In this document: positions 1 through 64,000 of the stretch, piece after piece
Numbering within the stretch: the first letter of the stretch is position 1
Layout of the letters: each line of letters opens with the position of its first letter
Assembly (NCBI RefSeq): GCF_017551775.1
Contig: NZ_JAFZKX010000109.1
Span: 1 to 64,000, forward strand
DNA from: Fibrobacter sp.
GTDB lineage: Bacteria > Fibrobacterota > Fibrobacteria > Fibrobacterales > Fibrobacteraceae
Direction: 5' to 3'
Length of the DNA: 64,000 nucleotides
Made by a program: the position numbers and the translations under genes
Notes under the pieces: model-generated
Database searches by the model: none
What the model saw: the letters and a program-made list of their open reading frames with translations, nothing else
Told to the model about the DNA's origin: nothing

Positions 1-1
1 C

Positions 2-616
2 CCGGAACCGGACATGGTTCGTCTCGTGACTGACCCGGCCTTTGTGGAAGAAATCCGCCGCACGCTTCCGGAACTGCCGGATGCCCGCCGCAAGCGCTTC
101 ATGGACGACTTCGGTGTTTCCGAATACGACGCCCAGGTGCTGACCGAAGACCGCGACGTGAGCGAATGGTACGACACCGCCGCCAAGAACTGCAAGAACG
201 GCAAGGTGCTCGCCAACTGGGTGATTACTGAACTTTTGGCCAAGATGAAGGATCTCGAAGGTGGCCTCGCTGCCCTCAAGATCAAGCCGGAACAGCTCTG
301 CAAGCTCGTGAACCTCATCGCCGACAACACCATCAACGGCAAGATTGCAAAGACGGTCTTCGCCGAAATGTTCGAGACCGGCAAGGATCCCGAAGCTATC
401 GTGAAGGAGAAGGGCCTCGTGCAGGTGACCGACACCGGCGCTATTGAAGAAGTGGTCCGTGCCGTGTGCGCCGAAAACGCAGCCCAGTTTGCCGAATTCA
501 AGGCGGGCAAGGTCGCTCTGAAGGGCTTCCTCGTGGGTATGACCATGCGCAAGTCCGGCGGCAAGGCCAACCCGGGCCTCGTGAACCAGATTCTCGACAA
601 GCTCGCGAAGGAATAA
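2..616 (+). CDS. gatB: Asp/Glu-tRNA amidotransferase subunit B, C-terminal part
   Basis: This is the last 204 residues of GatB, the subunit of the GatCAB complex that amidates mischarged Asp-tRNA(Asn) or Glu-tRNA(Gln) using ammonia released by GatA. The frame is open to the window edge, so the catalytic kinase-like half lies outside. The fragment opens with PEPDMVRLV, typical of the end of the GatB cradle domain. It continues through the helical domain into the YqeY-like tail, with VGMTMRKSGGKANPGLV near the end as in other GatB proteins. GatA is encoded separately at 12635-14053 on the other strand, so the subunits are not in one operon here. The stop overlaps the next ATG by one base (TAATG). 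Confidence 0.93.
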   Translation, partial: PEPDMVRLVTDPAFVEEIRRTLPELPDARRKRFMDDFGVSEYDAQVLTEDRDVSEWYDTAAKNCKNGKVLANWVITELLAKMKDLEGGLAALKIKPEQLCKLVNLIADNTINGKIAKTVFAEMFETGKDPEAIVKEKGLVQVTDTGAIEEVVRAVCAENAAQFAEFKAGKVALKGFLVGMTMRKSGGKANPGLVNQILDKLAKE

Positions 617-978
617 TGGTCGCAATGAGGAACGGCATGATTGTATGTCATGGCGGACGCCGTTCCGCCATCGCCGTTCTCGTTTTATGCGTTTTATTGC
701 TTTTTGCAGTACCTTCTTTTGCGGCGGACGTTCCGAACAAGTGCGACAGTCTCAATGTGAGCACGTTGAACATGACGCAAGAAGAAATTGCGCAAGTTTG
801 CGGCATCGATTCGACAAAGCTTGCCGAGGGCCCGTCGCTACAGGAACTGAACGAAGAGAATCCCAAGTACATCAAGCGAGACTACAACCACAGGCAGCAG
901 GTCATTGTCGGCAGCGTGGTGATGTTTTGCGTGGCCTTGGCCATGGTCTTGATGAACAATTATAACCCGAAACGGTAG
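616..978 (+). CDS. Small exported/membrane protein of unknown function
   Basis: I do not recognise this 120-residue protein. It has a hydrophobic signal-like segment (about residues 15-36, ending PSFAAD) and a second transmembrane helix near the C-terminus (IVGSVVMFCVALAMVLM), followed by a short basic tail. The part between is polar, with two Cys. The start at 616 overlaps the gatB stop and has AAGGA a few bases upstream. An in-frame ATG at 625 is an equally reasonable start. Close coupling to gatB suggests co-transcription, not a shared function. A terminator hairpin follows at 1019-1048. Confidence 0.6.
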   Translation: MVAMRNGMIVCHGGRRSAIAVLVLCVLLLFAVPSFAADVPNKCDSLNVSTLNMTQEEIAQVCGIDSTKLAEGPSLQELNEENPKYIKRDYNHRQQVIVGSVVMFCVALAMVLMNNYNPKR

Positions 979-1018
979 TTTTTTACGGACAACTTAAATG
1001 CCGCTGTAGTTCGGCGGC

Positions 1019-1048
1019 GCCTCCTTGTTTTTTGAGGGGGCTTTTTTT
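1019..1048 (+). terminator. Rho-independent terminator
   Basis: An 8-bp stem with two G-U pairs (1019-1026 with 1034-1041) and a 7-nt loop is followed by seven T residues at 1042-1048. It closes the gatB unit and isolates the regulatory region of the next gene. Confidence 0.75.
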
Positions 1049-1052
1049 GTAT

Positions 1053-1184
1053 TATACATGATGTATAGTATTTATTTTAAAACTTAATTTTATTTATGAA
1101 AAATGTTGAATTTTTGCAAAAAACGTCTATTTTGTATAGTATTTTCTATTGACATTCGAAAAATAAGAACGTATATTAATATAC
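1053..1184 (+). promoter_or_regulatory. Promoter and operator-like palindromes before the TIGR02147 gene
   Basis: TTGACA at 1149-1154 and TATATT at 1172-1177 are 17 bp apart, a near-ideal housekeeping promoter. The -10 box is embedded in a perfect 14-bp palindrome, GTATATTAATATAC (1171-1184), which ends at the base before the ATG. A second palindrome, TATACAT-G-ATGTATA, lies at 1053-1067. The decamer GTATAGTATT occurs twice, at 1063-1072 and 1135-1144. There is no ribosome-binding site and the expected +1 falls at about 1184-1185, so the mRNA is probably leaderless. A dimeric repressor bound at 1171-1184 would block RNA polymerase; autoregulation by the downstream protein is inference. Confidence 0.75.
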
Positions 1185-2018
1185 ATGAAATCGATACTCG
1201 AATATAAGGACTACCACCTGTATATGCAGGACTATTATGAAGAACGCAAGCGTCAGGGTGCGTTCTCGTGGCGCGAGTTCTGTAAGAGTGCCGGGTTTTC
1301 TTCGCCTAATTTCTTGAAGCTTGTTTGCATGGGGGACAGTAAACTGGGCAAGCCGAAGGTTGAAAATGTCGCGAATGCCATGGGACTTGTCGGGTTCGAA
1401 AAAGATTATTTCCGCGCGCTTGTCGCGTTCGGCAATGCGAAGAAGGATTCCGACAAGAAGGCTGCCCTTGTCGAAATGGAAAAAATCGCAATGGAACACA
1501 AGGTGCGCGTCGTTGACGGTGATGCCTTCCAGTATTATGAATCTTGGAAGTACCCTGTCTTGAGGGAACTTATCCCGATGATGCCGGGTGCCAACCCCCG
1601 CGATATCGCCGATGTTTGCAAGGAGCACGTGTCGGCCGAAGAAGTCCGGGACGTTTTGAACTTCTTGGTCAAGGCCGGGTTCTTGAAGAAGAACGGCGAG
1701 AAGGTCTATTCGCAGACGGAGCAGACCGTCATCGGCTCGAAGGAGGCTTTGCCCATCGCTATCCGCGCCATGCACAAGGAAATGGCGAACATGGCGGCGC
1801 GTGCCGTCGACCGTTATTCTCCGAATGAACGCTACTTCACCGGGGTCACGCTTAGCGTGAATGAAGAAGCGAACAGGAGGATTATTGCGGAAATAGATGC
1901 CTGCTGCAAGAAGGTTCTCTCTATCGCGAATGAATATGTGGATCAGGATCAGGTTTGTCGAATTAATTTCCAATTTTTCCCTGTTACCGATAAGGTGAAG
2001 GAGACGTCCCATGCTTAG
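1185..2018 (+). CDS. TIGR02147 family protein, probable transcriptional regulator
   Basis: This 277-residue protein has the hallmarks of the Fibrobacter-enriched TIGR02147/DUF4423 family. It opens with YKDYHLYMQDYYEERKR, followed by a helix-turn-helix-like segment (FSWREFCKSAGFSSPNFLKL) and then KVENVANAMGL. A long helical region with a second winged-helix-like part follows (ISAEEV-type VSAEEVRDVLNFLVKAGFL, near residues 150-170). No signal peptide or membrane segment is present, so it should act in the cytoplasm. The gene starts directly at a promoter whose -10 lies in a perfect palindrome. Its last eight bases overlap the start of the first of four lipoproteins. A DNA-binding regulator of that operon is the best guess; family function is not established to my knowledge. 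Confidence 0.8.
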   Translation: MKSILEYKDYHLYMQDYYEERKRQGAFSWREFCKSAGFSSPNFLKLVCMGDSKLGKPKVENVANAMGLVGFEKDYFRALVAFGNAKKDSDKKAALVEMEKIAMEHKVRVVDGDAFQYYESWKYPVLRELIPMMPGANPRDIADVCKEHVSAEEVRDVLNFLVKAGFLKKNGEKVYSQTEQTVIGSKEALPIAIRAMHKEMANMAARAVDRYSPNERYFTGVTLSVNEEANRRIIAEIDACCKKVLSIANEYVDQDQVCRINFQFFPVTDKVKETSHA

Positions 2019-2733
2019 GATTCTTTTTCTTGCCATAGGCGCTATTTTTTCTGTATGCATGGTATCGTGTTCTGGCGATGATGTTGCTGGTGGGACAATC
2101 GATCCGAGTACCATTGCACTGGGTGAAAGTTCGTCTGGTAATGCAGATGTTGAAGAAATGAGCAGTTCGAGCTGTGAAAATTGCAATATCAATATAAGGC
2201 CGAATGACGACGAAAGTTCCTCGAGTCAGCGAGCCGATGCGGGAAGTAGCAGCTCGGGGGGCGACGAAAGAAACACTCCTATTCAGGAATCGTCTTCGTC
2301 GGCAACGGAACAATCCGATGTTATCGTGACGGCAAGAAATTTCTCTCTCGAGTGCTCGGTCGATGTCATCTACGTGGACCTGGCAGAGATTCCTGCGTCG
2401 GAAACGCCTTCCGTTTCTAAGGACGTACTGGCGCCTTACGCTTCCAAGTCTATCGCTGCGGATTCTGTCAATATTATGATAAGCGATTACTTTGCGATTC
2501 CATGTGGTGAGAGCGAGGCGGAAGCTTTTGTAAAACAAACCAATGAGCCGGGAAATGCCTCATTTGGTCTTGCTGGCGATACGCTGTACGTCGATGTTAC
2601 TCGGAGTAAGTCCATGACATATGGATGTGCGTGCGTGGCGCTGGTGAAATTTACGCTGGATGCTAACAATTCCGGCATACAATATACAGTATTTGAACAA
2701 ACAGAAGCGATTCCGCTGGAAGAGCTTGAATAA
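2011..2733 (+). CDS. Lipoprotein with Ser-rich linker, single Cys-repeat domain
   Basis: This is a 240-residue lipoprotein with signal peptide and lipobox MVSC at about residue 20. A low-complexity Ser/Asp linker (residues about 40-105, several SSSS runs) follows, then one C-terminal beta-rich domain. That domain shows the pattern C...GDTLYVDV...CAC...F...YTVFE, which recurs in the next two genes. A good AAGGAG lies 7 nt before the ATG, and the start overlaps the end of the TIGR02147 gene, so translation is probably coupled. Mature protein should be anchored in the outer or inner membrane by its lipid. Function is unknown. Confidence 0.75.
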   Translation: MLRILFLAIGAIFSVCMVSCSGDDVAGGTIDPSTIALGESSSGNADVEEMSSSSCENCNINIRPNDDESSSSQRADAGSSSSGGDERNTPIQESSSSATEQSDVIVTARNFSLECSVDVIYVDLAEIPASETPSVSKDVLAPYASKSIAADSVNIMISDYFAIPCGESEAEAFVKQTNEPGNASFGLAGDTLYVDVTRSKSMTYGCACVALVKFTLDANNSGIQYTVFEQTEAIPLEELE

Positions 2734-2743
2734 GGAGGCTAAC

Positions 2744-4174
2744 ATGAAAAAGATACTTGCTACAGCTGCGGCTCTGTCGCTCATGCTCATTGCTTGCGGA
2801 GATGATTCGCCCGCGAGTGCCGGCGGCCTGGGCTCGGGAGGAATAATTCAGAGAACGGTTGTTTCTCATTCAGGAAAGTGCACTTCTCCTTATGACTTCG
2901 CACTGAAAAAGGAACAAGTCTCGGAAGAACTGCCCAAGGCGTACTTGAATCATGGCGAAGGCGGTTACGAGATACTGATTCAGGATGTGACTGAAAATTG
3001 CGGCATGATGGGGAATTGGATGGCTGAACGTGAAGGCGATACCTTGCGCATTTGGCTTGCTGTGGATTCTTCGATGAACGTGACGGATTGTATCTGCACG
3101 ATGGATCGTTGGTTTGATATTTCGGCTGATGATGCTGATGTCAAATACTTCGAGTATTCTGGAGATGTTTATCAGGTGGTGCTTGGCCCGGCTCCAGCCA
3201 AACAGTCTTCCTCCAGTGTAGCCGAATCTTCGTCGAGTGATACGGAGTCTTCCTCTTCGTTTGCGCTCCCGGTTGAATCGTCTTCGTCGGTGGTTGTAGC
3301 TGGGGATTTGCACCACATAATTACGGATGCCAACGGACAATGCGGTGCGAATAGTAGAAGTAGCGATCCCCTGGTGGATGCAAACGTGGACTATCCCTCT
3401 TTAGATACGGTTCGCGTTCGTGAAGCGGCTATCCCTCCGGTTGCCTATCGCTATGTCGGTACCGAAAGGACGGGCTTTACCATCGAAAACCTTTCGATTA
3501 CCTGCGGCCTTGTTGTCGATACCCTGGATGTCAATGTTTCGGGCGACACGGTTTACGTGAATGCGACTTTCGACCGCACGAATGCGCAGAGGTGCATTTG
3601 CAATTTCAAGATTGAGTTTGCCGTGGAAAACGACCCGGCCTACTCGCATGCGACGGTCCTCGTCTTTGACGAAAATCCCGATTACGAAGGTAATGAACCG
3701 GACATTCTGCCGATTGTCGATATGGACGTGGTTTCCATTGAAGAGGTTGTGGGCACCAAGCAGGCGAAGGACATCAACCTTATGTGCAAGAACGATCGCC
3801 AGACGACCAACGCGCCTGTGATGGCGAGCGATGCGCTGCTCCCGGGAAAGATCGATACTACGGAGAAGGTTACTGTTGCGGGCCGTGTGGTCGGTGACGA
3901 CGGGTTCGATACCATCATTATTCCTGAAGTGATGATGCCTTGCGAAATCGTTTTTGAAAAGTTTGATGTCCATGCGTCCAACGGAACGCTGTATGTCGAA
4001 CCGAAAGTGGATCCAGATAGCCCGATAACCAATTGCATCTGCCCGACACGTGTTACCTTCAAGATAGAGCATAACGAGGCGTTCTCCAATACGAATTATC
4101 TCGTCTTTGACGGGGGAGAGCCGATGCCCTTGAAGAATGGTGTCGTCGTGGATGCATCTGTTCTTGATAACTGA
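2744..4174 (+). CDS. Lipoprotein with one N-terminal module and two Cys-repeat domains
   Basis: This 476-residue lipoprotein (MKKILATAAALSLMLIACG) starts at the ATG with AAGGAGG five bases upstream. The longer open frame beginning at 2660 is overlap with the previous gene. Residues about 45-145 form a module also found in the next two proteins (GKC...EGGYEILI...C...GDTLRIW...CIC...FDISADDADVKYFE...YQVVLGP). After a Ser-rich linker come two copies of the C...DTLDV/GTLYV...CIC domain seen in the previous gene. The repeated spacing of one Cys followed by CxC suggests a disulfide pattern. Surface location is inferred from the lipobox; ligand unknown. Confidence 0.75.
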   Translation: MKKILATAAALSLMLIACGDDSPASAGGLGSGGIIQRTVVSHSGKCTSPYDFALKKEQVSEELPKAYLNHGEGGYEILIQDVTENCGMMGNWMAEREGDTLRIWLAVDSSMNVTDCICTMDRWFDISADDADVKYFEYSGDVYQVVLGPAPAKQSSSSVAESSSSDTESSSSFALPVESSSSVVVAGDLHHIITDANGQCGANSRSSDPLVDANVDYPSLDTVRVREAAIPPVAYRYVGTERTGFTIENLSITCGLVVDTLDVNVSGDTVYVNATFDRTNAQRCICNFKIEFAVENDPAYSHATVLVFDENPDYEGNEPDILPIVDMDVVSIEEVVGTKQAKDINLMCKNDRQTTNAPVMASDALLPGKIDTTEKVTVAGRVVGDDGFDTIIIPEVMMPCEIVFEKFDVHASNGTLYVEPKVDPDSPITNCICPTRVTFKIEHNEAFSNTNYLVFDGGEPMPLKNGVVVDASVLDN

Positions 4175-4206
4175 TGTTTGACTTTAACTGAAGAAGGAAA
4201 ATGAAT

Positions 4207-5601
4207 ATGAGAAAGATTTTTGCATGTGCTACCGCTTTGTCGCTTATGCTTGTCGCCTGTGGGGACGATGCCTCTTCGACATCGCCTAAACAGTCGACCG
4301 GAGGGGAAAAGAAAACGAATGCGGCGAGCAGTTACCATCCTGGAGAGTGTCTTACCGAGATTGCTTGCGCAAAGAATGAGGACGGAAAGGCCTACCTGAT
4401 TTCTGGAGAAAACGGTGGCTATCAATTGGTTGTCCAGTTGGTGCCGTTCCCGCGCAGCGCTTGGATTGAAGGCGATTTCTTCTCTGAACGTTCTGGAGAT
4501 ACCTTGTATGTCTGGGATGAAAAGAAATATTCAGATGAAACCATAGCGATGCAGCAACCTTGCGTTGCAGACCTCGTGTTTGATATTTCTGCGGAAGATG
4601 CGGATATCAAGTTCTTTAAACACTTTGACGATGTTTACGAGGTGGTACCCGGTCCGGTAGCGAAATACGATATCGTATGCAATATAGAGTCTTCTTCGGG
4701 CATGAATAATCCTGCCTCGAGCGGGTCGGTCGAATCGTCCAGTTCGCAGGGCACGTCTTCTGCGGTACAGCCGGGTTCTTCGTCTAGCGTGACGCCGCCG
4801 AGTTCATCTTCGCGCCAGGTTTACAACGGCCCTGTGCCGCTGAAAAGTATCACGGCGACTTGTCAAGATAAGGACATGACGGATGTTCCGGTTGTACCTC
4901 CGTCACCTACGGCATATCTCAGCGTCTCCAACAGCTTTGCGCAAATTGACTTGTTCAATGTCAATCTGACGTATGCTTGCGATTCCGCATCGCAGATGGC
5001 TTTCTGGGATAGTCTGAAGGCGGACAATACCGTGGCATCGGTTATCGGGGATACGCTCTTCGTGAACTTCAAGCGCTTCGACGAGAAGGGCGTGGAGTAC
5101 AAGTGCGGATGCACGGCCAAAGTGGAATTTACGTTTGACGAGCAATATGCCGGCTTTGGCTACACGGCGTTCGAGAACAACAGGCCTCCGCTTGAACTGG
5201 GGCATAGACTGGTCAACCAGCCGGATCCGAGCTACCAGAAGATTGAAAAGGCCGATGCGAAGTGCGTCAACAATGACCCGACGGAAGATCCGCTGACCGA
5301 TGCCGCAATCCCTCCCGTGGCGCATATGCATGTGAACGGCGATTCGGCGCAGATTGTTATTGAAAGCGTTGAGGTTGTCTGCGGAACGGAAATCGAGAGC
5401 GTCGAGGTTCAGGTAAGGGACGGTATGCTTTATGTGACGCCGTATTACGATCCTGCGAGTAGGCTGGCGGATTGCATCTGCTCGACGAAGATTAGCTTCA
5501 ACGTGAAGGCGCTGGACCTGTATAAAGAGGCCACCTTGCTGGTCTATGACGATGGTAGCGGCTTTAATCTCAGCAACAAGATGCGTCTGATTGTAGAATA
5601 A
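4207..5601 (+). CDS. Lipoprotein paralog with N-terminal module and two Cys-repeat domains
   Basis: This is a paralog of the preceding gene with the same layout. The signal peptide has lipobox LVACG. The first module (residues about 40-155) contains GGYQLVVQ, SERSGDTLYVWD and FDISAEDADIKFFK. A Ser/Pro linker (about 160-205) precedes two repeats ending in CGCTAKVEFTFD and CICSTKISFNV. I chose ATG 4207 (MRKIF) over 4201 because AAGGA at 4194-4198 is 8 nt from the former and only 2 nt from the latter. It lies 32 bp behind the previous gene, in the same operon. Function is unknown; tandem paralogy suggests diversification of a surface module. Confidence 0.73.
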   Translation: MRKIFACATALSLMLVACGDDASSTSPKQSTGGEKKTNAASSYHPGECLTEIACAKNEDGKAYLISGENGGYQLVVQLVPFPRSAWIEGDFFSERSGDTLYVWDEKKYSDETIAMQQPCVADLVFDISAEDADIKFFKHFDDVYEVVPGPVAKYDIVCNIESSSGMNNPASSGSVESSSSQGTSSAVQPGSSSSVTPPSSSSRQVYNGPVPLKSITATCQDKDMTDVPVVPPSPTAYLSVSNSFAQIDLFNVNLTYACDSASQMAFWDSLKADNTVASVIGDTLFVNFKRFDEKGVEYKCGCTAKVEFTFDEQYAGFGYTAFENNRPPLELGHRLVNQPDPSYQKIEKADAKCVNNDPTEDPLTDAAIPPVAHMHVNGDSAQIVIESVEVVCGTEIESVEVQVRDGMLYVTPYYDPASRLADCICSTKISFNVKALDLYKEATLLVYDDGSGFNLSNKMRLIVE

Positions 5602-5652
5602 TTACATTTTAATCGGGCGGACGAAAACAAGGCCGCATTTCAGGAGGTAAAT

Positions 5653-6777
5653 ATGAAAAAGATTTTTGCTCTTGCGGCGGCCTTTGCTTTCTTGCTCTTG
5701 CCGCTCTCGTTCATGGCCTGCGGTGGCGATTCGCCGGCGGATGCCGATGGGAAGAAGGTAAATGGGGAGGGGAGTCTCCATGTCGGAGAGTGCGATTATT
5801 CTGAAAATTATTGCTCGTGGGAAAAGAATGCGTTCATATTGCAAAGCGATGAGGGCGGCTATCAGGTACTTCTCAAGGGAATACAGGTAACATCCATTAG
5901 GATTGATGGCGATTATTTCTCCGAACGTTCTGGGGATACCTTGCATGTGTGGGATGATGTCGAAAGGGTTGACGAGATAAAGATAACGCTGGATTGCCCT
6001 GTTGAAGCCAAGTTCGATATATCCGCGGCAGATGCTGATATCAAGTATTTCAAGTTCCATAGTGATGTCTATAAGATTCTGCCCGTTGATTCGAGCTATG
6101 AAAACTCATCTTGCCATGTTGATACGAGCGCTTTGGAGAAATCTTCTTCCTCTGGCCAGGATGTAGAGTCTTCTTCAAGTGTGGGTGAGGTGCCTTCTTC
6201 TAGCCAAGATGTTGAGCCCTCTTCCTCTGACGGGGATGTGGAACAGTCCTCTTCGAGCGTTCCACCGCAACAGTCTTCTTCAAGCGTACCGCCGGAACAG
6301 TCTTCCTCGAGTGTACCGCCGGAGCAGTCTTCTTCGAGTGTCCCACCGCAACAATCATCTTCGAGCGTACTGCCGGGAGATTATTCACCCCGCGATACGA
6401 TAAAAATGAGCTTCAAGAACTGTTACGAAAGTCCTTACAACAGGCCGGCCCCGTTGAATAAACCGGCCTTGCTGAAAGAGGCTGCGGAAGATTTTCCGCT
6501 GGCGTACCTCTATCACGAAGGCGACAAGTACCAGCTGATGATTCCGAAGGTTCGTGACTACTGCGGTTTCGAAAAGGTGATGATGGACGTGGGGCGTTCT
6601 GGTGACACGCTGAAGCTCGATATCGTGGCGATGATCGCGACGGCATGCTTGTGCACGAGCGACCATTGGTTCGATATTGAGGAGAGGGATGCTGACATCA
6701 AGTTCTTTGCTCTCAAGCTTTACCAGAAAAAACTGCAGGTGTATGAAGTGGTTCCCGGCCCCGCACCGGAAGAGTAA
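5653..6777 (+). CDS. Lipoprotein paralog with two copies of the GGYQ module and a repeat linker
   Basis: This 374-residue lipoprotein (lipobox FMACG) has AGGAGG 5 nt before the ATG. It carries two copies of the module found once in the two preceding proteins. The first, residues about 35-155, contains SERSGDTLHVWD and FDISAADADIKYFK. The second, about 255-372, contains GRSGDTLKLDI, CLCTSDHWFDIE and ADIKFFA. Between them is a linker of five near-identical 9-residue units (SSSSVPPxQ) encoded by 27-bp tandem repeats at 6241-6375. It is the last gene of the TIGR02147 operon and is followed by a strong terminator. Unlike its neighbours it has two copies of the first module and none of the second domain. 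Confidence 0.75.
   Translation: MKKIFALAAAFAFLLLPLSFMACGGDSPADADGKKVNGEGSLHVGECDYSENYCSWEKNAFILQSDEGGYQVLLKGIQVTSIRIDGDYFSERSGDTLHVWDDVERVDEIKITLDCPVEAKFDISAADADIKYFKFHSDVYKILPVDSSYENSSCHVDTSALEKSSSSGQDVESSSSVGEVPSSSQDVEPSSSDGDVEQSSSSVPPQQSSSSVPPEQSSSSVPPEQSSSSVPPQQSSSSVLPGDYSPRDTIKMSFKNCYESPYNRPAPLNKPALLKEAAEDFPLAYLYHEGDKYQLMIPKVRDYCGFEKVMMDVGRSGDTLKLDIVAMIATACLCTSDHWFDIEERDADIKFFALKLYQKKLQVYEVVPGPAPEE
6241..6375 (+). repeat. Five 27-bp tandem repeats in coding sequence
   Basis: Units start at 6241, 6268, 6295, 6322 and 6349. Each encodes (E/Q)QSSSSVPP-type linker residues and they differ only at a few, mostly silent, positions. The number of units is likely to vary between strains by slippage without breaking the frame. 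Confidence 0.85.
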
Positions 6778-6800
6778 ATCGCCTTGAATTTTTTAAAACC

Positions 6801-6825
6801 AAAGGAGGCCCGGCCTCCTTTTTTT
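6801..6825 (+). terminator. Rho-independent terminator after the lipoprotein operon
   Basis: A perfect 9-bp stem (AAAGGAGGC with GCCTCCTTT) has a 3-nt loop and runs into seven T residues. The T run leads directly into TATATT at 6825-6830, the likely -10 box of the next gene, so terminator and promoter are fused. Confidence 0.9.
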
Positions 6826-6837
6826 ATATTTGGGATC

Positions 6838-7572
6838 ATGAAGTACACAGACGAAGCAAAACAGAATTTCAAGGCTCTCTCCAACAACCCTTATCCGGGA
6901 CGCGGCATCGTACTCGGCGAAAGCGCCGACGGCAAGTCCTACGTGCAGGTCTACTGGATCATGGGCCGTAGTGTCAACAGCCGCAACCGCGTTTTCGAAA
7001 TCGAAGCCAAGACCGGCTTCATGAAGACGAAGGCTTTTGACGAATCCAAGCTCACCGACCCGCACCTGATTATCTACTACCCGGCCCGCCACACGGCCGA
7101 CGTCCAGATCATTACGAACGGTGACCAGACCGACACCATTTACGACGCCATCAAGCTCGGCGGCACCTTCGAGAGCGCCCTCCGCACGCGCCAGTACGAA
7201 GACGACGCCCCGAACTTCACACCGCGCATTTCCGGCATCCACTACAAGAATGCTGAACCTGCCGTGTACAAGCTTTCCATCCTCAAGAGCCGTAACAACA
7301 GCGAAGAAGCCGGCTGCGAACGCATGACGTTTGAATACGAAAAGGCCCTGCCGGGTCTCGGCCACTTCATCAGCACCTACGAAACTGACGGTAGCCCGAT
7401 TCCCTCTTTCAACGGTTTCCCGAAACTGATGCCGATCTTCGACAACGCCGAAGACACGCTCAAGAAGTACTGGGCCGCCCTGAACAAGGACAACAAGGTC
7501 TCCCTGATGGTCAAGTGGATTGACAAGAAGACATTCAAGGCCAAGACCCTGATTGTGAATAAAAATAAATAG
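6838..7572 (+). CDS. IMP cyclohydrolase-like protein (PurO-type)
   Basis: This 244-residue protein matches the archaeal-type IMP cyclohydrolase family, which closes the ring of FAICAR to IMP in the last step of purine synthesis. Seen motifs are NPYPGRGIVLG (about residues 16-26), the substrate-site stretch YWIMGRSVNSRNRVF (about 39-53) and LGGTFESALRTRQYEDDAPNFTPRISG in pieces across 110-140. The longer frame from 6784 would read through the terminator, and the real start at 6838 has no ribosome-binding site. TATATT lies 7 nt upstream, so the mRNA is probably leaderless. Most bacteria use PurH for this step. Whether a PurH also exists in this genome cannot be seen here. Confidence 0.85.
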   Translation: MKYTDEAKQNFKALSNNPYPGRGIVLGESADGKSYVQVYWIMGRSVNSRNRVFEIEAKTGFMKTKAFDESKLTDPHLIIYYPARHTADVQIITNGDQTDTIYDAIKLGGTFESALRTRQYEDDAPNFTPRISGIHYKNAEPAVYKLSILKSRNNSEEAGCERMTFEYEKALPGLGHFISTYETDGSPIPSFNGFPKLMPIFDNAEDTLKKYWAALNKDNKVSLMVKWIDKKTFKAKTLIVNKNK

Positions 7573-7573
7573 T

Positions 7574-8131
7574 TTATTCTAAATCGAGTTCGTTTTGGAT
7601 GGCGCCTTCCATGCACAGGAGGCGCCTTTTCAAATCGGTACCGAGGGCGTAACCGCCAATCTTGCCGCGGCTCGTGACCACGCGGTGGCAGGGGATGATG
7701 ACCTGCAGCGGGTTGTTGTGCAGGGCGTTTCCGACGGCGCGCTCCGCTTTCGGGTGACCGATGGCCTCGGCGACCTGCTTGTATGTCCATGTCTTGCCGT
7801 AGGGAATGTTCCTGACGGCCTCGAATACCTGGATTTGAAAGTCCGTGCCCGGAATCTGGATGGGCACGCTGAATTCCTGCAGTTTGCCCGCGAGGTAGAG
7901 GTTCAGTTCCTGCACTGCGGTGCGGTAAGTCTTTACTGCGGCGCCCTTCAGGGCGGAATCTTGTTCTGCGGCGGCGTAGGCGCAGGCTTTTACCGAACTC
8001 GGGACGATTGCGGAATCTTCTGCACCCGCAAACTGCAGGCCACAAAGGAAGCGCCCTTCGAACGAAAAGGTCCATTGCCCCCACATGTTGCGGTGGCAGA
8101 CTGTTTGAATGCCTTTAACCTGCTTTGCCAT
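7574..8131 (-). CDS. ogt: Methylated-DNA-protein-cysteine methyltransferase
   Basis: This suicide DNA repair enzyme removes alkyl groups from O6-alkylguanine onto its own Cys. The active site IPCHRVV lies at about residues 142-148, followed by GKIGGYALGTDLKRRLL, and the HTH-type NPYG-equivalent (IPYGKTWTYKQVAEAIG) precedes it. Length (185 aa) fits the Ogt/MGMT family. The gene is convergent with the IMP cyclohydrolase with one base between stops. TATATT lies 6 nt upstream of the ATG on the minus strand, with no ribosome-binding site, so it is another likely leaderless gene. Confidence 0.93.
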   Translation of the reverse strand: MAKQVKGIQTVCHRNMWGQWTFSFEGRFLCGLQFAGAEDSAIVPSSVKACAYAAAEQDSALKGAAVKTYRTAVQELNLYLAGKLQEFSVPIQIPGTDFQIQVFEAVRNIPYGKTWTYKQVAEAIGHPKAERAVGNALHNNPLQVIIPCHRVVTSRGKIGGYALGTDLKRRLLCMEGAIQNELDLE

Positions 8132-8201
8132 GACGTAAATATATACATTTTTTATACTTTATATTCAGATTATTGCGCAGAATATCGTAAGGAGAAAAAA
8201 C

Positions 8202-10004
8202 ATGGACTGCAGACAGGTTCTTTTGGGCGCACGGGCGATTTTGTGGGCCGGTGTGGCTATGATCGCTCTTACCAGTTGCGGCGATGACGACAGTTTCTCC
8301 CCGGTGGCGAAAGACCGCGGCTACGACTACAATGTGACTTCAACATCGGGCCTTTCGGAATACCCCTGCAATGCGAGGCGTGAGGGCCGCGATGCAGTTG
8401 TGGGGCGCGAAAGGGTTATGTATACGTGCGTCTTCGATCGCGTCGATTCCGTCTATCTCTGGGTGGGCGACGGCGATACGCTCACTGCCGAGGGTCGCGA
8501 GATCATCCGCGAGGAATCATCGAGCAGCATAGAATCTTCGGATAGTGACGGTTCCTCGTCAAGCAGCTATTCGTCTTCTTCCAGCTACTTGTATTCTACA
8601 AAATCATATGGCGGCTATAGCAAAGATTCTTATTCTTTTGCGCTGGATTCTAGGGATGACTTGCTTAATCCGGATGTGACTTATGGGACATTGGTAGATG
8701 AACGCGATGGTCAGGTCTATAAGACGGTTGTCGTTGGAAATAGAGTCTGGATGGCGCAAAATTTGAATTTTGCGGGTAATGACGATTTCCCTTATGTGGA
8801 AGATGGATCCGTCTGTTTCAATTACGATGAAGCCAATTGCGCGTTATTGGGTCGCCTGTATTCTCGCGTTGCGGCAATGAATAACCCAGATTGTGCTCTC
8901 AACAAACCTTGCAATATTGGAAATTCTGCTATTCGCGGTGTATGCCCGAATGGTTGGCATGTTCCTACCTATGCGGACGCAACGGCTCTGCAGGATGTCT
9001 TTCGTTCTAGGCTTTCGGAGGCGAAGTCCGCAAAAACGTGGGAGGGTGGCAGATATGGTGCAGGCTCCAATTCTTCGGGTTTTTCTATGCCTGCATCGGG
9101 TTGCCTTGATCTTGGAGATGAAAATTTCGAAAACGGAGGAAAGGTTGGGTATGTTTGGGCCTATATACAATCGCCAAATATGAAATATCTGATTTTCCTT
9201 GGCTCGAATGATTATGTGGACATACACCCCGGTTATGATTACGATATTCTCATGTCGGTTCGCTGTGTTTCGGATGATACTCTAAAGGTTGCATCTTCGT
9301 CCAGTTCGTCTAGTAGCTCTTCAAGCAGTTCGCTGTCTTCGTCGAGCCGAGAATTGTCTACTCCTATAACGGAAAAAGGCGAACAGTTTAACCCCGATAT
9401 TGATTACGGAACCATGACCGATCCGCGTGATGGCAAGACTTATAAGACTGTGGTCGTTGAAGGAAAAACTTGGATGGCTGAAAACCTGAATTTTGCAGGC
9501 AACGAAGATTTCCCGCTTGCGGAACAATATTCTCTCTGCCCCTATGATGAAGAAGAAAATTGCGAACTGTATGGACGTCTATATACCCGCGAGGCCGCAA
9601 TGAATTCAGATACGTGTGCGAGCGATAGATACTGCGGCTTGGCCGACCCGCTTCAGGGAGTTTGTCCGGCTGGTTGGCATATTCCGTCTGAGACGGAAAC
9701 TACGGACTTGAAAGATTTGGCGTCGGACTCTTTCTTGACTCTGACATCTGCGAGGGGGTGGGGAAATGATACATTGTCGGTCTATTCTGGAGATGATACG
9801 TACGGACTCTCCTTCTTGCCGGCAGGAGAAAAATCGAATAATGATTATAAATATTTTGGTGCGAATGCATTCATGTGGGCCAATATCCCGGATGATGAAC
9901 AACGCTATTTTATAATTAGCGCGTCACCAAAGGAAGTCTCTATCCATAGCGGCTATAGTAAAAGCGAGCTTTATCTCAGTGTCCGTTGCGTAAAGGACGA
10001 ATAA
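8202..10004 (+). CDS. FISUMP lipoprotein, two FISUMP domains
   Basis: This 600-residue lipoprotein has lipobox LTSCG and AAGGAG at 8190-8195, 6 nt before the ATG. An N-terminal module (residues about 28-110, GDDDSFSPV...DSVYLWVGDGDTLTAEGRE) is shared with the next gene. A Ser-rich linker follows. FISUMP domains span about residues 162-352 and 402-598. Each has the family signature: D.RDGQ.YKTV.VG...WMA.NLNFA, then C..LGRLYSR or C..YGRLYTR, G(V)CP.GWH.P, a GFS(F)xxAG-like segment and a final VRCV. The domain has no known enzymatic activity. The C-type-lectin/SUMF1-like layout is suggested by motif order only. Probably cell-surface and co-transcribed with the next gene (16-bp gap). Confidence 0.88.
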   Translation: MDCRQVLLGARAILWAGVAMIALTSCGDDDSFSPVAKDRGYDYNVTSTSGLSEYPCNARREGRDAVVGRERVMYTCVFDRVDSVYLWVGDGDTLTAEGREIIREESSSSIESSDSDGSSSSSYSSSSSYLYSTKSYGGYSKDSYSFALDSRDDLLNPDVTYGTLVDERDGQVYKTVVVGNRVWMAQNLNFAGNDDFPYVEDGSVCFNYDEANCALLGRLYSRVAAMNNPDCALNKPCNIGNSAIRGVCPNGWHVPTYADATALQDVFRSRLSEAKSAKTWEGGRYGAGSNSSGFSMPASGCLDLGDENFENGGKVGYVWAYIQSPNMKYLIFLGSNDYVDIHPGYDYDILMSVRCVSDDTLKVASSSSSSSSSSSSSLSSSSRELSTPITEKGEQFNPDIDYGTMTDPRDGKTYKTVVVEGKTWMAENLNFAGNEDFPLAEQYSLCPYDEEENCELYGRLYTREAAMNSDTCASDRYCGLADPLQGVCPAGWHIPSETETTDLKDLASDSFLTLTSARGWGNDTLSVYSGDDTYGLSFLPAGEKSNNDYKYFGANAFMWANIPDDEQRYFIISASPKEVSIHSGYSKSELYLSVRCVKDE

Positions 10005-10020
10005 TTCCTTAGGAGGAAGT

Positions 10021-12555
10021 ATGAAAAACTTCGTAAATTGCGAAATTGCTGTTTTGGCCGTTACGGCTGTGTTGGTGCTTGGCGGTTGTGGTGACGACGA
10101 AAGTTTTTCTCCGGTTTCGAAGGGCCGAGATTATGATTACGTGTACACGTCTGCGAAGGATTTGTCGAAAACTCCGTGCAACGAGATGCGCAAGAATCGC
10201 GAAGCCGTAATCGGGCGCGACAAGGATCGATACGAATGCAGGTTCGACTATCAGGATTCCGTATATATCTGGGTAGGTTACAGTGATACGCTTACGGCGG
10301 AAGGTCGTGAATATCATCGTACGGAATCTTCGAGCAGTTCCTCGCGAACGAAAACCAATGTGGATGCCCGCCTGAAGGAGAAGGGCGAGCAGTTTAATCC
10401 CGATATCGACTATGGGACGATGACGGACCCGCGCGATGGCAAGGCTTATAGGACAGTTGTCGTCAATGGCCTTACCTGGATGGCGGAAAACCTGAACTAC
10501 GCTGATAATGAAGTAGGTGAATCTCTTTGCATTAACGATGAGGAAAATCTATGCGAACTGTACGGGCGCCTGTATAGCCGTGATGCGACAATGAATTCTT
10601 CTCGTTGTGAATATAGAGCAACGTGCGATTATTTGACGAGTGAGTTGATTCAGGGTGTTTGCCCAGATGGATGGCGTCTCCCGACAGTAGAGGAGGCGGA
10701 AGGTCTCGTAAATCTCGAGGATGGTGTCTCTAGGTCCTTGATGTCTGCGAAGAGCTGGGGGAGCGATACTATGACGGTTAAGCCGGGAACCGATGATTAC
10801 GGATTGTCCTTTGTTGCGGCTGGGTTCTTTTCTCAGGGTTCCGTGAATCCGGAGAAAAACGGCTTTAATGAACTGGGAGAAGCCGCTTTTATGTGGGTTG
10901 CTCAACTATCGGGCAACCGCAGCCAGTATTATTTTTTGATACGTGGGTGGGATTCTACAGCAGTAGTCAATAATTACTACGATCATGAAGTTTACAACAG
11001 CGTCCGTTGTGTGAAGGGGGCTGGTAGCGTGCCGGGCTCGTGGAGAGTGTCTTCAAGTAGCGTGCAGAGCTCGTCGAGCATGAGTTCTTCGAGTTCCTCG
11101 GAACTTTTCGATTGGACTTTGCCCAAAGAGACCTACTTGAATCCTGAAATTGATTACGATACCATAATAGACTCCCGTGATGGCAAGGTCTATAAGACGG
11201 TGAAAATTGGCGAACAGACCTGGATGGCCGAAAACCTGAACTTTGACCCTGGTCAGGGAGGTCCTGACGGTGCAAAATACGATTGGTCCTGGTGCTACAA
11301 TAATGAGCCCCAGAACTGCGACGTGGCAGGCCGCCTGTATACCTGGGCGGCGGCAATCGACTCGGTGAAGCTGGCGAACGACGCGGACAACCCGCTGGTC
11401 TGCGGAATGGGCAAAAGCGGTACATTCTGGACTACAGTACAGGGCATTTGCCCGGAAGGTTGGCATTTGCCCTCGACTAGGGAATGGAGTGACCTAAAGG
11501 ATGCGGTTGGTGGCCTTCCAGGCAAGAATCTCAAGTCGCAGACGGGATGGAATGGCGACGGGAATGGCACGAATATTACCGGTTTTTCTGCGATTCCCGC
11601 TGGCTGGCGTCACAATGGCATCTTTGGCAATAACGGCATCATCGCATACTTCTGGGGGTCTTACGGCTCCTACGAAAACAAGGCGGAATATATGGAATTG
11701 TTCGCGCACCCCGATAGTTGGGAAGTGTATTACCTCGAAAAAGACTATGGGTTTTCAGTCCGCTGCATAAAGGACGAAGTTCTTCCGGCATCATCCAGTA
11801 GTTCTTCCAGCCAGTCATCATCCAGCGTAAAATCGTCTTCAAGCTTCAGTTCGTCTAGCGTAAAATCATCTAGCAGTGTAAGCTCTTCAAGTTCCGTGAG
11901 CAGTTCCTCGAGAATCAAGCAGGCAAACGCCGAACCTCTCCTGGAAAACGCTGGCGACCAGTTCAACCTGGACATCGATTACGGCACACTGATCGACGAG
12001 CGTGACGGCAAGACATACAAGACTGTGGAAGTCGGCAACGCAGTCTGGATGGCCGAAAACCTGAACTACGCCGGCAACGAAATAGGAGAATCCGTCTGTT
12101 TCAACGACGAAGACCGTTTCTGCGAATTTTACGGACGCCTGTATAGCCGTGACGCAGCGATGAATAGCACGGATTGCGCATTTTTGTCCGGCTGCAATTT
12201 GGGCTCCGCTCCTGTCCAAGGAATCTGCCCTGACGGGTGGCACATTCCGACAAATAAGGAGGGGCAAGCCCTTGCAAATTTTGCAGGCAAACTCGCACTC
12301 CCGTTGAGGTCGGCAAAGGGATGGGAAACAGAATTTACACCCGGGACAGATGAGTATGGGCTTTCTTTTCTGGGTTCTGGAAGTTTCTCCAGCAACATAG
12401 GATTCCATTCTTTTGGTAAATATGAAAACTTATGGCTCTATTTTGCATCTACAAGCCAATACTACCTTGGGGTAAACGGTTCAACAAATGAAGCAGAAGT
12501 CTGGGTCTATGGTAGCCATGAGATTTATAGTTCAGTCCGTTGCGTGCAGGATTAG
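10021..12555 (+). CDS. FISUMP lipoprotein, three FISUMP domains
   Basis: This 844-residue lipoprotein has lipobox LGGCG and AGGAGG just before the ATG. The N-terminal module (GDDESFSPVSKGRDYDY...DSVYIWVGYSDTLTAEGRE, about residues 25-105) is a paralog of that in the previous gene. FISUMP domains lie at about 131-331, 380-584 and 654-843, each with WMAENLNY/F, YGRLY or AGRLY, CP.GW(H/R)LP or GWHIP, and (S)VRCxK(D/G) or VRCVQD. They are separated by long mixed-codon Ser linkers. The first and third domains resemble each other (NEVGES/NEIGES, CELYGRLYSR/CEFYGRLYSR) more than the second, suggesting internal duplication. A bidirectional terminator follows. Confidence 0.88.
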   Translation: MKNFVNCEIAVLAVTAVLVLGGCGDDESFSPVSKGRDYDYVYTSAKDLSKTPCNEMRKNREAVIGRDKDRYECRFDYQDSVYIWVGYSDTLTAEGREYHRTESSSSSSRTKTNVDARLKEKGEQFNPDIDYGTMTDPRDGKAYRTVVVNGLTWMAENLNYADNEVGESLCINDEENLCELYGRLYSRDATMNSSRCEYRATCDYLTSELIQGVCPDGWRLPTVEEAEGLVNLEDGVSRSLMSAKSWGSDTMTVKPGTDDYGLSFVAAGFFSQGSVNPEKNGFNELGEAAFMWVAQLSGNRSQYYFLIRGWDSTAVVNNYYDHEVYNSVRCVKGAGSVPGSWRVSSSSVQSSSSMSSSSSSELFDWTLPKETYLNPEIDYDTIIDSRDGKVYKTVKIGEQTWMAENLNFDPGQGGPDGAKYDWSWCYNNEPQNCDVAGRLYTWAAAIDSVKLANDADNPLVCGMGKSGTFWTTVQGICPEGWHLPSTREWSDLKDAVGGLPGKNLKSQTGWNGDGNGTNITGFSAIPAGWRHNGIFGNNGIIAYFWGSYGSYENKAEYMELFAHPDSWEVYYLEKDYGFSVRCIKDEVLPASSSSSSSQSSSSVKSSSSFSSSSVKSSSSVSSSSSVSSSSRIKQANAEPLLENAGDQFNLDIDYGTLIDERDGKTYKTVEVGNAVWMAENLNYAGNEIGESVCFNDEDRFCEFYGRLYSRDAAMNSTDCAFLSGCNLGSAPVQGICPDGWHIPTNKEGQALANFAGKLALPLRSAKGWETEFTPGTDEYGLSFLGSGSFSSNIGFHSFGKYENLWLYFASTSQYYLGVNGSTNEAEVWVYGSHEIYSSVRCVQD

Positions 12556-12584
12556 CGCTAATAGGTGTTTGTCGAGATTTGCAA

Positions 12585-12614
12585 AAAAGCCTGTCCATAA
12601 AAGGACAGGCTTTT
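12585..12614. terminator. Bidirectional terminator between FISUMP gene and gatA
   Basis: A perfect 12-bp stem (AAAAGCCTGTCC with GGACAGGCTTTT) has a 6-nt loop. The A run on one side and T run on the other allow it to end both the plus-strand FISUMP gene and the minus-strand gatA unit. Confidence 0.92.
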
Positions 12615-12634
12615 ATAATGCTTTTGACTTGAGG

Positions 12635-14053
12635 CTACTTGTTCAACGCCTCTGTTGCGGCGGCGACGCTCAGCAGGTCGGCTTCCTGGAATGGCTTGCC
12701 GATCCACTGGAGACCTACGGGGAGACCACCGGCCATGCCGCACGGCACGCTCACGCCAGGTAAGCCCGAAAGGTTCAGGCTCACGGTGTAGATGTCGCTG
12801 AGGTAAACGGCCATCGGGTCGGATTCGTTCATGCCGCACTTGAGCGGGAGACCCGGCATCGTGGGGCTAGCAATCACGTCGCAGCTTTCGAATGCCTTGT
12901 TGAAGTCGTCGGTGATGAGGCGGCGGACCTTCTGGGCCTGCACGTAGTAGGCGTCGTAGAAGCCTGCGGAAAGAACGTAGCTTCCGAGGAGGATACGGCG
13001 CTGGACTTCCTTGCCGAAGCCTTCGCTGCGGGACTTGGCGTACAGGTCGAACAGCTTGCGGGCTTCCTTGCTGCGGTAGCCGTAGCGCACGCCGTCGTAA
13101 CGGCTGAGGTTCGAACTGGCTTCTGCAGTTGCGATGATGTAGTAGCTCGATACGGCGTAACCGATGTGCGGGAGGCTCACTTCCTTCAGCGTGGCGCCTT
13201 CGGCTTCGAGTTTCTTGAGCATGCCTTCGATGGCGGCCTTGCATTCCGGATCGAGACCTTCGGCGAAGTATTCCTTGGGAACGCCGATGACCTTGCCCTT
13301 CACGCCAGCGTTGAGCTTCGCGCCGAAGTCTTCGGGTTCGCGGGTGCTCGTGGTGTTGTCGTGCGGGTCGATGCCGCAGATGGCTCCGAGGAGCGTGGCG
13401 GTATCCCTGACGGTTGCCCCGAAGGGGCCGATCTGGTCCAGAGAGCTTGCGTAAGCGAGCAGGCCGTAACGGGAAACGCGGCCGTAGGTGGGCTTGAGGC
13501 CCACGACGCCTGTGCAGGCGGCGGGCTGACGGATAGATCCACCGGTGTCGGAGCCGAGCGCACAGGCGACCGTGCCACTGGCCACGGCTACGGCCGAACC
13601 GCCGCTGGAACCACCCGGAACGCGGGTTTCGTCGAGCGGGTTCACGACCTTGCCGAAGTACGATGTCTCGTTGCTCGAGCCCATCGCGAATTCGTCCATG
13701 TTCGTCTTGCCCACGATAACGGCACCGGCGGCTTCGAGCTTTTCGATGGCGGTTGCGGTGTAGGGGGCTACGAAGTTTTCGAGAATCTTGGATGCCGCCG
13801 TAGTGCGCGTGCCTTCGATGCACATGTTGTCCTTCACGGCGACGGGAATGCCGTCGAGTGCTCCGAGGCTCTTGCCTTCGGCGCGGCGCTTGTCCGATTC
13901 CGCGGCCTTCGCGAGGGCGCGTTCGTTCAGCACGCTGATATAGGCGTTCAAATTCTTTGTCGATTCAATTTTTGCGAGAGAGTCTTGTGCGAGAGCGACC
14001 GCCGAGGTTTCGCCGCTGGCGAGCTTGGCGCTCAAATCCTTGATAGTTTGCAT
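12635..14053 (-). CDS. gatA: Glutamyl/aspartyl-tRNA amidotransferase subunit A
   Basis: GatA is the amidase subunit of GatCAB, hydrolysing glutamine to feed ammonia to GatB. The amidase signature is clear: catalytic Lys in GIPVAVKDNMC (about residue 73) and the Ser-rich loop GGSSGGSAVAVASG with cis-Ser and nucleophile Ser (about 140-160). Full family length at 472 residues. I start at 14053 (MQTIKD), where GGAGG lies 9 nt upstream; the open frame extends to 14074 but that part overlaps the upstream gene. The ATG overlaps the stop of the DUF4321 gene by one base, so the two are coupled. Confidence 0.95.
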   Translation of the reverse strand: MQTIKDLSAKLASGETSAVALAQDSLAKIESTKNLNAYISVLNERALAKAAESDKRRAEGKSLGALDGIPVAVKDNMCIEGTRTTAASKILENFVAPYTATAIEKLEAAGAVIVGKTNMDEFAMGSSNETSYFGKVVNPLDETRVPGGSSGGSAVAVASGTVACALGSDTGGSIRQPAACTGVVGLKPTYGRVSRYGLLAYASSLDQIGPFGATVRDTATLLGAICGIDPHDNTTSTREPEDFGAKLNAGVKGKVIGVPKEYFAEGLDPECKAAIEGMLKKLEAEGATLKEVSLPHIGYAVSSYYIIATAEASSNLSRYDGVRYGYRSKEARKLFDLYAKSRSEGFGKEVQRRILLGSYVLSAGFYDAYYVQAQKVRRLITDDFNKAFESCDVIASPTMPGLPLKCGMNESDPMAVYLSDIYTVSLNLSGLPGVSVPCGMAGGLPVGLQWIGKPFQEADLLSVAAATEALNK

Positions 14054-14382
14054 TACCTGTTTCCTCCGGACCACTTCATGATATAGATCGAAATGGCCAT
14101 GCCGATGACGCTGACCACGTTGAGCTTGAGCCCGAAACCGAGGGCGAATTTTACCATGTAGAGGTCCAGGACGACCGGGTCCGCCTTGTCACCCAGGAAT
14201 CCCAGGTTCAGGTCGAACGATGCCACGAAGAAGTTGCGAACGATGTTGTCGTAACCACCCGCGTTCATGAGTTCACCGAGTTCCCCGAAGAGGAGCCCGA
14301 GGCATTCACCGAGCACTCCGCCGATCATGAGGCCGAGCACGATAAAGAGGATGAGTCGTCCAAAGGTGTTTCTGTTAGTCAT
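14053..14382 (-). CDS. DUF4321-like small membrane protein
   Basis: This 109-residue protein begins MTNRNTFGRLILFIVLGLMIG and has hydrophobic segments at about residues 8-26 and 80-103. A charged segment around a GELGELMNAGG stretch lies between. The layout resembles DUF4321 proteins, often found near conserved housekeeping genes; function unknown. The start at 14382 is preceded by TATATT with a 7-nt gap and no ribosome-binding site, so it is probably leaderless. A heptad-repeat array lies upstream. The gene overlaps gatA by one base and the two form an operon. Confidence 0.65.
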   Translation of the reverse strand: MTNRNTFGRLILFIVLGLMIGGVLGECLGLLFGELGELMNAGGYDNIVRNFFVASFDLNLGFLGDKADPVVLDLYMVKFALGFGLKLNVVSVIGMAISIYIMKWSGGNR

Positions 14383-14403
14383 ATGAGTTAATATAGCAAT
14401 TAA

Positions 14404-14481
14404 GTTAACAGTCACTAGTTACCAGTTACTAGATATGCTCTCTAAAAACGTCCTAGGAACTAGTAACTCAGAACTAGGAAC
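14404..14481. repeat. Heptad-repeat element A (inverted 4 + 4 arrays)
   Basis: Four 7-bp units on the plus strand (14404-14431: GTTAACA, GTCACTA, GTTACCA, GTTACTA) face four inverted units (14454-14481: TAGGAAC, TAGTAAC, TCAGAAC, TAGGAAC) across a 22-bp spacer. Read on the minus strand the left array lies 8 bp upstream of the -10 box of the DUF4321/gatA operon. Base pairing between arms is imperfect; what is kept is the 7-bp spacing and the TA...AAC frame. Confidence 0.8.
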
Positions 14482-14483
14482 TT

Positions 14484-15161
14484 CTAATGGATGCTCCAGT
14501 CGATGGGTTCAAGCCCCTTGCTTTTGAGGTATTCGTTCGCTTTGCTGAAGTGCTTGCAACCGAAAAAGCCGCGGTAGGCCGAAAGCGGGCTCGGGTGAGG
14601 CGCTGTAAGAATCAAGTGGCCGCGGTTCGGGGCGACGAGAGTCTGCTTCTTGATGGCGAAGCTTCCCCATAGGAGGAATACGAGGTTCTCGCGAACTTCG
14701 GAGAGTCGCTGGATGATGGTGTCGGTAAACTGCTGCCAGCCGATTCCCGCGTGGCTTGCTGCCATGTGGGCGCGTACCGTGAGCGACGCGTTGAGCAGGA
14801 GGATTCCCTGGTGCGCCCAGCTTTCGAGGTTCCCGTGCGGGGGCGGATTGATGCCGAGGTCGTCGTGGAGTTCCTGGAAAATATTGATGAGGGACGGGGG
14901 AGGCTCGATACCCATGGGCACCGAGAAGCACAGCCCGTGTGCCTGGCCGGGATTGTGGTAAGGGTCTTGCCCGATAATGACTGCCTTGACTTTGTCTACG
15001 GGGCAGAAGTCGAGTGCGGCGAAAATCTTGGATCCCGGCGGGTAGATGACGTGCCCCTGTTGCTTTTCGCGAACAAGTGTGTCTTTAATTTGTTTGAAAT
15101 ACGGCTGCTCGAACTGGTCGGCGAGCAGGTTGAGCCAGGATTCTTCGAGTTTTACGGACAT
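14484..15161 (-). CDS. ung: Uracil-DNA glycosylase
   Basis: Family 1 uracil-DNA glycosylase, which removes uracil from DNA to start base excision repair. Motif A GQDPYHNPGQAHGL (general-base Asp, about residue 65) and motif B HPSPLSAYRGFFGCKHFS (about 190-207) are intact. The 225-residue length is typical. The start at 15161 is preceded by a short GC hairpin (GCGGCgaaGCCGC on the minus strand) and further up by a heptad array. No good ribosome-binding site is seen. Its stop lies 3 bp from heptad element A. Confidence 0.95.
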   Translation of the reverse strand: MSVKLEESWLNLLADQFEQPYFKQIKDTLVREKQQGHVIYPPGSKIFAALDFCPVDKVKAVIIGQDPYHNPGQAHGLCFSVPMGIEPPPSLINIFQELHDDLGINPPPHGNLESWAHQGILLLNASLTVRAHMAASHAGIGWQQFTDTIIQRLSEVRENLVFLLWGSFAIKKQTLVAPNRGHLILTAPHPSPLSAYRGFFGCKHFSKANEYLKSKGLEPIDWSIH

Positions 15162-15183
15162 GGTGATGCGCGGCTTCGCCGCA

Positions 15184-15242
15184 GTTAATAGTTAATAGTT
15201 CCTAGTTACTAGAATTAGATGGGTAACTTAGAGCTTGGAGCT
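15184..15242. repeat. Heptad-repeat element B overlapping a gene end
   Basis: The units GTTAATA, GTTAATA, GTTCCTA and GTTACTA occupy 15184-15211. Degenerate inverted units with 7-bp spacing continue to about 15242. The element contains the stop codon (15215) and last codons of the minus-strand methyltransferase gene, and lies directly upstream of ung. Confidence 0.7.
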
Positions 15243-16579
15243 CGTTTTGTTAGTATAGCAATCTTTTCGCCTTGGGCGCGCGTGTAGAAAAGGATGGCTT
15301 CGCTTTTTCCCTTGGGCTTGAGGCGCTTGATTTCTGCATCGGGGTCGAGCTTCACGCCGCGCAACTTCAGGGTGATTTTCCCGATGTCGTGTTCCTTGAG
15401 CATCGTGCGGACGGCGCCTGTTGCGATTTCGGTATGTGCGAGTACTTCGTAGCTTGCAAATCCCGGCGCGGGGAGCGGGCTTTCGCTGGTCACGTAGGCG
15501 ATGCCTTCTGAAATCAGGTGCGCATCCGGGTTGTGCGCGAGGGCCGCCGCATTAAAGAGGTGGCTCCGGATGAGGACGGGGGCAGGTTCTGCCAGATATT
15601 TGCTGATTTCTCCTAGAGGCAAGTCGCTCCGGCTCGTCGCCGTGCGGTAGGTGCGGTCCTTGCCTTCGAGGGAATCGTTCCTGTCGAGTTTTTCTTGCAG
15701 GTCGTCGTCGAGGGTTTCGAACGAGCGGTCGCGTTTGCGGCCCCATTCGGCAAGCGTTTCGCCCGTCTTCCCGACAATGACGGCGCGGACGGTATCGGGG
15801 TGCTTCGCGAGTTCCCCGAATAGCACGAGGCATTCACGGCAGTCGCTATGCCCGCCCAGGTACAAAATTTCTGTGCCGTCGGGAATCTCGGCGGGAGGGT
15901 AACCCGGCGGGAGTTTCGCCATGCCGCCCTTGTAGTGTCTGCTGATTTCAACGACTTCTTCGAGCGTGGGCGTGAGGTTGCGCAGGTCGCGCTGGTTTTC
16001 GCCTTCGAGTGCGCGCCTTGCCGGATCGATGGTGAAGTAGTCTGCGCCTTCTTTTTCTGCGCCATCCTTGCCCGTGCCTTCCTCGGCCGCACCGTTGCCC
16101 GCGCCGTTACTGCTCGCAACTTCGCGCACATCCGCGCAAATCGTTCCGACGTCTTTCCCGAATACGGCCATGTTGTGCCGGTACATTGCAAGGCGGTTCT
16201 CGTCGAGGTCGACTCCCGTGATTTTCAAGCCCGCCGGCAAAAAGAAACTGTCACCGCCCATGCCGCAGCATAGGTCGTTCACGGAACCTTCGTGAGGCCA
16301 AATTCCCGCTTTCCACCGGCCGATGTCTTGCGCGGTGCTCTGCTCCAATGCGAGCTTGTCGCACAGCAAAAACTTTCCCTTCCGGCTTGCTTCTTCGAAA
16401 AATTTTTCACGGAACTTCGGGACGAGCGCTTTGTAGTCCATGATGGTGGCGCGCTCTTCGTTGCTGTAGCCGGCCTTGTGTAGCGCAGTCGAGACCTGCA
16501 ACGCATCCCACTTGCGCGAAAGGGCTTCTTCGATAAAGCCTTGTACGGCGTCAGATGCGAGCAAATCCCAGTAATTCAT
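15215..16579 (-). CDS. SAM-dependent methyltransferase with THUMP-like domain
   Basis: This 454-residue class I methyltransferase has a SAM-binding motif I-like VNDLCCGMGGDSFFL (about residues 100-114) and acidic motif VDLDENRL (about 122). YFTIDPARR (about 180) sits where a catalytic or substrate motif would be. The C-terminal part (about 320-445) resembles the THUMP-like domain that accompanies this family. RNA is the likely substrate by analogy, but unproven. A Gly/Ala/Glu-rich insert (about 155-178) looks like a flexible linker. The last residues (SSKLPI) and stop lie in heptad element B. The first ten codons are duplicated at 18129-18166. Confidence 0.8.
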   Translation of the reverse strand: MNYWDLLASDAVQGFIEEALSRKWDALQVSTALHKAGYSNEERATIMDYKALVPKFREKFFEEASRKGKFLLCDKLALEQSTAQDIGRWKAGIWPHEGSVNDLCCGMGGDSFFLPAGLKITGVDLDENRLAMYRHNMAVFGKDVGTICADVREVASSNGAGNGAAEEGTGKDGAEKEGADYFTIDPARRALEGENQRDLRNLTPTLEEVVEISRHYKGGMAKLPPGYPPAEIPDGTEILYLGGHSDCRECLVLFGELAKHPDTVRAVIVGKTGETLAEWGRKRDRSFETLDDDLQEKLDRNDSLEGKDRTYRTATSRSDLPLGEISKYLAEPAPVLIRSHLFNAAALAHNPDAHLISEGIAYVTSESPLPAPGFASYEVLAHTEIATGAVRTMLKEHDIGKITLKLRGVKLDPDAEIKRLKPKGKSEAILFYTRAQGEKIAILTKRAPSSKLPI

Positions 16580-16587
16580 GGTGTAAA
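16550..16587. repeat. 38-bp direct repeat, parent copy (start of methyltransferase gene)
   Basis: This segment covers the first ten codons of the minus-strand methyltransferase gene and 8 bp upstream. An identical 38-bp copy is at 18129-18166, so the repeat flanks the FISUMP gene at 16676-18112. Confidence 0.9.
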
Positions 16588-16675
16588 GTTACATTTTTTA
16601 GGCTGATTTTTCAGCTTTTGTGTAAAGTCAGGGCATTTTAGTGTATATTATTTTTAAATAAAAAGGGGCGAAAAT

Positions 16676-18112
16676 ATGAATGCAACGAAGTTATTGGCGG
16701 TCGGGGCGGCGTTGACCATCATGGTTGCCTGCGGTGACGATGATAGCGATTTTCTCACGCATTCCGACGTGAAGGATTCTTCGTCGAGCGCATCGCCGAA
16801 ATCCGGCAGCGGCAGTGCTCAGGGCACTATTGACCCGTCTACCGTGGTTATGGGGGAGATGACTGACTCCCGCGATGGTAAAACTTATAAGACCGTTAAA
16901 ATCGGCGAGCAGACTTGGATGGCGGAAAATTTGAATTACGCCAATCTGCAGCCGACGGAAAGTTTGGATTCTAGCAGTTTCTGTTACAACAATTCCGCTG
17001 AGAACTGCGCAAGGTATGGCCGCCTGTACCTGTGGAGCGCTGCAATGGATAGCGCTGGCACATGGCTTTTTAATGGTAAACGTTGTGGTGATGGTAAAAG
17101 TTGCGCGCCGACATATCCGGTGCAGGGCGTATGCCCCAGTGGCTGGCATTTGCCGACGAGGGGTGAATTCGAAACCTTGATTGACGCTGTCGGTGGTTCC
17201 GATATAGCTGGCAAGATGCTTAGGGCGACGAGTGGTTGGAAGGATCTGAATGGTGAAGACGGCAATGGCACGGATGACTACATGTTCTCGGCGTTGCCTG
17301 TTGGCTACTGGAGCAAAGAGTTTAAAACTTATTTCAACGAGGGAACCTCCACTTTCTTCTGGAGTTCTACGGAAATTAGTTCCGGCATAGTGTACATGAT
17401 TAATATGTTTGACGGCCGTGTAATCATCTCTGACGCTTACAAGAAAGACGGGAATTCAGTCCGTTGCGTTAAGGACGGCTCTGAACCAAAGCAGGAACCG
17501 GACAGTTCCGTTAAGGGTCCCGCACTCACCGACTCTCGCGATAGCCAAATTTACAAGACCGTGAAAATCGGAGATCAGGTGTGGATGGCGGAGAATCTGA
17601 ATTTCGAAACGGACGGCAGCAGCTGTTACAACGATTCTACTAAATACTGTACCGTGTATGGTCGCCTTTACACATGGGCAAGCGCAATGGATAGCGCGGG
17701 CTTGTGGTCTACGAACGGCGTGGATTGCGGTTATGGTCCAATATGCTCGCCAACCTATCCGGTGCGTGGTGTATGCCCTGAGGGATGGCATCTGCCGACG
17801 CAGGCCGAGCTTGAAACATTGCTAGAAACCGTCGGTGGTAAATCTACAGCGGCTAAAATGCTCAAGTCAATGGGTGGATGGGATGAAAAATTATTTAGTG
17901 GTACTGATGCATACGCATTCTCGGCGTTGCCTGCAGGCGGCTGGTTCGATGACAAAAATTACGATGACGAGTTCGAATCCGCGTATTTCTGGAGTTCGAC
18001 AGAACTCACAAACAAGGCTGCGTACTGCATGAAAATGCACGGAGGCAGTGGGGCGGTAGTGGGCCTTGAAATCAAACAGGATAAATTATCGATCCGTTGC
18101 GTTATGGATTGA
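16676..18112 (+). CDS. FISUMP lipoprotein, two FISUMP domains
   Basis: This 478-residue lipoprotein (lipobox MVACG) has AAGGGG 8-10 nt before the ATG. A short Ser/Gly linker leads into FISUMP domains at about residues 59-266 and 282-478, with almost no linker between. Both have DSRDGKTYKTVKIG or DSRDSQIYKTVKIG, WMAENLN, YGRLYLWSAAMDSAG or YGRLYTWASAMDSAG, GVCP.GWHLPT, FSALP and FWSSTE. The two domains are much closer to each other than to those of 8202-12555, indicating recent internal duplication. It is divergent from the methyltransferase gene, and a copy of that gene's start lies 16 bp after its stop. Confidence 0.88.
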   Translation: MNATKLLAVGAALTIMVACGDDDSDFLTHSDVKDSSSSASPKSGSGSAQGTIDPSTVVMGEMTDSRDGKTYKTVKIGEQTWMAENLNYANLQPTESLDSSSFCYNNSAENCARYGRLYLWSAAMDSAGTWLFNGKRCGDGKSCAPTYPVQGVCPSGWHLPTRGEFETLIDAVGGSDIAGKMLRATSGWKDLNGEDGNGTDDYMFSALPVGYWSKEFKTYFNEGTSTFFWSSTEISSGIVYMINMFDGRVIISDAYKKDGNSVRCVKDGSEPKQEPDSSVKGPALTDSRDSQIYKTVKIGDQVWMAENLNFETDGSSCYNDSTKYCTVYGRLYTWASAMDSAGLWSTNGVDCGYGPICSPTYPVRGVCPEGWHLPTQAELETLLETVGGKSTAAKMLKSMGGWDEKLFSGTDAYAFSALPAGGWFDDKNYDDEFESAYFWSSTELTNKAAYCMKMHGGSGAVVGLEIKQDKLSIRCVMD

Positions 18113-18128
18113 TGGCTTCGGCTTCGTT

Positions 18129-18166
18129 GTCAGATGCGAGCAAATCCCAGTAATTCATGGTGTAAA
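18129..18166 (-). pseudogene. Relic of the methyltransferase gene start behind a FISUMP gene
   Basis: These 38 bp are identical to 16550-16587: ten codons of the methyltransferase plus its immediate upstream bases. Similarity fades over the next dozen bases (TTACA and a T run are kept), as expected for a promoter copy. No further homology to the gene is present, so it cannot encode a protein. Confidence 0.85.
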
Positions 18167-18317
18167 TTTACAATTTTGTGAAAATAATGCTTGAGAGACG
18201 GTTGTAAAATGCGATGGTACAAGCCAAACGGGACGTGTCGCGTGGCATGGCCTGTAAGGGCGTTTTTATTTGAATGTTTTTACATCGCAAAGGCAACTTT
18301 TAGGTTAAATTTAGGGT

Positions 18318-19763
18318 ATGGGAAACAGAAAGGGTTGTTTTGAGTTTCGGGCGGCTTGCCGTCTTTTTGGTGCTGCGGCTTTTGCCGTGTTTGCTTCCGC
18401 TTTTTTTGTAGCGTGTGATAACGGCGGTGGTTCCGCCGGATATGACTTCGAAATCGTGGGGGATTCATCCGCGGACACGTCTCAGCCCAGTGTTGATGCG
18501 TCGTCCGATGCGCTGGCCTCGCTTCCGTCTTCCGAGGCGCTCGGTCCGCAATCGTCCGCGGTGGAGCCTCCGCAATCCTCTTCGGATGTTGCTGAGCCCG
18601 AATCGTCTAACGGCAATCCCGCTATGGAATCATCCAGTTCGCTTTCTTCATCGTCTCGAGCCCCGCAATCGTCGGCTGTGGAACCTCCGCGTTCATCCGC
18701 TTCCGAACAGCTGCTCGACTTTGAATTCTATACCGGAGCGGATATTTCCACCGTGCAGGAATACGAACGCAACAGGACCAAGTTCTATGACGTGGACGGT
18801 TCCGAAAAAGACATCTTTACGCTTCTCAAGGATCATGGTTTCAATGCTATCCGCCTGAAGACGTTCGTTGATCCCAAGGCCAAGTACGGCTATGCCGCGT
18901 CGGGTTGCGGACACGAGGCTGAAGCCTATGCCGACAAGGAACATATCGTCGCCTATGCACAGAAAATCAAGGCCGCCGGCATGGCGTTCCTGCTTGATAT
19001 TCATTACAGCGACAACTGGGCGGATCCGGGCAAGCAGATTATTCCGGAACGCTGGCGCAAGGTCAGCAGTTCCGACGTTCTCGCGGATTCCGTGTATGCC
19101 TATACCCTCGACTTGATGAAAGCCCTCAAGCAGGTGGGCGCGATTCCCGAGATGGTGCAGGTCGGCAACGAGACGACTCCGGGAATTTTGATTCACGTGC
19201 CGAACAGCAAGACGGACTGCTGGGGCAACGGGGTGGATAAGGCTTCCACCGCCATCAATGGCGACATGGGTACTGCGAGCGGCAAGGCGAACGCGGCCAA
19301 GTATTTCAAGGCGGGCATCAAGGCGGTCAAGGAAGTCTCGCCTTCGACCAAGACGGTGCTGCACATCGAGCGCATCCGCCAGTCCAATACGGTCACCTGG
19401 TGGATGACGGAAATCTTCAAGAACCAGAAGGTTCCTGCCGACGTGATGGGATTCTCCGCCTATACGGCGTATGGCGACGGCGCTCCTGACAACTGGAAAT
19501 CGCTTTTCCAGTCCGTCACTTCTAGTTACCCGGATCTGGAGTTCATCGTCGCGGAATACAACGGTGGCGATTCCGATAACCATTACAAGTTCGACGGCTC
19601 TCGCAAGCGCACGAACGAGATGGCGAAGGGAATGAACCGTTGGATAGGCACGTTCTTCTGGGAACCGACGCTCGGTGGTGCGTGGGGCCCGGCGCTCTTT
19701 GATTGGAAGGGAAGCAACCTTCAGGCGAACAGCAAGGCCTTCGAGGAATTTCCTGCGCAATAA
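18318..19763 (+). CDS. GH53 arabinogalactan endo-beta-1,4-galactanase, lipoprotein
   Basis: This is a 481-residue lipoprotein (lipobox FVACD, about residue 36) with a Ser/Pro linker to about residue 133. A glycoside hydrolase family 53 domain follows. Family features are YTGADISTVQEYE at its start, LKDHGFNAIRLKTFVDP, HYSDNWADPG, the acid/base Glu in VQVGNET and the likely nucleophile in FIVAEYNGG. It should cut beta-1,4-galactan side chains of pectin outside the cell, fitting a plant-fibre degrader. TAAATT lies 6 nt upstream of the ATG and there is no ribosome-binding site, suggesting a leaderless message. Confidence 0.9.
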   Translation: MGNRKGCFEFRAACRLFGAAAFAVFASAFFVACDNGGGSAGYDFEIVGDSSADTSQPSVDASSDALASLPSSEALGPQSSAVEPPQSSSDVAEPESSNGNPAMESSSSLSSSSRAPQSSAVEPPRSSASEQLLDFEFYTGADISTVQEYERNRTKFYDVDGSEKDIFTLLKDHGFNAIRLKTFVDPKAKYGYAASGCGHEAEAYADKEHIVAYAQKIKAAGMAFLLDIHYSDNWADPGKQIIPERWRKVSSSDVLADSVYAYTLDLMKALKQVGAIPEMVQVGNETTPGILIHVPNSKTDCWGNGVDKASTAINGDMGTASGKANAAKYFKAGIKAVKEVSPSTKTVLHIERIRQSNTVTWWMTEIFKNQKVPADVMGFSAYTAYGDGAPDNWKSLFQSVTSSYPDLEFIVAEYNGGDSDNHYKFDGSRKRTNEMAKGMNRWIGTFFWEPTLGGAWGPALFDWKGSNLQANSKAFEEFPAQ

Positions 19764-19820
19764 AGTTTTTTTTGAACAAGTTAGGCGCCTGTTTCCTCCA
19801 GTGAACAGAAAAAAGTGAAT

Positions 19821-19847
19821 AATCCCGTTTTTTGACGGGATTTTCTT
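19821..19847 (+). terminator. Rho-independent terminator after GH53 gene
   Basis: An 8-bp stem (AATCCCGT with ACGGGATT) with a 6-nt loop is followed by a T-rich run. The AT-rich bases just behind it probably hold the -10 box of the next gene. Confidence 0.85.
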
Positions 19848-19877
19848 GTATTTTTATGGCAAAACCAAGAGGAAAAC

Positions 19878-21056
19878 ATGGATAATTTCAACTTTTACAG
19901 CCCCACGGAATTTGTATTCGGTAAGGACCGCGAAAACGAGTGCGGTGAACTCGTGAAAAAATACGGTGGCACCAAGGTGCTCATCCATTACGGTGGCGGT
20001 TCCGCCGTGCGTTCCGGGCTGATTGACCGCGTGAAGGCTTCCCTCGATGCGGCTGGAATTGTCCATGTGGAACTTGGCGGTGTGAAGCCGAACCCGCGCG
20101 ATACGCTTATTTACAAGGGTATCGAGATGGTGCGTGCGAACGGCGTTGACTTTATCCTGGCCGTCGGTGGCGGCTCCACGATTGATAGCTCCAAGGGTAT
20201 CGCTGTCGGTAGCCTCTATGATGGCGATTTCTGGGATTTCTATGCACATAAACTCCCGGTCGCTAAGGCCCTCCCGATTGGCGTGGTGCAGACGATTGCC
20301 GCCGCGGGTTCCGAAGGCAGTGGCGCTTCCGTGGTGACCAAGGAAGATGGCATGCTCAAGCGCGATATCGGAAGCGACGTGATTCGCCCGAAATTCGCCG
20401 TGCAGAACCCGGCATTACTTTGTACGCTCCCGGCTTATCAGACGGCTTGCGGCATTACCGACATCATGGCGCATATCTTTGAACGATACTTCACGAACAC
20501 CGAAGAAGTCGAGACGACCGACCGCCTTTGCGAAGGCCTGCTTTTGGCGATGGTCAAGGAAGGACCCCGCGCCATTGCCGACCCCGCCAACTACCAGGTT
20601 CGCGCCAACATCATGTGGGCGGGGACGGTAGCCCACAATGACATTGTGGGCTGCGGGCGCAGTCAGGACTGGAACAGCCACGCCATCGAGCACGAGCTCT
20701 CGGGACTTTACGACTGCGCCCATGGCGCGGGCCTCGCGGTCATTATGCCGGCATGGATGGAATACGTGGTGGACCACAACGTGATGCGCTTTGCCCAGAT
20801 GGCTACGCGCGTGTTCGGCTGCGAGATGAATTTCGAGAACCCGAAGGCCACCGCCCTCGAGGGCATCAAGGCCTTCCGCCGCTTCCTGCATTCCATCGGC
20901 ATGCCCATCAACTTCGCCGAACTCGGCGCGAAGGAAGAAGACATCCCGACGCTTGTCAAGAAGTTGAACCCGGGTGACGGCTGGGGCTTCGTTCCGCTCA
21001 AGGCCAACGACGTTACCGCCATCTACACGATTGCAGCGCACGCCACTTTGGAGTAA
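19878..21056 (+). CDS. Iron-containing alcohol dehydrogenase (YqhD/butanol dehydrogenase type)
   Basis: This 392-residue group III alcohol dehydrogenase should reduce aldehydes with NAD(P)H. It begins with NFNFYSPTEFVFG, typical of YqhD/BdhA proteins. The nucleotide-site motif AVGGGSTIDSSKGIA lies near residues 95-109. Metal ligands are expected in DIMAHIFERYF (about 195) and HAIEHELSGLYDCAHGAGLAV (about 265-285), where the Asp/His pattern is intact. AGAGGAAAAC before the ATG is a good ribosome-binding site. It stands alone between two terminators. A role in fermentation or aldehyde detoxification is inferred. Confidence 0.9.
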   Translation: MDNFNFYSPTEFVFGKDRENECGELVKKYGGTKVLIHYGGGSAVRSGLIDRVKASLDAAGIVHVELGGVKPNPRDTLIYKGIEMVRANGVDFILAVGGGSTIDSSKGIAVGSLYDGDFWDFYAHKLPVAKALPIGVVQTIAAAGSEGSGASVVTKEDGMLKRDIGSDVIRPKFAVQNPALLCTLPAYQTACGITDIMAHIFERYFTNTEEVETTDRLCEGLLLAMVKEGPRAIADPANYQVRANIMWAGTVAHNDIVGCGRSQDWNSHAIEHELSGLYDCAHGAGLAVIMPAWMEYVVDHNVMRFAQMATRVFGCEMNFENPKATALEGIKAFRRFLHSIGMPINFAELGAKEEDIPTLVKKLNPGDGWGFVPLKANDVTAIYTIAAHATLE

Positions 21057-21141
21057 ACGGCAAAAAGTCGTTCACAACGCCATTCTTTATGCCTCCGCAA
21101 GGGGGGCGGCAAGATTCAAAGAACTTGCTGTGTGAAAAAGA

Positions 21142-21176
21142 AACGCTCCCTGTCTTCGATGACGGGAGCGTTTTTT
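21142..21176. terminator. Terminator between alcohol dehydrogenase and pheT
   Basis: AAACGCTCCC-GTC pairs with GAC-GGGAGCGTTT around a TTCGAT loop with one bulged base, and six T residues follow. The A-rich left flank lets it also serve the convergent pheT. Confidence 0.88.
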
Positions 21177-21219
21177 GATAGGAGTTTCGCCTCAAGGGCG
21201 AGCGATGCCGACTTGGCGC

Positions 21220-23655
21220 TTATCTCAGGGCGATGTCGCCGTTCGCGACGAGTTTGTCGCGGAGCTTGTTGTGCGCCTTGTTCACTTCGTCGTCGGTAAG
21301 CGTGCGGTCCATGGCCTGGTAGGTGAGGCTGTAGACCAGGTTCTTCTTGCCGGCTTCGATTTTTTCGCCTTCGTAGATACTCTTGAGGGTAATCTTCGCG
21401 AGGTTCTTCGGGTTCAGTCCCTTGATGCGGGCGACGATGTCTTCGTGGGTCATGGACTTTGCCACTTCGAGCGAAATGTCGCGGCTGGACGGCACCTGGC
21501 GGCTGAACGGTTCGAACACGATCTTCTTGTGGGTCGCGTGTTCCATCTTGTCCATGTCGAGCTCCATCACGTAGGTGGTGTAGCTGATGTCGTTGGCGGC
21601 CATCACGGAGGGGTGGAGTTCACCCATGGTGCCGAGTACGACACCGTCGGCGAGGACTTCGACCTGCTTGCCCGGGTGGAGGAAGATTTCTGCCTTGGCG
21701 GGCACGCGGAATTCCACCACGAGACCCACGCGCTTGAGGAAGCTCTGCACGAATCCCTTGAATGCGGCAAAGTCAATCTGTGCGGGCTTGTCGTTGAGCG
21801 GGTTCACGTCGAAGTTGCCTGCAATCGTGAGGGCGACGAGGTTCGATTCGTCGAATCCCGGGTCGCGCACGTCCTTGCGGTCGCGTTTGAACTGGCCCTT
21901 GGCCACTTCGAACAGGCGCACGGAACCGGGGCGGTTCTTCTCGTTCTCCGCGACGCTCTTGAGGAGGTTCGGGAGGAGAGATGTCGGAACGGCGCCGAGT
22001 TCTTCGGAAAGCGGGTTCAAAAGAAGTGCCGGTTTGCTGCGGCGGTCGTCGTTTGCAGCTCCGAACAGGGCTTCGGTGCGGGCCTTGCTCGTGAAGCGAA
22101 GGCTCAGGCATTCGTGCAGGCCCATGGCAGAAAGCGTCTTGCGAATCTTCCTGTTCAAAACTTCAATCGGCGGAAGTTCGTTCGGCTGCATCTTGAAGGA
22201 CGGCAGCGTGTACGGGATGTTGTCGAAACCGACGAGGCGGGCGACTTCTTCGATGAGGTCCACTTCGCGTTCGAGGTCGGGGCGGAAGCTCGGGATCTTG
22301 AACGTGATGGAATCTGCCGTCTTGGAAACGACTTCGAGGGCGATGCCCGTGAGGAACTTTTCGACCTGGGCCATTTCGAGCTTCATGCCGATAACGCGTT
22401 CGGCCTGCGCGATGCGCAGTGTGACCACGTTGTTCTCTTTCTTGTGGTCGTCGCCGGTGTATTCGACGGTGCCCTTGAGGATGCGGCCGCCGGCCACTTC
22501 CTGGATGAGGGCGCAGGCGTACTTGCTGTATTCGTCCTGCGTGGCGAAGTCGATTTCGCGTTCGAAGCGGTAGCTGGAGTCGGTCGAGATGCAGAGGCGC
22601 TTGGCCTGCTTGCGGACCACCGTCGGGTTGAACCAGGCGCTTTCGAGGAACACGTTCTTGGTGGCGTCGACGATTTCGGATTCCACGCCGCCCATCACGC
22701 CGGCAACGCAGGCCGGACGGTCGCCATCGCAAATCACGAGGTCGCTTTCGAGCAGTTCGTGAGCGGTGTGGTCAATCGTTTCAATCTTTTCGCCCTTCAC
22801 GGCACGGCGCACCTTGATCGAGTTCCCGTGGAGCTGGTCCATGTCGAAGCTGTGGAGCGGCTGGCCCACGTCCATCAAGATGAAGTTCGTGATGTCGACG
22901 ACGTTGTTGATGCTGTTCATGCCCACGGCGTGGAGCAGCTTGGCGAGCCAGGCGGGGGACTTTTCGACCTTCACGTCCTTGATGACGCGGCCCACGTAGC
23001 GGGAGCAGCCGCAGCCGGGAACCACTTCGAGGCTCACGGCGGAGCTTGCGGCTTCGGCGTCTTCCTTGAGTTCGTAGGCGAGGGCTTTCAGCGGGCGGTT
23101 AAACTTGGCGGCCAGTTCGCGGGCGACACCGCGGTGGCTGAGGGCGTCCGGACGGTTCGGTGTGACGTTCAGCTCGAAGCACACGTCATAGAGGCCGAGG
23201 CTCACGAACGGGGTACCAGCCGGAATGCTGTCGTCGAGAACCATGATGCCGGCGTGGTCGTCACTGAGACCGATTTCGTCTTCGGCGCAGATCATGCCGA
23301 AGCTTTCGACACCGCGGATCTTGGATTTCTTCATCTTGAGCTTGGTGCCGTCGGGGAGCGGGAGTTCCGCACCGATGGGGGCGAGCACCACGGTCTGGCC
23401 AGCGGCCACGTTCGGGGCGCCGCAGACGACCTGGATCGTTTCCTTGCCGTCGTTCACGGTCGTGATGTGCAGGTGGTCGCTGTCCGGGTGGGCGTCGCAG
23501 GTGAGAACCTTCGCTACCACGAGCTTGTCGTAGACCTTGCCCGGTTCTTCCATGCCTTCGACTTCGAGGCCGATGGAGGTGAGCGCCTTTGCGACATCTT
23601 CCGCAGATTCCGGAAGATCAACGTGACGTCTGAGCCAATTCAAAGAAACTTTCAT
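21220..23655 (-). CDS. pheT: Phenylalanyl-tRNA synthetase beta chain
   Basis: This 811-residue PheT starts MKVSLNWLRRHVDLPESAEDV. The EMAP/tRNA-binding OB domain (about residues 40-150) contains HPDSDHLHI and VVCGAPNVAAG. The B3/B4 editing domain contains NRPDALSHRGVARELAA. The B5 domain and the core with EVDLIEEVARLVGFDNIPYT precede the C-terminal ferredoxin-like anticodon domain (SRDISLEV...GKKNLVYSLTYQA). Length fits the family. The ribosome-binding site GAGGAAAAG precedes the ATG. No pheS is adjacent, so alpha and beta chains are unlinked in this window. It follows the SUMF1-like gene on the same strand with a 127-bp gap. Confidence 0.96.
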   Translation of the reverse strand: MKVSLNWLRRHVDLPESAEDVAKALTSIGLEVEGMEEPGKVYDKLVVAKVLTCDAHPDSDHLHITTVNDGKETIQVVCGAPNVAAGQTVVLAPIGAELPLPDGTKLKMKKSKIRGVESFGMICAEDEIGLSDDHAGIMVLDDSIPAGTPFVSLGLYDVCFELNVTPNRPDALSHRGVARELAAKFNRPLKALAYELKEDAEAASSAVSLEVVPGCGCSRYVGRVIKDVKVEKSPAWLAKLLHAVGMNSINNVVDITNFILMDVGQPLHSFDMDQLHGNSIKVRRAVKGEKIETIDHTAHELLESDLVICDGDRPACVAGVMGGVESEIVDATKNVFLESAWFNPTVVRKQAKRLCISTDSSYRFEREIDFATQDEYSKYACALIQEVAGGRILKGTVEYTGDDHKKENNVVTLRIAQAERVIGMKLEMAQVEKFLTGIALEVVSKTADSITFKIPSFRPDLEREVDLIEEVARLVGFDNIPYTLPSFKMQPNELPPIEVLNRKIRKTLSAMGLHECLSLRFTSKARTEALFGAANDDRRSKPALLLNPLSEELGAVPTSLLPNLLKSVAENEKNRPGSVRLFEVAKGQFKRDRKDVRDPGFDESNLVALTIAGNFDVNPLNDKPAQIDFAAFKGFVQSFLKRVGLVVEFRVPAKAEIFLHPGKQVEVLADGVVLGTMGELHPSVMAANDISYTTYVMELDMDKMEHATHKKIVFEPFSRQVPSSRDISLEVAKSMTHEDIVARIKGLNPKNLAKITLKSIYEGEKIEAGKKNLVYSLTYQAMDRTLTDDEVNKAHNKLRDKLVANGDIALR

Positions 23656-23782
23656 CTTTTCCTCTTTGGCAATGGTTTTGCCCGGGTGCTACAAAGCGGC
23701 CCGCAAGCAAAACATATGCCTGCTAAAATTTTCGGAGGTAAATGTAGAAAAAATGGAAAAAGACGGAAAGAATCGGGGCGGA

Positions 23783-26635
23783 CTATTGCCCCAAATCAAT
23801 ATTCAAGGTCTTAATGAGGGAATCTATGCGGGGAGTCAACTTTGCCGCGCCAGCCTTGGAAAGATGCGCGTTGTCAAGAGCGTCTTCATCGGTGTAGTCG
23901 TGGTCTCCCATCTTGTTTTCATCCATCAAGACGAAATTGGGGTATGTCTGGCTCAAATTTGAAAGGTCTTCGATAACCTGGAGGGCGTCGCTCCGCCTAA
24001 GGCCACGATAGCCGAAAGCCCCGGTGTTCTTGTATTTTGGATTGACGGGTATGATGACTCCGACAATGGCGATATCGGATTTCTTGCAAGTAGCGATTAG
24101 ATCTTCCAGCTGTTCAAAGTTTGCTTGGAATTGTTCGGCCTTGGTGTCCATCCAGCAGGAATCTTCGGCGACATTTGGCGCACCCCATCCGTTTGTTGGC
24201 ATGGGCTTGAAGCCGCGTGTCGGTCGGAGTGCTTTCGCTTCGGAATCTTTGCCGGGGGCCTTGTATGTCTTTTCGAACAGTTTTGGAGGGTAGTTGTCGA
24301 CCCAGTAATTATGATTTTTGTCGTAAACGAAGCCGGGATACGATGCGTATGTACGGTAGAAGATGTTGTTGGGGTTTTTACCGTCGTTGTAAGCTCGGTC
24401 TAGATCCAATGCGATAACCACCGTCTTCAGATTCTTTACGTGGGGAAGGATGTAATTCTTGAAGAAGAAGGAACTTCCCGAAATGGATGCCGCCGGTGTC
24501 GCTAGATTGATGGCGAATACGGGCTCGTCGAAAAGGAGCGGATTGATCCCGTGATAAGCGCGCGAAGAACCCAGAATTACCGTGTTGGCAGTGTCTTTGT
24601 ATTGCCAGAGAATTTCCATTTTGTAACGGAATTCGATGGCGTAGGGGCATGCTCCGCTTGCGTTGTAATATATACCCGCGCTGTCGGGGTCAAGTTGAAA
24701 TTCGGTTTCTGCGGTATCGACGGGGAGCGTGTCCGGTTCGATTTCCTTTTTTTCCATCCAGAGGGCGGGATGCCAGAGTTCGTCGCCTTCGACAAGTTCT
24801 GTAGTGCTGCTTTCCTTCGTGTTCACGAACGCAATTTTCGTGTGCGCCCCGTTTGCGTTGGTAAGCGTTGCGACGATGTTGGAATTGACTCCGTCTGTTG
24901 CCCATTCCGTATGGTCAAACGCGTAGCCTGCGGGAGACTTGATGGACTGTATGAGTTTCCCTGCGCTGTCTGCGATAAAGAGGCGCTCGTGCGTGTTGTA
25001 ACTGCTTCCGACGAACTTGACGCCGGGTTTCCCGACGAAGTCGAGGAATGCGGTGCGCTTGCTGCCGTCCTGTGCGAGCGATGCGTTGCAGGCCTGTGCG
25101 CTGTCGTACCAAATTGTATTTGTTGCGTTTTGCGTGAGCGTGGAACCGGATTTGGCGACGCGGGCGCGAAGCAATTTTGCACCTGTGACAGCGAGCGTGT
25201 TGTCTTCGCTGATGCCGCCGTGGAAGGCACCGTCGAAGAGTTTCTGCGGAGTCCCGAACTTTCCGTTTGTGAATGGCACTTGCCAAGTCGACGCGGAAAG
25301 GAATGTGGTTTCGTCCTTGTTGTTGCCGGCGTTTGTCACATAGACGATTACGGTGTCTCCGTTTTCAAGAACCCGCCAACGCGGAATAGCGGCTGATTCG
25401 ACATTCAGTTGGATTGCATCGCTGGCTTCCTTGTCCAGCTTGCGCACATAGAGCTTTGAATTTTTTGAAATGCCTTCCATTCCGGTGCAGAACGCCACGT
25501 AGTTCCCGTCGGGAGAGATGTCGGGATGGAACGCGTCCAGCGTGTCTTCTATTTCAATTACGGCTTGAGGCCCGTTCAGGTAATCGATATAGGCGATGTT
25601 GCCCGAGACGTCGTTTCGGAAGGCTAACTTTACGTTGTATGTACCCGTGAGGTTCTTGATGGTTTCGCTCCCCGCAAGTGGCGAGACGATGCTTGCCTGG
25701 GATTTGCCGTCGTTTCCCATCCAAAGGGCGTCGGGAATGGAGCCCAGCGCCAGCCGGAAGCCCACGTATTCCGCCCTGGTCGCGGAGGTTACGGTATAGA
25801 CGTCTCCACGGCTGTAGGGATTCAGTTCGTTTGGGGCGGATGCGTAATTGCCGCCTTTTAGAATACGTTCGCCCTTCTCTCCGCCATCGGGTGCACCGGC
25901 GTAGTTGGTGATGGTCGTGTCGCGGAATAGCCCGAGCCAGTCGTTCACCCATTCCATAACGTTTCCCGCCATGTCGCAGAATCCCGCGGAGTCGGTTCCC
26001 GCGCCGCAAACTTCACGTGCGGTGTAGCCGGAGTTGTCGCTGTTCCAGCTTTTCTCCGTATTCCAAGCCCTTGTCGCTGCGAAAACCCATTCCGCTTCGG
26101 TCGGAAGCCTGTACCCCTCGGCTTCGGGGTGAAATGTCAATCCTTCCAAATTCGAACAGTGTCCTTCGGTGTCGAATGTTGCCTTGCCGTAGGTATAGAC
26201 TGTATCTCTTTTTTCTTGGCTGCTTTTGGCATTCGCAAAAAGGACGACGTCGAAGTAAGTCACGTCGGTAATGGGCAGGCTGTCGCCCTTGCAGGGGAAG
26301 CGTTTCAGGTCCGCTTCTTTCGCAATCTTGTCGTAATCGCCGCAGGTGACTTCGTGGATGTCCATGAAGAATTCGTAGTCCAATACGACCTTCATGGCTG
26401 GCCTTTCGTTTGTTTTGAAACTCTTGTCATTGGAGCCGACGGTCACCTTTCCGCCGGAGAGCCGGATCATGCCGTCGATTTCTTTCAAAGGATTGGTTGT
26501 CGAGTCTTGGGGCTCAACTTCTGTCGAATCGCTGCTTTGTTGGCTGGATTCCTCGGATATAATTTGCATTTCGCTATTGCTGCATGCGGCGGCGAATAGA
26601 AACGGAAACAGGAGATATGCCTTGCGAATCTTCAT
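23783..26635 (-). CDS. SUMF1-like / beta-propeller / SGNH-hydrolase-like fusion lipoprotein
   Basis: This 950-residue lipoprotein (lipobox AAACS) has three parts. Residues about 55-295 form a SUMF1/FGE-type domain: GGKVTVGSN, RLPTEAEWVFAATR (about 175), AGNVMEWVNDW (about 222) and YVGFRLALG (about 290). The copper-binding cysteines of true formylglycine enzymes are absent near SATRAEYVGFRL, so it is probably not a sulfatase activator. Residues about 300-660 carry TolB-like strands (DAFHPDISPDGNYVAF). Residues about 680-945 resemble an SGNH hydrolase, with VILGSSRAYHG as block I and ALDNAHLSKAG as block V with Asp and His. Acylesterase or acyltransferase activity on a glycan is a guess. Confidence 0.75.
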   Translation of the reverse strand: MKIRKAYLLFPFLFAAACSNSEMQIISEESSQQSSDSTEVEPQDSTTNPLKEIDGMIRLSGGKVTVGSNDKSFKTNERPAMKVVLDYEFFMDIHEVTCGDYDKIAKEADLKRFPCKGDSLPITDVTYFDVVLFANAKSSQEKRDTVYTYGKATFDTEGHCSNLEGLTFHPEAEGYRLPTEAEWVFAATRAWNTEKSWNSDNSGYTAREVCGAGTDSAGFCDMAGNVMEWVNDWLGLFRDTTITNYAGAPDGGEKGERILKGGNYASAPNELNPYSRGDVYTVTSATRAEYVGFRLALGSIPDALWMGNDGKSQASIVSPLAGSETIKNLTGTYNVKLAFRNDVSGNIAYIDYLNGPQAVIEIEDTLDAFHPDISPDGNYVAFCTGMEGISKNSKLYVRKLDKEASDAIQLNVESAAIPRWRVLENGDTVIVYVTNAGNNKDETTFLSASTWQVPFTNGKFGTPQKLFDGAFHGGISEDNTLAVTGAKLLRARVAKSGSTLTQNATNTIWYDSAQACNASLAQDGSKRTAFLDFVGKPGVKFVGSSYNTHERLFIADSAGKLIQSIKSPAGYAFDHTEWATDGVNSNIVATLTNANGAHTKIAFVNTKESSTTELVEGDELWHPALWMEKKEIEPDTLPVDTAETEFQLDPDSAGIYYNASGACPYAIEFRYKMEILWQYKDTANTVILGSSRAYHGINPLLFDEPVFAINLATPAASISGSSFFFKNYILPHVKNLKTVVIALDLDRAYNDGKNPNNIFYRTYASYPGFVYDKNHNYWVDNYPPKLFEKTYKAPGKDSEAKALRPTRGFKPMPTNGWGAPNVAEDSCWMDTKAEQFQANFEQLEDLIATCKKSDIAIVGVIIPVNPKYKNTGAFGYRGLRRSDALQVIEDLSNLSQTYPNFVLMDENKMGDHDYTDEDALDNAHLSKAGAAKLTPRIDSLIKTLNIDLGQ

Positions 26636-26698
26636 AAATAGACCTTTCCAATCCCGTCAATTCTAAGATAACAAAAAAAATGTAGGGCGCGAAAATTC

Positions 26699-26712
26699 TA
26701 TATTTGGCGCGT
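26699..26712 (+). promoter_or_regulatory. Promoter -10 of a leaderless ribE transcript
   Basis: TATATT at 26699-26704 lies 8 nt before the ribE ATG at 26713. The ribE start is fixed by the invariant MFTGII beginning, so the transcription start must fall on or next to the start codon. Confidence 0.75.
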
Positions 26713-27312
26713 ATGTTTACTGGAATTATTCAATCTACTGGCGAAATCGTCTCGATAGAGAGTCGTGGCGATGCGCTTTCTATGCGCCTCAAGTCGCCAG
26801 GATTCTTTAAAAATTGCAAATTGGGCGACAGCGTCGCTAACGACGGAGTGTGCCTTTCCATAGAATCTTGTACCGATGACGAAGCCACTTTTTGCCTGAT
26901 GCACCAGACGGTCGAAAATACCGCCTTCAAGCAGGCTGCGGTCGGAAAACTGGTGAATTTGGAACTTCCGTGCCGTGCCGACAGCTTCATGGGCGGGCAC
27001 TTCGTGATGGGCCATGTGGACTGCATTACGGAGGTCATCCAGGTGGTTCCGCGCGAAACGGGCGTGGAAGTCGACCTGAAGATGCCTGCGGACCTCAAGC
27101 GCTACATCATCCGCCGCGGTTCCATCTCCCTGAACGGGATTAGCCTCACGGTGGCCGAAAAGTTCGAAGATTCCATCCGCGTGTGCATCATCCCCGAGAC
27201 GCTTGCCCGTACGAACCTGCGCAACTGGGTTGCCGGGACCATCGTGAACGTGGAAGTCGACATGCTCGGCAAGTACATCGAAAATTATTTGAAGGAACGT
27301 GACCTTGCTTAA
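26713..27312 (+). CDS. ribE: Riboflavin synthase, alpha chain
   Basis: Riboflavin synthase dismutates two 6,7-dimethyl-8-ribityllumazine molecules to riboflavin. The 199-residue protein starts [12 protein letters not shown], as the family does. It shows the two lumazine-binding barrels: first GVCLSIES, second [13 protein letters not shown] with [10 protein letters not shown] between. The first of four genes in the order ribE-ribBA-ribH-nusB. An upstream in-frame ATG at 26704 lies inside the -10 box and is not credible. No FMN riboswitch is seen upstream. Confidence 0.95.
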
Positions 27313-28555
27313 TACGATAGAAGAGGCCATAGAAGATTTTAAGAACGGCAAGTTTTTGATTGTGGTCGATGACGAAGACCGCGAGAACGAGGGCGATTTC
27401 GTTATCGCCGCCGAGAAGATTACGCCCGAAAAGGTGAACTTCATGCTCCACGAGGGCAGGGGCGTGCTCTGCTGCCCGCTCCCCATCAAGCGCTGCCACG
27501 AACTCAACCTCACGCGCCAGACCGCCGAGAATACCTCGATTCTGGGCACCCCCTTTACCATCATGGTCGACAAGATCGAGGGGTGCTCCACGGGTGTTTC
27601 CGCTCATGACCGTGCGGCGACCATTCAGGCTCTTGCCGACCCGAACTCCAAGCCGAGCGACTTCGGCCGTCCGGGGCATATTTCGCCCCTGTACGCGCAG
27701 GAAGAAGGCGTGCTCCGTCGCGCAGGCCATACCGAAGCTGCGGTCGACCTCGCGAAACTGGCCGGACTCCGTCCTGCCGCCGCCCTCATCGAGATCATGA
27801 ACGAGGACGGCACCATGGCCCGCATGCCTCAGCTCGAGGAAGTGGCCAAGAAGTTCGGTCTCAAGATAATTTCCATCCGCGACCTCATCGACTACCGCCT
27901 CAAGAACGAGAAGCTGGTACAGCGTGTGGCCGCCCCGCACGTGCAGACCAAGTACGGCGATTTTACCGCGTATGCCTACAAGAGCAAGACCGACGGCGTG
28001 GAACACGTGGCCTGGGTCGCGGGCAACCCCGACTTCAGCAAGCCGGTGTACGTGCGCGTGCACAGCGAATGCCTTACGGGCGACATTTTCGGTAGCCTCC
28101 GCTGCGATTGCGGCGAACAGCTGGCTTCCGCAATGAAGTTCATCGGCGAGCATGGGGGAGTGTTCCTTTACATGCGCGGCCAGGAAGGCAGGGGTATCGG
28201 GCTTTGCAACAAGCTCCGAGCCTATGAGCTGCAGGAGAAGGGCATGGACACGGTCGAGGCGAACCTGCACCTCGGGTTCAAGTCCGATTTGCGCCAGTAT
28301 GGTACGGGCGCGCAGATTCTTGCGGACCTCGGCGTGAAGGAAATGCGCCTGCTTACGAATAACCCGAGCAAGATTTCGGGCATTTCGGCCTACGGTCTCA
28401 AGATCGTGGAACGCGTTCCCATCGAAATCAAGCCGAACAAGGAAAACTTGTTCTACCTGCTCACCAAGCAGAAGAAGATGGGGCACCAGCTGCATGTGGC
28501 CGAAGAGTCCGGTGCATCGGCGTCCGATGCAAAAGTTTTAAAAGAGGATAAATAA
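27299..28555 (+). CDS. ribBA: Bifunctional DHBP synthase / GTP cyclohydrolase II
   Basis: This 418-residue fusion supplies both riboflavin precursors. The N-terminal RibB half (about 1-205) has [12 protein letters not shown] (about 22-33) and the [13 protein letters not shown] segment. The C-terminal RibA half has the zinc ligands in [20 protein letters not shown] (all three Cys present), the QEGRGIGL loop and [11 protein letters not shown]. The frame starts GTG at 27299, overlapping ribE by 14 bp. The Shine-Dalgarno AAGGA (27292-27296) is only 2 nt away, and TTG at 27305 has better spacing, so the true start may be two codons later. Translational coupling to ribE is likely. Confidence 0.94.
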
Positions 28556-28556
28556 G

Positions 28557-29021
28557 ATGGCTAAAGAAATCAAGAATTCTCTCAATGGTTCTGGCCTCAA
28601 GATTGCGATTGCCGTCGCCCGCTTCAACGAGGTGGTGACGGACAAGCTCCTGGAAGGTGCGCTCCGTCAGCTTGAGCTGCTGGGTGTCGCCGACAAGGAT
28701 GTCACCGTCGTGCGCGTTCCGGGCGCATTCGAACTCCCGGGCGTGTGCCGCAGGCTCGCTGATTCCGGCAAGTACGACGCCGTGATGGCCATCGGTGCGG
28801 TTATCCGTGGCGAAACTTCCCATTACGATGTGGTGGTGAACGCCTCTACCGGCGGTGTCGCAAGCATCGCGGCCGAAGGCAAGCTTCCCGTGATTCTCGG
28901 CATCCTCACGACCGATACCGTAGACCAGGCGATGAACCGTGCCGGCCTCAAGGCGGGCAATCTGGGTTCCAACTGGGCATCCACTGCCGTTGAAATGGCC
29001 AATCTCTATAAGTCCATCTAA
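28557..29021 (+). CDS. ribH: 6,7-dimethyl-8-ribityllumazine synthase
   Basis: Lumazine synthase condenses the RibA- and RibB-derived precursors and in most bacteria forms an icosahedral capsid. The 154-residue protein shows VARFNE, VRVPGAFELP, AIGAVIRGETSHYD (catalytic His about residue 90) and PVILGILTTDT, in the expected order. It starts one base after the ribBA stop with AAGAGGA upstream. Operon position between ribBA and nusB is conventional. Confidence 0.96.
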   Translation: MAKEIKNSLNGSGLKIAIAVARFNEVVTDKLLEGALRQLELLGVADKDVTVVRVPGAFELPGVCRRLADSGKYDAVMAIGAVIRGETSHYDVVVNASTGGVASIAAEGKLPVILGILTTDTVDQAMNRAGLKAGNLGSNWASTAVEMANLYKSI

Positions 29022-29039
29022 CAATTAAAGACTACGATT

Positions 29040-29486
29040 ATGCAAAAAAGTTTTAGACCAGCTCGCGTATTTGCCATGCAGTTGTTGTACTCCATGGAAT
29101 TGACGGGGCAGACGGTGGGCGAGGCGCTTCCGGGAGTTCTGGAAAGCCAACCCATTGATGACGACCAGAAAAAATATGGGATGAAGCTCGTGGACCTGGT
29201 TCTTGCCCATCGCGAAGAACTCGATGAGGATATCAAGACGTCCACGGTTCATTGGGAAATCGAGCGTATGGCGTGCCTCGACCGCATCGTCATACGCATT
29301 GCCATGGTGGAACTGCTCTATGTTTCCGATACGCCCATCAAGGTGGTGCTTTCGGAAGCCATCCAGATTTCTAGCAAGTTCAGCACCGCGGACTCGGGCT
29401 CGTTCGTGAACGGCCTTCTTACGGGTTTTATGCAGAAGCGCAACATTGTCGTAGGTTCGACGAAGGGAGGAAAAAAGAATGATTAA
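29040..29486 (+). CDS. nusB: Transcription antitermination factor NusB
   Basis: NusB binds boxA RNA with NusE and supports rRNA antitermination. The 148-residue protein begins QKSFRPARVFAMQLLYSME and ends with the usual IKVVLSEAIQISSKFSTADSGSFVNGLL-type helices, read here in parts near residues 98-125. Its placement after ribH is the common arrangement. The stop overlaps the next start by eight bases. The upstream spacer has no strong ribosome-binding site. Confidence 0.93.
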   Translation: MQKSFRPARVFAMQLLYSMELTGQTVGEALPGVLESQPIDDDQKKYGMKLVDLVLAHREELDEDIKTSTVHWEIERMACLDRIVIRIAMVELLYVSDTPIKVVLSEAIQISSKFSTADSGSFVNGLLTGFMQKRNIVVGSTKGGKKND

Positions 29487-32400
29487 GGAAAAATGGATGA
29501 AGCATATTTTTGCGGGTATCACGGGCCTTGTCGCCCTGATCGTTTACTCGCTTACGATGGCTCCTACGGTAAGTTTTTGGGACTGCGGTGAGTTCGTTGC
29601 CTGTGCAAACACGCTGGGCATTCCGCATCCTCCTGGAACGCCGTTCTTTGTCTTCTTTGCCCGTGCCGTCATCGTGATTCTCCCGTTCGTGGGTGAAATC
29701 GCGAAGCGCGTGAACTACATCTCGGTGTTCAGTTCCGCGGCGACTGTCTATATTACGGCGCTGTTCGCCTGGGAATTCCTCGCTACCGTCCTCAAGACGG
29801 ACGCCCTTGCCGAAAGGATTTCCGAAAAGGTCCGCAACATCGTGCTTGCGACTTCCGCTCTCGTTGCCGGCTTCCTCCTGACGTTCTCCGACACGTTCTG
29901 GTTCAATGCCGTCGAAGCCGAAGTCTATGGCCTCGCGATGTTCATCTTGATGCTCATCTCTTACCTCGGTCTCGTCTGGTACAACAAGCGCGAAGATTCT
30001 TCGAGCGACCGCATCCTTATCTTTATCTGCTACATCGCGTTCCTCGGCGTGGGTGCCCACCTCTACACGATGCTCACTATTCCGGCGGTATTCGTGCTGA
30101 TGCTCGTTGCCCAGCCCAAGAAGATTTTTGAACGCCTGCCCATCTGGATTACGGGTACGCTCCTGTGCTCCGTGATTTACATGGTTTCCGCCTTCATTGA
30201 GATTTCGTTGGTTTGCCTTGTGGTGCTTGCGGTTCTCACGTTTGCAAAGCCGTTCTCCCCGAGGATGAACCATGCGGTGAAGCTTTCGCTCGCTTTTGCG
30301 TTCTTCGCCCTGATTGGCTACAGCACGCACCTCTACATTCCTATTCGTTCGGAACTCAACCCGATTATCGACGAAAACGATCCGGAAATCAACATCCGTG
30401 ACGACCAGGGCAACCTGCAGCTCGGTAACCTCTTCAAGAGCGAAAACTGGGTCGCCTTCAACAACTTCGTTGAACGCAAGCAGTACGGTTCCGAAAGCAT
30501 GCTGACCCGCGCGTTCTACCGCCGTTCCCAGCTGGCACACCAGGTGTTCTCCTTCCCGAACATGAGCTACGGTGGCTACCAGATGGCGCAGTACCTGCCT
30601 TACAAGGTGGGCGGCGTGAACTATGCGAACGGTGTCTATACCTTCGACAAGTCCGAGAACGTTCCTCTCGAAAGGTTCGGACACAAGTTCCCGACTCAGA
30701 TGAGCTTCATGGGCGACAGGACATTCCCGCAGTTCTTGATTTTCTTGCTGTTTAACGGCCTGCTGGTCCTTGTCTGCGTATTCGTCTGCAAGCGCAACAG
30801 GCACCTGGGTATTTTCCTGTCCGTGCTCTACGGCCTTTGCTCTCTCGGTCTCCTGTTCTACATCAACTTCGCCGACGGTACGCGCATGGAACAGCGCGAA
30901 CACGATTACTGGGTGAATGTGATGAACAGGAACGTGGCTGACCTCAATACCATGGGGGCGGGTATCGCGCAGGTTCCCGATCCGAACGACCTGATTGACC
31001 TCCGCCAGAAGATTGAAGTGGGCAAGTACCGCATCGATATGATGAAGCAGCGCGGTGCTTCCGCTGCCGAAATTTCGAAGGTTGAACGCGAAATCAATTC
31101 TTACGAAAGCTCCGCCGCATGGGCTAGCTGGAAGAAAATCGAGAACGGTTTTGCCCAGCGCGGGCTCCGTGCTCCGTTCCCGGAACCGGTTCATATGGAA
31201 GTGCGCGAACGTGACTACTTCTATACGCCTGCATTCATCTTCATGAGCATGATGTTCGGCCTCGGTGCCGGTATCCTCGTGCTCCTCGTCGCGACGACGG
31301 CTTCTACCGTTGCTCTTGCGACCCCGCTGGCTGCGGTTCTCGCCGTGATTTCCTTTGCGGTTCCCTGCATTTCGAACTACCAGGAACACGACCGTTCCGG
31401 CCTGTGGGTCCCGTGGGATTACGCTTACAACTTGCTGAACAGCTGCCGCCCGAATGCGATTCTCTTTACGAACGGCGATAACGACACCTTCCCGCTGTGG
31501 TTTGCGCAGGAAGTGGCCGGTATCCGCAAGGATGTGCGCGTGGTGAACCTCTCGCTCGGCAATACCGACTGGTACATCAAGCAGATGCTCGACAACGAGC
31601 CCGTTCTCAAGCTGAGCTATAACAAGAAGACCATCGACAGCGACATGGTGCTCGACAACAGCGTTGCCAATAACCCGAACCATCAGGTCTCTACCTGGGT
31701 GAACAAGGCGAACCGCCTGATGCCGCAGCTCAAGGCCCGTATCGAGAGCATGGAAGGCAAGGAACTTTCCCCGGCTGATTCCGCCAAGCTCCTCACGTTC
31801 AAGACGCACTACCAGGTGTGGGATGCATTTGTCGACTGGGCGAAGCGCACTCGCAGCGGCATGATGCTCACGCAGCACAAGCTCGTTATCGACCTTGCCC
31901 TGCAGAACATGGACAAGCCTATCGAAATCTCCACGACGGTCGGTACCTCGAACTTCATGGGTCTCGAAAAGTACATGGTGCAGGAAGGCCTTGTCTACAA
32001 CCTCGTGAAGGGTGACCTCAACCCGAAGCGCAATGCCTTCGACGCGAAGTACGCGGCCGACCTCATCGACAGCGTCTACAAGTTCCGCGGCCTTGGCGAT
32101 GGTACAGCCTACATCAATGACGAAACTCAGCGCTTGCTTTCGAGCTACGTTTCGCTGTACCTCCAGATTTCGTTTGATGCACGCGAAAAGATTGCGGCGC
32201 TCCGCACGAGCAAGCCTTTCACGGCCGAGAAGAAGGCTGCAGCCGACAGCCTCTGCACCGCAGCCATCAAGTACCTCGACCTGGGTAAGAAGCAGTTCAG
32301 CGATGAATGGCGCGTGTACTGGGCCGCAGCGTTCGTCTACGACATCGTGGGCGAGAGGCAGAAGGCCCTGGATTACCTCGACGAAGGCTTGAAGAACGTT

Positions 32401-32562
32401 CCCGAATACGACGAAGGCGGCCGCGCCAGGCTCCTGATGAGCGTGGAACAGATCAAGCACAGCCCCGAAAAGCCGATGGTTGTCGAAGAGGAAACGAAGC
32501 CCGCAGAACCGGTGGATTCGGCTACGTCCGATTCTGCGCCGGTTGTTGCCGCCGCCAACTAG
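29479..32562 (+). CDS. DUF2723-family multispanning membrane protein
   Basis: This 1027-residue protein belongs to the DUF2723 (TMEM260/GT117-like) family of predicted lipid-linked sugar transferases. The N-terminus has the family hallmark LTMAPTVSFWDCGEFVACA with acidic DCGE in the first loop, then GIPHPPGTPFF. About 12 hydrophobic helices span residues about 10-660, with a soluble loop near 480-560. The C-terminal 350 residues are soluble, containing NGDNDTFPLWFAQEVAGIRKDV-type residues near 670 and helical repeats at the end. It heads a run with three GT2 enzymes, so it may transfer a sugar to a surface protein or glycan; that is inference. It overlaps nusB by eight bases. Confidence 0.82.
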   Translation: MIKEKWMKHIFAGITGLVALIVYSLTMAPTVSFWDCGEFVACANTLGIPHPPGTPFFVFFARAVIVILPFVGEIAKRVNYISVFSSAATVYITALFAWEFLATVLKTDALAERISEKVRNIVLATSALVAGFLLTFSDTFWFNAVEAEVYGLAMFILMLISYLGLVWYNKREDSSSDRILIFICYIAFLGVGAHLYTMLTIPAVFVLMLVAQPKKIFERLPIWITGTLLCSVIYMVSAFIEISLVCLVVLAVLTFAKPFSPRMNHAVKLSLAFAFFALIGYSTHLYIPIRSELNPIIDENDPEINIRDDQGNLQLGNLFKSENWVAFNNFVERKQYGSESMLTRAFYRRSQLAHQVFSFPNMSYGGYQMAQYLPYKVGGVNYANGVYTFDKSENVPLERFGHKFPTQMSFMGDRTFPQFLIFLLFNGLLVLVCVFVCKRNRHLGIFLSVLYGLCSLGLLFYINFADGTRMEQREHDYWVNVMNRNVADLNTMGAGIAQVPDPNDLIDLRQKIEVGKYRIDMMKQRGASAAEISKVEREINSYESSAAWASWKKIENGFAQRGLRAPFPEPVHMEVRERDYFYTPAFIFMSMMFGLGAGILVLLVATTASTVALATPLAAVLAVISFAVPCISNYQEHDRSGLWVPWDYAYNLLNSCRPNAILFTNGDNDTFPLWFAQEVAGIRKDVRVVNLSLGNTDWYIKQMLDNEPVLKLSYNKKTIDSDMVLDNSVANNPNHQVSTWVNKANRLMPQLKARIESMEGKELSPADSAKLLTFKTHYQVWDAFVDWAKRTRSGMMLTQHKLVIDLALQNMDKPIEISTTVGTSNFMGLEKYMVQEGLVYNLVKGDLNPKRNAFDAKYAADLIDSVYKFRGLGDGTAYINDETQRLLSSYVSLYLQISFDAREKIAALRTSKPFTAEKKAAADSLCTAAIKYLDLGKKQFSDEWRVYWAAAFVYDIVGERQKALDYLDEGLKNVPEYDEGGRARLLMSVEQIKHSPEKPMVVEEETKPAEPVDSATSDSAPVVAAAN

Positions 32563-32577
32563 CCTAGAGGTGCCGTG

Positions 32578-33498
32578 ATGGATTTAAGCATGGTCATTCC
32601 GGTCAAGGAAGAAAGCGAAAACCTTCCGGAACTGCTGAAAGAAATTGTTGCCGCCATGGAGCCCACGGGCTTCACTTACGAGGTTATCGCCATCGACGAC
32701 GGCAGCCGTGACAATACGTGGGAAGTTCTCGAGAACCTCTCGCGCGAATACCCCTTCCTGAAGGGATTCCGTTTCCAGTTCAACTGCGGCAAGGCCGACG
32801 CTCTCGCCTTCGGTTTCTCGAAGGCGACGGGTCGCTACGTGGCGACCCTCGATGGCGACCTGCAGGATGATCCGCTCGAAATCCCGAAGATGATAAAGAT
32901 TCTGGAAGAGGGCTACGATCTCGTCTCGGGCTGGAAGGTCCGCAGGCTTGACCCGTGGCACAAGACGCTTCCTTCGAAGCTTTTCAACCTGACGGTTTCC
33001 GCCGTGTGCGGCAAGCGCCTGCACGATTTCAACTGCGGCATCAAGGCTTATCGCCATTCCGTGGTGCGTTACATCGAACTCTACGGCGATTACCACCGCT
33101 TTATTCCCGTGATGGCCAAGTGGCAGGGCTTCCGCATTACCGAGATGCCCGTCGCGCACCGCGCCCGCGTTCACGGGGTTTCCAAGTACGGCATTTCGCG
33201 TCTCGTTTCCGGGTTCCTCGACCTGGTTTCGCTCATGTTCATGCGCAGTTTCTCGGCCAAGCCGCTGCATTTCTTTGGCTTGATCGGCCTGGTGTTCTTG
33301 GCGCTTGGCTTGGGCGTGTGCGGTTACTTTGGTTATGAATGGTTCCAGACGGGAGCCATGCATGTACGTCCCTTGCTCCTTGCCGGCGGTTTTTCGCTGG
33401 TGATGAGCGTTCAGTTCTTTTCGCTCGGGCTTCTTGCCGAGATGCTCAACGGTCGCAAACGCAGAATTTATCCTATAGCCGAAACTTTTGGCGAGTGA
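32578..33498 (+). CDS. GT2 glycosyltransferase, polyisoprenyl-phosphate hexose synthase type
   Basis: This GtrB/ArnC-like enzyme probably charges undecaprenyl phosphate with a sugar. The GT2 core shows VIPVKEESENL at the start, IDDGSRDNTW (about residue 40) and TLDGDLQDDP (about 90, DxD-type metal site). Two C-terminal transmembrane helices (about 230-250 and 265-290) are typical. ATG 32578 is preferred over GTG 32575 because AGAGG is 7 nt upstream. It lies 15 bp after the DUF2723 gene and could supply its lipid-linked donor. Confidence 0.88.
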   Translation: MDLSMVIPVKEESENLPELLKEIVAAMEPTGFTYEVIAIDDGSRDNTWEVLENLSREYPFLKGFRFQFNCGKADALAFGFSKATGRYVATLDGDLQDDPLEIPKMIKILEEGYDLVSGWKVRRLDPWHKTLPSKLFNLTVSAVCGKRLHDFNCGIKAYRHSVVRYIELYGDYHRFIPVMAKWQGFRITEMPVAHRARVHGVSKYGISRLVSGFLDLVSLMFMRSFSAKPLHFFGLIGLVFLALGLGVCGYFGYEWFQTGAMHVRPLLLAGGFSLVMSVQFFSLGLLAEMLNGRKRRIYPIAETFGE

Positions 33499-33531
33499 GT
33501 TTTGTAGATTATTGCGTGTAGGAGTATAGAT

Positions 33532-34245
33532 ATGGTGTTCCCTAAGAGTCTTGTCATCATTCCCACTTACAACGAGAAGGAAAACATCCTCCTCATTATG
33601 TCGGCTATTCTGGAACAGAACAGCTGCCTCGAAGTCCTCGTTGTCGATGACGGCAGCCCCGACGGCACTGGTGACCTTGTGGAAGCGGAATCTGCGAAGA
33701 ACCCGCGCGTTCACCTGATCCGCCGCAAGGGAAAGATGGGCCTCGGCTCCGCCTACGTGACGGGGTTCAAGTGGGCTCTCGAACGCGACTACCAGCGTGT
33801 TTTCGAGATGGACGCTGACTTCAGCCACAGTCCTTCTGACCTGAACCGTTTCCTGGAATCGGCCGAAAAAGCCGACCTGGTGCTCGGCAGCCGTTACCAG
33901 AACCACCGCATCAGCGTGGTGAACTGGGACTTGCGCCGCCTTATTTTGAGCTATGGTGCGAACGTCTATACCCGTATCGTGACGGGACTTCCGATTAGCG
34001 ATGCGACCGGCGGTTTCAAGTGCTTCCGCCGCGAGGCCCTGCAGGCCTTGAACCTCGACAAGATGAAGAGCGACGGCTATTGCTTCCAGATTGAGACTAC
34101 CTTCAAGATTTGGAAGAAGGGCCTCCGCGTGAAGGAAATTCCCATCGTGTTTGCCGACCGTACCCGTGGTACGTCCAAGATGAGCGGCGGCATCATTTCC
34201 GAAGCCTTCTTCCTTGTCCTGAAACTGCGTCTCGGTCTGGCATAG
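33532..34245 (+). CDS. GT2 polyprenol-phosphate mannosyltransferase-like
   Basis: This 237-residue soluble-type Dpm1 homologue lacks C-terminal membrane helices. Motifs are VIIPTYNEKENI, VVDDGSPDGTG (about 42), EMDADFSHSP (about 92) and GGFKCFRREAL (about 160), all characteristic of polyprenol monophosphomannose synthases. The true sugar is not determined. GTAGGAG precedes the start. Adjacent to another polyisoprenyl sugar synthase, so two different lipid-linked sugars may be made here. Confidence 0.88.
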   Translation: MVFPKSLVIIPTYNEKENILLIMSAILEQNSCLEVLVVDDGSPDGTGDLVEAESAKNPRVHLIRRKGKMGLGSAYVTGFKWALERDYQRVFEMDADFSHSPSDLNRFLESAEKADLVLGSRYQNHRISVVNWDLRRLILSYGANVYTRIVTGLPISDATGGFKCFRREALQALNLDKMKSDGYCFQIETTFKIWKKGLRVKEIPIVFADRTRGTSKMSGGIISEAFFLVLKLRLGLA

Positions 34246-34250
34246 CGCCC

Positions 34251-35897
34251 ATGTATTCTTGTTCCGTCATTATTGTTGCTTACAATTCCTGCGACTTTAT
34301 CCCGGCTTGTCTCAAGTCCGTGCGCGACGCGTGTGCGGGTATCGACTCCCAGATAATAGTCCTCGATAATGGTTCCAAGGAACCGATCCTGCCCGAAATC
34401 AAGAAGTTTTTCCCGGAGGTCCTCTGGCTGAATTCCGAGGAAAATCTGGGGTTCGGCAGGGGGTGCAATTTTGCGGAAAAGCAGGCGACAAAGCCTTACC
34501 TGTTCTTTATCAATCCCGATACGGTCGTTTCGCGTGATTCCTTTACCAAGGTGCTCGACTTCATGGAGGAGCATCCGGAATCGGGTACGGTGGGGTGCCG
34601 CATCCTGAATGAGGATGGTTCCATCCAGTGGGCCTGCCGCCGTTCTTTCCCGACGATTGTCTCGGCGGTTTCCAAGACCATCGGGCTTGCCGCTCTGTTC
34701 CCGAAGAACAAGTTGCTCGCCTCGTACAACATGACGTATGCGGATCCTGATGAGGTTACTGAGGTCGATGCCATTAGTGGCTCGTTCTTCTGCATGCGTC
34801 GCGACGTGTATGAGAAGCTCAACGGCTTCGACGAAGATTTCTTCATGTACGGCGAGGATTTGGACCTTTGTTTCCGCACGAAGCAGATGGGTCTCAAGAA
34901 CTACTACACGCCGGTCACGAACATCCTGCATTTTAAGGGCCAAAGCTGCCGTACACGCCGTTGGGGGTCTTACGTGGACTTCTACAAGGCGATGCTCATC
35001 TTTGTGAGAAAGCACAAGGACCTTTACTTTGTTCCGAATTTCCTCGTGTCGTTCGGTATCCTGTTTGCGGCGTTCGTGGGCATGTTCTCTCGCCTGATTC
35101 CGAAGTTCTGGAAGATGTTCCTCGATCTGGGTGTGATTGCAGTGTGGGCTCTTGTGTTTTTGCCCGGCTTGGGAAACGATGGATGCATTTTTACACCCAT
35201 TAAGGAATCCATAGGGGTGATAACGACGTTTGAAGACTGGTGGCTTGTCGGCTTGGTCGCTATTATTAATATGGTCTTTCTTGTTTTCCGTGGGGAATAC
35301 ACAGAATCCAGCCTCAAGGGCGAAAAGTTCTTGCGGTACCTTGTGCCGCTGAACCTTCTTGCCGTTGGGGGGTATGAGGTGTTCCGTTACTTTTCCCAAT
35401 TTTCTTATGGCCCGGGAGACAGGTCTACAATCTATTCCAGTATTGGGTGGTGCGCCTATGTCGTCTGTTCCAGCCTCCTTATCCCGCTAGCGCTTCTCGC
35501 TTGGCGCCGCGTCGCATTTTGGATAAACTATTTTTACCGCATATTCGCCAAGAAGCGCCACCGTTCCATCTTGCTTGGCGGCCGTGAAGATTCCCTGTCG
35601 ACCTGGTTCGATAGCTACAACGTGATTCCGGGAATCGAAATTCTTGGTTGCGTGAGCGGCGAACCCGACAAGATTAGCGAAGAAAACCGTCAGCACCTCC
35701 TGGGGCCGCTTTCGGATATGGAATCCATTTGCAACCGTACCGGTTGCCGCGAACTCCTGGTCGTCTCGAATTTTTCGGGTTATCGCGAGGATTTCAACAT
35801 GGAATGGCTCGAAAAACTGGGCCTGAAGGTGTTTTTGCTCATAGGAAACGGCAAAAACGGCAATTTTGCCCTCGTAGACCTCAAATATTTGCGCTAA
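34251..35897 (+). CDS. GT2 rhamnosyltransferase-like enzyme with membrane and Rossmann-like C-terminus
   Basis: This 548-residue protein has a WbbL-like GT2 domain at about 1-255: SVIIVAYNSCDFI, ENLGFGRGCN, INPDT and EDLDLCFR. About five to six membrane helices follow (about 262-425). The C-terminal 120 residues (RHRSILLGGREDSL...FDSYNVIPGIEILG) look like the nucleotide-binding N-terminal domain of polyprenyl sugar-phosphate transferases. The sugar-phosphate transferase domain itself is missing. I start at ATG 34251, five bases after the previous stop; the longer frame from 34110 overlaps that gene. No clear ribosome-binding site, so coupling is likely. Confidence 0.83.
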   Translation: MYSCSVIIVAYNSCDFIPACLKSVRDACAGIDSQIIVLDNGSKEPILPEIKKFFPEVLWLNSEENLGFGRGCNFAEKQATKPYLFFINPDTVVSRDSFTKVLDFMEEHPESGTVGCRILNEDGSIQWACRRSFPTIVSAVSKTIGLAALFPKNKLLASYNMTYADPDEVTEVDAISGSFFCMRRDVYEKLNGFDEDFFMYGEDLDLCFRTKQMGLKNYYTPVTNILHFKGQSCRTRRWGSYVDFYKAMLIFVRKHKDLYFVPNFLVSFGILFAAFVGMFSRLIPKFWKMFLDLGVIAVWALVFLPGLGNDGCIFTPIKESIGVITTFEDWWLVGLVAIINMVFLVFRGEYTESSLKGEKFLRYLVPLNLLAVGGYEVFRYFSQFSYGPGDRSTIYSSIGWCAYVVCSSLLIPLALLAWRRVAFWINYFYRIFAKKRHRSILLGGREDSLSTWFDSYNVIPGIEILGCVSGEPDKISEENRQHLLGPLSDMESICNRTGCRELLVVSNFSGYREDFNMEWLEKLGLKVFLLIGNGKNGNFALVDLKYLR

Positions 35898-35965
35898 GGT
35901 TAACCCTTTCTTCAAAAATTGAGTTATTTTTATGTCAATCATAAGTGGTTGATTATAAAGGTTTT

Positions 35966-36223
35966 ATGTTCGATTCTAAACTTTTGGATATTCTCTGCTG
36001 CCCTGAAACTAGGGAAAAGCTTTCTTTGGCGGATGACGCCCTTCTTGGTCTCCTGAACGGGGCCGTTTCCGCAGGTACTCTCAAGAACGCCGCTGGCGAA
36101 AAAATTTCAGAACCTCTGGCCGAAGTGCTAGTGAACGCGGGGGGCACTCGTGCCTACATCGTTCGCGATGGCATTCCGGTCCTTTTGGCTGACGAAGCTA
36201 TTCCGCTTCCCTTGGAGGGATAA
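35966..36223 (+). CDS. Trm112-family small protein
   Basis: This 85-residue protein begins MFDSKLLDILCCPETREKL and ends with AYIVRDGIPVLLADEA, the conserved edges of the Trm112/YcaR family. Only the first Cys pair is present, so the zinc site of canonical members seems incomplete. The middle has a 30-residue helical insert. Family members activate methyltransferases or have unknown roles in bacteria. ATG 35966 is chosen because the conserved sequence begins there; GTG 35945 is in frame but lacks support. The next gene starts immediately after its stop. Confidence 0.78.
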   Translation: MFDSKLLDILCCPETREKLSLADDALLGLLNGAVSAGTLKNAAGEKISEPLAEVLVNAGGTRAYIVRDGIPVLLADEAIPLPLEG

Positions 36224-38737
36224 ATGGCTGTTACACTGGATACCCTGAAAAAGTCCATCGGCAAGAAGAAGGCCAAGTCCATGGCCTTCGCCTGGCTGGC
36301 GGACTACGAAAACATGGCTGGCGATGTGGATAACGCGCTCGCGCGTGTCGATGCCGGCTTGCAGATGTATCCCGGCGATATCCCGGGTATGCTGGTCCGC
36401 TCCAAGATCTTGTTCCAGAAGGGACGCTTCAAGGAATGTATCAAGGAATGCGAAAAGGTCCTTGAGAAGGAGCCGTTCTGCCTTTCTGCGCAAAAGCGCA
36501 TGGGCGAGGCCTACGAACAGATGGAAAACCTCGATGAACGCAATCGTTGCTTCCGTCGTGTACACGACATGGATCCGCTCGATATGTTCTGGAAGGAAGA
36601 GTACGAAACCGTCTCGGATACCGCTGCCGTAGCCGGTGCCGTGGCTGGCGCTGCCGCCGCCGAGGCTCTGGGCGATGCCGATTTCTCTATGCCCGACTTT
36701 GCCGACATGGGCGAACCGCAGGCGCAGGAATCGGCTGAGGCTGCAGCTCTCAGTACTGCTGAGCAGAAGCCCGCCGAGGATGATTCCCCGTTCTCGAAGT
36801 CTCTGGATATGAACCTCGACGCTCCTGCCGAAGATTTCGGAAGCCGGAGCTCATCTCCGTTCTCCGCATCGCTTGGTGGCGATGACGAAGATCCGTTTGC
36901 CGCGCTCGCCGCCCTGGGTGGCGATGACAATTCCGTCGAGGAATCGGCGATGGATTCGCTGCAGCAGTCCCTGAATACCGCCCTTTCCGAGGCCAGTGCC
37001 GAGGCGGCATCCCAGAATGATATCCCTGCCGGTGAAGAAATTTCGGGCCACGACGTGGGCTCTGCGTTTGCCGACCTGTTCGGCGAAGAAGACGATCTGG
37101 ATTCTCTGGGTGGAGGTTCCTCGCAACCGGCGTTCACGCCGGCAAAGCCTGCCGCTCCGGCAGAACCTGTGAACGCGTCTCCGTTTACGCAGTTCGATTT
37201 GCCGTCTACACTCGAAGACGAACCGCAACAGCCGGAACCGGCTCCCGCAAAGAGCGTGTTCGGAAATGAAATTGAAGACAAGCCTCAGTCCGTGGACAGC
37301 GCGTTCAATGACATCTTTGGCGAAGATGAACTTCCCGAAGAATTGCCGCCGTCTGCGCCCGCTGCTCCTGCCGCACCGCAACAAAAGGTGAACCTGGATA
37401 CGTGGAACCCCGAACCTGCGGATGCGGGTGGGCTCTTCCAGAAGTCCGCTTCTGCCGACATGGGATTCGGTGCGAGCGAGGACTCGCTTACTCTTGAAGA
37501 ACCGGCACCCGAAGTGAAGCCGGAAAAGACTCTTGACCTTCCTGCGGAAGATCCCGCCGACAAGCCCCAGAGCTTGGATAGCGCGTTTGCCGATATCTTC
37601 GGTGAAGACGAACTTCCCGAGGAACAGCCTGCGGCGAAGCCCGCGGAAAAACCGGCAATCGAAGAAAGCATGCTTTCGCTCGATGAACCGGCTCCCGCAA
37701 AGGCCGAAGTTTCCGATGAACTGGACCTCTCGGGCTGGGCTCCCGGTGGCAATGTCGCTGACGAACCGGCAGCCGAAGTGCCCGCTGTGGAACCGATAGC
37801 CGTGGAACCCGTTGTGGAACCGGCTCCCGCTGCTGCGCCTGAGGCTCCTGCCGCCGAAGCGAAGTCCGCATTCGACGGTGAAGGCTTCGGTATCGACAAG
37901 GCGTTCGATGAACTGTTTGCCGAGAAGGATGAACTTCCGGATGAATCCGCCGCCAAGACGGCCGCCGTGCCGACTTCTGATAAAGTAAGCGCCGTCGGAG
38001 TTGCCGAAAAGCCCGCCCAGAATGTGGCGATTGAAAAGGAAGAACTTGACCGCGAGATGGGTGCGGCATTCTCCTCGCTGTTTGCCGACGAAGACAAGTT
38101 TGTCCCCGAAGACAAGCCCGCGGTTGAAGCCCCGACTCAGGAAGATACGGGCGCGAAGATCGAGGAGGCTCCTCTTGCGGATGTCGCTCTCGAAGCCGAT
38201 CTCGACAAGTCCTTCAACAACCTGTTTGGCGAAGACTCTCTGCCCGATGAATCTGCGGCAAAGACTTCCGCTCCTGCGGTAAATGCGACCGTGGCTCCGG
38301 CTGCGCCTGCCGCCGATCCGATTCCCGAACTTTCTAGCCGGTCGTCCGATTTGGAAAGCCTCGAATCCGAATTCTCCGGGGCGTTCAAGCAGTTGTTCAA
38401 TACCGATGACGATTCCCTGGACGAAAAGCCCGTGCCTCCGAGCAACAAGGGCGTCGACTTCCTGATGTCGGGCGATTCCGACGATGAAGTTTCCGCTGGG
38501 CTCGTTACCGACCCGACAGCGCCTTTGGACAAGTTGCCCCCCGATATTGACGAGAGTTTGAATACGCCGACGCTTGCCGAAATCTATTTTGAACAGGGAC
38601 TTTACGGGAAGGCTCTGGATATTTACCAGGATTTGGCCCGCAAGGAACCCGGAAACAAGGCCATCGCGCAGCGCTTGGCCGAGATAGAGGCAGCTTACCA
38701 GAACAGGTTCGGAGGTGGCATTAATGGCAGATCTTAA
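36224..38737 (+). CDS. TPR protein with acidic disordered region and seven AFxxLFxE motifs
   Basis: This 837-residue cytoplasmic protein has TPR-like helices at about 20-125 (VDNALARVDAGLQMYPGDIPG). An acidic Ala/Pro-rich disordered stretch of about 600 residues follows, then a final TPR (LAEIYFEQGLYGKALDIYQDLARKEPG in pieces, about 785-815). The disordered part contains seven copies of a short motif resembling SAFADIFGEDELPEE, near residues 279, 358, 451, 560, 614, 662 and 719. Such an array could recruit several copies of one partner. The last 14 bp overlap pilT, so a link to type IV pilus retraction is plausible but unproven. No family assigned. Confidence 0.75.
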   Translation: MAVTLDTLKKSIGKKKAKSMAFAWLADYENMAGDVDNALARVDAGLQMYPGDIPGMLVRSKILFQKGRFKECIKECEKVLEKEPFCLSAQKRMGEAYEQMENLDERNRCFRRVHDMDPLDMFWKEEYETVSDTAAVAGAVAGAAAAEALGDADFSMPDFADMGEPQAQESAEAAALSTAEQKPAEDDSPFSKSLDMNLDAPAEDFGSRSSSPFSASLGGDDEDPFAALAALGGDDNSVEESAMDSLQQSLNTALSEASAEAASQNDIPAGEEISGHDVGSAFADLFGEEDDLDSLGGGSSQPAFTPAKPAAPAEPVNASPFTQFDLPSTLEDEPQQPEPAPAKSVFGNEIEDKPQSVDSAFNDIFGEDELPEELPPSAPAAPAAPQQKVNLDTWNPEPADAGGLFQKSASADMGFGASEDSLTLEEPAPEVKPEKTLDLPAEDPADKPQSLDSAFADIFGEDELPEEQPAAKPAEKPAIEESMLSLDEPAPAKAEVSDELDLSGWAPGGNVADEPAAEVPAVEPIAVEPVVEPAPAAAPEAPAAEAKSAFDGEGFGIDKAFDELFAEKDELPDESAAKTAAVPTSDKVSAVGVAEKPAQNVAIEKEELDREMGAAFSSLFADEDKFVPEDKPAVEAPTQEDTGAKIEEAPLADVALEADLDKSFNNLFGEDSLPDESAAKTSAPAVNATVAPAAPAADPIPELSSRSSDLESLESEFSGAFKQLFNTDDDSLDEKPVPPSNKGVDFLMSGDSDDEVSAGLVTDPTAPLDKLPPDIDESLNTPTLAEIYFEQGLYGKALDIYQDLARKEPGNKAIAQRLAEIEAAYQNRFGGGINGRS

Positions 38738-39824
38738 GATTGAACAGTTGTTGCGTGCGATGGTGGAATACAAGGCTTCGGACTTGCATATCCGTGCCGG
38801 CGTTCCGCCTATTTACCGTATCAACGGCTCTTTGACTAAGTTGTTCGAAACCCGAGTCGATTCGGCCATGATGGATTCCTTCCTGGACGATATCATGAAC
38901 CGCGACCAGAAGCAGCGTTTCGAGGCGAACAAGGAATGCGACTTCGCCGTGGGCGCCCGCGATATGGGCCGTTTCCGTGTGAACGTTTTCCGCCAGCGCG
39001 GTACCATCGCTATGGTTATCCGCCATATCAAGGCCAAGATTCCCGCGTTCGAGGAACTTCATTTGCCCGATGTCATTCGCGACATGGCGCTTACGCGCCG
39101 CGGTCTCGTGCTTGTTACGGGTACGACGGGTTCGGGTAAATCGACGACGCTCGCTTCCATGCTGGATTACATCAACCAGACGGAACCGGTGAACATTATT
39201 ACGGTTGAAGACCCTATCGAATACCTGTATCGCGACAATATGGCGATTATTTCGCAGCGTGAAATTGGCGTGGATACGCTTTCGTATGCGAACGCGCTGC
39301 GTGCAGCCTTGCGTCAGGATCCGGACGTGCTCCTGGTGGGCGAAATCCGTGATCTCGAGACGATGCAGATTGCGCTTACCGCCGCCGATACGGGCCACAT
39401 GGTGTTCGCGACTATCCATACGACGAACGCGACTGAAACTATCCAGCGTGTGCTCTCGATGTATCCGCCGCACCAGCACGATGAAATCCGTATCCTTCTT
39501 TCCGAAGTGCTTGCGGGTATTATCTCGCTCCGCCTTTTGCCGACTGCCGATGGCAAGGGCCGCGTGCCCGCAGCCGAGGTGCTCGTGAATACGGCCGCCA
39601 TTAAGGAATACATCCGCGACAAGGATAAGCTTTCGATGGTGGAACACGCCATTGCCGAAGGCCACATGCAGTACCGCAGCCAGACATTCGACCAGGCTTT
39701 GCTCGAACTCTACAGGACGGAACAGATTACGTTGGAAACGGCTATGAATGCGGCGACCAACAAGGACGATTTCGACCTCAAGGTTCGCGGTATTTCAGGC
39801 ACGTCCGACCGCGGCTGGATGTAG
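38724..39824 (+). CDS. pilT: Type IV pilus retraction ATPase PilT
   Basis: This is the hexameric ATPase that powers pilus retraction and twitching motility. The 366-residue protein starts MADLKIEQLLRAMVEYKASDLHIRAG. Walker A GTTGSGKSTT lies near residue 134, the Asp box VEDPIEY near 161, Walker B DVLLVGEIRDLET near 202 and the His box TGHMVFATIHTTNA near 226. The C-terminal AIKEYIRDKDK corresponds to the AIRN(L)IRE motif required for retraction. The ATG at 38724 has GGAGG 8 nt upstream and lies inside the TPR gene end. Other pilus genes are not in the window. Confidence 0.95.
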   Translation: MADLKIEQLLRAMVEYKASDLHIRAGVPPIYRINGSLTKLFETRVDSAMMDSFLDDIMNRDQKQRFEANKECDFAVGARDMGRFRVNVFRQRGTIAMVIRHIKAKIPAFEELHLPDVIRDMALTRRGLVLVTGTTGSGKSTTLASMLDYINQTEPVNIITVEDPIEYLYRDNMAIISQREIGVDTLSYANALRAALRQDPDVLLVGEIRDLETMQIALTAADTGHMVFATIHTTNATETIQRVLSMYPPHQHDEIRILLSEVLAGIISLRLLPTADGKGRVPAAEVLVNTAAIKEYIRDKDKLSMVEHAIAEGHMQYRSQTFDQALLELYRTEQITLETAMNAATNKDDFDLKVRGISGTSDRGWM

Positions 39825-39848
39825 TTTTCTTTCCCTGCATTTTTTTAA

Positions 39849-40108
39849 GGCTCTTGAAGTATGTTTGCTTCAAGAGCCGTTTTGTTCGCTCACACAATCA
39901 CTTCGTTCCAGTGTTCGCTTAACGAAACGGCTCTCTACGCAAAAAAAGAAAAGAGTGTATCTAAAAAGGAATGTTTGTTGCAGGGAAAATGTTGTTTGTC
40001 TGCACTGCGAAGCCCTTGTGATTGTTAATCCCTACGGGCTTCGCGAAAGTCGGGTAATTAATTAAACGGCTATAGATGCTGGAAATGTTTGCTTCAAGAG
40101 CCGTTTTA
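39849..40108. terminator. Two related terminators and a hairpin between pilT and endA
   Basis: An 11-bp stem (39849-39859 with 39868-39878) and T run ends pilT. A second hairpin (40064-40071 with 40099-40106) lies just before the end of endA. The 23 bp at 39861-39883 recur at 40086-40108, so one terminator half has been duplicated around about 200 bp. That spacer holds a 9-bp stem (40007-40015 with 40036-40044) and no gene I can support. Confidence 0.7.
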
Positions 40109-40110
40109 TT

Positions 40111-40863
40111 TCAATGCGGGCATTTTTCGTACACGAAGGGATTGTGGTTGCCTTGTACCTTGAAGATACGGCGGTCACGCTCGCATTCCTTTTCCGTGAC
40201 GGGGTACATCTTGTCCCAGGCTTCGAATAGTTTGCGGTCCTGGTTCGAAAGCTTTACGCCGTAGGTCTTTTCCATGTAGAAACTGGCGCGGGCGATGATT
40301 CCGCGGGCTTCTTCGCGGGGCTGCGCCTTCTTTTCTTTGAAGTCGACGATGGTCTTGCAGGCGCCGTACATGGGTTCGGGATTGTTGGTCCACTGGCTGT
40401 ACATGAAGTTGCTGCGGTCGCCGTTGATTTCGCCGATGGCGGGGTAGAGGTTGTGCATGTCGCCTTCCATCAGCTTGAACGTGGTGTCGTTTACGCTGCA
40501 GTTTTTGCGGCCTCCGTCCTTCCAGCAGGGCAGAAAGTGCCCCATGTTGTGGGCCGTTACCATGTGCTCCCATTCGATGCGTTCGGCGCGCTTGAAACTT
40601 TTGCGGTTCGGGTTTTCGCGCGGTTTGAAGTCGCAACTCGAAAAGTCGACGTTCTTCTTGTCGTCGTATCTGCAGCCGCAATAGAGAGTCTCTTGCAGCT
40701 CGCCGTAGTACACGCGTCGCAATTGCTTGCTCGCGTCGCGGTAGTTGTAGTGTTGCGGGGCCGCCGTCGGGTCGACGCGCGCTTCGGAGTACGTCGCAAA
40801 AATCGCGACCAAGGAAAACGCAAAAACGACGGCGCAACGCATGGGCTTGAAGGCGTTAATCAT
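40111..40863 (-). CDS. endA: Secreted endonuclease I family nuclease
   Basis: This 250-residue exported nuclease of the EndA/Vvn family should degrade DNA outside the cytoplasm. A signal peptide (about residues 1-28, ending YSEA) precedes the mature domain. Catalytic features are EWEHMVTAHNMG (His about residue 98) and DMHNLYPAIGEINGDRSN (about 137-154), which contains metal and active-site residues. Eight or more Cys fit disulfides. ATG 40863 has no clear ribosome-binding site; the internal ATG at 40839 would also leave a signal peptide. TATAAT at 40898-40903 (minus strand) with a heptad array above it is the likely promoter. Confidence 0.88.
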   Translation of the reverse strand: MINAFKPMRCAVVFAFSLVAIFATYSEARVDPTAAPQHYNYRDASKQLRRVYYGELQETLYCGCRYDDKKNVDFSSCDFKPRENPNRKSFKRAERIEWEHMVTAHNMGHFLPCWKDGGRKNCSVNDTTFKLMEGDMHNLYPAIGEINGDRSNFMYSQWTNNPEPMYGACKTIVDFKEKKAQPREEARGIIARASFYMEKTYGVKLSNQDRKLFEAWDKMYPVTEKECERDRRIFKVQGNHNPFVYEKCPH

Positions 40864-40910
40864 ATAAGTAATAAAAATTGTAAAGATGTTGTTGGAAATT
40901 ATAGCATTTA

Positions 40911-41121
40911 GTTAATAGTTAGTAGTTGCTAGTTACTAGAATATCAGGTTATAAGAAGCTTCTTGATTTAAACGATACTAGCAACTAATAACTCTGAACT
41001 TAGAACATGTGCGATATAAACTGTTTGTTGCGGGCGTTTTCTAAGCTCTGCCAACTAAGCTTTGTCAACTAAATTCTTGATAAAGATAATCACTAGTAAC
41101 TAGGAACTCAGAACTAGAAAC
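40911..41121. repeat. Heptad-repeat element C between divergent endA and folC
   Basis: Plus-strand units GTTAATA, GTTAGTA, GTTGCTA and GTTACTA (40911-40938) sit seven bases above the endA -10 box. Inverted units TAGCAAC, TAATAAC, TCTGAAC and TTAGAAC (40979-41006) follow. A further array TAGTAAC, TAGGAAC, TCAGAAC and TAGAAAC (41094-41121) abuts the folC -10 box TATATT with no gap. Between them, 14-bp units TAAGCTCTGCCAAC and TAAGCTTTGTCAAC (two heptads each) lie at about 41042-41069. Confidence 0.82.
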
Positions 41122-41133
41122 TATATTTGACGC
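41122..41133 (+). promoter_or_regulatory. Promoter -10 of a leaderless folC transcript
   Basis: TATATT at 41122-41127 lies 6 nt before the folC ATG, with no ribosome-binding site between. The heptad array ends exactly at the -10 box and occupies the place of a -35 element. Confidence 0.7.
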
Positions 41134-42483
41134 ATGCAATCTGCTGGAATTGAATATCTGGAATCGCGCCTGATGTTCGGGATGGTTCCCGGACTCGAAT
41201 CGACGCGCGCGCTTTGCGATGCACTCGGTAATCCCGAAAAAAAGTTCAAGTCAATCCATGTGGTCGGTACCAACGGGAAGGGCTCCACGAGTTACTATCT
41301 GGCGGGTATCTTAAAGGCGCATGGACTCAAGACGGGACTGTACGTGAGCCCGCATCTGGTGAACCTGCGGGAACGAATCCGTATCGATGACGTGCAGATT
41401 CCTGCTGCGGTTCTGGACCGCCTGCTGTTGCAAGTGAAATCTGCTGCGCAGTCCGTGTCGAGGGAGCGCATCGCCGCGGGTGGTGTCGCGCTGGAACCCA
41501 CCTTTTTTGAGGTGCTCACGCTTGTCGCTTTCTTGTACTATGCTGAAAGCGGAATCGATGTCGCCGTGCTCGAGGCGGGTATGGGCGGCAGGCTCGATAG
41601 CACAGCTGTCGCTGGCGGTGAAATCGCGGTCGTGACGAGCATCGGGCTGGAGCATACGGAAGTGCTTGGGCCTACGGAGTCCGCCATTCTTCGCGAGAAG
41701 ATGGGTGTCGCGGGCGATACGCGCGAACGCGCCTGCGGGAAGACGTTTATCGTTGGCGGCATTTCGGGCGCATTGCTCGAAGAAGCGCGTGAATACGCCT
41801 CGGAACTCGGGTGCAATTGCGTTGTTCCCGAAATATGCGAGGATGTTCGGCTCCCGAATCTCGGGCACCACTATATCGAGAATGCGAGCCTCTCGCTTGC
41901 GGCCGCGGAATTGTTCCTGAATTCTTTAGATGGCGCGCATCCCGTGGTTTTCAATCCGGAACTTGCCCGCACCGTGCTGAAGTCGCGCTCGTGGGCGGGG
42001 CGCATGCAGGTGCTCGCGGGCCCGGACGGCAGGGCGCGTGTCATTCTGGATGGGGCGCACAATTCGCATGCGGTACGCCGTCTGGTCGAAACCTTGTGCG
42101 AATACTACCCGAATGCAAAATTCCATTGCCTGTTCGGCGCCCTCAAGGACAAGGACGTGGGCGAAATGCTCAAGATGATGGCCCCGCACGTTTCGCACTG
42201 GCATATCACCAAGACGCCGTACCCGCGTTTCCGTGAACTCTCGGACTTGCGCGCCGAAATGGAAGCGCTCCACCTTCGCGTATCAAGCGAGGGCATGCTT
42301 TCCCGCGGTCACTTGGAGCAGGTTTTGCGCGGGTGCAGCATGGACATCCGTAACGACGGCCTGCCGCTTTTGATAACGGGAAGCCTCTACATGCTTGGCG
42401 CCTGCATCGAAATATTGAAGGACGATTTCGCGGAACTCGCTTTCTTTAGGGGCATGGATCCCTCGACAAACGAGCACCGCTGA
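41134..42483 (+). CDS. folC: Folylpolyglutamate synthase / dihydrofolate synthase
   Basis: This Mur-ligase-family enzyme adds glutamate to dihydropteroate and folates. The 449-residue protein has the ATP loop VVGTNGKGSTSYYLAGIL (about 36-53), YVSPHLVNLRERIRID (about 70-85), AVLEAGMGGRLDST (about 145-158), the GLEHTEVLG segment (about 172) and ILDGAHNSHAVRRLV (about 307). Full length and intact catalytic residues. The start at the N-terminus MQSAGIEYLESRL matches the family. It stands alone, convergent with xseA. Confidence 0.93.
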   Translation: MQSAGIEYLESRLMFGMVPGLESTRALCDALGNPEKKFKSIHVVGTNGKGSTSYYLAGILKAHGLKTGLYVSPHLVNLRERIRIDDVQIPAAVLDRLLLQVKSAAQSVSRERIAAGGVALEPTFFEVLTLVAFLYYAESGIDVAVLEAGMGGRLDSTAVAGGEIAVVTSIGLEHTEVLGPTESAILREKMGVAGDTRERACGKTFIVGGISGALLEEAREYASELGCNCVVPEICEDVRLPNLGHHYIENASLSLAAAELFLNSLDGAHPVVFNPELARTVLKSRSWAGRMQVLAGPDGRARVILDGAHNSHAVRRLVETLCEYYPNAKFHCLFGALKDKDVGEMLKMMAPHVSHWHITKTPYPRFRELSDLRAEMEALHLRVSSEGMLSRGHLEQVLRGCSMDIRNDGLPLLITGSLYMLGACIEILKDDFAELAFFRGMDPSTNEHR

Positions 42484-42540
42484 CCGGCGCACGTAAAAAC
42501 ATCGAAAATGCGCCGCTTCTAGAAAAAAGATGCGACGTCC

Positions 42541-43839
42541 TTAACGCACGACGGATTCTACGGTTCCGTCCTTGAAGCGCGTTTGCAAAAGGTCGCCCGG
42601 AGCGAGCTGAGCCGCATTGCGGACGAACTTGCCGTTCTTGTCGAGCGTGAGCGTGTAGCCTTTGGCGATGATGTTCTGCGGATCTACGCCCTTGACTTTC
42701 GTTTCGATGAGCTCGAAGCGCGTTTTCTCGAGGTCGAGAATCTTGCGCGAACCCTGCTTCAAGCCTTCCGCATTGCGGTCGATGCGTGCGAATTCGTCGC
42801 GCAGCACGAACCTCGTGTCTTTCTGGAGGTTGGCGCGGATAAGGGCGTGCTTTGTCTTTTCGGCCTGGATGCGTGCGGAAACTTTTTGACTGAGCCGCAG
42901 TCCCGCGCTGTTCAGTTGCTGCGTGCAGTTGGCAAGCGTGAGCCTCGTGGCGTTTGCAATTTCTTTTGCCGTCTCTATAAGCTTGCTCCAGCTCTCCATC
43001 GCAATTTCGACAATGCGCTTGGCGCAATCCGTCGGCGTGATGCAGTAGACTCCCGCCACCTCGTCGAGCAGGCTCCGGTCGATTTCGTGCCCGATGCCCG
43101 TGAATACCGGGATGGGGTAGTTCGCTACCGCGCGGCAGAGCGCTTCGCTGTCGAAGTAGTTCAAGTCCGTCTTCGCGCCGCCTCCGCGCACGATGCACAC
43201 GATGTCGATTTCGTCGTTGTCGCGCAGGGTTTCGAGCGCGTTGAGTACGCTTGCCTCGGTGGAGTTCCCTTGCATGGTGGCGAATACGGGCACGACCCTG
43301 AACTTGAAAGGCGAGGCGTCGAGCCTTGTGGTAAAATCCTTGTAGGCCGCGGTGTTTTCGCCGGTGATGAGCCCGATGCATAACGGCATCAGGGGCAGGG
43401 GGAGCAACTTGTTCTTTTCGAGCAGGCCTTCGCTCGCTAGCCGCTTCAATATGGCCATGCGCGTGAGGGCGAGTTCACCGAGCGTGTAGACCGGGTCGAT
43501 GTCGAGAATCTTGGCCTGCAGTTTTCCGCTCGGGATATAGACTTCCGCCTTGATCTGGAGGCAGACCTTGAGTTGTTCCTTGATGGTGAATGGCGTCGCC
43601 GCGGTTTCCGTTTTGGCGCGGAGGGCCGCAAACTGGCCCGCGAAGCAGGTGAGGTCTACGGTCGCGATGGGCTTGACGTTGCCTTCCTCGAAATCCGCGA
43701 TGCTGATGTAGACGACCTTGCCTTTTTCCGTGAGGCGGGTGATGACCCCGTGCACCCAAACCGCCGGAGTTTCGGCAAGCTTGTTCCGGATCGATGTCAT
43801 GTACTGCATGACCGAGAATGTGCGTACGGGCTGGTCCAT
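42541..43839 (-). CDS. xseA: Exodeoxyribonuclease VII large subunit
   Basis: ExoVII degrades single-stranded DNA to short oligonucleotides. The 432-residue protein has an N-terminal OB-fold (about residues 12-110, AVWVHGVITRLTEKGKVVYISI). The catalytic domain contains IGLITGENTAAYKDF, EIDIVCIVRGGGAKTDLNYFDSE in parts, and PVFTGIGHEIDRSLLDEVAG. A long coiled coil and the C-terminal NIIAKGYTLTLDKNGK end follow. I place the start at 43839 (MDQPVRTF); the open frame to 43887 adds 16 residues that look like promoter sequence. TATCGT lies 6 nt above the ATG. No xseB is adjacent. Confidence 0.92.
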   Translation of the reverse strand: MDQPVRTFSVMQYMTSIRNKLAETPAVWVHGVITRLTEKGKVVYISIADFEEGNVKPIATVDLTCFAGQFAALRAKTETAATPFTIKEQLKVCLQIKAEVYIPSGKLQAKILDIDPVYTLGELALTRMAILKRLASEGLLEKNKLLPLPLMPLCIGLITGENTAAYKDFTTRLDASPFKFRVVPVFATMQGNSTEASVLNALETLRDNDEIDIVCIVRGGGAKTDLNYFDSEALCRAVANYPIPVFTGIGHEIDRSLLDEVAGVYCITPTDCAKRIVEIAMESWSKLIETAKEIANATRLTLANCTQQLNSAGLRLSQKVSARIQAEKTKHALIRANLQKDTRFVLRDEFARIDRNAEGLKQGSRKILDLEKTRFELIETKVKGVDPQNIIAKGYTLTLDKNGKFVRNAAQLAPGDLLQTRFKDGTVESVVR

Positions 43840-44034
43840 GATGGAACGATAGCAATTTTGTGAAAGGACGCGCCCGATAACCTCCAATGCGAAAAGTAAA
43901 TTTTTATTTACTTATTTTTGATAAATTATCGAAAAAAGCCAATAGAATTGTATTTATAAATGGATTGTGGTCTAATTTTGGGGGTCTTTACTATATTTCT
44001 TTTGCGATTGGTTTAACATTATAAGGAGTTTTTG

Positions 44035-44430
44035 ATGAAATACCGATTCTTTGCAGCGGGTCTTGCCGTTACGGCGCTCGCATTTCTGTCCGGTTGTGCC
44101 GGAAGCGTAAATGCCACCAAGTCGATTGATTTTGCCGACGCAAACAAGGCTATTGCCGAAGAGGCTAAGGCCGATGCCGCCCAGATGGAAGCGACGAATG
44201 CGAAGCTTGATTCCGCCAAGGCCCTGCAGGCCGAAGGTGAAGAAGAACAGGCCGCAGCCCTTGCCGAACAGAGCGTTCTTGAATACAAGCTCGCTGTAGC
44301 GAACGCCGAACGTGACGCTGCGAAGAAGGAAGACGAACGCGTCGAGAAGGAACTCCGCGGCGACGTCGAAAGAAAACTTATTTACCAGAGCATCCTTGAC
44401 AAGGAAGTGAAGAACGGAGGGGCCAAGTAA
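44035..44430 (+). CDS. Small coiled-coil lipoprotein
   Basis: This 131-residue lipoprotein has lipobox LSGCA at about residue 21. The rest is one long Ala/Glu/Lys-rich helix predicted as coiled coil, similar in composition to DUF4398-type lipoproteins. ATG 44035 is chosen over the in-frame TTG at 44032 because AAGGAG lies 7 nt upstream. The stop overlaps the start of the OmpA-family gene by one base. The pair probably acts together in the envelope, for example linking outer membrane and peptidoglycan; this is inferred from the neighbour. Confidence 0.78.
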   Translation: MKYRFFAAGLAVTALAFLSGCAGSVNATKSIDFADANKAIAEEAKADAAQMEATNAKLDSAKALQAEGEEEQAAALAEQSVLEYKLAVANAERDAAKKEDERVEKELRGDVERKLIYQSILDKEVKNGGAK

Positions 44431-45584
44431 TGAAGATGAAGAACCTGTTTGCCATTAGCGCATTTGCCGCATCCCTCTGCTTTGCCGAAGATGCTGCTCC
44501 GGCTGCCGAAGCCACTGAAGTTGCCCAGCCGAGCGTTGTTGAAACCTGCGTTGCCTCGCTCGATGCCGCTGCTAAGGATATTCCTGCGAATGCGATTGCT
44601 GCAAAGTATACTCTTGCCGCCGCCAAGGCTGCCGTCGCTAACCTGGAAGCCGCCTTCAAGGACGATCCTGAATCGGAAGAAACTCAGGCTCTTGCTGCCA
44701 AGTGCGATATCTATGCGAAGATCGTGACGGCCCAGGCCGAAACGCAGAAGTATCGCAACCATACCGCATCGAACTGGGAAAAGCGCGCCGCCACGGCCCG
44801 CTCCATCGAAGCTATCCAGGAACAGATTAGCCAGGCCCGTAGCGGTAAGGTGAACGACCTCGAAGCCGAAAAGGCCAAGATGAAGGACCAGGAAGCCCGC
44901 CTCCAGGCCGAAATGCAGCAGAACCAGGAAAAGTTCCAGGCTGAAGCCGCCGCCAAGGAAGCCGCCCTCAAGGCCGCCAGCGAACGCGAAGCCAACCTCC
45001 AGAAGCAGCAGGCCGACTTGCAGAAGCAGCAGGCTGACCTGCAGAAGCAGCTCGAGGCCGAAAAGAAGGCTCTCGCCGAGGAACGCGCCAAGGCCGAAGC
45101 TCGCCAGGCCGAAGCCATGAACAAGCTGAACGAACTCCAGTCCAAGCTCATCCAGGTGACGAAGGACGCTCGCGGTATTATCCTCTCCATGAGCGATATC
45201 CTGTTCGACGTGAACAAGGCTTCCCTCAAGGCCGACCTCAAGACGAGCCTTGCTAAGGTTGCCGGTATCCTTTCCGTGTACCAGCAGTTCAACGTCTCTA
45301 TTGAAGGTAACACCGACAACACGGGTTCCGAAGAGCACAACATGAAGCTCTCGCAGCAGCGTGCCGACAACGTGATGAAGTTCCTCGTGGACCAGGGTAT
45401 CGACGCTGGCCGCCTTACCGCCAAGGGTCTCGGCATGAGCATGCCGATTGCCGACAACAAGACGAAGGAAGGCCGCCAGAAGAACCGCCGCGTGGACCTC
45501 GTTATCCAGGACAAGGCCCTGCAGCAGAACGTCGAACCGGCTGCCGAAGCTGCTGAACCGGCTGCCGCTCCCGAAGCGAAGTAG
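44430..45584 (+). CDS. OmpA-family protein with long coiled coil
   Basis: This 384-residue exported protein has a signal peptide cleaved after about residue 20 (SLCFAED). A helical region and a Lys/Glu/Gln-rich coiled coil (about residues 125-235) follow, then an OmpA C-terminal peptidoglycan-binding domain (about 250-365). That domain shows DILFDVNKASLKADLKTSL, IEGNTDNTG, LSQQRADNVMKFLVDQGI and NRRVDLVI, including the Asp and Arg that bind diaminopimelate. No beta-barrel is evident, so it is probably periplasmic and tethered by its lipoprotein partner. An Ala/Pro tail ends the protein. Confidence 0.88.
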   Translation: MKMKNLFAISAFAASLCFAEDAAPAAEATEVAQPSVVETCVASLDAAAKDIPANAIAAKYTLAAAKAAVANLEAAFKDDPESEETQALAAKCDIYAKIVTAQAETQKYRNHTASNWEKRAATARSIEAIQEQISQARSGKVNDLEAEKAKMKDQEARLQAEMQQNQEKFQAEAAAKEAALKAASEREANLQKQQADLQKQQADLQKQLEAEKKALAEERAKAEARQAEAMNKLNELQSKLIQVTKDARGIILSMSDILFDVNKASLKADLKTSLAKVAGILSVYQQFNVSIEGNTDNTGSEEHNMKLSQQRADNVMKFLVDQGIDAGRLTAKGLGMSMPIADNKTKEGRQKNRRVDLVIQDKALQQNVEPAAEAAEPAAAPEAK

Positions 45585-45588
45585 TCCT

Positions 45589-45795
45589 ATGGCAAAGACC
45601 GTTACCGCCATGGAGGCGAGGCAGAACTTCGGGAACCTCCTGAACCAAGTCTCGCTCCAGCAGGAAGAAGTCGTAATCGAGCGTGCCGGCAAACCGCTGG
45701 CCCGCCTCGTGAACGTCGACTCCCCGGATCGTGGCGGTAAACTGGACTTCCGCGATATCGGCAAGCTCCCGAACGGAATTTGGGAAGAGCGCTAG
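45589..45795 (+). CDS. Phd/YefM-family antitoxin, apparently orphan
   Basis: This 68-residue protein begins MAKTVTAMEARQNFGNLLNQV and continues VVIERAGKPLARLVNVD, the DNA-binding fold of Phd/YefM antitoxins. The tail DFRDIGKLPNGIWEER would be the toxin-binding segment. It starts 4 bp after the OmpA-family stop, in the same transcript. No toxin gene lies within the following 280 bp, which hold the leucine attenuator. The longer frame from 45448 belongs to the overlapping OmpA gene. Confidence 0.85.
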   Translation: MAKTVTAMEARQNFGNLLNQVSLQQEEVVIERAGKPLARLVNVDSPDRGGKLDFRDIGKLPNGIWEER

Positions 45796-45859
45796 GCCGC
45801 GGGTTTTCTTTGCCTGCGGTGGACTGCGCGGCCCCCTTGCCATATGGCCAGAATCTTTG

Positions 45860-45872
45860 TATATTCTGTAAC
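45860..45872 (+). promoter_or_regulatory. Promoter -10 of the leucine operon, leaderless leader peptide
   Basis: TATATT at 45860-45865 lies 7 nt before the ATG of the leader peptide at 45873. No Shine-Dalgarno sequence separates them, so the leader peptide is probably translated from the very 5' end of the mRNA. Confidence 0.7.
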
Positions 45873-45932
45873 ATGAGAAATATCCTTAACCTTCGACTTC
45901 TACTTAGCATCGCACACGAAGCGAGGTTTTAG
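45873..45932 (+). CDS. leuL: Leucine-rich leader peptide of the leuA attenuator
   Basis: This 19-codon ORF encodes MRNILNLRLLLSIAHEARF. Five of 19 codons are Leu, including three in a row (CTT CTA CTT), as in leader peptides that sense charged tRNA(Leu). It lies 142 bp upstream of leuA and is followed by a terminator at 45973-46004. Stalling at the Leu run would cover the first stem half (45891-45895). The peptide has no similarity to E. coli LeuL beyond Leu richness. Too short for standard gene callers. Confidence 0.82.
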   Translation: MRNILNLRLLLSIAHEARF

Positions 45933-46004
45933 GCTATTTCAAGGATTTACGAATAGGAATTAACTTAAAGCGCCCGCTTCTGATGTGAAGCGGGTTCTTT
46001 TTTG
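45891..46004 (+). promoter_or_regulatory. Transcription attenuator of leuA
   Basis: Three alternative pairings are visible. Region 1:2 is CTTCG (45891-45895) with CGAAG (45917-45921). Region 2:3 is GAAGCG (45918-45923) with CGCTTC (45975-45980). Region 3:4 is CCCGCTTC (45973-45980) with GAAGCGGG (45987-45994), followed by TTCTTTTTT, a strong intrinsic terminator. Regions 1:2 and 2:3 share bases, as do 2:3 and 3:4, so they exclude each other. Low leucine would stall the ribosome on region 1, free 2 to pair with 3 and let leuA be read. Confidence 0.8.
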
Positions 46005-46074
46005 TGGTGAAATGCTATTTTTGAACTGAAAAAAGGAACTTTGCGGCGCATGGAAGCCGGCAAGGAGATGAAAA

Positions 46075-47637
46075 ATGAACGAGAATAAGAACGCAAGACA
46101 ACCCTTCTTTTACGACGTCACGCTGCGCGACGGCAACCAGGCGCTCCCGAAGCCCTGGAACAATGCGCAGAAGAAGGACGTGTACCTGCAGCTGTTGAAG
46201 CTCGGGGTGCAGGGTGCCGAGGTCGGTTTCCCGGCATCGTCTGAAATGGATTTCGAGTCTTGTAAGGAACTGGCGCAGCTCACCGCGAAGATGGCCGAAG
46301 AAGGCGACGAGGTGGCAAAGCGCGTCGTGGTTTCGGGCCTGGCCCGCTGCGTGGAAAGCGATATCCAGCGCTGCTGGGAAGCCGTGCAGTTCGCTCCGCA
46401 TCCGCGTATTCATACCTTCCTCGCGACAAGCCCGCTCTCCATGGAGCACGTGCTGCACCTGACCCCTGAACAGGTCAAGGAGAAGGCGGTTCATTGCGTG
46501 AAGTTCGCGAAGTCGCTCGTGGGCGACAAGGGCGACGTGGAATTCAGCGCCGAGCACTTTGGCGACTGCCTCGAGAATATGGACTTTGTTATCGACGTGC
46601 TGAAGGCCGTGGTCGAAGCCGGTGCGACGACCATCAACCTGCCGAACACGGTGGAACGCTACCGTCCGCTCCTGTACGTGAACCAGATCAAGCAGGTGTA
46701 CGAGGCTCTGCCGAAGGACATCACGATTTCTGTGCACTGCCACAACGACCTGGGCATGGCGACCGCCGCCACCGTCGAAAGTTTCTTCGTGGGTGCGACC
46801 CAGTTGGAAGTTGCCTTGAACGGCCTGGGCGAACGCTGCGGCAACACGAACTTCTACGAAGTCGCTGTCGCGCTGCACAACTCCGGCGTGGATACCGGCC
46901 TGCACATGGAACGCATTTACGAAACGGCCATCCTGATTTCCCAGTGGTCGGGTGTCAACATCTATGCCCGCGCTCCGTTGATCGGCGCCGAGGCCATCGT
47001 GCACCGTAGCGGCATCCACCAGGATGGCGCCAGCAAGACGAAGGACATGAAGAAGGGCGCCTACCGCCCGATCGACTACTCCATCATCGGCCGCCACCAG
47101 AACGACGCCCTGAGCTTCACGAGCCAGAGCGGCCGCACCGCCGTGTACGAGATTATCACGAAGTTCGGCTACAAGATGACGCTCGCCGAAGCTGCCGAAC
47201 TGCAGCCGGTATTGAAGGCCTGCAGCGAGAAGGAAGGCGAACTGAGTGCCGAGCGCGTGCTGGACGTGTTCCGCGAGCAGCGCGTGAACGTGAACGGCCG
47301 CCTGGTGTTCAACAACATCGAGGTCATCCCCGACGAGAACCGCTTCATCTTCCACTTCAAGAAGGACGGCGAGGCGCTGGTGAAGTCCGTGACGGCAGAA
47401 GGCCCCATCGAGGCGGCCCTGATGCTCATGCGCGAAATCGGCATGCCGGTCGAACTCGTGAAGTACCGCCAGCTGGTTGTGCCCGAGAAGGACAAGCTGT
47501 GGGCGGGCCGTGGCCTGAGCCGCATTGTGCTGAAGGCGAACGGAACCGAGGTCGAAGGCCGCGGCGTCTCTAGCGATACGCTCAAGGCGAACATGCGCGC
47601 CCTCTTCGGCGGCGTGAACCTCTTGTACAAGAAGTAG
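46075..47637 (+). CDS. leuA: 2-isopropylmalate synthase
   Basis: LeuA condenses acetyl-CoA with 2-oxoisovalerate in the first committed step of leucine synthesis. The 520-residue protein has FYDVTLRDGNQALPKPWN at the start (metal-binding Asp in LRDG). VHCHNDLGMATAAT (about 220-235) holds the HxH metal ligands, and LNGLGERCGNT (about 243-253) follows. The C-terminal LeuA dimer/regulatory domain (about 400-520) suggests leucine feedback inhibition. AAGGAG lies 7 nt before the ATG. The attenuator with its Leu leader peptide supports leucine as the pathway over homocitrate or citramalate. Confidence 0.92.
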   Translation: MNENKNARQPFFYDVTLRDGNQALPKPWNNAQKKDVYLQLLKLGVQGAEVGFPASSEMDFESCKELAQLTAKMAEEGDEVAKRVVVSGLARCVESDIQRCWEAVQFAPHPRIHTFLATSPLSMEHVLHLTPEQVKEKAVHCVKFAKSLVGDKGDVEFSAEHFGDCLENMDFVIDVLKAVVEAGATTINLPNTVERYRPLLYVNQIKQVYEALPKDITISVHCHNDLGMATAATVESFFVGATQLEVALNGLGERCGNTNFYEVAVALHNSGVDTGLHMERIYETAILISQWSGVNIYARAPLIGAEAIVHRSGIHQDGASKTKDMKKGAYRPIDYSIIGRHQNDALSFTSQSGRTAVYEIITKFGYKMTLAEAAELQPVLKACSEKEGELSAERVLDVFREQRVNVNGRLVFNNIEVIPDENRFIFHFKKDGEALVKSVTAEGPIEAALMLMREIGMPVELVKYRQLVVPEKDKLWAGRGLSRIVLKANGTEVEGRGVSSDTLKANMRALFGGVNLLYKK

Positions 47638-47640
47638 CCT

Positions 47641-47976
47641 ATGCTCGAACCGTTAACCCGCCCCTTTAAAAGGCACTACGACAAGTACCGCGGAAAACTC
47701 GATGGTTTTGTCGGCCCTGTCAAGGAATCCGTGTCCAAGTTGATGGACATGATTCCGAATGGGGAGGCGTTCGCCGGTTCCGAGGATATGGCTGAAGCCG
47801 CCGAAGGTGATGTTGTCAAGTCTGGCTTCAAGGCTAAACTGAAAAACTTCAAGCAGTCTCTCAAGGGCCTCTCCGATTTTCAGAAACTCATCTTGCTGAC
47901 CATCGCAGTCGTGCTCCCTGCGGGAATCCTGATTTCGATTATGGTTGTCGGCTTCATTAAAAAAAGGAAGCGTTAA
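47641..47976 (+). CDS. Small C-tail-anchored membrane protein, unknown
   Basis: This 111-residue protein has a basic amphipathic N-terminal half, an acidic segment (AGSEDMAEAAEGD, about residues 46-58) and one transmembrane helix near the C-terminus (LILLTIAVVLPAGILISIMVVGF). It ends in KKRKR. It starts three bases after the leuA stop, so it is probably co-transcribed and under the leucine attenuator. I do not recognise the family. Confidence 0.65.
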   Translation: MLEPLTRPFKRHYDKYRGKLDGFVGPVKESVSKLMDMIPNGEAFAGSEDMAEAAEGDVVKSGFKAKLKNFKQSLKGLSDFQKLILLTIAVVLPAGILISIMVVGFIKKRKR

Positions 47977-47988
47977 GGACTAGTTCTA

Positions 47989-49722
47989 ATGAAAAAGAAT
48001 ACCTTGAAATCTATTCTTTGTTGTAGCGCCTTGGCACTGTTCTTTGCCGCCTGTGGCGATGACGATTCGAGCAATCCGGTTGTAGACGAAGAACTTTCTT
48101 CTAGCGAACAGGAAACGCTCAGCTCCAGCGGTAATCAAGACGCTTCGAGCGGTTCGAAGGATTCTTCGGGCACTTCAAGCTCGTCGGCCTCTTCGTCGGG
48201 CGCATCTTCGGGATCGACGGATTCCTCGTCGGGAACGTCTTCGGCATCATCTTCTGGTTCTTCTTCAAATTCTGAATCGTCGGCCTCCGTTTCTTCGAGT
48301 TCAGTTTCCTCGAGTTCGAGCCGGACTTCGACGGGCGATGTCGAAGCGAAAATCATGCCTTCGGGAACATACGATTGCACAAAGTATAAGTGCGTCACGA
48401 CGGCATCCCTGAACCAGACCATGCTTGCCGCAGGTGACTACGGCGAATTCCTCGACGAAAGAGATGGCCAAGTTTACAAGACAATCCAGATTGATTTCCA
48501 GACATGGATGGCGCAGAACCTGAACTACGATACTACGGGTAGTTTCTGCTATAGGGATGACAGCACCTACTGCGACAAGTACGGTAGGATGTATTCATGG
48601 AAAACGGTCACCGGCAGGAAGGATTGCGGATACAACACCTTATGTTCTTTGCCGCCCAGCGTGCAGGGCGTATGCCCGGATGGTTGGCATTTGCCCTCGC
48701 GTGAAGAATGGATTCGCCTGTTCGACGATGTCGGTATTTTTGGAATCGGTTCCAGTAGCAATTTGAGCTTTGCCGGCGAAAACCTTAAGGCCCAGACGGG
48801 CTGGAAAACGAACAACGGCTTGGATGATTACGGTTTTTCGGCGATTCCCTCTGGCCTGATGCAGAACAAGACGTCGTCTATTTGGGAAGGCTCGTCTATG
48901 TATGCCTGGACCTCTTCGGAAGCAGACGAGATTGGCGTATATCAGGTCCGGTTCTACGATAGCGATCGTTCCGTGACCGTGAATGTCGACAAAAAGGAAT
49001 TGATGCTTGCTGTCCGTTGCCTCAAGAATTCCGATGTGAAAATTCTGCCTAGCAGCAGTTCGACGATGCCGAATTATTCTAGCGAGAGTGCTTACGACCT
49101 GGAAGATAACGAAGATTCGCTTGAATCGCTCTCTAGGGACGATTACCTTAATCCGGCGCTTCAATACGATTCTCTCGTGGATTCCCGCGACGGGCAAGTC
49201 TATAAGATCATCAAGATTGGGCAGCAAATCTGGATGGCGCAGAACTTGAATTATGCCGATAGCGTGCGCACGCCGACCCTTGCGGGCAATAGTTGGTGCT
49301 ATAAAGATAAAGTTGAAAACTGTGCGCTTCTCGGCCGTTTTTATAATTGGGAAGGGGCGCAGGAAGTTTGCCCCGAAGGCTGGCATTTGCCGACTTCTGG
49401 CGAATGGAAAACGTTGGAAGGCAAGTTCGGCGGAAATACGGTGGCAGGGAAATACCTGAGGGCCAGACTGGGCTGGAGGTTCCGCAATGGGGCAGATGAA
49501 TACGGCTTTTCGGCGATTCCCACGGGAGGTCGTTTTGCTGAAGAACTTAACGATAGCACTGCGGGTTACCTCTATTTGGGGCATGAAGCCTTCTTCTGGA
49601 GTTCGTCAACGATGGATGAGAAAATGGCGTTCAGGATGAATATTTCCTACTCCAGCGATTACTCGCATATAGGAATGTACAACAAGTTCTTTGGCCATTC
49701 TGTCCGCTGTCTCAAAGACTGA
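47989..49722 (+). CDS. FISUMP lipoprotein, two FISUMP domains
   Basis: This 577-residue lipoprotein (lipobox FAACG) has a very long Ser/Thr/Asp/Gly linker (about residues 28-112, dozens of Ser). FISUMP domains lie at about 153-346 and 394-577. The first shows DERDGQVYKTIQIDFQTWMAQNLNY, read in parts, with GVCPDGWHLPSREEW. The second shows DSRDGQVYKIIKIGQQIWMAQNLNY in parts, with EVCPEGWHLPTSGEW. Each ends in VRCLK. The ribosome-binding site AAGGAC is weak. Directly behind its stop is a copy of the start of the aminotransferase gene found 2.4 kb downstream. Confidence 0.88.
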   Translation: MKKNTLKSILCCSALALFFAACGDDDSSNPVVDEELSSSEQETLSSSGNQDASSGSKDSSGTSSSSASSSGASSGSTDSSSGTSSASSSGSSSNSESSASVSSSSVSSSSSRTSTGDVEAKIMPSGTYDCTKYKCVTTASLNQTMLAAGDYGEFLDERDGQVYKTIQIDFQTWMAQNLNYDTTGSFCYRDDSTYCDKYGRMYSWKTVTGRKDCGYNTLCSLPPSVQGVCPDGWHLPSREEWIRLFDDVGIFGIGSSSNLSFAGENLKAQTGWKTNNGLDDYGFSAIPSGLMQNKTSSIWEGSSMYAWTSSEADEIGVYQVRFYDSDRSVTVNVDKKELMLAVRCLKNSDVKILPSSSSTMPNYSSESAYDLEDNEDSLESLSRDDYLNPALQYDSLVDSRDGQVYKIIKIGQQIWMAQNLNYADSVRTPTLAGNSWCYKDKVENCALLGRFYNWEGAQEVCPEGWHLPTSGEWKTLEGKFGGNTVAGKYLRARLGWRFRNGADEYGFSAIPTGGRFAEELNDSTAGYLYLGHEAFFWSSSTMDEKMAFRMNISYSSDYSHIGMYNKFFGHSVRCLKD

Positions 49723-49727
49723 TCGTT

Positions 49728-49777
49728 ATGCTTTCTTCCCGCTTGCCCAAAGATCTTTCTCCGTCGCCGTTCTTTGC
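49728..49777 (+). pseudogene. Relic of the aminotransferase gene start
   Basis: These 50 bp match 52162-52211, the first 16 codons of the aminotransferase, with one mismatch (position 21). The match begins at the ATG and ends abruptly. It lies 5 bp after a FISUMP stop, while the intact gene also begins at the stop of another FISUMP gene. The direct repeat therefore brackets the two FISUMP genes at 49865-52162. Confidence 0.9.
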
Positions 49778-49864
49778 ATTTTATCCGGCATCTCGTTCCT
49801 TTGTCTGAATAAAGTAACGCTCTGGAGCGAACTATTGTATATTTGCTGAAAAAAGGAGGTTTTT

Positions 49865-50803
49865 GTGAAAAAATATTTGTTGTCCGTGCTTGTTTTTGCG
49901 TTCCTCGTTGCTTGTGGTGACGATGGTTCCAGTAATCCGGTTGTTGTCGGAAATTCCTCTTCGAGCGAACAAGAGGACGATTCTTCTGTTTCTTCGTCGA
50001 GCGTGGCGAGTTCCCAAAGCGAATTGGCTTCTTGCAGTAGTATCCAGGAATCTTCATCTCAATCGAAAGAAGCGTCCTCTTCAAGTGATGCCCAAAGTCC
50101 GGTTTCTTCCTCCGTTCAAGAAAGCGATGAAAAATCCAGTTCGTCTGTTTTAAGTAGTTCGAGCGAAGTCGTGGAATCTTCCAGTAGCCTTGACAAAACA
50201 TCTTCGTCATCCCGTTCGAACGAGACTATTCATAAGGATACCCGCGACGGTCGAGTCTATAGGGTGGTTCTGATTGGAGAAATGGTGTGGATGGCAGAAA
50301 ATCTGAATTACGAAACGCAGAACAGCTATTGCGCTTACAGTTCGCCTGATAGCTGTGCCAAGTATGGCCGCCTGTATACTTGGGCCGATGCTGTCGGGAA
50401 GACAGAAGAGGATTGCGGCGCCGGCCACGATTGTGGGATGAAGAAAAACGATTATGCACCGGGTATTTGTCCCATGGGTTCGCATATTCCGACGCAAAAG
50501 GAATGGTATGCCCTTATGGAGGCGATTGGCGGTCAAAACTTGTCGGCGGTGACGAAACTGAAAGCGACCGCGGGGTGGGCCGACGATGCGAACGGTTCTG
50601 ATGATTACGGCTACTCGGTATATCCCGAAGGCATGTGGTTCGGCGATACGGATGTTTTCCATAAAGGCGAGATGGCGGCATTCTGGGCTTCTACGGAGTA
50701 TTCTGCTGATATGGCGAATTCCGTAAAAATATATAAGAATGATATTATGGCTGGGCCCGAAAATAAATCTTTTGGAATGAATGTCCGTTGCGTGCTGGAC
50801 TAG
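49865..50803 (+). CDS. FISUMP lipoprotein, single FISUMP domain
   Basis: This 312-residue lipoprotein begins with GTG, preceded by AAAGGAGG with 4-nt spacing, and has lipobox LVACG. The Ser linker runs from about residue 25 to 118. The single FISUMP domain (about 123-312) has DTRDGRVYRVVLIGEMVWMAENLNY in parts, CAKYGRLYTWADAVG, GICPMGSHIPTQKEW and FGMNVRCVLD. GSHIP replaces the usual GWHLP, an uncommon change at the most conserved Trp. TATATT at about 49836-49841 is a likely -10 box. It lies between the aminotransferase relic and the next FISUMP gene. Confidence 0.87.
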   Translation: MKKYLLSVLVFAFLVACGDDGSSNPVVVGNSSSSEQEDDSSVSSSSVASSQSELASCSSIQESSSQSKEASSSSDAQSPVSSSVQESDEKSSSSVLSSSSEVVESSSSLDKTSSSSRSNETIHKDTRDGRVYRVVLIGEMVWMAENLNYETQNSYCAYSSPDSCAKYGRLYTWADAVGKTEEDCGAGHDCGMKKNDYAPGICPMGSHIPTQKEWYALMEAIGGQNLSAVTKLKATAGWADDANGSDDYGYSVYPEGMWFGDTDVFHKGEMAAFWASTEYSADMANSVKIYKNDIMAGPENKSFGMNVRCVLD

Positions 50804-50833
50804 CCCCTTCCGACATTTTAAAGAGGAAAAAAG

Positions 50834-52162
50834 TTGAAATCGATTTCAATGTTGTCTCCGTGGAAGTTGCTGGCCCTGGTCGGGGCTTTTGCTTGCACGA
50901 TGCTTGTCGCCTGCGGAGACGATGAAAGCGATTTTGTTGCACGCCCTGAAAAGGAATTGTCATCTTCCGTAAAAAAGAACTCGTCTTCTTCTGCAAAGGA
51001 TGCTTCTAGTTCGAGTAGTTTGAGGGAAGGCGCTCTTCCGCCATGCAGGGGCGAAGGCTTTGACAACTGCGAGTACGGCACCTTGCACGATGAGCGTGAC
51101 GGGCAAACTTACAAGACCGTAAAAATCGGTGACCAGTGGTGGATGGCCGAGAACCTGAATTATAAAACGGACAGCAGTCTCTGTTACAAATTGGCCGATT
51201 CAAACTGTACCAAGTATGGTCGCCTTTATCCCTGGGGAGATGTCGTTCACGGGGGAGGCTGCCCGAACGGCTGGTTCTTGCCTACGAGCAGTGAAATATA
51301 TGAATTGGAACTGAATACAGGAAGTTCCTTTGAAGCGCTTGTTGCGGAAGAGTATGGGGGCGTGGATGCGTATGGGTTTTCTGTAAAACTCATTCCTTCT
51401 CTATATGAGCCTGATGGTGACGTGTCTATAAAGTCTTTTGATGGTGAGATGGGCTCTAGTACTGAATTTTGGCCCGAAGACCAAGGCACCGTTACCTCGA
51501 ATTTGAACTGGTCCTTTAGTTCCAAAGAAGGTGGTGGTTCTTATGGGGTATACGGGACTACTAGGAGTGGTTTGTGGAAATGGGTTCGCTGTGTTCGAAA
51601 TCCCGATGGACTGTATTATGTTCAACCTTGTAAAACGGATAGTACGGATTCCTGCGAATACGGAACCTTGACCGATGAACGCGATGGGCAGACATACAAG
51701 ACCGTGAAAGTCGGTACGCAGACCTGGATGGCCGAGAACCTGAATTATGAAATGGAAAACAGCAGCTGCTATGGGGACGATTCTCTTAACTGCATCAAGA
51801 AGGGGCGGTTGTATAGTGTGACCTCGGCGCAGAGTGCCTGCCCCAAGGGTTGGCATTTACCCACGACCGACGAATGGAAAGTCCTAGATAAGGTGACTGG
51901 TCTTGATGATCGCAGATGGCAGGCAAAGGGTGTTGAAAAATGGCCCTATGCTACGGATATGTATGGACTTTCAGTAATTCCCGGTGGAGCGTGGAATCAT
52001 TTGGCTAGAGGTTATTTAAGAGGTGACGAGGATGCTTTTTTCTGCAGTGTTCTTGAAAGTGAAGAATGTAGTGGTGGGTGGTTTTCGTATTCCGGCAATA
52101 GTGGACATACCTGTATCAATGATGATACATGCTCCATCCGCTGCATAAAGGATGAGGATTGA
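50834..52162 (+). CDS. FISUMP lipoprotein, two FISUMP domains
   Basis: This 442-residue lipoprotein (lipobox LVACG, about residue 27) most likely starts with TTG at 50834, which has AGAGG 7 nt upstream; ATG 50849 is the alternative. FISUMP domains lie at about 81-255 and 275-442, both shorter than in other members. They open with DERDGQTYKTVKIG and DERDGQTYKTVKVG. The first lacks the usual insert after YGRLY and reads YGRLYPWGDVVHGGGCPNGWFLP; the second reads KKGRLYSVTSAQSACPKGWHLP. Its stop overlaps the aminotransferase ATG by one base, so the two are coupled. Confidence 0.86.
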   Translation: MKSISMLSPWKLLALVGAFACTMLVACGDDESDFVARPEKELSSSVKKNSSSSAKDASSSSSLREGALPPCRGEGFDNCEYGTLHDERDGQTYKTVKIGDQWWMAENLNYKTDSSLCYKLADSNCTKYGRLYPWGDVVHGGGCPNGWFLPTSSEIYELELNTGSSFEALVAEEYGGVDAYGFSVKLIPSLYEPDGDVSIKSFDGEMGSSTEFWPEDQGTVTSNLNWSFSSKEGGGSYGVYGTTRSGLWKWVRCVRNPDGLYYVQPCKTDSTDSCEYGTLTDERDGQTYKTVKVGTQTWMAENLNYEMENSSCYGDDSLNCIKKGRLYSVTSAQSACPKGWHLPTTDEWKVLDKVTGLDDRRWQAKGVEKWPYATDMYGLSVIPGGAWNHLARGYLRGDEDAFFCSVLESEECSGGWFSYSGNSGHTCINDDTCSIRCIKDED

Positions 52163-53400
52163 TGCTTTCTTCCCGCTTGCCTAAAGATCTTTCTCCGTCG
52201 CCGTTCTTTGCCGAACTGGAACGCGTAAAGGCAAGCGTGCTTGCGGAATGTGCCGGTACCAATGCGGTGCCGTTTATCGACATGACGGTGAGCAGCCCGG
52301 TAAAGGCGGGACTCCCGATAGACATGGATATGGCGGTGGAGGAGGCTCGCAAGGATTTCGGTTGCTGGAACCCCGATGCCGCTGGATGGAAGAGTGCGCG
52401 CGAAGCCGTGGTGGAATACTACCGCGAACGTGGCGGGAACTTCGATGCCGGCCAGATTATCCTTACGGCAAGCACGAGCGAGGCCTACTCCGTATTGTTC
52501 AAGGCGTTCTGCGATCCGGGTGATGTCATCTTGACGCCGATGCCGGGCTACCCGCTGCTCGATACCCTCGCGCAGTTGGAACATCTGGAATGTGCTCCGT
52601 ACTTTTTGAAGCTCGCCCGCGATAAACGGGGGGCGGAATTCCGTTTTGTCCTGGATACCGACAGCCTGCTTGCCGCTCCCGAAAAGGCGAAGATTTTGTT
52701 GCTCGTCTCGCCGCACAATCCGACGGGCCATTGCGTGTCGCGTACCGAATGGAACGAGGTCGTCTCGTTCTGCGAACAGCATAACTTGATTCTCGTGGTG
52801 GACGAGGTCTTCGGCGACTACGGCATCTCGGACGATGTGCGTCGTACATGGGAGTTTGTTCCCGGCTTGTGTCATCCTGAGCGGAACGAAGTGAAGTCGA
52901 AGGATCTAGGCCCGAAATGTCCGATTTTCTGGTTGAACGGCTTAAGCAAGGCGGTGGGTTCTCCGCAGCTCAAGCTCGGCTGGATGGCGTTCTATGCGCC
53001 TGAGGAACAGTTCGAACCGATACGTGCCGCCCTTGAATTTGTGGAAGATGCTTACCTGAGCGTTTCCGCTCCGGCGCAGGCGCTTGGCTCATCGCTTCTT
53101 AAACAGTCGGCTGCATACGAGTCGCAGGTCCGCGAGCGCTTGCTTACCAACTGGAACACGCTCCGGCAGGCGTTCCCCTCCAAGTATTGCCCCGAGGTTA
53201 TTGGCGGGTGGTATGCCGCTATCCGCCTGGGCGAAGATGACGAACAGCTCACCCTCGAACTTCTGCAGGCGCAACACGTGCTTGTGCAACCGGGCTTCTT
53301 CTTCGACTTTGACGAAGACGGCTGGGTGGTGGTATCGCTCCTGCAGGAACCGGCGTTGTTTAAGGAAGCCGTCGCACGTATGACCCGACCGTCATGCTGA
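52162..53400 (+). CDS. PLP-dependent class I/II aminotransferase with in-frame repeat insertion
   Basis: This is a 412-residue fold type I aminotransferase. The PLP-binding Lys is in FWLNGLSKAVGSPQLKLGW (about residue 260). SPHNPTGHCVS (about 190) and DEVFGDYG (about 215) are the expected cofactor motifs. Substrate amino acid is not clear; alanine or aspartate type is possible. Just before the Lys loop, residues about 237-249 (CHPERNEVKSKDL) come from a dispersed DNA repeat of the GTCATCCTGAGC...GAAGGATCT type, inserted in frame. The C-terminus (TRPSC) ends in another repeat. ATG 52162 overlaps the previous stop. Confidence 0.87.
   Translation: MLSSRLPKDLSPSPFFAELERVKASVLAECAGTNAVPFIDMTVSSPVKAGLPIDMDMAVEEARKDFGCWNPDAAGWKSAREAVVEYYRERGGNFDAGQIILTASTSEAYSVLFKAFCDPGDVILTPMPGYPLLDTLAQLEHLECAPYFLKLARDKRGAEFRFVLDTDSLLAAPEKAKILLLVSPHNPTGHCVSRTEWNEVVSFCEQHNLILVVDEVFGDYGISDDVRRTWEFVPGLCHPERNEVKSKDLGPKCPIFWLNGLSKAVGSPQLKLGWMAFYAPEEQFEPIRAALEFVEDAYLSVSAPAQALGSSLLKQSAAYESQVRERLLTNWNTLRQAFPSKYCPEVIGGWYAAIRLGEDDEQLTLELLQAQHVLVQPGFFFDFDEDGWVVVSLLQEPALFKEAVARMTRPSC
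52870..52907 (+). repeat. Dispersed repeat inserted in the aminotransferase gene
   Basis: The sequence from TGTCATCCTGAGC to GAAGGATCT is a motif known to me from intergenic repeats in many bacterial genomes. Read in this frame such repeats give peptides like HPERSE...SKDL. Here its length is compatible with the frame and the gene appears intact. Confidence 0.75.
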
Positions 53401-53476
53401 CTCCCGAATGTCATGCAGGCGAAGGTCAGCATCAGGGTGACTCCCGAATGTCATGCTGACGAAGGTCAGCATCAGC
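53398..53476 (+). repeat. Two tandem 40-bp units at the aminotransferase gene end
   Basis: Units at 53398-53437 and 53438-53476 share TGACTCCCGAATGTCATGC and GAAGGTCAGCATCAG. The first three bases are the aminotransferase stop codon. Each contains an inverted repeat (ATGCTGA with TCAGCAT in the second unit), so the RNA can form hairpins that may act as a 3' end. Confidence 0.8.
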
Positions 53477-53530
53477 ATTCCCCACCAGATATTTTTATAT
53501 ATTACACGCGGAAATTGAATAGGTTGTAAC

Positions 53531-54634
53531 GTGGAAAAGAAAAAGATTTTGCTCATCAACTGGCGCGACATCAAGAACCCGGAAGCGGGCGGCGCCGAAC
53601 TGTATTTTCACGAGATTTTCAAGCGCATCAATGCACGCGGTTACGACGTGACCGTTCTCGCTCACCGCGTGAAGGGCCTGCCCGATGAAGAAGTCGTCGA
53701 CGGCATGCGCACTATCCGCGTCGGCAACAAGTTCCTGTTCAACTATACCGCGTTCCTTTATGCCCGCAAGCACCAGAAGGAATACGACCTCATCATCGAG
53801 GACCTGAACAAGATTCCGTTCTTTACGCCGTGCGGCACGAAGGCCAAGCGCCTCCACATGGTGATGCACTTTTTCCGCAAGTCCATTTTCCGCGAGACGT
53901 TCTTCCCGATGGCGCTTTACGTTTACCTGATGGAACGCTCGGTCGCCCTCTTCTATAAGAACGAGAACTTCCTCGCCATCTCGCAGAGCACTGCCGACGA
54001 AATTGCCGACATGGGTATCAAGCCCAAGTGGACCGAGGTGGTGGAACCGGGTATCGATACCGAGTATTTCCACCCGACGGAAAAGAAGGCCGACCCTCCG
54101 GTGATTTCCTATGTGGGCCGCCTCATGAAGTACAAGAACGCGCAGTTTGTCATCAACGCCATGCCGCGCCTCCGGGAACTCGTCCCGGGTATCGTTCTCG
54201 AGGTTGCCGGCGGGGGAGACTACCGGGCGGAACTTGAAAAGCTGGTGGACAAGCTTGGCGTGCGCGACTCCGTGAAATTCCTGGGCCGCGTCTCCGAAGA
54301 CGAAAAGCGCGACCTTTTGAGCCGCTCGTCGCTCTTCATCAACCCCTCGTTCAAGGAAGGCTGGGGCATCAACAACATCGAGGCGAATCTCTGCGGTACG
54401 ATTTCGATGAGCAACAATGTCGCCGGCCTCAAGGATTCGGTGGTGGACGGGGTGACCGGCCTCCTGTACGAAAATGACGACCCGGAGGGGTTCTGCCAGA
54501 AGGCTGCCGCCGTTTTGCACGACCGGGCCCGCCTGGAAACCCTCGAGAAAAACGCCCGTGAGCGCGCCCTGACCATGAGTTGGGACGCAATGGCCGATAA
54601 AATGGAAAAAGTTGTTGAAAAAGCGTTCGTATAG
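53531..54634 (+). CDS. GT4 family glycosyltransferase
   Basis: This 367-residue GT-B enzyme of family 4 has a nucleotide-sugar-dependent retaining fold. It opens with KILLINWRDIKNPEAGGAE, where GGAE marks the acceptor side. The C-terminal half has ISYVGRLMKYKNAQFVI (about 197-213) and the EX7E-type donor site in FKEGWGINNIEANLCGT (about 275-291). It starts with GTG at 53531; TATATT about 30 bp upstream is the likely -10 box. It stands alone between repeats and a structured RNA. The acceptor is unknown; a surface polysaccharide is plausible. Confidence 0.9.
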   Translation: MEKKKILLINWRDIKNPEAGGAELYFHEIFKRINARGYDVTVLAHRVKGLPDEEVVDGMRTIRVGNKFLFNYTAFLYARKHQKEYDLIIEDLNKIPFFTPCGTKAKRLHMVMHFFRKSIFRETFFPMALYVYLMERSVALFYKNENFLAISQSTADEIADMGIKPKWTEVVEPGIDTEYFHPTEKKADPPVISYVGRLMKYKNAQFVINAMPRLRELVPGIVLEVAGGGDYRAELEKLVDKLGVRDSVKFLGRVSEDEKRDLLSRSSLFINPSFKEGWGINNIEANLCGTISMSNNVAGLKDSVVDGVTGLLYENDDPEGFCQKAAAVLHDRARLETLEKNARERALTMSWDAMADKMEKVVEKAFV

Positions 54635-54670
54635 CGTTTTTTCACGGCTTTTTTTATTAAATTTGCTCCC

Positions 54671-54846
54671 GTGATTGCCCCCTGCGGTTTGTCGCTGCGG
54701 CGAAAACTGCCCCTTGCTCCGAAATCCTGAGCCGGACCTGGTCCGCTGGATAGGAGCCTTCTCGGCCGTCAAGCTTCCATAGAAGCGCTATTAAGATGGC
54801 CCTAAACAACACACACATGCAATCACCCCTTCGGCGGGTCTTTTCC
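54671..54846 (+). ncRNA. Candidate stand-alone structured RNA, family unassigned
   Basis: GTGATTGC (54671-54678) pairs with GCAATCAC (54819-54826), closing a domain. Within it are a GC hairpin of 7 + 4 bp with one bulge (about 54684-54711), a hairpin around GGAC-ctg-GTCC (about 54726-54752) and GGCCGTC with GATGGCC (about 54764-54800) enclosing GCTTC-cata-GAAGC. TAAATT at 54658-54663 places +1 at about 54671, the first base of the closing stem. A short hairpin (ACCC with GGGT) and CTTTT end it. Promoter, closed structure and terminator together indicate an independent RNA. It does not match 6S, tmRNA, RNase P or SRP RNA motifs I know. A leader or riboswitch of the next gene is the alternative. 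Confidence 0.6.
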
Positions 54847-54887
54847 AGCCTTCCGTTGTGGCCAACCCTTACTTATGAGGTGCCCAG

Positions 54888-55523
54888 ATGGAAAACTACA
54901 TCGCAATCGCACTTTCACTCGTCGCAGTGATTCTGTGCATCGTTATCCTGACTAAGGTTAACAAGATTCTCGACAATCTCCATACTCCGATTGTTAAAAA
55001 GCTCACCCCGGATATGAACTTGAAGCCGAATTCCCGCCGCTCTGTCGGTGCCCAGGAAATGGCTCAGCGCGGTGACCGCAACAACAAGGACCATGGTAAG
55101 GATCGTCAGAATAACAATAAGGACGCTCGTGGTGACAAGCAGGCTCAGCCTGCCCAGAATCGTGACCGCAACGAACAGCGTTCCGACCGTGGCCAGCGCC
55201 GTGACCGCCGTGAAGGCCGTCCCGACCGTCCGCGCCGCGAATTCAACAAGCCGGCCGCTGAAGCTGCTGCTCCTGCCGCCGCTGCCGAACAGGCCCCCGC
55301 AGTCGAAGCCGCTGCTCCCGCAGCTGCCGAAGCTCGCCGCCCGCTCGCTCCGCGTATTCCGGTTGAAACCCCGGCTGCTCCTGCAGTTGAGGCCGCTCCC
55401 GCTGTTGCCGCTCCTGCCGCTGCTGAAGTTGCCCCGGTCGAAACGACTTTCGACCCGAGCAAGGTCCGCTATGGCCGCCGCAACGTGATCAAGAAGGCTC
55501 CCGAACTCGCTGACGAAGCCTAA
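54888..55523 (+). CDS. Single-pass membrane protein with basic and Ala/Pro-rich tail
   Basis: This 211-residue protein has an N-terminal transmembrane helix (IAIALSLVAVILCIVIL) and a short helical stretch. A strongly charged Arg/Asp/Asn-rich segment follows (about residues 60-122, RDRRE-like repeats), then a long Ala/Pro region (about 123-190) and a basic end VRYGRRNVIKKAPELADEA. The charged part resembles RNA-binding low-complexity tails, but no domain is recognised. GAGGTG precedes the ATG. It follows the structured RNA by about 40 bp and is followed by a terminator. Function unknown. Confidence 0.7.
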   Translation: MENYIAIALSLVAVILCIVILTKVNKILDNLHTPIVKKLTPDMNLKPNSRRSVGAQEMAQRGDRNNKDHGKDRQNNNKDARGDKQAQPAQNRDRNEQRSDRGQRRDRREGRPDRPRREFNKPAAEAAAPAAAAEQAPAVEAAAPAAAEARRPLAPRIPVETPAAPAVEAAPAVAAPAAAEVAPVETTFDPSKVRYGRRNVIKKAPELADEA

Positions 55524-55547
55524 TCTCGCGGAAAATTGCGAAACTTA

Positions 55548-55577
55548 AAAGTCCCTCGGCTCTGCCGGGGGATTTTT
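55548..55577. terminator. Rho-independent terminator
   Basis: TCCCTCGGC pairs with GCCGGGGGA (one G-U pair) around a TCT loop and is followed by five T residues. The A-rich left flank could also serve the convergent FKBP gene. Confidence 0.87.
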
Positions 55578-55647
55578 AGTTCGTATAGATTTTGCATTAC
55601 GGGGTACGTACAGGCGGGGTAACCTGGGGTGGCGGGTCTAGCGCGTG

Positions 55648-56232
55648 CTAGAATTTTTCGTCGTAACCGTCATCGTACTCGTCGTCGTATTCGTCCTGGT
55701 CGGGGAATCCGGATTCCAGTTCGGAAAAACTCGGCTCCTCGATGTCCACCACCTCGACCTCGAATGTGAGGTCCTTGCCGGCGAAGGGGTGGTTGCCGTC
55801 CACGAGCACGGAGTCGCGGTAGATTTCCTTGACGATGTAGATGCCGTCGCTTTCGTCCTTGTCGAGGTTCAGGTCCTCGATGAACTCGTCGGCGGTGTCG
55901 GGCAACTGGAATTCACGGATGTCGTTGTCCATGAACATCTCCAGCTCCATTCCGATCCAGAGCTCGCCGACTTCTTGCAGTTCCTCCTTGGGAACCTTCA
56001 TGATGAGGTCTTGGCGGTAGGCGCCGTAACCGAGATCGCACGGGATGTCAATGGAGAACTTCTCGCCAAGTTTTCTTCCGGCAAGGGCCGCTTCTAGCCC
56101 CGGAATGATGTTGTTGTAGCCATGGATGTACACGAACGGATGCGTCGGCTGGATCTCTTCCAGGATGCGTCCGCTCCTTTCCATGAGCACGTAGGCGATG
56201 CTGACCTTGGTCTTGTCTTCGATGACTTCCAT
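55648..56232 (-). CDS. SlyD-like FKBP-type peptidyl-prolyl isomerase
   Basis: This 194-residue cytoplasmic proline isomerase/chaperone of the SlyD type has IHGYNNIIPGLEAALAG (about 37-53) and EKFSIDIPCDLGYGAY (about 57-72) flanking the inserted flap domain. It returns to the FKBP core at NHPFAGKDLTFEVEVVDI (about 147-164). The tail is acidic (DQDEYDDEYDDGYDEKF), without the His-rich nickel-binding tail of E. coli SlyD. TATATT lies 10 nt before the ATG with only TGCCCCCCGT between, so the 5' leader is at most a few bases. A heptad array abuts the -10 box. Confidence 0.9.
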   Translation of the reverse strand: MEVIEDKTKVSIAYVLMERSGRILEEIQPTHPFVYIHGYNNIIPGLEAALAGRKLGEKFSIDIPCDLGYGAYRQDLIMKVPKEELQEVGELWIGMELEMFMDNDIREFQLPDTADEFIEDLNLDKDESDGIYIVKEIYRDSVLVDGNHPFAGKDLTFEVEVVDIEEPSFSELESGFPDQDEYDDEYDDGYDEKF

Positions 56233-56248
56233 ACGGGGGGCAAATATA

Positions 56249-56284
56249 GTTAATAGTTTGCCTATTGCTAGTTATTGGTTAGTG
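56249..56284. repeat. Heptad-repeat element D upstream of the FKBP gene
   Basis: Units GTTAATA (56249-56255), GTTTGCCTA, TTGCTA, GTTATTG and GTTAGTG run to 56284, with one 9-bp and one 6-bp variant. On the minus strand the last unit (TATTAAC) touches the FKBP -10 box TATATT without a gap, as at folC. Confidence 0.65.
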
Positions 56285-56306
56285 GAGATATTATTAAATT
56301 TTCCGC

Positions 56307-57038
56307 ATGCTTTACGGTATTTGTTCTGATATTCATTCCAACGCAACCGCATTTGAAGCAGTACTCCAGTCCATGGAGGAGAATCATGTTGAAAGGCGCG
56401 TCTGTTTGGGAGACTTGGTGGGGTATGGAGCGGACCCCGACGAGTGTGTGAAACTTGCCCGCGAAAACATGGATTTGTGCCTAATCGGAAACCACGATAG
56501 CGTCGCTATCAAGTACGAATCGAGCGTGGGGTTCAATCCGTATGCGAAGCAGGCTATCGAGTGGACGCAGGCGCATTTGAGCAAGAGTTCGATCGACTAC
56601 CTGAAGGCGCTTCCCTATATCAAGGAAGAATTGGACGATATTACGTTTGTGCATGCCTCCCCGCTTTCGCCCGCGGACTGGGTGTATGTGACTGACTTGG
56701 AAGAGGCGCTTGATGCCTTCGACCATTTCCGCGGTACCTACTGCTTTATCGGGCATACGCACAGCCCGGTAATCGTGGCGAGCCGCCCGATGGCCATCCC
56801 CAAGATTCTCGACGAGTACGAATATACCATAGTGAATACCGAGCGCCTGTTGGTGAACGTGGGAAGCGTGGGTCAGCCCCGCGACCGCGATTGCCGTGCC
56901 TGCTGGTGCCTGCTCGATACCGTGACGAAGTGCGTCCGCATAATCCGCGTTGAATACGACGTGTTCCGCACGCAGGAACGCATGCGCAAGGCCGGTATGC
57001 CGAGCTTCCTCATCGACCGCCTGAGCATGGGAAGATAG
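56307..57038 (+). CDS. Metallophosphoesterase family protein
   Basis: This 243-residue calcineurin-like phosphoesterase of the YfcE/MJ0936-like group has all metal motifs: SDIHSNATAFEAVL (about 7-20), GDLVGYGADPDEC (about 36-48), GNHDSV (about 62), VHASP (about 113) and GHTHSP (about 150), then NVGSVGQPRDRD. Substrate unknown; phosphodiesters or serine/threonine phosphoproteins are possible. TAAATT lies 6 nt before the ATG with no ribosome-binding site. It probably shares a transcript with rlmH, 12 bp downstream. Confidence 0.9.
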   Translation: MLYGICSDIHSNATAFEAVLQSMEENHVERRVCLGDLVGYGADPDECVKLARENMDLCLIGNHDSVAIKYESSVGFNPYAKQAIEWTQAHLSKSSIDYLKALPYIKEELDDITFVHASPLSPADWVYVTDLEEALDAFDHFRGTYCFIGHTHSPVIVASRPMAIPKILDEYEYTIVNTERLLVNVGSVGQPRDRDCRACWCLLDTVTKCVRIIRVEYDVFRTQERMRKAGMPSFLIDRLSMGR

Positions 57039-57050
57039 TTTGTCTTCGAT

Positions 57051-57512
57051 ATGAAATGGGTTCTTGCAGTTTTTGGTAAGGCCGGCTCGCCGTTCATCGC
57101 GGACGAGGTGGACAAGTACGTGAAGCGCCTGCGCGGGGGAGTCTACCCGCTCGAAGTCGTGGAACTCAAGGAATCTAAAATCGACGACCGTGTTCAGGCT
57201 CTTGCTCAGGAAGCGACACTTTTTGACAAGAAATTCCCGAAGTCGGAATACCGCCGCGTCATCCTCTCCGAAGAGGGCAAGCTCATGGACACGGTGAAAC
57301 TTTCGGATACGCTTCGCGACCGTTTCCCGGGAAATATCGTGTTCCTGATTGGTTCGGCCTACGGAATTGATGAAAATTTGAAAAAGACGGCGGATTTGCT
57401 GCTTTCGCTCTCGCCGCTCACGTTTACGCACGACCACGCCCGCGTACTTTTTGCCGAACAGCTCTACCGCGTGCAGATGGTGATGCAGAACCACCCGTAT
57501 CATCACCGGTAA
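57051..57512 (+). CDS. rlmH: 23S rRNA pseudouridine-1915 N3-methyltransferase
   Basis: RlmH is a SPOUT methyltransferase acting on helix 69 of 23S rRNA in the assembled ribosome. The 153-residue protein shows the family pattern: FGKAG near the start, VILSEEGKLMDTVKLSD (about 83-99), IVFLIGSAYGID (about 104-115), LSLSPLTFTHDHARVLFAEQLYRV in parts and the invariant C-terminal NHPYHHR. The length matches E. coli RlmH. Confidence 0.96.
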   Translation: MKWVLAVFGKAGSPFIADEVDKYVKRLRGGVYPLEVVELKESKIDDRVQALAQEATLFDKKFPKSEYRRVILSEEGKLMDTVKLSDTLRDRFPGNIVFLIGSAYGIDENLKKTADLLLSLSPLTFTHDHARVLFAEQLYRVQMVMQNHPYHHR

Positions 57513-57531
57513 AAAATTTATGGGAGGAACG

Positions 57532-58335
57532 ATGAAGTGTAAATTTGGAATAAGATGCGCTTTTGCCGTCCTTGCGGCTCTCTTGCTTTATGCTTGCGGT
57601 TCCTCGGGAACGGAGCCTGATTTCAAGGAGAGACCGGGTTCGAGCAGCTCCATCGAGGACGAAGAGATTAGCAGCTGTAGTTCGGCTGTAAAGAGTAGCA
57701 GCAGCTCGGCTGTAAAGAGCAGTTCCAGTTTGCAATTGACTCAGGTGCATACGGAATATAAGTACGATCCCGAAAAAGTCAAGCACGGTACGTTTGAGGA
57801 TCCGCGCGATGGCGAGGTCTACAAGACGATAACTGTAGAAGGTTCCACCTGGTTGGCCGAGAACCTGAGGTTTGAACCTGATACGGGCAGCTACTGTCAT
57901 CGGAATGCGGACACCTGTGCCGTTTTGGGACGCTACTATTCCTGGGGGGCCGCCCAGAAGGCTTGCCCAGAAGGGTGGCGCCTGCCGAGGAGACGTTCTT
58001 CTGATGATTTTTTGGCCTTGTTGGGTAAGTTGTCCTGGACGTCCCCGTGGGGCATTCTGGAAACGGTATGTAATACCGAGGTGTTTGCGGCGGGGGATAA
58101 TGTCGGAAAGGATGTGTATGGACTCGGTATTCTGGCTGCTGGATATTATGATCTAGAAAAAGATACTGTCTATTTCCCGGAAAGTTATTATGTGGACTAT
58201 TGGACATCTGATACTTCAAAGTCTGGTCTTCCTACAGCCAGATTTTACTTTGCTGAAGATTATTATAAAGGAACTGGCGATCTAATCATAGTTACAAGAG
58301 CGAATCCTGTCAGGTGCTTGAGGGAGGAAAAATGA
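57532..58335 (+). CDS. FISUMP lipoprotein, single divergent FISUMP domain
   Basis: This 267-residue lipoprotein (lipobox LYACG) starts at ATG 57532 with GGAGG 4 nt upstream; the ATG at 57520 lies before this site. After a Ser-rich linker the FISUMP domain (about 85-267) has EDPRDGEVYKTITVEGSTWLAENL, read in parts, LGRYYSWGAAQKACPEGWRLPRRR and VRCLREEK. WLAENL, GRYY and GWRLP all depart from the usual WMAENL, GRLY and GWHLP. The stop overlaps the next gene start (ATGA), giving a coupled pair. Confidence 0.84.
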   Translation: MKCKFGIRCAFAVLAALLLYACGSSGTEPDFKERPGSSSSIEDEEISSCSSAVKSSSSSAVKSSSSLQLTQVHTEYKYDPEKVKHGTFEDPRDGEVYKTITVEGSTWLAENLRFEPDTGSYCHRNADTCAVLGRYYSWGAAQKACPEGWRLPRRRSSDDFLALLGKLSWTSPWGILETVCNTEVFAAGDNVGKDVYGLGILAAGYYDLEKDTVYFPESYYVDYWTSDTSKSGLPTARFYFAEDYYKGTGDLIIVTRANPVRCLREEK

Positions 58336-60413
58336 GAAGAATTCTATTTGTGGTGACTCTTGTCATTGTCGGTGCCCTTGCATCATGCGACTCGGAATCG
58401 GAACCTATAGCGGCAAGGGATGACGGGTCTGATTCAAGCTCGAGCCTTGTTTCAAGTTCAAGCCTGAGTTCCAGCTCATGCTCCGGTTCTCCCTATTCAA
58501 ATTATGAACCTTCCGTCTACGATCCGAAAAAGCAGACTTTGACAGATGGACGCGATGGTCAGGTCTATAGGACCGTGGTTGTCGGGGATCAGGTCTGGAT
58601 GGCCGAAAACCTCAATTACGATTATTATTATAAATCGGGTCGAAGCTTCTGCTATGGGAATGATTCCAGCAAGTGCTCGAAATATGGGCGGCTTTATACT
58701 GCATCTGCCGCCCTGGACTCGGCAGGGATTTTTTCGCGGGATGTTTCGTCATGTGGTGGGAGGAATTGTTCGTGGAATGCGGAAGAAATTAGGGGAATCT
58801 GCCCGGATGGGTGGCATGTGCCAACTGCAATAGAATGGAATGTTCTGATGTATAAAGCGGGAACAATGGGAGGAATCCGCGAAGTTTTGATAGATAAGGA
58901 AAGCTGGCTGAAACAAGGGGGAAGAGATGATTTGGGCTTTTCTATGATGGCTACGGGGTGGCGGGCTGGTGAAGGCGGAGTTTTTAATTATGAAGGTCAT
59001 TCGACGTGCTTTTGGCTTTCTAAAATGGAACAAAGAAGTTATGTGCGTTTTGTGTACTCAGACACGGTTGTTTTTAATGGAGAAATGGAGTTCTTGAATG
59101 AAAAATGGTATGATCCACCCATTGCCTGCCCCCTTCGATGCCTGAAGAATGGTTCGGAGGTGGGCGTTCCTGAACCTGAACACGAATTTGTTTATGGCTC
59201 TGTCGAAGATTCCAGGGATGGCCGTGTCTACAAGACTATAGAAATTGGAGACCAGGTGTGGATGGCGGAAAATTTGAAATTGGATGTGCCGGCGGAATAT
59301 GATTCCCTGACATCTTGCCCGGGAAATGATCCGGAAAAATGCGAAAGCATAGGTCGTCTGTATTCTTGGACTGCGGCGATTGATTCTGCTCAGGTCTATT
59401 CAGATGGAGGTAAAGGCTGTGGATACGGTAGATATTGTATCCCGCCTGCTGAAGTGTTGGGGCTATGTCCAGAAGGATTCCACCTTCCCAGTCGAGACGA
59501 TGTTGCCAAGTTAATGAAAAGTGTCGGGGGAGATGAGATCGGAGCGGCGAATTTGAAAAGCCGTAGTGGATGGCCTTATGGAGATCTTGCCTATGATTTG
59601 TATGGATTTAATAGTATACCTGTTGATTCTACAGCGGCTTATTGGATTGCTGATCCTAATTCTGCAGATATGATATTTGCCCTTTATGGTAAAGGGCATG
59701 CTTATAGTTTGTGGCTTGATTTCGGAAAGACGAAACTGTATATAACATCCAACTTGCAAAATAAAAATTATTTTATTCGTTGCCTTAAATCGACAATGTC
59801 GGATGGCGATTACTCGAAGATGTATATCAAGGACGAAAGTGCCTACGATGAGGATTCGAACACGCTGACGGATTTCCGTGACAATAAGATCTATAGGACG
59901 GTGAATGTCGAAGGGCGCGTATGGATGGCGGAAAACCTGAACTTTATTTATAACTGGGACAGGGCCGTAAGCCATTGCAATTTTAATAAATATAAATGGA
60001 ACGAATGTACGGAATATGGCCGCTTCTATAGCTGGAGCGCGGCTTTCGATTCGCTCGGTATCTTTTCGGATGATGCGGAAAAATACGTGCGTGGAACATG
60101 CCCGCGCGGATGGCACTTGCCCTCTGAGACCGAATGGGAAGAGCTGTTCGCCGCTGCTGGCGGGGAAGATGGAGCAGCCCTGAATTTGATGAACCGTAAT
60201 TATTGGGGAAATTATGTAGGGAAGGATTCCTTGGGCTTTACTGCTTTGCCTGGAGGCTACCTTACTTCAGTATATGGTAGCCCTACGAATGAGAAGGCCT
60301 ATTTCTGGGAATCAACGAAAAAGGTCGCTTATATTGATGGAGTCAAGGTTGGCATAGAAACAAGAACTTCAGAAAGTGAGTATCCCATCCGCTGCGTGAT
60401 GGATTCGGAATAA
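58332..60413 (+). CDS. FISUMP lipoprotein, three FISUMP domains
   Basis: This 693-residue lipoprotein (lipobox LASCD) has GGGAGGAAAA before ATG 58332. FISUMP domains lie at about 68-272, 289-486 and 509-693, with only short linkers between. Signatures are WMAENLNY/WMAENLKL/WMAENLNF, YGRLYTASAALDSAG/IGRLYSWTAAIDSAQ/YGRFYSWSAAFDSLG, and GICPDGWHVP/GLCPEGFHLP/GTCPRGWHLP. The middle domain has GFH in place of GWH. AT-rich codon use in domains 1 and 2 (about 58600-59800) contrasts with the flanking housekeeping genes. It ends 53 bp before prfC. Confidence 0.87.
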   Translation: MRRILFVVTLVIVGALASCDSESEPIAARDDGSDSSSSLVSSSSLSSSSCSGSPYSNYEPSVYDPKKQTLTDGRDGQVYRTVVVGDQVWMAENLNYDYYYKSGRSFCYGNDSSKCSKYGRLYTASAALDSAGIFSRDVSSCGGRNCSWNAEEIRGICPDGWHVPTAIEWNVLMYKAGTMGGIREVLIDKESWLKQGGRDDLGFSMMATGWRAGEGGVFNYEGHSTCFWLSKMEQRSYVRFVYSDTVVFNGEMEFLNEKWYDPPIACPLRCLKNGSEVGVPEPEHEFVYGSVEDSRDGRVYKTIEIGDQVWMAENLKLDVPAEYDSLTSCPGNDPEKCESIGRLYSWTAAIDSAQVYSDGGKGCGYGRYCIPPAEVLGLCPEGFHLPSRDDVAKLMKSVGGDEIGAANLKSRSGWPYGDLAYDLYGFNSIPVDSTAAYWIADPNSADMIFALYGKGHAYSLWLDFGKTKLYITSNLQNKNYFIRCLKSTMSDGDYSKMYIKDESAYDEDSNTLTDFRDNKIYRTVNVEGRVWMAENLNFIYNWDRAVSHCNFNKYKWNECTEYGRFYSWSAAFDSLGIFSDDAEKYVRGTCPRGWHLPSETEWEELFAAAGGEDGAALNLMNRNYWGNYVGKDSLGFTALPGGYLTSVYGSPTNEKAYFWESTKKVAYIDGVKVGIETRTSESEYPIRCVMDSE

Positions 60414-60466
60414 AATGGATTTGGCAACTTTTTTCTATATTTGCGCGCGTAAAAAACGGATGCAAT

Positions 60467-62032
60467 ATGAACGCTGAAATCGAAAAACGCCGCACCTTTG
60501 CCATTGTCAGCCACCCTGACGCGGGTAAGACCACCATCACCGAAAAGTTCCTGTGGTACGGGAACGTCATCCGCGAGGCGGGTCACGTTCGCGCCAAGGC
60601 GAACCGTAGCTACACGGTGAGTGACTGGATGAAGATAGAACAGCAGCGTGGTATTTCGGTTTCGAGTTCCGTGTTGAACTTCCCGTTCGAAGGCTGCATG
60701 TTCAACCTCGTCGATACCCCGGGGCACCAGGACTTCTGTGAAGACACCTACCGTGCCCTGACTGCCGTGGATGCCGCCCTCGTGCTTATCGACAGCGTGA
60801 ATGGCGTGGAAAAGCAGACCATCAAGCTCATGGACGTGTGCCGCATGCGCCACACCCCGATCATCACGTTCATCAACAAGATGGACCTCGATGGTCGCCA
60901 CGTTTTTGACCTGCTCGATCAGATTGAAAATATTCTGCACATCAAGACGGCCCCGTTCACCCTCCCGATTGGCGTGGGTAAGCTTTTCAAGGGCGTCTAC
61001 TCCATCGCCGAGAACACGTTCCACACTTTCAACAAGGAAGAAGGCCACCAGGAAATCATCCAGATGGAAGGTCCGGACGATCCGCGTCTCGTTGAAATGT
61101 GCGGCGAGAACTGGGTGAACCAGTTCAAGGAAGAATACGAGATGGTCACCGGCGGTATGGACCCGTTTGACCACGAGAAGTTCCTGAAGGGCGAAATGTG
61201 CCCCGTGTTCTTCGGTTCTGCGGTGAACAATTTCGGTGTGCGCCAGCTGTTGAACGCTTTCGCGAAGCTCGCGCCGCCCCCGATGGTGCGCGAGACTGAC
61301 AAGCGCCCGGTGAGCCCCGACGAAGACGCCTTCAGCGCGTTCGTCTTCAAGATCCAGGCCAACATGGACCCCAAGCATCGCGACCGCACCGCCTTCCTGC
61401 GCATCTGCTCGGGTAGCTTTACTCGCGGGGAGAAGGTTTTTCACGTGCGTTCGGGCCGTGACATTCGCCTCGCCGCCCCAACGGCGTTCCTTGCGAAGGA
61501 CAAGGAAGTCATCGACCACGCCTGGGCCGGCGACATCGTGGGCATCAACGACCCGGGTCTCTTCCGCATCGGTGACACGCTTACTGACGGCGAGAAGATG
61601 AACTTCACGGGTATCCCGGACTTCGCTCCGGAACACTTCGCCCGTGTGACGCTCCTGAACCCGCTTAAGTCTAAGCAGATGGCGAAGGGCCTTGCCGAAC
61701 TTAGCGAAGAAGGTGCGACCCAGCTTTACGAACCGCTCAAGTCCGCGATTCCGGTCATCGGCGTGGTGGGCGAGCTGCAGTTCGACGTGCTCAAGTTCCG
61801 CCTGCAGAGCGAATACGGTGCCGACGTGGCGCTCGACCGCGTGCCGGCTCACGGAATCCGTTGGGTCTCCGGCCCCGAGAAGGATGTCGCGAAGTTCGCC
61901 GACGAATATGCGATGGACTGCATGATGGACAAGGAAAGGAACCTCGTGTGCCTCTTCCCGAACGAGTACCGTCTGAACCTCGCAATGAAGAACTACGAGA
62001 ACCTGAAGTTCGCGGAGACCTCGCAGGGGTAG
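60467..62032 (+). CDS. prfC: Peptide chain release factor 3
   Basis: RF3 is the GTPase that recycles RF1/RF2 from the ribosome. The 521-residue protein shows G1 SHPDAGKTTITEKFL (about 15-29), the RF3-type QRGISVSSSV switch, G3 DTPGHQDF (about 82-89) and G4 NKMD (about 139). RF3 domains II and III follow, ending at NLVCLFPNEYRLNLAM. TATATTTG at about 60436-60443 is the likely -10 box, giving a leader of about 25 nt without a clear Shine-Dalgarno sequence. Confidence 0.95.
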   Translation: MNAEIEKRRTFAIVSHPDAGKTTITEKFLWYGNVIREAGHVRAKANRSYTVSDWMKIEQQRGISVSSSVLNFPFEGCMFNLVDTPGHQDFCEDTYRALTAVDAALVLIDSVNGVEKQTIKLMDVCRMRHTPIITFINKMDLDGRHVFDLLDQIENILHIKTAPFTLPIGVGKLFKGVYSIAENTFHTFNKEEGHQEIIQMEGPDDPRLVEMCGENWVNQFKEEYEMVTGGMDPFDHEKFLKGEMCPVFFGSAVNNFGVRQLLNAFAKLAPPPMVRETDKRPVSPDEDAFSAFVFKIQANMDPKHRDRTAFLRICSGSFTRGEKVFHVRSGRDIRLAAPTAFLAKDKEVIDHAWAGDIVGINDPGLFRIGDTLTDGEKMNFTGIPDFAPEHFARVTLLNPLKSKQMAKGLAELSEEGATQLYEPLKSAIPVIGVVGELQFDVLKFRLQSEYGADVALDRVPAHGIRWVSGPEKDVAKFADEYAMDCMMDKERNLVCLFPNEYRLNLAMKNYENLKFAETSQG

Positions 62033-62044
62033 TGCCTACGGCAC

Positions 62045-62163
62045 AGTTCTGAGTTCCTAGTAACGCGCCCTATGGGCTAGTTACTAGCGTTGATTTTTTT
62101 TTACATCTATCGTTGCAGATTTATCCTTGAGATTCTAGTAACTATTAATTAGTAACTAGTAAC
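62045..62163. repeat. Heptad-repeat element E between prfC and the DsbA-like gene
   Basis: The left arm has GTTCTGA and GTTCCTA (62045-62058), a small hairpin (GCCC-tat-GGGC) and GTTACTA (62079-62085). The right arm has TAGTAAC, TATTAAT, TAGTAAC and TAGTAAC (62136-62163). It ends 5 bp before TATATT (62169-62174), the probable -10 box of the next gene. Confidence 0.78.
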
Positions 62164-62232
62164 TTTTATATATTTCCTTCAAAATGCGGGCTGACTTCGC
62201 CTGCAGGACTATTTTTAACTAAAAGGAATAAC

Positions 62233-62967
62233 ATGAAACGTATCTCTATCGTCGCTATGGCAATTCTTACCGCCAGTCTCGTCGCCTGCAATCAGGCCGC
62301 CGCCGGTGGTTCATTCAACCAGCAGGCCCGCCTCGACTCCCTTGAAAAGGATTTCAACGTCCTCAAGGAAGAATTTGAGGTCATCAAGTATGCTCTCGAC
62401 AAGCGCGGCATCTCCATCGAACAGGCCCGTGCCGAAATGGAAGCCGACAACAAGGTCTGGGACATCCCCGACGAAGACAGCCCGGTTTTCGGCAACACCA
62501 AGAACCCGAAGCTCACCATTGTTGAATTCACCGAATTCCAGTGCCCGTACTGCTCCCGCATTGCTCCGACCATGAAGGAACTCAATGCGAAGTACCCGGA
62601 CAAGATCAAGTTCGTCTACAAGCACTTCCCGCTCAGCTTCCACGCCAACGCCAAGGCTGCCGCTGCCGCCTCTGTCGCTGCTCAGAAGCAGGGCAAGTTC
62701 TGGGAATTCCGTTACGCTCTCGCTCCGCATAGCCGTGAACTCTCCGACTCCATCTACGTTGCCGTCGCTACCGAAATCGGCCTCGACATCGAAAAGTTCA
62801 AGAAGGACATGGTTCTCGACTCCGCCATGGAAGCTCGCATCGACAAGGACTTCCAGTTGGGCGTGAAGGTCGGCGTGCAGGGCACCCCGAACTTCTACAT
62901 CAACGGCAAGCGCCAGGACCGCTTCTCTCCGGACCTGGTCGAAAAGCTCCTCAAGGAAGCCAAGTAG
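62233..62967 (+). CDS. DsbA-family thioredoxin-fold lipoprotein
   Basis: This 244-residue lipoprotein has lipobox LVACN, an N-terminal coiled-coil segment (about 30-75), then a DsbA/DsbG-like thioredoxin domain. The active site is FTEFQCPYCSRIAP (about 97-110, CPYC), with the helical insert in the middle and the cis-Pro loop VGVQGTPNFYING (about 212-224). It should introduce or shuffle disulfides in exported proteins. That fits the Cys-rich surface lipoproteins of this window. AAGGAAT lies 6 nt before the ATG. Confidence 0.9.
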   Translation: MKRISIVAMAILTASLVACNQAAAGGSFNQQARLDSLEKDFNVLKEEFEVIKYALDKRGISIEQARAEMEADNKVWDIPDEDSPVFGNTKNPKLTIVEFTEFQCPYCSRIAPTMKELNAKYPDKIKFVYKHFPLSFHANAKAAAAASVAAQKQGKFWEFRYALAPHSRELSDSIYVAVATEIGLDIEKFKKDMVLDSAMEARIDKDFQLGVKVGVQGTPNFYINGKRQDRFSPDLVEKLLKEAK

Positions 62968-63066
62968 TGTTTTCAAGCGTGCACGCAATTTTAGCGGGCA
63001 CGCTTTCGAATTTTGCGTTAAAAGTTTAATTTCAAGAGAAACAATCACAAAACAAGGAAACGACAT

Positions 63067-64000
63067 ATGATCAAGCAAACATTGAAAGTCGCGTCCGTCA
63101 TCCTCCTGGGTGTCAGCGTGGCTGCAATGGCTCAGCCGAAGAAGCCGAAGACTGTCGTCTATAAGTTCTTCGATGAGCAGTATCGTCCGGGTGGTTTCGA
63201 CTACTCCTACGGCGGCACAAGCAAGGGCGTGACCATCACGAAGGATGGCGGTTACAAGTCCAAGGCCGCTTTGAACATCAAGCTGGACCCGAAGGAATAC
63301 TCCGGTGCGTCCATCTGCTTGTACAACGAGTTCTTCGACCTGAACAAGTACATGCTTGATTCCAAGGTCGAATTCATGATCAAGGGCAAGCACGGCGGCG
63401 AAGCCGTGAAGGTCGGCCTCCTCGACGAAGAAGTCAGCGATGGCAAGAAGACCCAGGTCGTGCTCCCGATGAACAAGTACATTGAGGGCGGTGCCGTCAC
63501 GACGGATTGGAAGAAGGTTTCCATTCCTCTCGTCGACTTCCCGGACCGTGGCCTCTACTGGGACAACACCCGCAAGTCCGAATTCCCGTCCCGCATCGAC
63601 TGGGACAAGATTGCTGAAATCCGCTTCTCCATCGACAAGAGCGGCGCCAGCGAATTCGAAGTCTGGGTGGACAACATCGAAATCGTGAAGGGCAACAAGA
63701 AGGCTGCCCCGAAGAAGCAGATCGTCTACTGGGATGAAAACAACGACGTTATCGACGGCCCGAAGAACCCCGAAAAGCTCGACGGCAAGGTCAAGCCGGT
63801 GGCTAACGGTACGTTCTACTCCGACGGCCTCAAGGGCTTCAGCTACAGTTACGGTGGTCTTTCCGCCCAGCGTGAAGCTCAGTCCAAGACCCCGGGCAAC
63901 AAGAACGTGCTCGCCCTCTACATCGACAACAACGACTGGTCCGGCGTGACCTACTCGCTCGGTGAAGGCAAGTACATCGACCTTTCCAAGGTCCGCAACA
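63067..64000 (+). CDS. Secreted protein with tandem beta-sandwich (CBM-like) domains, truncated by window end
   Basis: The frame is open from ATG 63067 to the window edge (311 codons), so the C-terminus is missing. A signal peptide (about 1-22, SVAAMAQ) is followed by two similar modules. The first spans about 28-215: YKFFDEQYRPGGFDYSYGG at its start and RIDWDKIAEIRFSIDKSG near its end, finishing FEVWVDNIEIV. The second starts about 225, with FYSDGLKGFSYSYGGLS. This layout resembles CBM11/CIA30-like galactose-binding folds used for glycan binding. The exact family is uncertain. AAGGAA lies 10 nt before the start. Confidence 0.7.
   Translation, partial: MIKQTLKVASVILLGVSVAAMAQPKKPKTVVYKFFDEQYRPGGFDYSYGGTSKGVTITKDGGYKSKAALNIKLDPKEYSGASICLYNEFFDLNKYMLDSKVEFMIKGKHGGEAVKVGLLDEEVSDGKKTQVVLPMNKYIEGGAVTTDWKKVSIPLVDFPDRGLYWDNTRKSEFPSRIDWDKIAEIRFSIDKSGASEFEVWVDNIEIVKGNKKAAPKKQIVYWDENNDVIDGPKNPEKLDGKVKPVANGTFYSDGLKGFSYSYGGLSAQREAQSKTPGNKNVLALYIDNNDWSGVTYSLGEGKYIDLSKVRN

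Follow-up and report, generated by a model that had tools for sequence, protein, structure and literature searches.

TIGR02147 proteins as probable sequence-specific autoregulators of leaderless lipoprotein operons in Fibrobacter

A TIGR02147 (DUF4423) protein of Fibrobacter is probably a sequence-specific autoregulator of the leaderless operon that couples its gene to a lipoprotein gene, a reading that comparison of sequences leads us to rate at a probability of about 0.8. The gene under study lies in a 64,000-nucleotide stretch of Fibrobacter DNA (the window) from contig 109; the draft genome measures 3.2 Mb, and a family search finds 31 TIGR02147 genes in this host. Computation reveals a two-site layout upstream of such genes, a wording of the sites that is specific to each gene, and covariation between the variable bases and residues of the adjacent protein. 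An earlier note on the window gene had centred its model on a palindrome covering the -10 box; the family signal is to be found in two further elements that the note had also listed, a second palindrome and a repeated decamer, which together form a putative two-site operator.

Self-regulating XRE proteins are well known. What would be new here is a target and a role for TIGR02147/DUF4423, an operator of fixed two-site design, and private operator words among paralogs of one genome. Literature searches on TIGR02147, DUF4423, and Fibrobacter promoters, operators and lipoproteins yielded no description of this regulation and no function for the family. One DUF4423 protein, Bd3700, is tabulated among predator proteins that are upregulated (PMC12546842).

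Methods

Loci were taken from six Fibrobacter genomes (G000, 30 of 31 plus the last by its place; G005, 28 of 28; G008, 30 of 33; G001, 30 of 35; G006, 30 of 45; G019, 30 of 34) and from one genome of another genus (G034, 30 of 56). Loci L040 and L180 are one gene, and so are L042 and L206; the joint-caller totals for distinct genes are 7/30 in G006 and 9/29 in G019.

Operator sites were called in two ways. Independent calling applied a weak template, AT...AC and GT...AT on either side of a gap, and located the distal and the proximal site each without the other. A joint caller searched for both sites together, with a spacing of 70-74 bp permitted by design and a threshold set at 99% of shuffles. 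Two other procedures were set aside: a general palindrome scan was swamped by the GC-rich terminators of upstream genes, and a first comparison of own with swapped sites in fixed windows gave a weak signal (permutation fractions 0.033, 0.022, 0.002 and 0.001), since the distance between module and ATG varies.

Covariation was analysed without the use of any structure. The 61 genes entered were chosen on their DNA alone (both L042 and L206 are among them) and reduced to 40 genes of less than 85% protein identity, with 231 variable columns; one of L042 and L206 was kept. The tree for the covariation test was built without the HTH columns. Correlating residues with bases is a method reportedly used for MerR regulators.

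Results

The TIGR02147 gene and its product

The window protein scores 282.1 bits with NCBIfam TIGR02147 (Fsuc_second; cut-off 50), in a match that spans residues 1-269, and 81.7 with Pfam PF14394 (DUF4423; cut-off 30). Since the profile match starts at residue 1, the ATG at 1185 is the right start (Table 1). Neither model's description names a function. Each of the 41 genomes compared within the phylum has between 2 and 61 matches to the window protein.

The AlphaFold model (mean pLDDT 88; 93-98 over residues 11-90) presents a five-helix HTH fold in its N-terminal domain, comparable to HigA (Z 8.7), P22 c2 (7.6) and 434 Cro (6.8). The earlier note had taken the product for an HTH protein and a candidate binder. 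The folds bear out the HTH, and the protein very probably binds DNA upstream of its own gene, but the -10 palindrome is not supported as its site. Foldseek gave every hit an E-value above 0.2. Peptide-sensing RRNPP regulators such as ComR and PrgX combine an HTH with a TPR-like domain that binds the peptide; ComR heads the Foldseek list weakly (E 0.23, rmsd 19.9), and the C-terminal part aligns with winged helices instead. Sequence-profile matches of the HTH are weak as well (3kxa, E 0.0088; C.BclI, 0.075; PhiH1 repressor-like, 0.4; C.AhdI, 2.3). A Pfam scan at E 0.01 returned DUF4423 alone and no Pfam HTH family, so the tie to XRE proteins is one of fold, not of curated family.

Table 1. Features of the TIGR02147 locus in the window and of its protein
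Feature	Position	Strand	Basis or remark
Distal operator palindrome, ATTATAC-atgat-GTATAGT (putative)	1051..1069 (extended arms 1050-1070)	+	Conservation and genome search
Proximal operator half-site GTATAGT, within TTTTGTATAGTATTT (putative)	1134..1140	+	8 bp ahead of -35
-35 element TTGACA	1149..1154	+	
Perfect 14-bp palindrome GTATATTAATATAC over -10	1171..1184	.	Possible accessory site, window subclade only
-10 element TATATT, 7 nt ahead of ATG	1172..1177	+	Leaderless mRNA predicted
TIGR02147/DUF4423 gene, 277 aa	1185..2018	+	Full-length profile match and AlphaFold model
XRE-like HTH	residues about 6-90		Model and fold comparison
Predicted recognition helix (SSPNFLKLVC)	residues around 39-48		
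Winged-helix-like domain	residues about 109-184		Model and fold comparison
C-terminal helices	C-terminal part		Model
First downstream gene: lipoprotein, Ser-rich linker, N-terminal motif AGGTIDPS	2011..2733	+	8-base overlap with TIGR02147 gene
Three further tandem genes, putative lipoproteins	2744-4174, 4201-5601, 5653-6777	+	

A conserved two-site operator

The second palindrome (1050-1070) and the repeated TGTATAGTATTT (1062-1073 and 1133-1144) lie upstream of the window gene where the earlier note had placed them, the proximal half-site standing 71 bp downstream of the right half of the distal palindrome. Among 25 close sequences (24 relatives and the window), 24 keep 6-7 of the 7 arm pairs of the distal palindrome, and the set also keeps the proximal half-site at 70-73 bp from it. 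The relatives found by name (n=27) are all Fibrobacter or Fibrobacterales metagenome assemblies. Allowing at most one mismatch, the distal palindrome occurs at two places in the whole 3.2-Mb genome, upstream of the window gene and upstream of a paralog 85% identical to it. Both upstream elements are far beyond chance. The distal palindrome was also considered as a terminator, a role that is ruled out because it is AT-rich and located after the terminator at 1019-1041.

Private words in a common layout

The layout common to Fibrobacter TIGR02147 paralogs is ATz'y'x'AC-N4/5-GTxyzAT, followed 70-74 bp further on by GTxyzAT, where xyz is specific to the gene. With independent calling, distal and proximal xyz agree at 1.44 of 3 positions over 140 genes, where permutation gives 1.02; among the 28 strongest palindromes the agreement is 2.71, where permutation gives 1.55. 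The observed level was reached in 0 of 5,000 permutations in either case. Words in the host genome include GTTGCAT (L021, with ATGCAAC-N5-GTTGCAT as distal and GTTGCAT as proximal site), GTTTCAT (L022 and L014), GTATCAT (L024) and GTAGTAT (L017); locus L084 of G005 has GTGTTAT.

The joint caller finds the two-site layout at 10 of the 31 TIGR02147 genes of the host, compared with 1 of 123 control upstreams from that genome. Over the six Fibrobacter genomes its calls amount to 10/31, 7/28, 9/30, 12/30, 7/30 and 9/29 distinct genes, or 54 of 178 in total. The earlier note had staked its proposal on there being palindromes upstream of other TIGR02147 genes, and the proposal survives this test of its own: they precede 56 of 181 same-genus genes, as compared with 52 of 1,810 shuffled sequences and 10 of 123 controls. 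When four operator palindromes were sought in the whole genome, they had 2, 3, 1 and 1 sites, six of these seven being upstream of TIGR02147 genes. A perfect palindrome of the GTTTCAT type at C60:4775-4793 (L288) is intergenic, has no TIGR02147 gene nearby, and is a possible outside target.

Other clades use different layouts or none. None of the 31 loci searched in the other genus, where 30 of the 56 family loci were taken in, has the two-site layout; an AC-N4/5-GT palindrome is present in 5 of the 31, with 1.0 expected from the rest of these loci, which is mostly coding. Several variants were observed. One clade with GTGTTC/GTATTC words (L005, L006, L007, L009 and L067) has a distal cluster of three alternating half-sites and, in most members, a proximal half-site that overlaps the -35 region. 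Divergent TIGR02147 genes carry palindromes resembling GTTTAC-N4-GTAAAC in which the AC-gap-GT core is kept, both in the other genus (L221, L230, L231 and L235) and at L004, L063, L095 and L125. A leadered clade (L075, L069, L070, L011 and L012) bears gene-specific direct repeats, for instance TATGTCGTAAAA/TATGTCATAAAA, just upstream of -35 and further up.

Covariation between the recognition helix and the operator word

Among the 40 genes, which include three probably wrong operator calls (L005, L121 and L129), residue 41 is the best of the 231 columns for base x, with a corrected mutual information of 0.86 against 0.46 for the next column. Proline at this residue accompanies A in 25 genes, and Ser, Ala or Asp accompany T or G in 14, leaving one exception. 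For base y the top column is residue 46, at 0.66 with the runner-up at 0.38; here Leu goes with T, Val mostly with G, and Met or Asp mostly with C. For base z, residue 42 comes third at 0.43, the best column being residue 99 at 0.47; Asn goes mostly with A or T, and Thr, Ser or Gly mostly with C. Some covariation is seen outside the HTH too, at residues 99, 58 and 181.

On the tree built without the HTH, gains or losses of Pro41 and of x=A share five of six branches (0.49 expected; 0 of 5,000 placements). Residue 46 and y share three branches (P 0.008), residue 42 and z give P 0.06, and none of six mismatched residue-base pairs falls below 0.06. When 251 columns are ranked by shared branches, residue 41 is first for x, residue 46 is tied second for y with residue 30 above it, and residue 42 is outside the top six for z. 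The rule for x and z had been noted before the genes of G006 and G019 entered; with L042/L206 left aside, testable genes from these genomes obey it in 12 of 13 cases for x and in 3 of 3 for z, but most of these genes are orthologs of discovery genes.

The profile alignment with C.BclI places residue 46 in helix 3. By this alignment and by comparison with the 434 repressor, residues 41, 42 and 46 are positions 1, 2 and 6 of helix 3, the classical base-contact positions; we take them to occupy the places of Gln28, Gln29 and Gln33 in the 434 repressor. That the paralog-variable bases track the recognition helix of the adjacent protein argues strongly for binding, and the TIGR02147 protein very probably binds its own operator.

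Lipoprotein partners and leaderless starts

GatB and lipoprotein genes are the neighbours of the window gene. The tandem putative lipoprotein genes that follow the first one probably belong to the same operon; at the cut-offs applied, none of the four downstream proteins has a match in NCBIfam or Pfam. Directly after each of the host's 31 TIGR02147 genes comes an ORF on the same strand whose N-terminus resembles a secretion signal; in 27 of the 31 this next ORF has a lipobox pattern, against 17 of 119 control genes. An N-terminal motif marks 19 of the 31 partners and 0 of 40 other lipoproteins, by a pattern fitted after the host and G034 sequences had been seen. Following the lipid cysteine, the motif reads about AGGTxExxN in Fibrobacter and GTETGN/EIGNP in the other genus (L214-L243). 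It may be a sorting signal, a processing site or a feedback peptide.

A -10-like hexamer precedes the start by 4-12 nt in 25 of the host's 31 TIGR02147 genes compared with 22 of 123 controls, whereas Shine-Dalgarno-like motifs are found at 6 of 31 compared with 35 of 123. The distance from -10 to start is 6-9 nt in 33 of the 40 genes of the covariation set. As the -10 box of the window gene abuts the ATG, its mRNA is probably leaderless, and leaderless transcripts are predicted for most of the TIGR02147 family. Loci L010-L012 differ in having long leaders with Shine-Dalgarno sites.

The promoter and the sign of regulation

The promoter of the window gene is near-consensus, as the earlier note had it, with 11 of 12 consensus matches and a spacing of 17 bp. 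With the operator upstream of -35 in most called genes, repression and activation are both allowed. We slightly favour negative autoregulation, because the promoter is near-consensus and because the proximal site lies inside the promoter in some paralogs. The same operator could also serve autoactivation, the bound complex recruiting RNA polymerase in a positive feedback that might amount to a bistable switch. We hold this to be somewhat less probable: the proximal half-site lies just upstream of -35, the usual position of an activator, in most called genes (29 of 40 at 35-38 bp from the start of -10), and genes whose proximal site is closer to -10 have poor -35 boxes; however, the -35 of the window promoter and of many others matches the consensus at 5-6 of 6 positions, so that an activator should be needless. 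Distances from the proximal site to -10 cluster near 15, 24 and 37 bp, which is no more than a hint of helical phasing.

The model of the earlier note, in which protein bound to the -10 palindrome represses transcription, now appears unlikely. The perfect 14-bp palindrome does exist and directly precedes the ATG, and each arm shares 6 of its 7 bases with the half-site of the gene (GTATATT against GTATAGT). Its left arm, however, is the -10 box itself; GTATATT is an ordinary -10 in paralogs with unrelated operators (L011, L012, L017 and L022), and the arms are oriented opposite to those of the distal palindrome. Such a palindrome arises in 7.9% of 20,000 Markov-1 draws (144 nt, same composition), and the window as a whole contains six perfect 14-bp palindromes. 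Six same-genus genomes supply 179 distinct TIGR02147 upstreams, and that of the window gene is the only one to have a palindrome of at least 12 bp at -10. Within the 25 close sequences it is perfect in three (the window and two close relatives), retains 6 of 7 pairs in four, and is broken in 18, with at most four pairs. It is therefore missing from most relatives and paralogs while the distal palindrome and the proximal half-site are kept, and it is weak evidence, not the family signal; it is possibly an accessory site in the window subclade only.

A reading in which other regulators or nucleoid proteins bind the repeated motifs and TIGR02147 has a different role is very improbable: the motifs are AT-rich, chance AT-rich repeats do occur in such DNA and a plain repeat search is noisy, but the gene-specific words track the recognition-helix residues of the adjacent protein, also on the HTH-free tree, and the two-site layout is found in 1 of 123 controls.

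Discussion

According to our preferred reading, autoregulation through the two-site operator, the TIGR02147 protein would head and regulate its own leaderless lipoprotein operon. Its N-terminal XRE-like HTH would read half-sites of 7 bp, GTxyz(A/G)T (GTATAGT/GTATAAT at the window gene), in which base x would be set by residue 41 of the recognition helix, y by residue 46 and z probably by residue 42. A dimer would occupy the distal palindrome and, about seven turns of the helix away, another subunit or one half of a dimer would sit on the proximal half-site; the complex may bridge or wrap the A-tract-rich DNA between the two to control the promoter. Each paralog with a called operator would thus be wired mainly to its own operon. 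Physical binding, the geometry of dimer or loop, and the sign of regulation are what we infer from the layout, the words and the covariation.

Several known systems resemble parts of this scheme. The fold of the N-terminal domain is common to XRE, or lambda-repressor-like, regulators (434 Cro, 434 repressor, P22 c2 and HigA; Z 6.8-8.7), but the window protein adds a winged-helix-like domain and C-terminal helices, and it has a lipoprotein partner and no phage switch. HigA-type antitoxins offer the closest solved folds of this domain and, by the titles of their structures, bind their own operator; here the partner is a lipoprotein instead, and no toxin family was matched among the four downstream proteins. 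The C proteins of restriction-modification systems regulate themselves through paired operators, and their genes lie beside restriction-modification genes. C.BclI and C.AhdI have a weak HTH profile similarity to the window protein (E 0.075 and 2.3). The matched C proteins are of 74-77 aa, whereas the window protein has 277 aa, two predicted domains and lipoprotein neighbours; by the marks of a C protein (small, single-domain, restriction-modification neighbours), it is not one. In Bacteroides PUL repertoires, paralogous regulators are numerous and each lies next to a surface-lipoprotein operon of its own. The TIGR02147 arrangement of many paralogs beside lipoproteins resembles them; the regulator class differs, and the detected targets of the window operator are limited to its own operon and that of a near-identical paralog.

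Our results indicate that many TIGR02147 copies in a gut bacterium may each read a private word in front of the gene that encodes them, and thereby govern both that gene and the surface lipoprotein gene next to it. A bolder picture, which we offer as speculation, is of dozens of mutually insulated, self-wired switches, one leaderless operon each, told apart by a private word in a fixed operator of about seven turns; the lipoprotein motif AGGTxExxN would act in sorting or feedback, combinatorial diversity of the cell surface would follow, and the paralogs would embody a natural recognition code. With the target sequence, the reading residues and the controlled operon all named, the function proposed for TIGR02147/DUF4423 is testable. 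A large family would thereby gain a directly testable function, and its paralogs, of which many have a separate operator, would provide a natural data set for the HTH recognition code.

Follow-up and report, generated by a model that had tools for sequence, protein, structure and literature searches.

A probable leaderless leucine attenuator upstream of leuA, conserved through most of class Fibrobacteria

The region upstream of leuA in a Fibrobacter sp. genome is very probably a leaderless ribosome-mediated transcription attenuator that senses charged leucyl-tRNA (probability roughly 0.87). It lies in a 64,000-nt stretch of DNA, called the window here. The attenuator is conserved through most of class Fibrobacteria. 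With a related arrangement found upstream of trpE (see below), it brings Fibrobacterota into the range of ribosome-mediated transcription attenuation, in a form that is conserved class-wide and serves two amino acids.

The elements of the unit are found on the forward strand of the window (45837-46004) in the order TTGCCA, 17 nt, TATATT, 7 nt, ATG, a 19-codon ORF, a 39-nt spacer, a GC-rich hairpin, and a T tract. The promoter scan gives the -35 box TTGCCA at 45837..45842, which is kept together with its 17-nt spacer in nearly all genus relatives, and the -10 box TATATT at 45860..45865, which is also supported by the comparison of the genus and the class. The leader peptide ORF (MRNILNLRLLLSIAHEARF, 45873..45932) runs from the ATG at 45873 to a TAG stop codon and is predicted to be leaderless. 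Segment 1 (AACCTTCGACTTC, 45888..45900; folding and alignment) lies over the Leu codons, and segment 2 (GAAGCGAGGTT, 45918..45928; alignment), at the end of the leader ORF, can have either segment 1 or segment 3 as its partner. The hairpin scan and the alignment identify segment 3 (GCCCGCTTC, 45972..45980) as the 5' arm of the terminator, with segment 2 as its alternative (antiterminator) partner, and segment 4 (GAAGCGGGT, 45987..45995) as the 3' arm. The T tract of the intrinsic terminator follows at 45996..46004 (hairpin scan). In the region 45500-46200, TTGCCA-17-TATATT is the sole promoter-like site (10/12 matches in the promoter scan), and the sole terminator-like hairpin is the one at 45972-45995, followed by TCTTTTTTG.

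The regulated gene, leuA (46075..47637, forward strand), is preceded by the Shine-Dalgarno (SD) sequence AAGGAG (46062..46067), which is read from the sequence and the SD comparison. The leuA product scores over the curated cut-off of NF042434 (LeuA2 subtype 2-isopropylmalate synthase), and its closest relatives in named records come from Fibrobacter metagenome-assembled genomes and Fibrobacter succinogenes, which confirms the genus assignment of the window. The gene thus serves to make leucine, the amino acid enriched in the leader ORF upstream. A Phd-family antitoxin gene (TIGR01552, about 45590-45796) is located directly 5' of the attenuator, with no partner toxin gene between the two. On the 3' side, 3 nt past leuA, the window encodes a 111-aa protein (47641-47976) that has no NCBIfam match and possibly belongs to the same operon.

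A LeuA match was found in 61/61 genomes of the genus sample, a few of these being a fragment or a distant paralogue, and 56 leuA upstream regions, including that of the window, were readable. All 56 have the Leu-rich ORF, segment 2, and the terminator. The first-pass annotation had described a 19-residue ORF with five Leu codons, a terminator, and leuA; every one of these is present in the window, and the layout is kept in 56/56 genus regions. Loss of the Leu codons or stems in close relatives, which that annotation had raised as evidence against an attenuator, is seen in none of the 56. The promoter, by the pattern used (TTG...-17-...-10), is found in 54/56 regions, and a 55th (L016) has TTGCCA-17-TATTAT with the ATG ten nt away. 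Two horse-gut Fibrobacter loci (L057 and L115) keep the leader and the terminator and have no clear TTGCCA-TATATT promoter or -10 box at the usual distance.

The phylum sweep covered 40 further leuA upstream regions, and 31 of them have the unit, 3 within the genus and 28 elsewhere. The latter come from genera g3 and g5-g11 of the same family, family f2 of the same order, and families f3 and f4 of the class. Within the class but outside the genus, 28/35 regions have the unit. In the remaining seven, from genera g2 and g4 (L092-L096, L099, and L100; 65-68% identity), both the Leu leader and the terminator are missing, apparently through loss of the leuA attenuator within the same family. In L097 and L101 the sequence ends too near leuA for the presence of the unit to be judged. 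Outside the phylum, no Leu leader is found at three more distant relatives of LeuA (L242-L244, 50-53% identity). Since the Leu-rich ORF, the terminator, and the pairing of segments 2 and 3 (2:3) recur in 87/87 analyzed leaders across the class, the unit is not a product of chance. Terminators 5' of genes are common, and the hairpin could be read as the plain terminator of an upstream unit, with a small ORF formed by chance and the leuA promoter lying downstream. This reading is hardly credible: the whole unit recurs in those 87 leaders, and the scan finds no other promoter between the terminator and leuA.

The five Leu codons of the leader ORF are CUU, CUU, CUU, CUA, and CUU. In the 87 leaders 26% of residues are Leu, and 85 of them contain at least four. 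CUA makes up 86/212 of the leader Leu codons in the genus and 43/135 in other genera (37% overall), and 83/87 leaders have at least one. In ordinary genes it is very rare: 1/1398 Leu codons (0.1%) in 30 genus leuA genes and 1/165 in four genes of the window. A rare cognate codon would be the expected choice for a sensor that works by stalling. The leader of E. coli leuL also has a run of regulatory codons that includes the rare CUA. Leader length and the tail of the peptide vary across the class, and the Leu codons, the rare CUA included, are retained.

Folding of the 151-nt leader gives -43 kcal/mol compared with -31.2 +/- 3.9 for shuffled sequences (z = -3.0). Among 40 aligned genus leaders, 100% of the 240 cells of the 2:3 pairing are paired and 15 cells are changed on both sides; none of 500 shuffles is as high in percentage paired or in covariation score. 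When the partner is slid by one to three columns, pairing falls to 37-60%. Note that within the genus these double changes are confined to one of the six pairs, i.e., to one covarying position. At the class level segments 2 and 3 change together, giving the pair types GAAGCG/CGCTTC, GGAGCG/CGCTCC, GGAGTG/CACTCC, and GGCGGGTT/AACCCGCC. The 3:4 terminator pairing holds in 90% of cells in the 40 genus leaders and has no covariation because its arms hardly vary. The 1:2 pairing holds in 94.8% of cells in the same leaders; since its covariation is not above that of shuffles, 1:2 as a protector pairing is plausible but unproven. The covariation expected of the stems by the first-pass annotation is therefore seen for 2:3 and not for the other two. 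That annotation had also called the three pairings mutually exclusive. While 2:3 does exclude both 1:2 and 3:4, the latter two coexist, and in the folding test the free RNA folds as 1:2 and 3:4 together.

Masking parts of the RNA in the folding test gives the other predicted states. With segment 1 masked and segment 4 not yet made, 2:3 forms (-17.3 kcal/mol), and with segment 2 masked, 3:4 forms (-19.7 kcal/mol). If segment 1 is masked and the RNA is taken to equilibrium, 3:4 is still favored over 2:3; antitermination must therefore depend on kinetics, as is believed of other attenuators. Across the leaders, the start of segment 2 ranges from about 30 nt upstream to 10 nt downstream of the last base of the stop codon and is mostly 14-24 nt upstream, a position that would be covered by a ribosome at the stop.

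These features suggest the following course of events. RNA polymerase would begin at the leader ATG or no more than a few bases away, giving an RNA on whose 5'-terminal AUG a ribosome would load without an SD sequence. When leucine is short, the ribosome would stall on the run of CUU and CUA codons, covering segment 1 and leaving segment 2 free. The freed segment 2 would pair with segment 3 ahead of the synthesis of segment 4, so that the terminator is prevented and transcription continues into leuA. When leucine is plentiful, the ribosome would run on to the stop codon, which adjoins segment 2, and cover that segment, and 3:4 would terminate transcription. In an untranslated leader 1:2 would form, again leaving 3:4 free to terminate.

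A leaderless start is suggested by the spacing of the promoter and by the SD comparison. In 45/59 genus leaders the best -10-like hexamer of the 36 nt upstream is separated by 7 nt from the ATG; in most of the 28 non-genus leaders the same scan gives a distance of 6 or 7 nt. At least one hexamer with at least four matches is found 5-8 nt from the ATG in 52/59 genus leaders and in 28/28 others, the means for shuffled sequences being 5.4 and 3.8. Among the other genus leaders, several contain two or three in-frame ATGs close together, of which the scan took a different one. An SD 4-mer precedes only 1/87 leader ATGs compared with 86/87 leuA starts. On these comparisons a leaderless reading of the leader ORF, with the RNA predicted to begin at 45873 or no more than a few nt from it, is well supported. 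The initial remark that the leader lacks an SD sequence and has TATATT 7 nt from its ATG is thus true of the window, and a -10 box 6-7 nt away is found in nearly all leaders.

Transcription might instead begin further upstream, which would leave a leucine attenuator whose leader ORF has a 5' leader and no SD sequence. Read-through from the phd-type gene described above is possible in principle. This variant is unlikely, however, as families whose upstream sequences differ share the promoter 6-7 nt from the ATG, and no conserved ribosome-binding site is found 5' of the leader, whereas leuA keeps one. An RNA starting at or very near the leader ATG is the preferred reading for the leuA unit.

Another example of this design is found upstream of trpE, where there is apparently a tryptophan attenuator that also looks leaderless. 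In one Fibrobacter locus (L132, G000:C8), trpE is preceded by TTGCCA, 17 nt, TAATTT, 6 nt, ATG, the leader MVNATSTIFNRRWWRGL, and a terminator. Upstream regions of trpE were compared for 50 loci (related loci L133-L182) from the genus, other genera, and family f2. A leader with Trp-Trp or Trp-Trp-Trp, whose in-frame ATG follows a -10-like hexamer at 6-8 nt, is present in 48/50, a count that is looser than that for leu in that the scan picked the best ATG and took 3/6 matches. No SD 4-mer precedes any of the 48 Trp leaders. No Trp-Trp leader was found in the other two regions, both from Fibrobacter (L140 and L141). Of other amino acid genes, ilvB has a TTGCCA-TATATT promoter and a 5' UTR of about 45 nt with neither a leader ORF nor a terminator, and hisG sits within an operon; attenuation is therefore not found at every operon.

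The trpE leaders bear on whether the leuA terminator could be controlled by a protein or a ligand (a T-box, a riboswitch, or an RNA-binding protein) with the small ORF being incidental. A structured leader followed by a terminator would suit such systems as well. This is very unlikely, as Leu codons, even the rare CUA, are kept where leader length and tail vary, and trpE has the matching design with Trp-Trp in place of Leu. In addition, the leader has no Rfam match at gathering score and no credible family at E up to 10, Leu_leader included. Thr_leader, L10_leader, and PyrR gave weak matches far under the cut-off.

As a leucine attenuator, the leuA unit is a switch of a known kind. Like the proteobacterial leu, ilv, and trp attenuators (E. 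coli leuL type), it has a leader ORF with regulatory codons, segments for the pairings 2:3, 3:4, and a putative 1:2, and an intrinsic terminator, and as with leuL the gene it precedes is leuA. Unlike that type, the Fibrobacter leader matches no Rfam leader family, is without an SD sequence, and apparently begins right where the RNA does. The LEU element of Actinobacteria also has a Leu-rich leader ORF 5' of leuA; however, it is based on a pseudoknot in which the Leu codons pair with the SD box of leuA (PMC1262725), whereas Fibrobacter has a terminator hairpin and a T tract. Small upstream ORFs of mycobacteria have regulatory codons, and leaderless transcripts are common in that group, but their codons are for cysteine and their role in attenuation has been termed speculative (PMC4633059). 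Leaderless attenuator leaders are already known, since in Sinorhizobium meliloti the attenuator RNA of trpL (rnTrpL) starts directly at the leader peptide ATG (PMC7298713). The Fibrobacter unit is probably a transcription attenuator of the same leaderless type; trpL senses Trp, precedes trpE(G), and belongs to another phylum.

Naville and Gautheret (2010) stated that they knew of leader-peptide systems only in Proteobacteria and Actinobacteria, to which they added Firmicutes (PMC2965389). The first-pass annotation knew of no description from Fibrobacterota, and likewise nothing relevant on attenuation or leader peptides in Fibrobacter was found in a literature search that had most subscription papers outside its reach. 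The presence of attenuators in Fibrobacterota, their class-wide conservation, and their consistently leaderless design are apparently undescribed until now, and what is unusual is the consistency of this design across a clade. One may tentatively go further: leu and trp attenuators of Fibrobacteria might use leaderless leaders as a rule, with the leaderless start selected rather than a by-product of a genome in which leaderless genes are numerous. If so, ribosome loading on the nascent 5' AUG would replace SD initiation in coupling the ribosome to the polymerase. The 87 leu and 48 trp leaders constitute a large natural series of apparently leaderless attenuators, suited to asking how ribosome and polymerase are synchronized when the ribosome must load at the 5' end.

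Leaderless starts seem to be in ordinary use in this genome. A whole-genome search for a promoter, seven nt, and an ATG (promoter-N7-ATG) gave ten sites, compared with three in the reversed control. Besides the leuA leader, six sites start ORFs of 89-340 codons exactly at that ATG, and these genes have no room for a 5' UTR between promoter and ATG. Such ordinary use would support the leaderless reading of the leuA leader, yet it makes the leader less special. It also points to leaderless genes as an ordinary feature of important cellulose-degrading gut bacteria. Fibrobacteria are listed in a table of classes by anti-SD type (PMC10783764), in line with the SD sequence before leuA. The promoter-N7-ATG sites at starts of protein-coding ORFs are at 1149-1187 of the window (with the ORF that follows) and at L120, L122, L123, L124, and L126. 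The apparently leaderless genes include one for a putative GTP-cyclohydrolase-like protein, named from its sequence (L123), and those for paralogous 277-aa proteins (L118 and L122).
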